6,924 nt of DNA from JAYEMH01 sp034717985 [NCBI: Candidatus Ratteibacteria bacterium]. Lineage in GTDB: Bacteria; CAZDME01; JAYEMH01. The notes under the pieces are model-generated. The model saw nothing but the letters and a program-made list of their open reading frames with translations, did not search any database and was not told the origin of the DNA. This document shows, one piece after another, positions 1-6,924 of this stretch. The stretch covers positions 3,207 through 10,130 of the forward strand of contig JAYEMH010000026.1 in assembly GCA_034717985.1 (NCBI GenBank), in the 5' to 3' direction. The position numbers and the translations under genes are program-made. How positions within the stretch are numbered: the stretch's first letter is position 1; the number at the start of each line of letters is the position of its first letter.

Positions 1-4
1 AACG

Positions 5-694
5 ATGAGACAATTTGCGGTAATTGGACTGGGAAGATTTGGCGAGAGTGTTGCCCGGACGCTGAGTCATCATGGGGCGGAGGTGTTGGCAATTGATATA
101 AAAGAGGAAATGGTCCAGGAAGCCAGTGACTACGCTACCCAGGCGGTTCAGCTTGATGCTACCGATGAGAAGGCCCTTCGCTCGGTCAGCATAAAGGAGG
201 TGGATGTGGCCATTGTCAGTATCGGCCAGAATATTGAATCCAGTATTATGGTAACCATGCTGCTTAAAGAAATCGGTGTCAAGGAAGTGATCGCCAAAGC
301 GATAACGGAGATGCACGGAAAGGTTTTGCGGCAGGTAGGGGTTAGCCAGGTGGTTTTTCCGGAAAGAGATATGGGGGCGCGCCTGGCCAGAAGCTTAGCC
401 TCGCCGGATTGCCTGGAACACTTAGAGCTTTTGCCGAATTATTCCATAGTTGAGTTGCTGGCGCCTAAACAGTTTATCGGTAAAACCCTCCGGGCAATTG
501 ATGTGCGAAAAAAACTTGACGTAAGTATTATCGCCATAAAGAAAAAAGTTCCGGTGGTTAATGATAACGGAGAAACGGATATCCGGGAAGAGATGAATGT
601 TCTCCCCCACGCGGAAGACACGATTGAAGAAGGGGACACCCTGGTGCTGGTTGGCAGTAATAAAAGCATTCAGGAGTTAAAAAAGTATAAGTAA
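5..694 (+). CDS. ktrA: KtrA/TrkA-family potassium uptake regulatory subunit (RCK domain)
   Basis: This is a cytoplasmic nucleotide-binding subunit that gates a membrane K+ transporter of the KtrB/TrkH type. The 229-residue product has one RCK unit. The Rossmann N-domain covers about residues 1-135 and opens with the GLGRFG glycine motif (8-13) and an acidic residue, D31, at the end of the second strand, the usual site for nucleotide ribose. The TrkA_C domain covers about residues 140-225. A single RCK unit of about 220 residues matches KtrA rather than the duplicated, roughly 450-residue TrkA of enterobacteria. The start at position 5 gives the typical N-terminus MRQFAVIGLGRFG; the ribosome binding site lies outside the window. 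The membrane partner is probably just upstream, but this is inferred and not seen. The stop is 3 nt before pheS, so the two are probably co-transcribed. The family is confident; the choice of KtrA over another single-RCK regulator is likely but not certain. Confidence 0.9.
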   Translation: MRQFAVIGLGRFGESVARTLSHHGAEVLAIDIKEEMVQEASDYATQAVQLDATDEKALRSVSIKEVDVAIVSIGQNIESSIMVTMLLKEIGVKEVIAKAITEMHGKVLRQVGVSQVVFPERDMGARLARSLASPDCLEHLELLPNYSIVELLAPKQFIGKTLRAIDVRKKLDVSIIAIKKKVPVVNDNGETDIREEMNVLPHAEDTIEEGDTLVLVGSNKSIQELKKYK

Positions 695-697
695 GCG

Positions 698-1714
698 ATG
701 AAAGAAAAATTAGAACAAATCAGAAAAGAAGCTTCGGCCCTTATTGATAAAGCCTCCGTAATGGAAGAGCTTGAGGAAATTCGAATTAAGTATTTGGGCC
801 GGAGGGGCGAGTTAACCCAGCTGCTCCGTAATTTGGGGGGGCTGGAGCCTTCCGAGCGTTCCCAGGCGGGCAGAATGGCCAATAATCTCCGGGAACATAT
901 AGAGTCTAACCTCAGCCAGAAATTAAATTTGCTCCGGGAGGCAAAAAGAGAAGTTGAATTGGGGCAAGGGGTGGATATTACCCTGCCCGGACGAAATCCT
1001 CAAATAGGCAGAATGCATCCCATCACCCGGCAGTTAAAGGAAATAACCGATATCTTTCTCAAAATGGGATTTATCCTGGCCGAAGGGCCGGAGATTGAAA
1101 CCGAATATTATAATTTTGCGGCCCTGAATACGCCTTCAGATCATCCGGTGCGGGATACCCAGGATTCGTTTTACCTGGGGAAAAAAATACTGCTGCGAAC
1201 TCAGACCTCGCCGGTGCAAATAAGAATTATGGAGAAATTCAAGCCGCCGCTCAAGGTTATCTCTGCCGGGCGTTGTTTCCGGCGCGATGCGGCTGATGCT
1301 TCGCACACACCGATGTTTCATCAAGTGGAGGTTTTTCAGGTGGATAAAAATATAACCTTTGGCGATTTAAAAGGGATGCTGGAAATTTTTGTCCGCTCTT
1401 TATTTGGCCGGAAAACCAAACTGCGCTTTCGTCCGAGTTTTTTCCCTTTTACCGAACCCAGCGCCGAAGTGGATATTAGCTGTGTCATCTGCCGGGGGAA
1501 GGGGTGCTCGGTCTGCCGGCGGAAAGGCTGGCTGGAAATTTTAGGGTCAGGAATGATTGACCCGAATGTTTTAAAAACGGTCGGATATAATCCGGAAGAA
1601 GTCAGCGGATACGCCTTTGGCATGGGGGTTGAGCGGATTGCGATGCTGAAATACGGGATTAATGATATAAGATTGTTTTTTGAAAACGATTTAAGATTTC
1701 TGGAGCAGTTTTGA
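698..1714 (+). CDS. pheS: Phenylalanine--tRNA ligase, alpha subunit
   Basis: This is the catalytic alpha subunit of the alpha2beta2 phenylalanyl-tRNA synthetase, which charges tRNA-Phe with phenylalanine using ATP in the cytoplasm. At 338 residues it has the normal bacterial length. Residues 1-90 are the charged helical coiled-coil arm that contacts tRNA. The class II core follows: motif 1 around HPITRQLKEITDIF (107-120), the substrate-pocket segment PSDHPVRDTQDSFYL (146-160), motif 2 around GRCFRRDAADASHTPMFHQ (191-209), and motif 3 around GYAFGMGVERIAML (304-317). Four cysteines, C262, C265, C270 and C273 (C-x2-C-x4-C-x2-C), form a knuckle before the WLEILGSGM strand. From memory, a similar cysteine cluster occurs in PheS of Gram-positive and many other bacteria but not E. 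coli; it could bind zinc. The start is 3 nt after the ktrA stop and has no strong Shine-Dalgarno site, which suggests translational coupling. The partner pheT lies unusually far downstream, at 2018. Confidence 0.98.
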   Translation: MKEKLEQIRKEASALIDKASVMEELEEIRIKYLGRRGELTQLLRNLGGLEPSERSQAGRMANNLREHIESNLSQKLNLLREAKREVELGQGVDITLPGRNPQIGRMHPITRQLKEITDIFLKMGFILAEGPEIETEYYNFAALNTPSDHPVRDTQDSFYLGKKILLRTQTSPVQIRIMEKFKPPLKVISAGRCFRRDAADASHTPMFHQVEVFQVDKNITFGDLKGMLEIFVRSLFGRKTKLRFRPSFFPFTEPSAEVDISCVICRGKGCSVCRRKGWLEILGSGMIDPNVLKTVGYNPEEVSGYAFGMGVERIAMLKYGINDIRLFFENDLRFLEQF

Positions 1715-1730
1715 AACAAAAAGATAAATT

Positions 1731-1876
1731 AACCACAGAGGACACGGAGAAAAAATAACCACAGAGCACACAGAGAAGAAACACAGATTGCACAGATTAA
1801 AGAAAAAAATAGCTACAACACACGGAGAAAAAATAACCACAGAAAAAGAAATTAACCATAGATGGACACAGATTCA
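1731..1876 (+). repeat. Array of degenerate CACAGAG-type repeats between pheS and pheT
   Basis: Six imperfect units of about 17-26 nt share a core like AACCACAGAGCACACAGAG followed by an A-rich tail. Approximate positions are 1731-1755, 1757-1778, 1780-1800, 1812-1833, 1834-1850 and 1853-1876. Later units are more degenerate: one has CACAGATTGCACAGATT and one has CCATAGATGGACACAGATT. The units are direct, irregularly spaced and lack unique spacers of constant length, so this is not a CRISPR array. From memory, similar ACCACAGAGGACACAGAG-like sequences are scattered between genes in several uncultured or environmental bacterial lineages; their function is unknown to me. The strand is given as the orientation in which the motif reads CACAGAG. 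No credible gene is present in the 303-nt gap. Confidence 0.85.
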
Positions 1877-1896
1877 AATAGGCGGGAGAAGGAAGA

Positions 1897-1919
1897 CCCC
1901 GAAGGACAAGCCTACGGGG
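1897..1919. repeat. Small GC-rich inverted repeat inside the pheS-pheT gap
   Basis: CCCCG at 1897-1901 can pair with CGGGG at 1915-1919 around a 13-nt loop, and GCCT (1910-1913) can alternatively pair with AGGC (1921-1924). The segment is markedly more GC-rich than the A-rich repeats on both sides, so it looks like a separate small dispersed element embedded in the array. It has no T-tract after it, so it is unlikely to be an intrinsic terminator. Confidence 0.5.
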
Positions 1920-1961
1920 CAGGCGCGAAAAGGGGGAGAGGATGAGAATAATCTTCTTTCG

Positions 1962-1982
1962 TTTACCGTCTACCGTTTACCG
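1962..1982 (+). repeat. Three tandem heptamers (TTTACCG / TCTACCG / TTTACCG)
   Basis: Three contiguous 7-nt copies lie at 1962-1968, 1969-1975 and 1976-1982, the middle one with a single T-to-C change. The run sits between the GC-rich inverted repeat and the last CACAGAG unit. It has no evident coding or regulatory meaning. It may be the edge of a small dispersed element or a polymorphic microsatellite. Confidence 0.7.
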
Positions 1983-1989
1983 TAAAAAT

Positions 1990-2013
1990 AACCACAGAGC
2001 ACACAGAAAAAAT
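1990..2013 (+). repeat. Final CACAGAG-type repeat unit, abutting the pheT start
   Basis: This unit is AACCACAGAGCACACAGA plus an A-rich tail, close to the unit at 1757-1778. It ends 4 nt before the pheT ATG at 2018, so the repeat occupies the position where the pheT ribosome binding site would normally be. No GGAGG-like sequence is present; the only purine stretch near the start is the A-rich tail. Confidence 0.8.
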
Positions 2014-2017
2014 AAAG

Positions 2018-4096
2018 ATGAAGTTTTCCTATGATTGGCTGAAAGAATATATAGATATTAGATTGTCCCCGGAGAAGCTGGCGGAAATCCTGACCATGAT
2101 CGGGATGGAGGTGGAAAACTACCATAAATCCAGCGACGGTGATTTAATATTCGAATTAGAACTGACTTCCAACCGTCCCGATTGCGCTAATCTTACCGGC
2201 ATCGCCCGGGAATTAGGGACAGCGCTGAAAAAAAGAGTGAAATATCCCGCTTTCAAAATCCGTGAGGGGAAAGAAAAAATCGGCGGGTTTGTTAAAATAG
2301 AGGTAAAAGATACCAAGTTTTGTCCGCGGTATGCGGCGCGGGTAATCAGAAATTTAAAAGTGGGACCGTCACCTGCCTGGCTGAGTTCCCGTTTGGAAAA
2401 AGCGGGACTGCGTTCGGTTAATAACGTGGTCGACGCCGCCAATTTTGTCCTGATGGAACTGGGGCATCCACTGCACACCTTTGACCTGGATGCCTTAAGT
2501 AAAAGCCGGATAATTGTCCGCCGGGCAAAGAAAGGGGAAAAGATTATCACCATCGATATGGCAGAAAGAAATCTTTCTGACGATATATTGGTAATTGCCG
2601 ACGCCGAAAAACCCCAGGCAATTGCCGGGATTATAGGCGGAAATCTTTCTGAAGTGAAAGGTTCAACCACCAGCGTTCTTTTAGAAAGCGCTTATTTTGA
2701 AAAAGGGGCGATTCGGCGGGCCGGGAAGAAACTAAATATAATAAGCGAGGCCTCTTACCGTTTTGAAAGAGGAACAGATCCTGATGGCCTTATTTTGGCT
2801 GTTGATAGAGCGGCGGAATTAATCCGGGAACTGGCCGGCGGAGAAATTGCCAGGGGGCGGATTGATATTTACAAAAAACGCATTCCCCGTCGGAGACTGG
2901 AATTGAATTTGGAAAAATTGAATCGTCTTTTAGGCACCGGATTGGGCCCGGAGGAGGTTAAGCGAATTTTTAGAAGGTTAGAATTTAAAATCAACGCCGG
3001 CACAAAAAAGAAGATTAAAGTAACGGTGCCCGGTTTCCGGGGCGATATCGAGCGGGAAATTGACTTGATTGAAGAGGCGGCCAGGCATTATGGATATGAC
3101 AAAATTAAAGCTACACTGCCTCAAGCGGCGATTAGCCCTCCGGATGCCCGCCCGGGCGGTCTTTTAGACCGTACGCTGACCGAAATCACTTTTGAAATTT
3201 TTGAGAAATTGGGATTGCAGGAAGTGGTGAATTATAGCTTTATCAACACCGATACGCTGCGGGCGCTTAATTTGAATGAAACAGTTTTAGAAAAAGGATT
3301 GATCCGGGTTAATAATCCAATAAGCAATGAGCAGGATATTATGAGGCCGACGCTTCTTGGCGGTTTGCTCGGCAATATTTCCCGGAACTTTAACCGGCAG
3401 AGGCAGGAGGTTAAAATTTTTGAAGTCGGCAGGATATTCTATAAGGAAAAAGGGACGGAAAAAATTACCGAAAAGACGGCGGCAGCGGCGGCGATAACCG
3501 GAAGCTTTGCCCGAAGCTTCGGGAGAAATGAGACGATAGATTTGTTTGACCTGAAGGGAATGATCGAAGCCTTCTTAAAGAGGTTGGGGATTTCGTCCTT
3601 TTCTTTGTTGAAAGGAAGTTTGCCCTGTTTCCACCCGCAGAATTCAGCCCGGATAATAAAAGACGGTAAAAAAGCGGGCTGGTGGGGCGAGATAAATCCG
3701 GCAGTTAGCGAAACGCTGGGACTTAAGGGAAAAATCTTTGCCGCCGAGATAATCCTGGATGAACTTTCACCCTGGGTGGATTTGAGCCGGCAGTTTAAGC
3801 CCCTGCCGAAATTTCCCTCCATTGAACGGGATTTATCCCTGCTGGTTCCCGAAACGGTAACATCCGAAGAAATTACTGAAATAATTAAAAATGAAGGAGG
3901 CTGTCTGGTTGCGCAAATCGAGTTGTTCGATGTTTATCAGGGCAAACAGGTTCCCGAAGGGTTTAAGAGCTTCGGATATAACCTGACCTATCGTTCGCCG
4001 TCAAAAACGCTGACCGATGAACAGGTTAATGATTTGCACCGTAAAATTTCCCGATTATTAGAAAACAACCTGAAAATAAAAATAAGAGGAGGATAA
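2018..4096 (+). CDS. pheT: Phenylalanine--tRNA ligase, beta subunit, short form lacking the OB-fold (B2) domain
   Basis: This is the non-catalytic beta subunit that pairs with PheS, binds tRNA-Phe and removes mischarged tyrosine. The N-terminus MKFSYDWLKEYID is canonical, which fixes the start despite the lack of a Shine-Dalgarno site. At 692 residues it is about 100 shorter than the usual 790-810. After TMIGMEVENY (26-35) the chain passes within a few residues to LIFELELTSNRPDC (43-56), whereas E. coli PheT has an EMAP-II-like OB-fold between the equivalent points. The remaining domains are intact: B3/B4 editing region (about 93-280) with GLRSVNNVVDAANFVLMELG and PLHTFD; B5 (about 292-365) with PGFRGDIEREIDLIEE; the catalytic-like B6/B7 region (about 385-595); and the C-terminal ferredoxin-like anticodon-binding domain (598-692) with FPSIERDLSLL and YRSPSKTLTDEQV. 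H153 and E250 (in YRFERGTDP) match known editing-site residues, so proofreading is probably kept. The last codons overlap an AGGAGG sequence. Confidence 0.97.
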   Translation: MKFSYDWLKEYIDIRLSPEKLAEILTMIGMEVENYHKSSDGDLIFELELTSNRPDCANLTGIARELGTALKKRVKYPAFKIREGKEKIGGFVKIEVKDTKFCPRYAARVIRNLKVGPSPAWLSSRLEKAGLRSVNNVVDAANFVLMELGHPLHTFDLDALSKSRIIVRRAKKGEKIITIDMAERNLSDDILVIADAEKPQAIAGIIGGNLSEVKGSTTSVLLESAYFEKGAIRRAGKKLNIISEASYRFERGTDPDGLILAVDRAAELIRELAGGEIARGRIDIYKKRIPRRRLELNLEKLNRLLGTGLGPEEVKRIFRRLEFKINAGTKKKIKVTVPGFRGDIEREIDLIEEAARHYGYDKIKATLPQAAISPPDARPGGLLDRTLTEITFEIFEKLGLQEVVNYSFINTDTLRALNLNETVLEKGLIRVNNPISNEQDIMRPTLLGGLLGNISRNFNRQRQEVKIFEVGRIFYKEKGTEKITEKTAAAAAITGSFARSFGRNETIDLFDLKGMIEAFLKRLGISSFSLLKGSLPCFHPQNSARIIKDGKKAGWWGEINPAVSETLGLKGKIFAAEIILDELSPWVDLSRQFKPLPKFPSIERDLSLLVPETVTSEEITEIIKNEGGCLVAQIELFDVYQGKQVPEGFKSFGYNLTYRSPSKTLTDEQVNDLHRKISRLLENNLKIKIRGG
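4087..4092 (+). promoter_or_regulatory. Strong Shine-Dalgarno sequence at the pheT end, upstream of zapA
   Basis: AGGAGG lies inside the last pheT codons. It is 29 nt before the chosen zapA ATG (4122), too far for normal use, but 5 nt before an in-frame ATT at 4098 that would add eight residues (ISTARQAI) to ZapA. It may serve an unusual ATT start, act through folding of the gap, or be a chance product of Arg-Gly-Gly codons. Confidence 0.4.
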
Positions 4097-4121
4097 AATT
4101 TCTACTGCAAGGCAGGCAATT

Positions 4122-4409
4122 ATGCAAGAGAAGCACCCGGCGATAACGATAAAAATTTTTGGAGAGGACTACCGGATTAGAGGAGTGAAGGATCCGGAGT
4201 ATATAAACCAGCTGGCGGCTTTTCTTGATAAAAAAATGAGGGAAGCAGCGGCTAATACTCAGATAACGTCTTCTAATAAACTTGCCGTTTTGGCCGCTTT
4301 GAATATCGCTGACGAACTGCATAAAAGCAAAGAAAAACATAAGGCTGCCGGTCAAGAGATTAGAGAACGAATACGGAATTTAATCCGGCTGATAGAAACG
4401 CAGGAATAA
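4122..4409 (+). CDS. zapA: Cell division protein ZapA
   Basis: This is a small cytoplasmic protein that binds FtsZ and promotes bundling of Z-ring filaments at the division site. The 95-residue product has the standard layout. A short beta region (8-20, ITIKIFGEDYRIR) is followed by the helix with FLDKKMREA (34-42), the family-typical NKLAVLAALNIADEL stretch (52-66), and a lysine/arginine/glutamate-rich C-terminal helix (67-95) expected to form the coiled coil of the tetramer. The ATG at 4122 places the first strand about as far from the N-terminus as in Bacillus ZapA, so it is preferred; an ATT at 4098 is possible. The gene begins 25 nt after pheT, so the two are probably co-transcribed. The order zapA, 6S RNA, folate cyclo-ligase is also found in E. 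coli and supports the call. Confidence 0.93.
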   Translation: MQEKHPAITIKIFGEDYRIRGVKDPEYINQLAAFLDKKMREAAANTQITSSNKLAVLAALNIADELHKSKEKHKAAGQEIRERIRNLIRLIETQE

Positions 4410-4429
4410 TGCAAGCAAGAAGAATGCGC

Positions 4430-4457
4430 TTGATAAAAAGTTTTTTGGTGATATAAT
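4430..4457 (+). promoter_or_regulatory. Sigma70-type promoter of the 6S RNA gene
   Basis: A -35 box TTGATA (4430-4435; one mismatch to TTGACA) and a perfect -10 box TATAAT (4452-4457) are separated by 16 nt. The predicted transcription start is about 4464, 5 nt before the closing stem of the 6S RNA. The T-rich spacer and the agreement with the RNA 5' end make it convincing. Confidence 0.85.
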
Positions 4458-4463
4458 AGCAGT

Positions 4464-4621
4464 AAGAGAATCCCTGCCTTGCACGTGAGAAAAAAGTAAT
4501 CATTTGAACCAACACTATTAAACAGGGAGCCTGACTTTAGGTAGACAAAATATCTAAGAGGGCACCCACCTGTAAAAATGCAGGTTCAAAGGTATTTTTT
4601 TCCACGGTACCGGCGGGGATT
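4464..4621 (+). ncRNA. ssrS: 6S RNA
   Basis: 6S RNA mimics an open promoter, binds the housekeeping RNA polymerase holoenzyme and represses transcription in stationary phase. Hand folding supports this call. AATCCCTGCC (4469-4478) pairs over 10 bp with GGCGGGGATT (4612-4621). CGTG (4484-4487) pairs with CACG (4603-4606), A-run 4490-4495 with T-run 4595-4600, and TTTGAACC (4503-4510) perfectly with GGTTCAAA (4583-4590). A central bubble follows (5' side about 4511-4524). Beyond it GGGAGCC (4525-4531) faces GGCACCC (4561-4567) with one A-A mismatch, capped by a 7-bp hairpin (4537-4543 with 4551-4557). ACCTGT (4568-4573) can also pair with GCAGGT (4580-4585), like the 3' bubble hairpin of known 6S RNAs. 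The length of about 158 nt is slightly short for the family (about 180-190). Its place between zapA and the folate cyclo-ligase gene matches E. coli. T residues at 4620-4624 after the stem may help set the 3' end. Exact ends are inferred. Confidence 0.92.
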
Positions 4622-4654
4622 TTTATTAAGGGGAGATAAGAGGGAAATTAAAGT

Positions 4655-5242
4655 ATGGCCGGAAGAATCGAAAGAGAAAAAAGAATTAAGCAAATAATGC
4701 GCCGTCAGGGGCTGTTAAAGAGAGAAAAACAGACTCCAACGGCTATCCGGCGGAAAAGCCGCCAGATTAAGCAAAAGCTTTTCCGGATGCCGGAGTACCG
4801 GCAGGCAAAGACGGTCATGTTTTATGCGGCAAAATTCGGCGAGGTAGAGACCGGAGAGATGATAAAGGAAACTTTGAAGAAAAAAAAGAAAGCAGCCGTT
4901 CCGAAGGTGAAAAAAACGGGGTTGATTCCATCCGAACTGCTGGATTGGGCTAAAGATTTAAAGAAAGGAGCTTTTGGTATCAAAGAACCCATGGATGAAG
5001 CTTTGCGTCCGCTGGCCCTGGAGAAAATTGATTTGGTGATTGTACCCGGCATTTGTTTTGATATCAAGAAAAACCGCCTGGGTTACGGCTACGGTTATTA
5101 CGACTGTTTTCTGGCCAGGCTTCCAAAACGGGCCAAACTTTTCGGGTTGGCTTTTGAATTACAGTTGGTCGGAGGCATACCCAGTTTTGCGAACGATAAG
5201 AGTTTAGACAAGATTATTACCGAAAAACGAGTCATTGAATAG
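4655..5242 (+). CDS. fau: 5-formyltetrahydrofolate cyclo-ligase
   Basis: This cytoplasmic enzyme uses ATP to convert 5-formyltetrahydrofolate to 5,10-methenyltetrahydrofolate, returning stored folate to one-carbon metabolism. The 195-residue product shows the family layout. An N-terminal basic helix holds LLKREKQ and KSRQI (20-38). FGEVET (61-66) contains the glutamate that contacts the folate side. The core signature is VIVPGICFDIKKNRLG (128-143) followed by YGYGYYDCFL (144-153). GLAFELQLV (164-172) and the end ITEKRVI (188-194) are also typical. It has about 13 extra N-terminal residues compared with common homologues. Two near-invariant positions near the C-terminus differ: the usual PxExHD reads PSFAND (176-181), so His is Asn and Glu is Phe. 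The glycine-rich loop is GYGYGYYD rather than GYGGGYYD, which the human enzyme suggests is tolerated. An AAGAGGG (4638-4644) about 10 nt before the ATG is a plausible ribosome binding site. It is probably co-transcribed with, or downstream of, the 6S RNA, as ygfA is in E. coli. Confidence 0.95.
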   Translation: MAGRIEREKRIKQIMRRQGLLKREKQTPTAIRRKSRQIKQKLFRMPEYRQAKTVMFYAAKFGEVETGEMIKETLKKKKKAAVPKVKKTGLIPSELLDWAKDLKKGAFGIKEPMDEALRPLALEKIDLVIVPGICFDIKKNRLGYGYGYYDCFLARLPKRAKLFGLAFELQLVGGIPSFANDKSLDKIITEKRVIE

Positions 5243-5268
5243 CAAAATGAAGATTTTAAAACCGCAGC

Positions 5269-5297
5269 TTGACAGAAAACATACTTGTGTCTATAAT
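5269..5297 (+). promoter_or_regulatory. Consensus sigma70 promoter for rny
   Basis: TTGACA (5269-5274) and TATAAT (5292-5297) are both perfect consensus hexamers with the optimal 17-nt spacer. Predicted transcription start is near 5304, giving a leader of about 44 nt to the rny GTG. It sits in the 105-nt gap after the folate cyclo-ligase stop and shows that rny can be transcribed independently. Confidence 0.88.
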
Positions 5298-5326
5298 TAA
5301 CGATACCGCGGATAAAGGCACATTTT

Positions 5327-5336
5327 GGAGGAGGTG
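5327..5336 (+). promoter_or_regulatory. Strong Shine-Dalgarno sequence deciding the rny start
   Basis: GGAGGAGGTG lies 11 nt before the GTG at 5348. No ATG, GTG or TTG in the rny frame is closer to it, so the GTG is the best start. It gives the expected short N-terminus before the membrane helix. Confidence 0.8.
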
Positions 5337-5347
5337 GCGAAGTTCTA

Positions 5348-6924
5348 GTGATTATTCAATTAAGCAATTATGGCAATCTGAGCGCCTGGTTAATCGTCGG
5401 TTTGGCGGTTGTTATCGGGGTTTTGTCGGGCTATTTCATCAGGAAATTCCTGGCAGAGAAGACATTGGGCCAGGCGGAAAAATTATCGAAGAAAATAGTT
5501 AAAGATGCCGAAAGAGAAGTAGAAGCGAAGCGGCGGGAAGCCAGTCTTGAAGTAAAAGACGAGTTATATCAAGCCAGGGCAGAGTTTGAAAAGCAAAGCC
5601 AGGCCCGCCGGAAGGAGCTTCTTCAACTGGAAAAGCGGCTTCTGCAGAGAGAGGAAAATTTAGACCGAAAAGTCGATTTGCTGGAGAAAAAAGAAAAAGA
5701 GATAAGTTCCCGTGAGGTTGTTTTAGAAACAACCGAGAAAAAAGTTAAAGAAAGGGAAAAGGAACTGAGCCTGGCGCTGGCTGAAGAAAAAGAAAAATTA
5801 CAGCGAATATCAGGCTTGCGCGCCGAGGAAGCTAAAAAGCTCCTTCTGCAGCGGTTAGAAGGCGAATTGGGACAGGAAAAAGCCCAACTGGTTAAAAAGG
5901 TTGAAGAGGAAACAAAACTTCTGGCGGATAAAAAAGCCAAGGAAATTATCAGTGTGGCCATTCAGCGCTGCGCGGCTGACCACGTCAGCGAAACCACGGT
6001 CTCGGTGGTGTCTCTGCCGAATGATGAGATGAAAGGAAGAATAATCGGCCGGGAAGGCAGGAATATCCGGTCCCTGGAAAAAGCAACCGGGATAAATGTT
6101 ATCATTGATGACACACCGGGGGCAGTAATTATTTCCGGGTTTGACCCCATCCGGCGGGAAATCGGTAAAATCACCTTAGAGCGGCTGGTGGTTGACGGAC
6201 GCATTCATCCGGCCCGTATTGAAGAGGTGGTGGAGAAAGTCAAGCAGGAAATGGAAGTGAATATCCGAAACGAAGGAGAACAGGCGGCTTTTGAGTTAGG
6301 TATCCAGAATTTGCATCCGGAAGAAATCAGGCTTTTGGGCCGTCTTAAATACCGCACCAGTTACGGGCAGAATGTTTTGCACCATTCCAAAGAAGTAGCT
6401 TTTTTAGCCGGGGTATTGGCGGCGGAGATTAATGAGGATGTTCCATCGGCCAAAAGAGCCGGGCTGCTTCACGATATTGGTAAAGCCGTTGACCGCGAGG
6501 TAGAAGGAACACACGCCCAAATCAGCGCCGACCTGGCGCGTAAATATAATGAATCGCCGAAAATCATCAATGCCATTGCCAGCCATCATGAAGAGGAAGA
6601 AGCCAATTCGGTTATGGCTGTCTTGATTCAGGCGGCGGATGCCATTTCTGCCGCTCGCCCGGGGGCGCGGCGGGAAACCCTGGAGGCATATATCAAACGG
6701 CTGGAAAAACTGGAGGGTATTGCCAAATCATTCAAGGGCGTGGCGAAAACCTACGCCATTCAGGCCGGGAGAGAAGTTCGGGTTATCGTCGAACCGGAAA
6801 AACTTACTGATGCGGAATCAAGCCATCTTTCCCGGGAAATTACCAAAAAGATCGAAGAGAGCCTGGATTATCCCGGGCAGATTAAAGTTACCGTCATCAG
6901 AGAAACCAGGGCGATTGAATATGC
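5348..6924 (+). CDS. rny: Ribonuclease Y (3' end cut off by the window)
   Basis: RNase Y is a membrane-anchored endoribonuclease that starts mRNA decay and processes structured RNAs such as riboswitch transcripts in bacteria that use it. The 525 complete codons show the full layout. A transmembrane helix covers about residues 12-30 ([19 protein letters not shown]). A long charged coiled coil follows (about 35-200, rich in Glu/Lys/Arg). A KH RNA-binding domain (about 212-280) has the GREG loop at 234-237 in [15 protein letters not shown]. The HD phosphohydrolase domain (about 340-440) has H346, the HD pair H375-D376 in LLHDIGKA, H413-H414 and D431, all candidate metal ligands. The C-terminal domain ends with [14 protein letters not shown]. 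Known RNase Y proteins end one or two residues after EYA, so only about one codon and the stop are missing. The GTG start is preceded by a strong ribosome binding site and its own promoter. The gene is intact as far as seen. Confidence 0.98.

What the first reader, a model, noticed from the sequence alone, without database searches (positions are those of the whole stretch)
1715..2017. A composite repeat array splits the pheS-pheT operon
pheS and pheT encode an obligate heterotetramer and are usually a few bases apart. Here 303 nt of non-coding sequence separates them, made of at least seven degenerate CACAGAG-type units, a GC-rich inverted repeat and three tandem heptamers. Three different repeat classes nested in one gap suggest successive insertion of small dispersed elements at one permissive site, or a repeat family with modular structure. 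All units face the same way as transcription. The function and mode of spread of this repeat are unknown to me. It could be a non-autonomous element, or a transcribed element that affects the balance of PheS to PheT.
Basis: partly seen in the sequence, partly recalled or inferred. Interest (0 to 1): 0.6.

Follow-up and report, generated by a model that had tools for sequence, protein, structure and literature searches.

The report
Word-repeat cluster between pheS and pheT
The gap between two partner genes of a tRNA-charging enzyme holds what look like leftover copies of short tandem-word repeats; elsewhere the same kind of repeats forms matching inverted ends around a small nuclease-type gene or a small helical-protein gene, which suggests a little-described class of tiny mobile elements.

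Summary
Window 1715-2017 is a 303-nt non-coding pheS-pheT gap with nine CACAGA words, all on one strand (expected 1.0), a weak GC-rich hairpin and 3.4 CGTTTAC heptamers. Of 57 measurable pheS-pheT junctions 29 are at most 30 nt and 13 at least 100 nt; L004 holds CACAGAG arrays too, inverted. In cellular loci such arrays are mostly inverted pairs (28 of 39), in viral contigs mostly solo (85 of 97). Inverted arrays flank GxxExxY genes (PD-(D/E)XK-type): 23 of 30, replicate 13 of 17, ParE/RelE control 0 of 29; inverted heptamers flank four-helix-bundle (23S-IVS-type) genes: 28 of 41. Words differ between elements; the two ends match each other. In a Geobacter-family operon 38 of 101 orthologous junctions are empty and 44 carry inverted arms. 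The window's arrays lack an inverted partner (p=0.44), so I read them as a degenerate one-sided cluster of this repeat class. Array pairs were published in Geobacter in 2009 as putative regulator sites; my searches found no paper linking them to these genes. Mobility and nuclease action are inferred.

The parts
698..1714 (+). pheS, gene upstream of the gap
   Evidence: Pfam PF01409 E=1.3e-102, PF02912
1732..1749 (+). 9-nt word array 1 (ACCACAGAG GACACGGAG)
1758..1775 (+). 9-nt word array 2 (ACCACAGAG CACACAGAG); perfect match to the CCACAGAGNACACAGAG consensus
1780..1799 (+). variant array 3 (AACACAGATTGCACAGATTA)
1814..1844 (+). degenerate units 4 (ACAACACACGGAG ... ACCACAGAA)
1855..1877 (+). 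variant array 5 (ACCATAGATGGACACAGATTCAA)
1897..1919 (+). GC-rich hairpin (CCCCGAAGG...CCTACGGGG)
   Evidence: the stretch is not stronger than shuffles (z -0.44)
1960..1983 (+). 7-nt word array (CGTTTAC x3.4), the kind of array that flanks four-helix-bundle genes elsewhere
   Evidence: class assignment by word length,
1991..2008 (+). 9-nt word array 6 (ACCACAGAG CACACAGAA), ends 9 nt before the pheT start
2018..4096 (+). pheT, gene downstream of the gap (short form, no tRNA-binding OB domain match)
   Evidence: Pfam B3_4, B5, CLM and FDX-ACB domains, no tRNA_bind match

Best explanation
The gap is a pile of degenerate, one-sided copies of 'word arrays': short tandem runs of 9-nt (NNCACAGAG-like) and 7-nt (CGTTTAC-like) words. 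In complete form such arrays are the two inverted ends of compact elements, about 50-600 nt, that sit between genes, often in operon junctions, and may bracket one small gene: a GxxExxY PD-(D/E)XK-type protein for words of about 9 nt, or a four-helix-bundle (23S-IVS-type) protein for 7-nt words. Shown: the arrays, the pairing of the ends, the association with the two gene families, presence/absence at orthologous Geobacter-family junctions, and the correlation of word with protein. Inferred: that the elements are (or were) mobile, that the encoded protein recognises the word array or the hairpin it forms and makes the cut or synapsis that moves or copies the element, that non-coding copies are mobilised in trans, and that the window's direct-only cluster arose by repeated insertion, loss of right ends and 9-nt slippage. 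Any effect on pheT expression is open; the first 150 nt of the gap is predicted to be unstructured RNA.
For: Inverted complementarity of flanks above the 99th percentile of 800 control ORFs: GxxExxY 23 of 30, four-helix bundle 28 of 41; mismatched pairs 5.1% of 806 and 1.9% of 1528. Independent Omnitrophota sample 13 of 17 (mismatched 6.6% of 256); ParE/RelE control 0 of 29. Best word period 8-10 nt in 20 of 23 GxxExxY arms and 7 or 14 nt in 24 of 28 four-helix arms. Arrays of the window's own word bracket GxxExxY in L089/L136 and in Bacteroides L445. In tool-chosen cellular loci neighbouring arrays at most 900 nt apart are ordered +- 19 times and -+ once. Empty and filled orthologous junctions: 38 and 63 of 101; GxxExxY-carrying insertions in L249 and L254. 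One 9-nt unit differs between L248 and L256 in the left arm only. Word similarity follows protein similarity between genomes: r=0.39, p=0.0003, unchanged after correction for GC. Conserved catalytic-type positions: D 26/26, E 26/26, K 25/26, Q 26/26, Y 24/26. L004 has CACAGAG arrays, inverted, in the same pheS-pheT gap.
Against: The window's gap has no inverted pairing (p=0.44) and no gene. Its own genome is not held, so neither copy number nor a GxxExxY gene in it is known. In viral contigs the same word is mostly solo (85 of 97 arrays), with neighbours ordered +- 8, -- 10, ++ 3, -+ 2, and no GxxExxY was found in the 80 loci. Even in tool-chosen cellular loci 11 of 39 arrays are solo. Two of nine genomes with the word pattern (G018, G046) have no GxxExxY match and a third (G004) only fragments. 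Only 1 of 31 non-coding elements carries a detectable GxxExxY remnant. I saw no clear target-site duplication. Of plasmid-borne GxxExxY genes 3 of 8 pass the arm threshold. Nineteen of 63 filled Geobacter junctions lack significant arms, and some of those hold a gene or other sequence. The 9-nt period is weak when averaged (mean z 0.8-1.0 at lags 9-10, against 4.0 at lag 7 for four-helix arms). The word-protein correlation also fits plain co-inheritance.
Confidence: 0.52

Rival explanations
1. The arrays are binding sites of a regulator (DNA-binding such as IHF/HU, or an RNA-binding translational regulator), kept by selection in intergenic regions; the pheS-pheT cluster regulates pheT.
For: Published reading for paired tandem-repeat sites in Geobacter metallireducens (PMC2700814, passages) and for TAACTGA heptamers in Beggiatoaceae, mostly forward and upstream of start codons (PMC4679880, passages). 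In the window all arrays are sense and the last ends 9 nt before pheT. Solo arrays dominate in viral contigs.
Against: The word differs from element to element while the two ends tend to match each other, which one regulator does not explain. Orthologous junctions differ freely between species. Orientation relative to genes is not strongly biased among solo arrays of viral contigs: 36 sense, 22 antisense, of 94.
Confidence: 0.22
2. The cluster is a product of replication slippage: a neutral 9-nt and 26-nt tandem repeat that grew at a permissive junction, with no mobile history.
For: 26-nt tandem period in 1722-1843; single 9-nt unit difference between L248 and L256; direct orientation only in the window.
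Against: The same word recurs at many unrelated loci and in distant phyla and brackets a specific gene family; slippage does not make inverted ends or carry genes. The last window array (1991-2008) is separated from the rest by other repeat classes.
Confidence: 0.14
3. The elements are intercistronic RNA hairpins selected for differential mRNA stability or processing inside operons, in the way REP elements can act, and mobility is secondary.
For: Inverted elements fold strongly: z -3.8 to -10.3 for the eight Geobacter-family junctions folded, L004 gap z -9.5. They sit between co-directional genes of an operon.
Against: Does not explain the association with two specific protein families; the window's own gap folds only weakly (z -2.8) and its first half not at all.
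Confidence: 0.09
4. Assembly artefact: repeats misjoined at pheS-pheT.
For: Such arrays may break assemblies: a number of copies in G042 lie within about 140 nt of a contig end.
Against: Both genes are intact and adjacent, and L004 shows the same word in the same junction independently.
Confidence: 0.03

Closest known systems
Paired 'global regulator binding sites' of Geobacter metallireducens (Aklujkar 2009, PMC2700814; passages and supplement legends seen)
   Same: Tandem repeats of about 7-9 nt, mostly in pairs on opposite strands at variable distance; class 2 consensus TCTCCGTS[Y] is the complement of the CACGGAGA variant of the window's word; class 3 is heptameric.
   Different: Read there as IHF/HU or regulator sites; in the passages seen no link to GxxExxY or four-helix genes and no end-to-end word matching. 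The window has no pair.
TAACTGA direct repeats of Beggiatoaceae and Cyanobacteria (MacGregor 2015, PMC4679880; passages seen)
   Same: Short tandem heptamers, intergenic, mostly sense, upstream of start codons; mobility considered there.
   Different: Single heptamer word; one inverted case only.
23S rRNA intervening sequences encoding S23p (Coxiella, PMC4990558; passages seen)
   Same: Small element with terminal inverted repeats around a four-helix-bundle protein gene; function unknown.
   Different: In rRNA, excised by RNase III; no 7-nt word arrays described in the passages seen.
REPIN/RAYT and MITEs (recalled; PMC3116915 seen in a search listing only)
   Same: Short dispersed intergenic elements with inverted ends, non-autonomous copies beside copies with a gene.
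   Different: Ends here are tandem-word arrays with an element-specific word; the genes are PD-(D/E)XK-type or four-helix proteins, not a Y1 or DDE transposase.

Membership tests
Word-array element (class described here) | Tandem 7- or 9-nt words of the known families | tested here: met
   Window 1732-2008
Word-array element (class described here) | Inverted array at the other end | tested here: not met
   Window gap p=0.44; solo arrays are 11 of 39 in tool-chosen cellular loci and 85 of 97 in viral contigs
Word-array element (class described here) | GxxExxY or four-helix gene between the ends | tested here: not met
   The one listed ORF of the gap has no Pfam match
Word-array element (class described here) | Presence/absence at orthologous junctions | tested here: inconclusive
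   Met for Geobacter-family elements; for the window only distant relatives (51-62% PheS identity) could be compared
MITE | Terminal inverted repeats | tested here: not met
MITE | Target-site duplication | tested here: inconclusive
   No clear duplication at Geobacter junctions by eye; not assessable in the window
REP/REPIN with RAYT | RAYT (Y1 transposase) gene in the genome | not testable with these tools
   Own genome not held
23S IVS | Insertion in an rRNA gene | tested here: not met
   The gap lies between pheS and pheT; no rRNA match in the window
CRISPR array | Near-identical repeats with unique spacers of even length | tested here: not met
   Degenerate short units; the 26-nt period is only 66% matched with 17% indels
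Geobacter paired class-2 sites | Paired sites on opposite strands | tested here: not met
   All window arrays on +

The most novel reading that the evidence does not exclude
A widespread, undescribed class of compact bacterial mobile elements has termini made of inverted arrays of 7- or 9-nt words whose sequence is private to each element and is matched between its two ends. They encode either a GxxExxY PD-(D/E)XK-type nuclease or an S23-like four-helix protein that recognises the words. They turn over rapidly in operon junctions, spread non-coding copies, and leave solo arrays such as the pheS-pheT cluster, also in tailed-phage genomes.
Probability: 0.43. Interest if true: 0.85.

Novelty: new variant of a known kind. 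Interest (0 to 1): 0.62.

Why it matters
GxxExxY and the S23-like four-helix proteins are annotated in several bacterial phyla without a function that I could find. If their genes are the cargo or motor of word-array elements, two orphan families, several unexplained intergenic repeats (Geobacter paired sites, possibly TAACTGA heptamers, rRNA IVS) and many odd gaps inside operons fall under one testable model. The matching of ends within an element, with different words between elements, also raises a direct question of how both arms are kept in step.

Tried and rejected
Rfam: only 6S RNA reached a gathering score in the window. Own-genome copy counting was impossible. A literature search on the raw word CCACAGAG listed only unrelated papers among the 20 shown of 964. 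Four-helix and IVS searches listed nothing useful; searches did. A strong sense-strand preference of solo arrays was considered and not supported (36 sense, 22 antisense). GxxExxY remnants as the general origin of non-coding elements: 2 of 32 elements had a hit, one intact and one decayed; 0 of 32 in shuffled and 0 of 32 in reversed controls. GxxExxY in phage records by tblastn with one query: no match. GxxExxY in solved structures by sequence: no match. A clear target-site duplication: not found by eye. The first pheS-pheT gap table was wrong for long-form PheT and was replaced; there 57 of 80 loci gave a measurable junction, with start codons chosen by a simple N-terminal rule, so single values may be off and some junctions (for instance L044, L075) are missing from it. 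Structure prediction was not run.

Counts I replaced: searches (62 of 73 arrays paired, partner allowed up to 4 mismatches; its random-anchor control hit 189 of 504 because the loci were fetched for their arrays; +- 30, ++ 2) include 20 regions of G042 that I picked by hand, some because a pair was visible. One search repeats the test with one rule on tool-chosen cellular loci (28 of 39 paired; order +- 19, -+ 1), the hand-picked regions (14 of 21 paired; +- 10, ++ 2) and viral loci (12 of 97 paired); I use those. One search gave 88 of 100 solo in viral loci before removal of duplicates.

Rows dropped or chosen: one search covered 48 of the 80 PheS genomes (I left out mostly Firmicutes); one search covered 33 of those 48 (all nine with the word pattern). 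Six partial GxxExxY hits of 36 over the cut-off were left out (30 used). Of 102 four-helix matches 44 were given and 41 kept (two with a missing flank, one with N). Of 33 rows, 3 had been used, 18 were given and 17 kept. One ParE locus of 30 was dropped. In the Geobacter test 20 of 75 relatives were fetched, chosen by hand among those with several operon pieces. The word-protein test used 32 elements with arm score above 26. Confidences of the element reading were lowered slightly (0.55 to 0.52, novel case 0.45 to 0.43) after the recount.

Full report
What is in the window. The window carries a TrkA-type protein, pheS (698-1714), a 303-nt gap, pheT (2018-4096), zapA, a 6S RNA, 5-formyl-THF cyclo-ligase and RNase Y. 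The gap holds five or six short arrays of NNCACAGAG-like 9-nt words, a GC-rich hairpin and a CGTTTAC heptamer array, all on the transcribed strand. The word count is far beyond chance: 9 CACAGA against 1.0 expected, with no shuffle of 200 reaching 9.

Is the gap unusual? The window's genome is not held and no close relative came up in the genome collection: the 80 best PheS matches are 51-62% identical, from Omnitrophota, Atribacteria and others. Of 57 loci with a measurable pheS-pheT junction, 29 are at most 30 nt, 15 are 31-99 nt and 13 are at least 100 nt. L004 (Ca. Erginobacter) has a 210-nt gap bounded by CACAGAG arrays in inverted orientation. L075 has direct CACAGA-type arrays and a GC-rich stretch much like the window. 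Of 25 gaps of 40-700 nt tested for inverted pairing, 8 reach p<=0.01 (L001, L004, L013, L015, L016, L037, L058, L068) and 17 do not. L044, not in that table, holds inverted heptamers by eye (fold z -7.1).

What the arrays are elsewhere. The pattern ACCACAGAGNACACAGAGA (at most 1 mismatch) is present in 9 of 48 genomes behind the PheS loci (48 of 80 searched), with 0 matches for the reversed control in all 48; one genome (G042, Ca. Stahlbacteria) has 50 copies. In the phylum of G021 (Omnitrophota) it is present in 4 of 145 genomes. In the tool-chosen cellular loci 28 of 39 arrays with 900 nt on both sides have an inverted partner, and neighbouring arrays are ordered +- in 19 cases and -+ in 1. 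So in these cells the array is usually one end of an element with inverted ends; the unit is 9 nt and the interior varied from 6 to 537 nt in 32 elements.

Two protein families sit between such ends. L089 showed an intact GxxExxY gene (TIGR04256 E=5.5e-43, PF13366 E=6.3e-42) between CACAGAG arrays. I then read the flanks of GxxExxY genes at large. TIGR04256 occurs in 15 of 33 genomes, and most full-length genes lay between arrays that are reverse complements of each other, but with a different word in different elements. Four-helix-bundle genes of the 23S-IVS type (TIGR02436; 20 of 33 genomes) mostly showed the same architecture with heptamers. The statistic is a local alignment of the 220 nt upstream with the reverse complement of the 320 nt downstream. 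Scores above the 99th percentile of 800 control ORFs: 23 of 30 GxxExxY and 28 of 41 four-helix genes. Upstream flanks paired with downstream flanks from other genomes exceed it in 5.1% of 806 and 1.9% of 1528 pairs. The true partner was the single best against all other-genome downstream flanks in 19 of 30 and 28 of 41. A second sample, Omnitrophota GxxExxY genes, gave 13 of 17 (mismatched 6.6% of 256), and a patchily distributed control family of similar size (ParE/RelE, PF05016) gave 0 of 29. Best word period among arms above threshold: 8-10 nt in 20 of 23 GxxExxY arms, 7 or 14 nt in 24 of 28 four-helix arms; the 9-nt signal is weak on average (mean z 0.8-1.0), the 7-nt signal strong (4.0). 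On plasmids 3 of 8 GxxExxY genes pass; the Bacteroides finegoldii copy has CACAGAG-type arrays at both ends. In the 6 plasmid loci with annotated neighbours the GxxExxY gene is co-directional with both, for example between fabD and fabG in Sphingomonas.

Presence and absence. One Geobacter-family hdr operon in G017 contains four CACAGAG elements in successive gene junctions. All 76 genomes of the family searched, G017 included, had some match to the query and 20 relatives were fetched, chosen by hand. Over five junctions and up to 21 genomes, 101 junctions could be read: 38 are empty (at most 20 nt) and 63 filled; 44 of the 63 have inverted arms at p<=0.01 against dinucleotide shuffles. The same junction holds different elements in different species: CACAGAG, CGCAGAG, CACAAAG, heptamers, GTAGGGGCG palindromes, and in two cases (L249 at hdrB-hdrA, L254 at the mvhD-E junction) a GxxExxY gene between CACAAAG-type arrays. 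L248 and L256 share an element that differs by one 9-nt unit in the left arm only, which points to slippage. I could not define a target-site duplication.

The protein. In 26 aligned GxxExxY proteins D and E are invariant and K is 25 of 26, in a D...ExK arrangement as in PD-(D/E)XK enzymes; a Q (26 of 26) and Y (24 of 26) follow four residues apart. That QxxxY resembles RecB/Cas4-type nucleases is recalled, not tested. No solved structure matches by sequence. Word similarity follows protein similarity between elements from different genomes (32 elements, 484 pairs, Mantel r=0.39, p=0.0003, unchanged after removing host GC difference). This fits word recognition by the protein, but also plain co-inheritance of the element as a unit. 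Genome-level co-occurrence is partial: 7 of 9 genomes with the CACAGAG pattern have a GxxExxY match (G004 only fragments) against 8 of 24 without it (from; Fisher p about 0.03 by hand).

How the window differs. The gap has no inverted pairing (observed score 14 against a shuffle mean of 13.1, p=0.44), no recognisable gene, and an unstructured first half (MFE -0.2 kcal/mol). It is therefore not a complete element. Solo arrays exist: 11 of 39 in tool-chosen cellular loci and, strikingly, 85 of 97 in viral contigs, with neighbours ordered +- 8, -- 10, ++ 3, -+ 2. Two of these contigs were looked at: L346 has a terminase and a major head protein and L333 a tail fibre protein by PHROGs. L399 has three same-strand arrays within 350 nt mixed with other repeat classes, as in the window; it was the only such case among the loci scanned, L081-L403. 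The viral result counts against a simple 'arrays are always nuclease-element ends' reading, and fits either decay to solo ends or a separate role of single arrays.

Mechanism. I commit to the element reading: arrays are ends of small insertion-prone elements that settle in operon junctions; the encoded protein most likely acts on the word array or its hairpin; solo and direct clusters are what is left after loss of one end and slippage. Shown: architecture, association, presence/absence (in other organisms). Inferred: mobility, protein action, history of the window's cluster. The regulatory reading has published precedent and is the main rival.

Relation to the literature. [quoted passage not shown] class 2 (TCTCCGTS[Y]) is the complement of the CACGGAG variant and class 3 is heptameric (PMC2700814, passages and supplement legends). 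G. [quoted passage not shown] TAACTGA heptamers in Beggiatoaceae are mostly direct and upstream of start codons (PMC4679880, passages). S23p of the Coxiella 23S IVS lies in an element with a 28-bp terminal inverted-repeat stem (PMC4990558, passages). A 23S_rRNA_IVP domain occurs in rRNA insertions of CPR bacteria (PMC11270868, passages). The two papers that mention GxxExxY do so in passing (passages). No paper linking the arrays to GxxExxY or S23-like genes came up in the listings of searches; those listings were partly capped, the library lacks most subscription journals and I did not read supplements, so this is weak evidence of novelty.

Noticed in passing
window 2018-4096: PheT is a short form: no tRNA_bind (OB) domain match, and many relatives align only from about residue 42, presumably because they carry the extra domain there.
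   Followed up: partly
window 4468-4623: 6S RNA (79.9 bits) between zapA and the 5-formyl-THF cyclo-ligase gene.
   Followed up: no
L324-L403: The CACAGAG array is common in viral contigs (at least 120 stretches), mostly solo; two contigs looked at have phage structural genes. Several arrays are followed by CTTAAAAC octamer runs before an ATG.
   Followed up: partly
L166-L195, L221-L235: Most four-helix-bundle (23S-IVS-type) genes sampled here lie between inverted heptamer arrays with element-specific words (28 of 41 above threshold).
   Followed up: yes
L165 1502-1711 (G073): A roughly 200-nt CACAGAG element holds a decayed C-terminal GxxExxY fragment with a stop.
   Followed up: yes
L447 (Sphingomonas plasmid): A GxxExxY gene sits between fabD and fabG of a fatty-acid operon, with a CGCGAAG array on the left side only.
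   Followed up: no
L253, L257, L258, L262, L265 and L068 junctions: Elements that begin GTAGGGG and end in its complement occupy the same kind of junctions as word-array elements.
   Followed up: no
L058 7047-7687: 639-nt pheS-pheT gap with strong inverted complementarity (score 47) of an unrelated kind.
   Followed up: no
L013 6981-7079: The pheS-pheT gap holds a TTGTCATTGCGAGG...GCAATGAC inverted element, another intergenic repeat.
   Followed up: no
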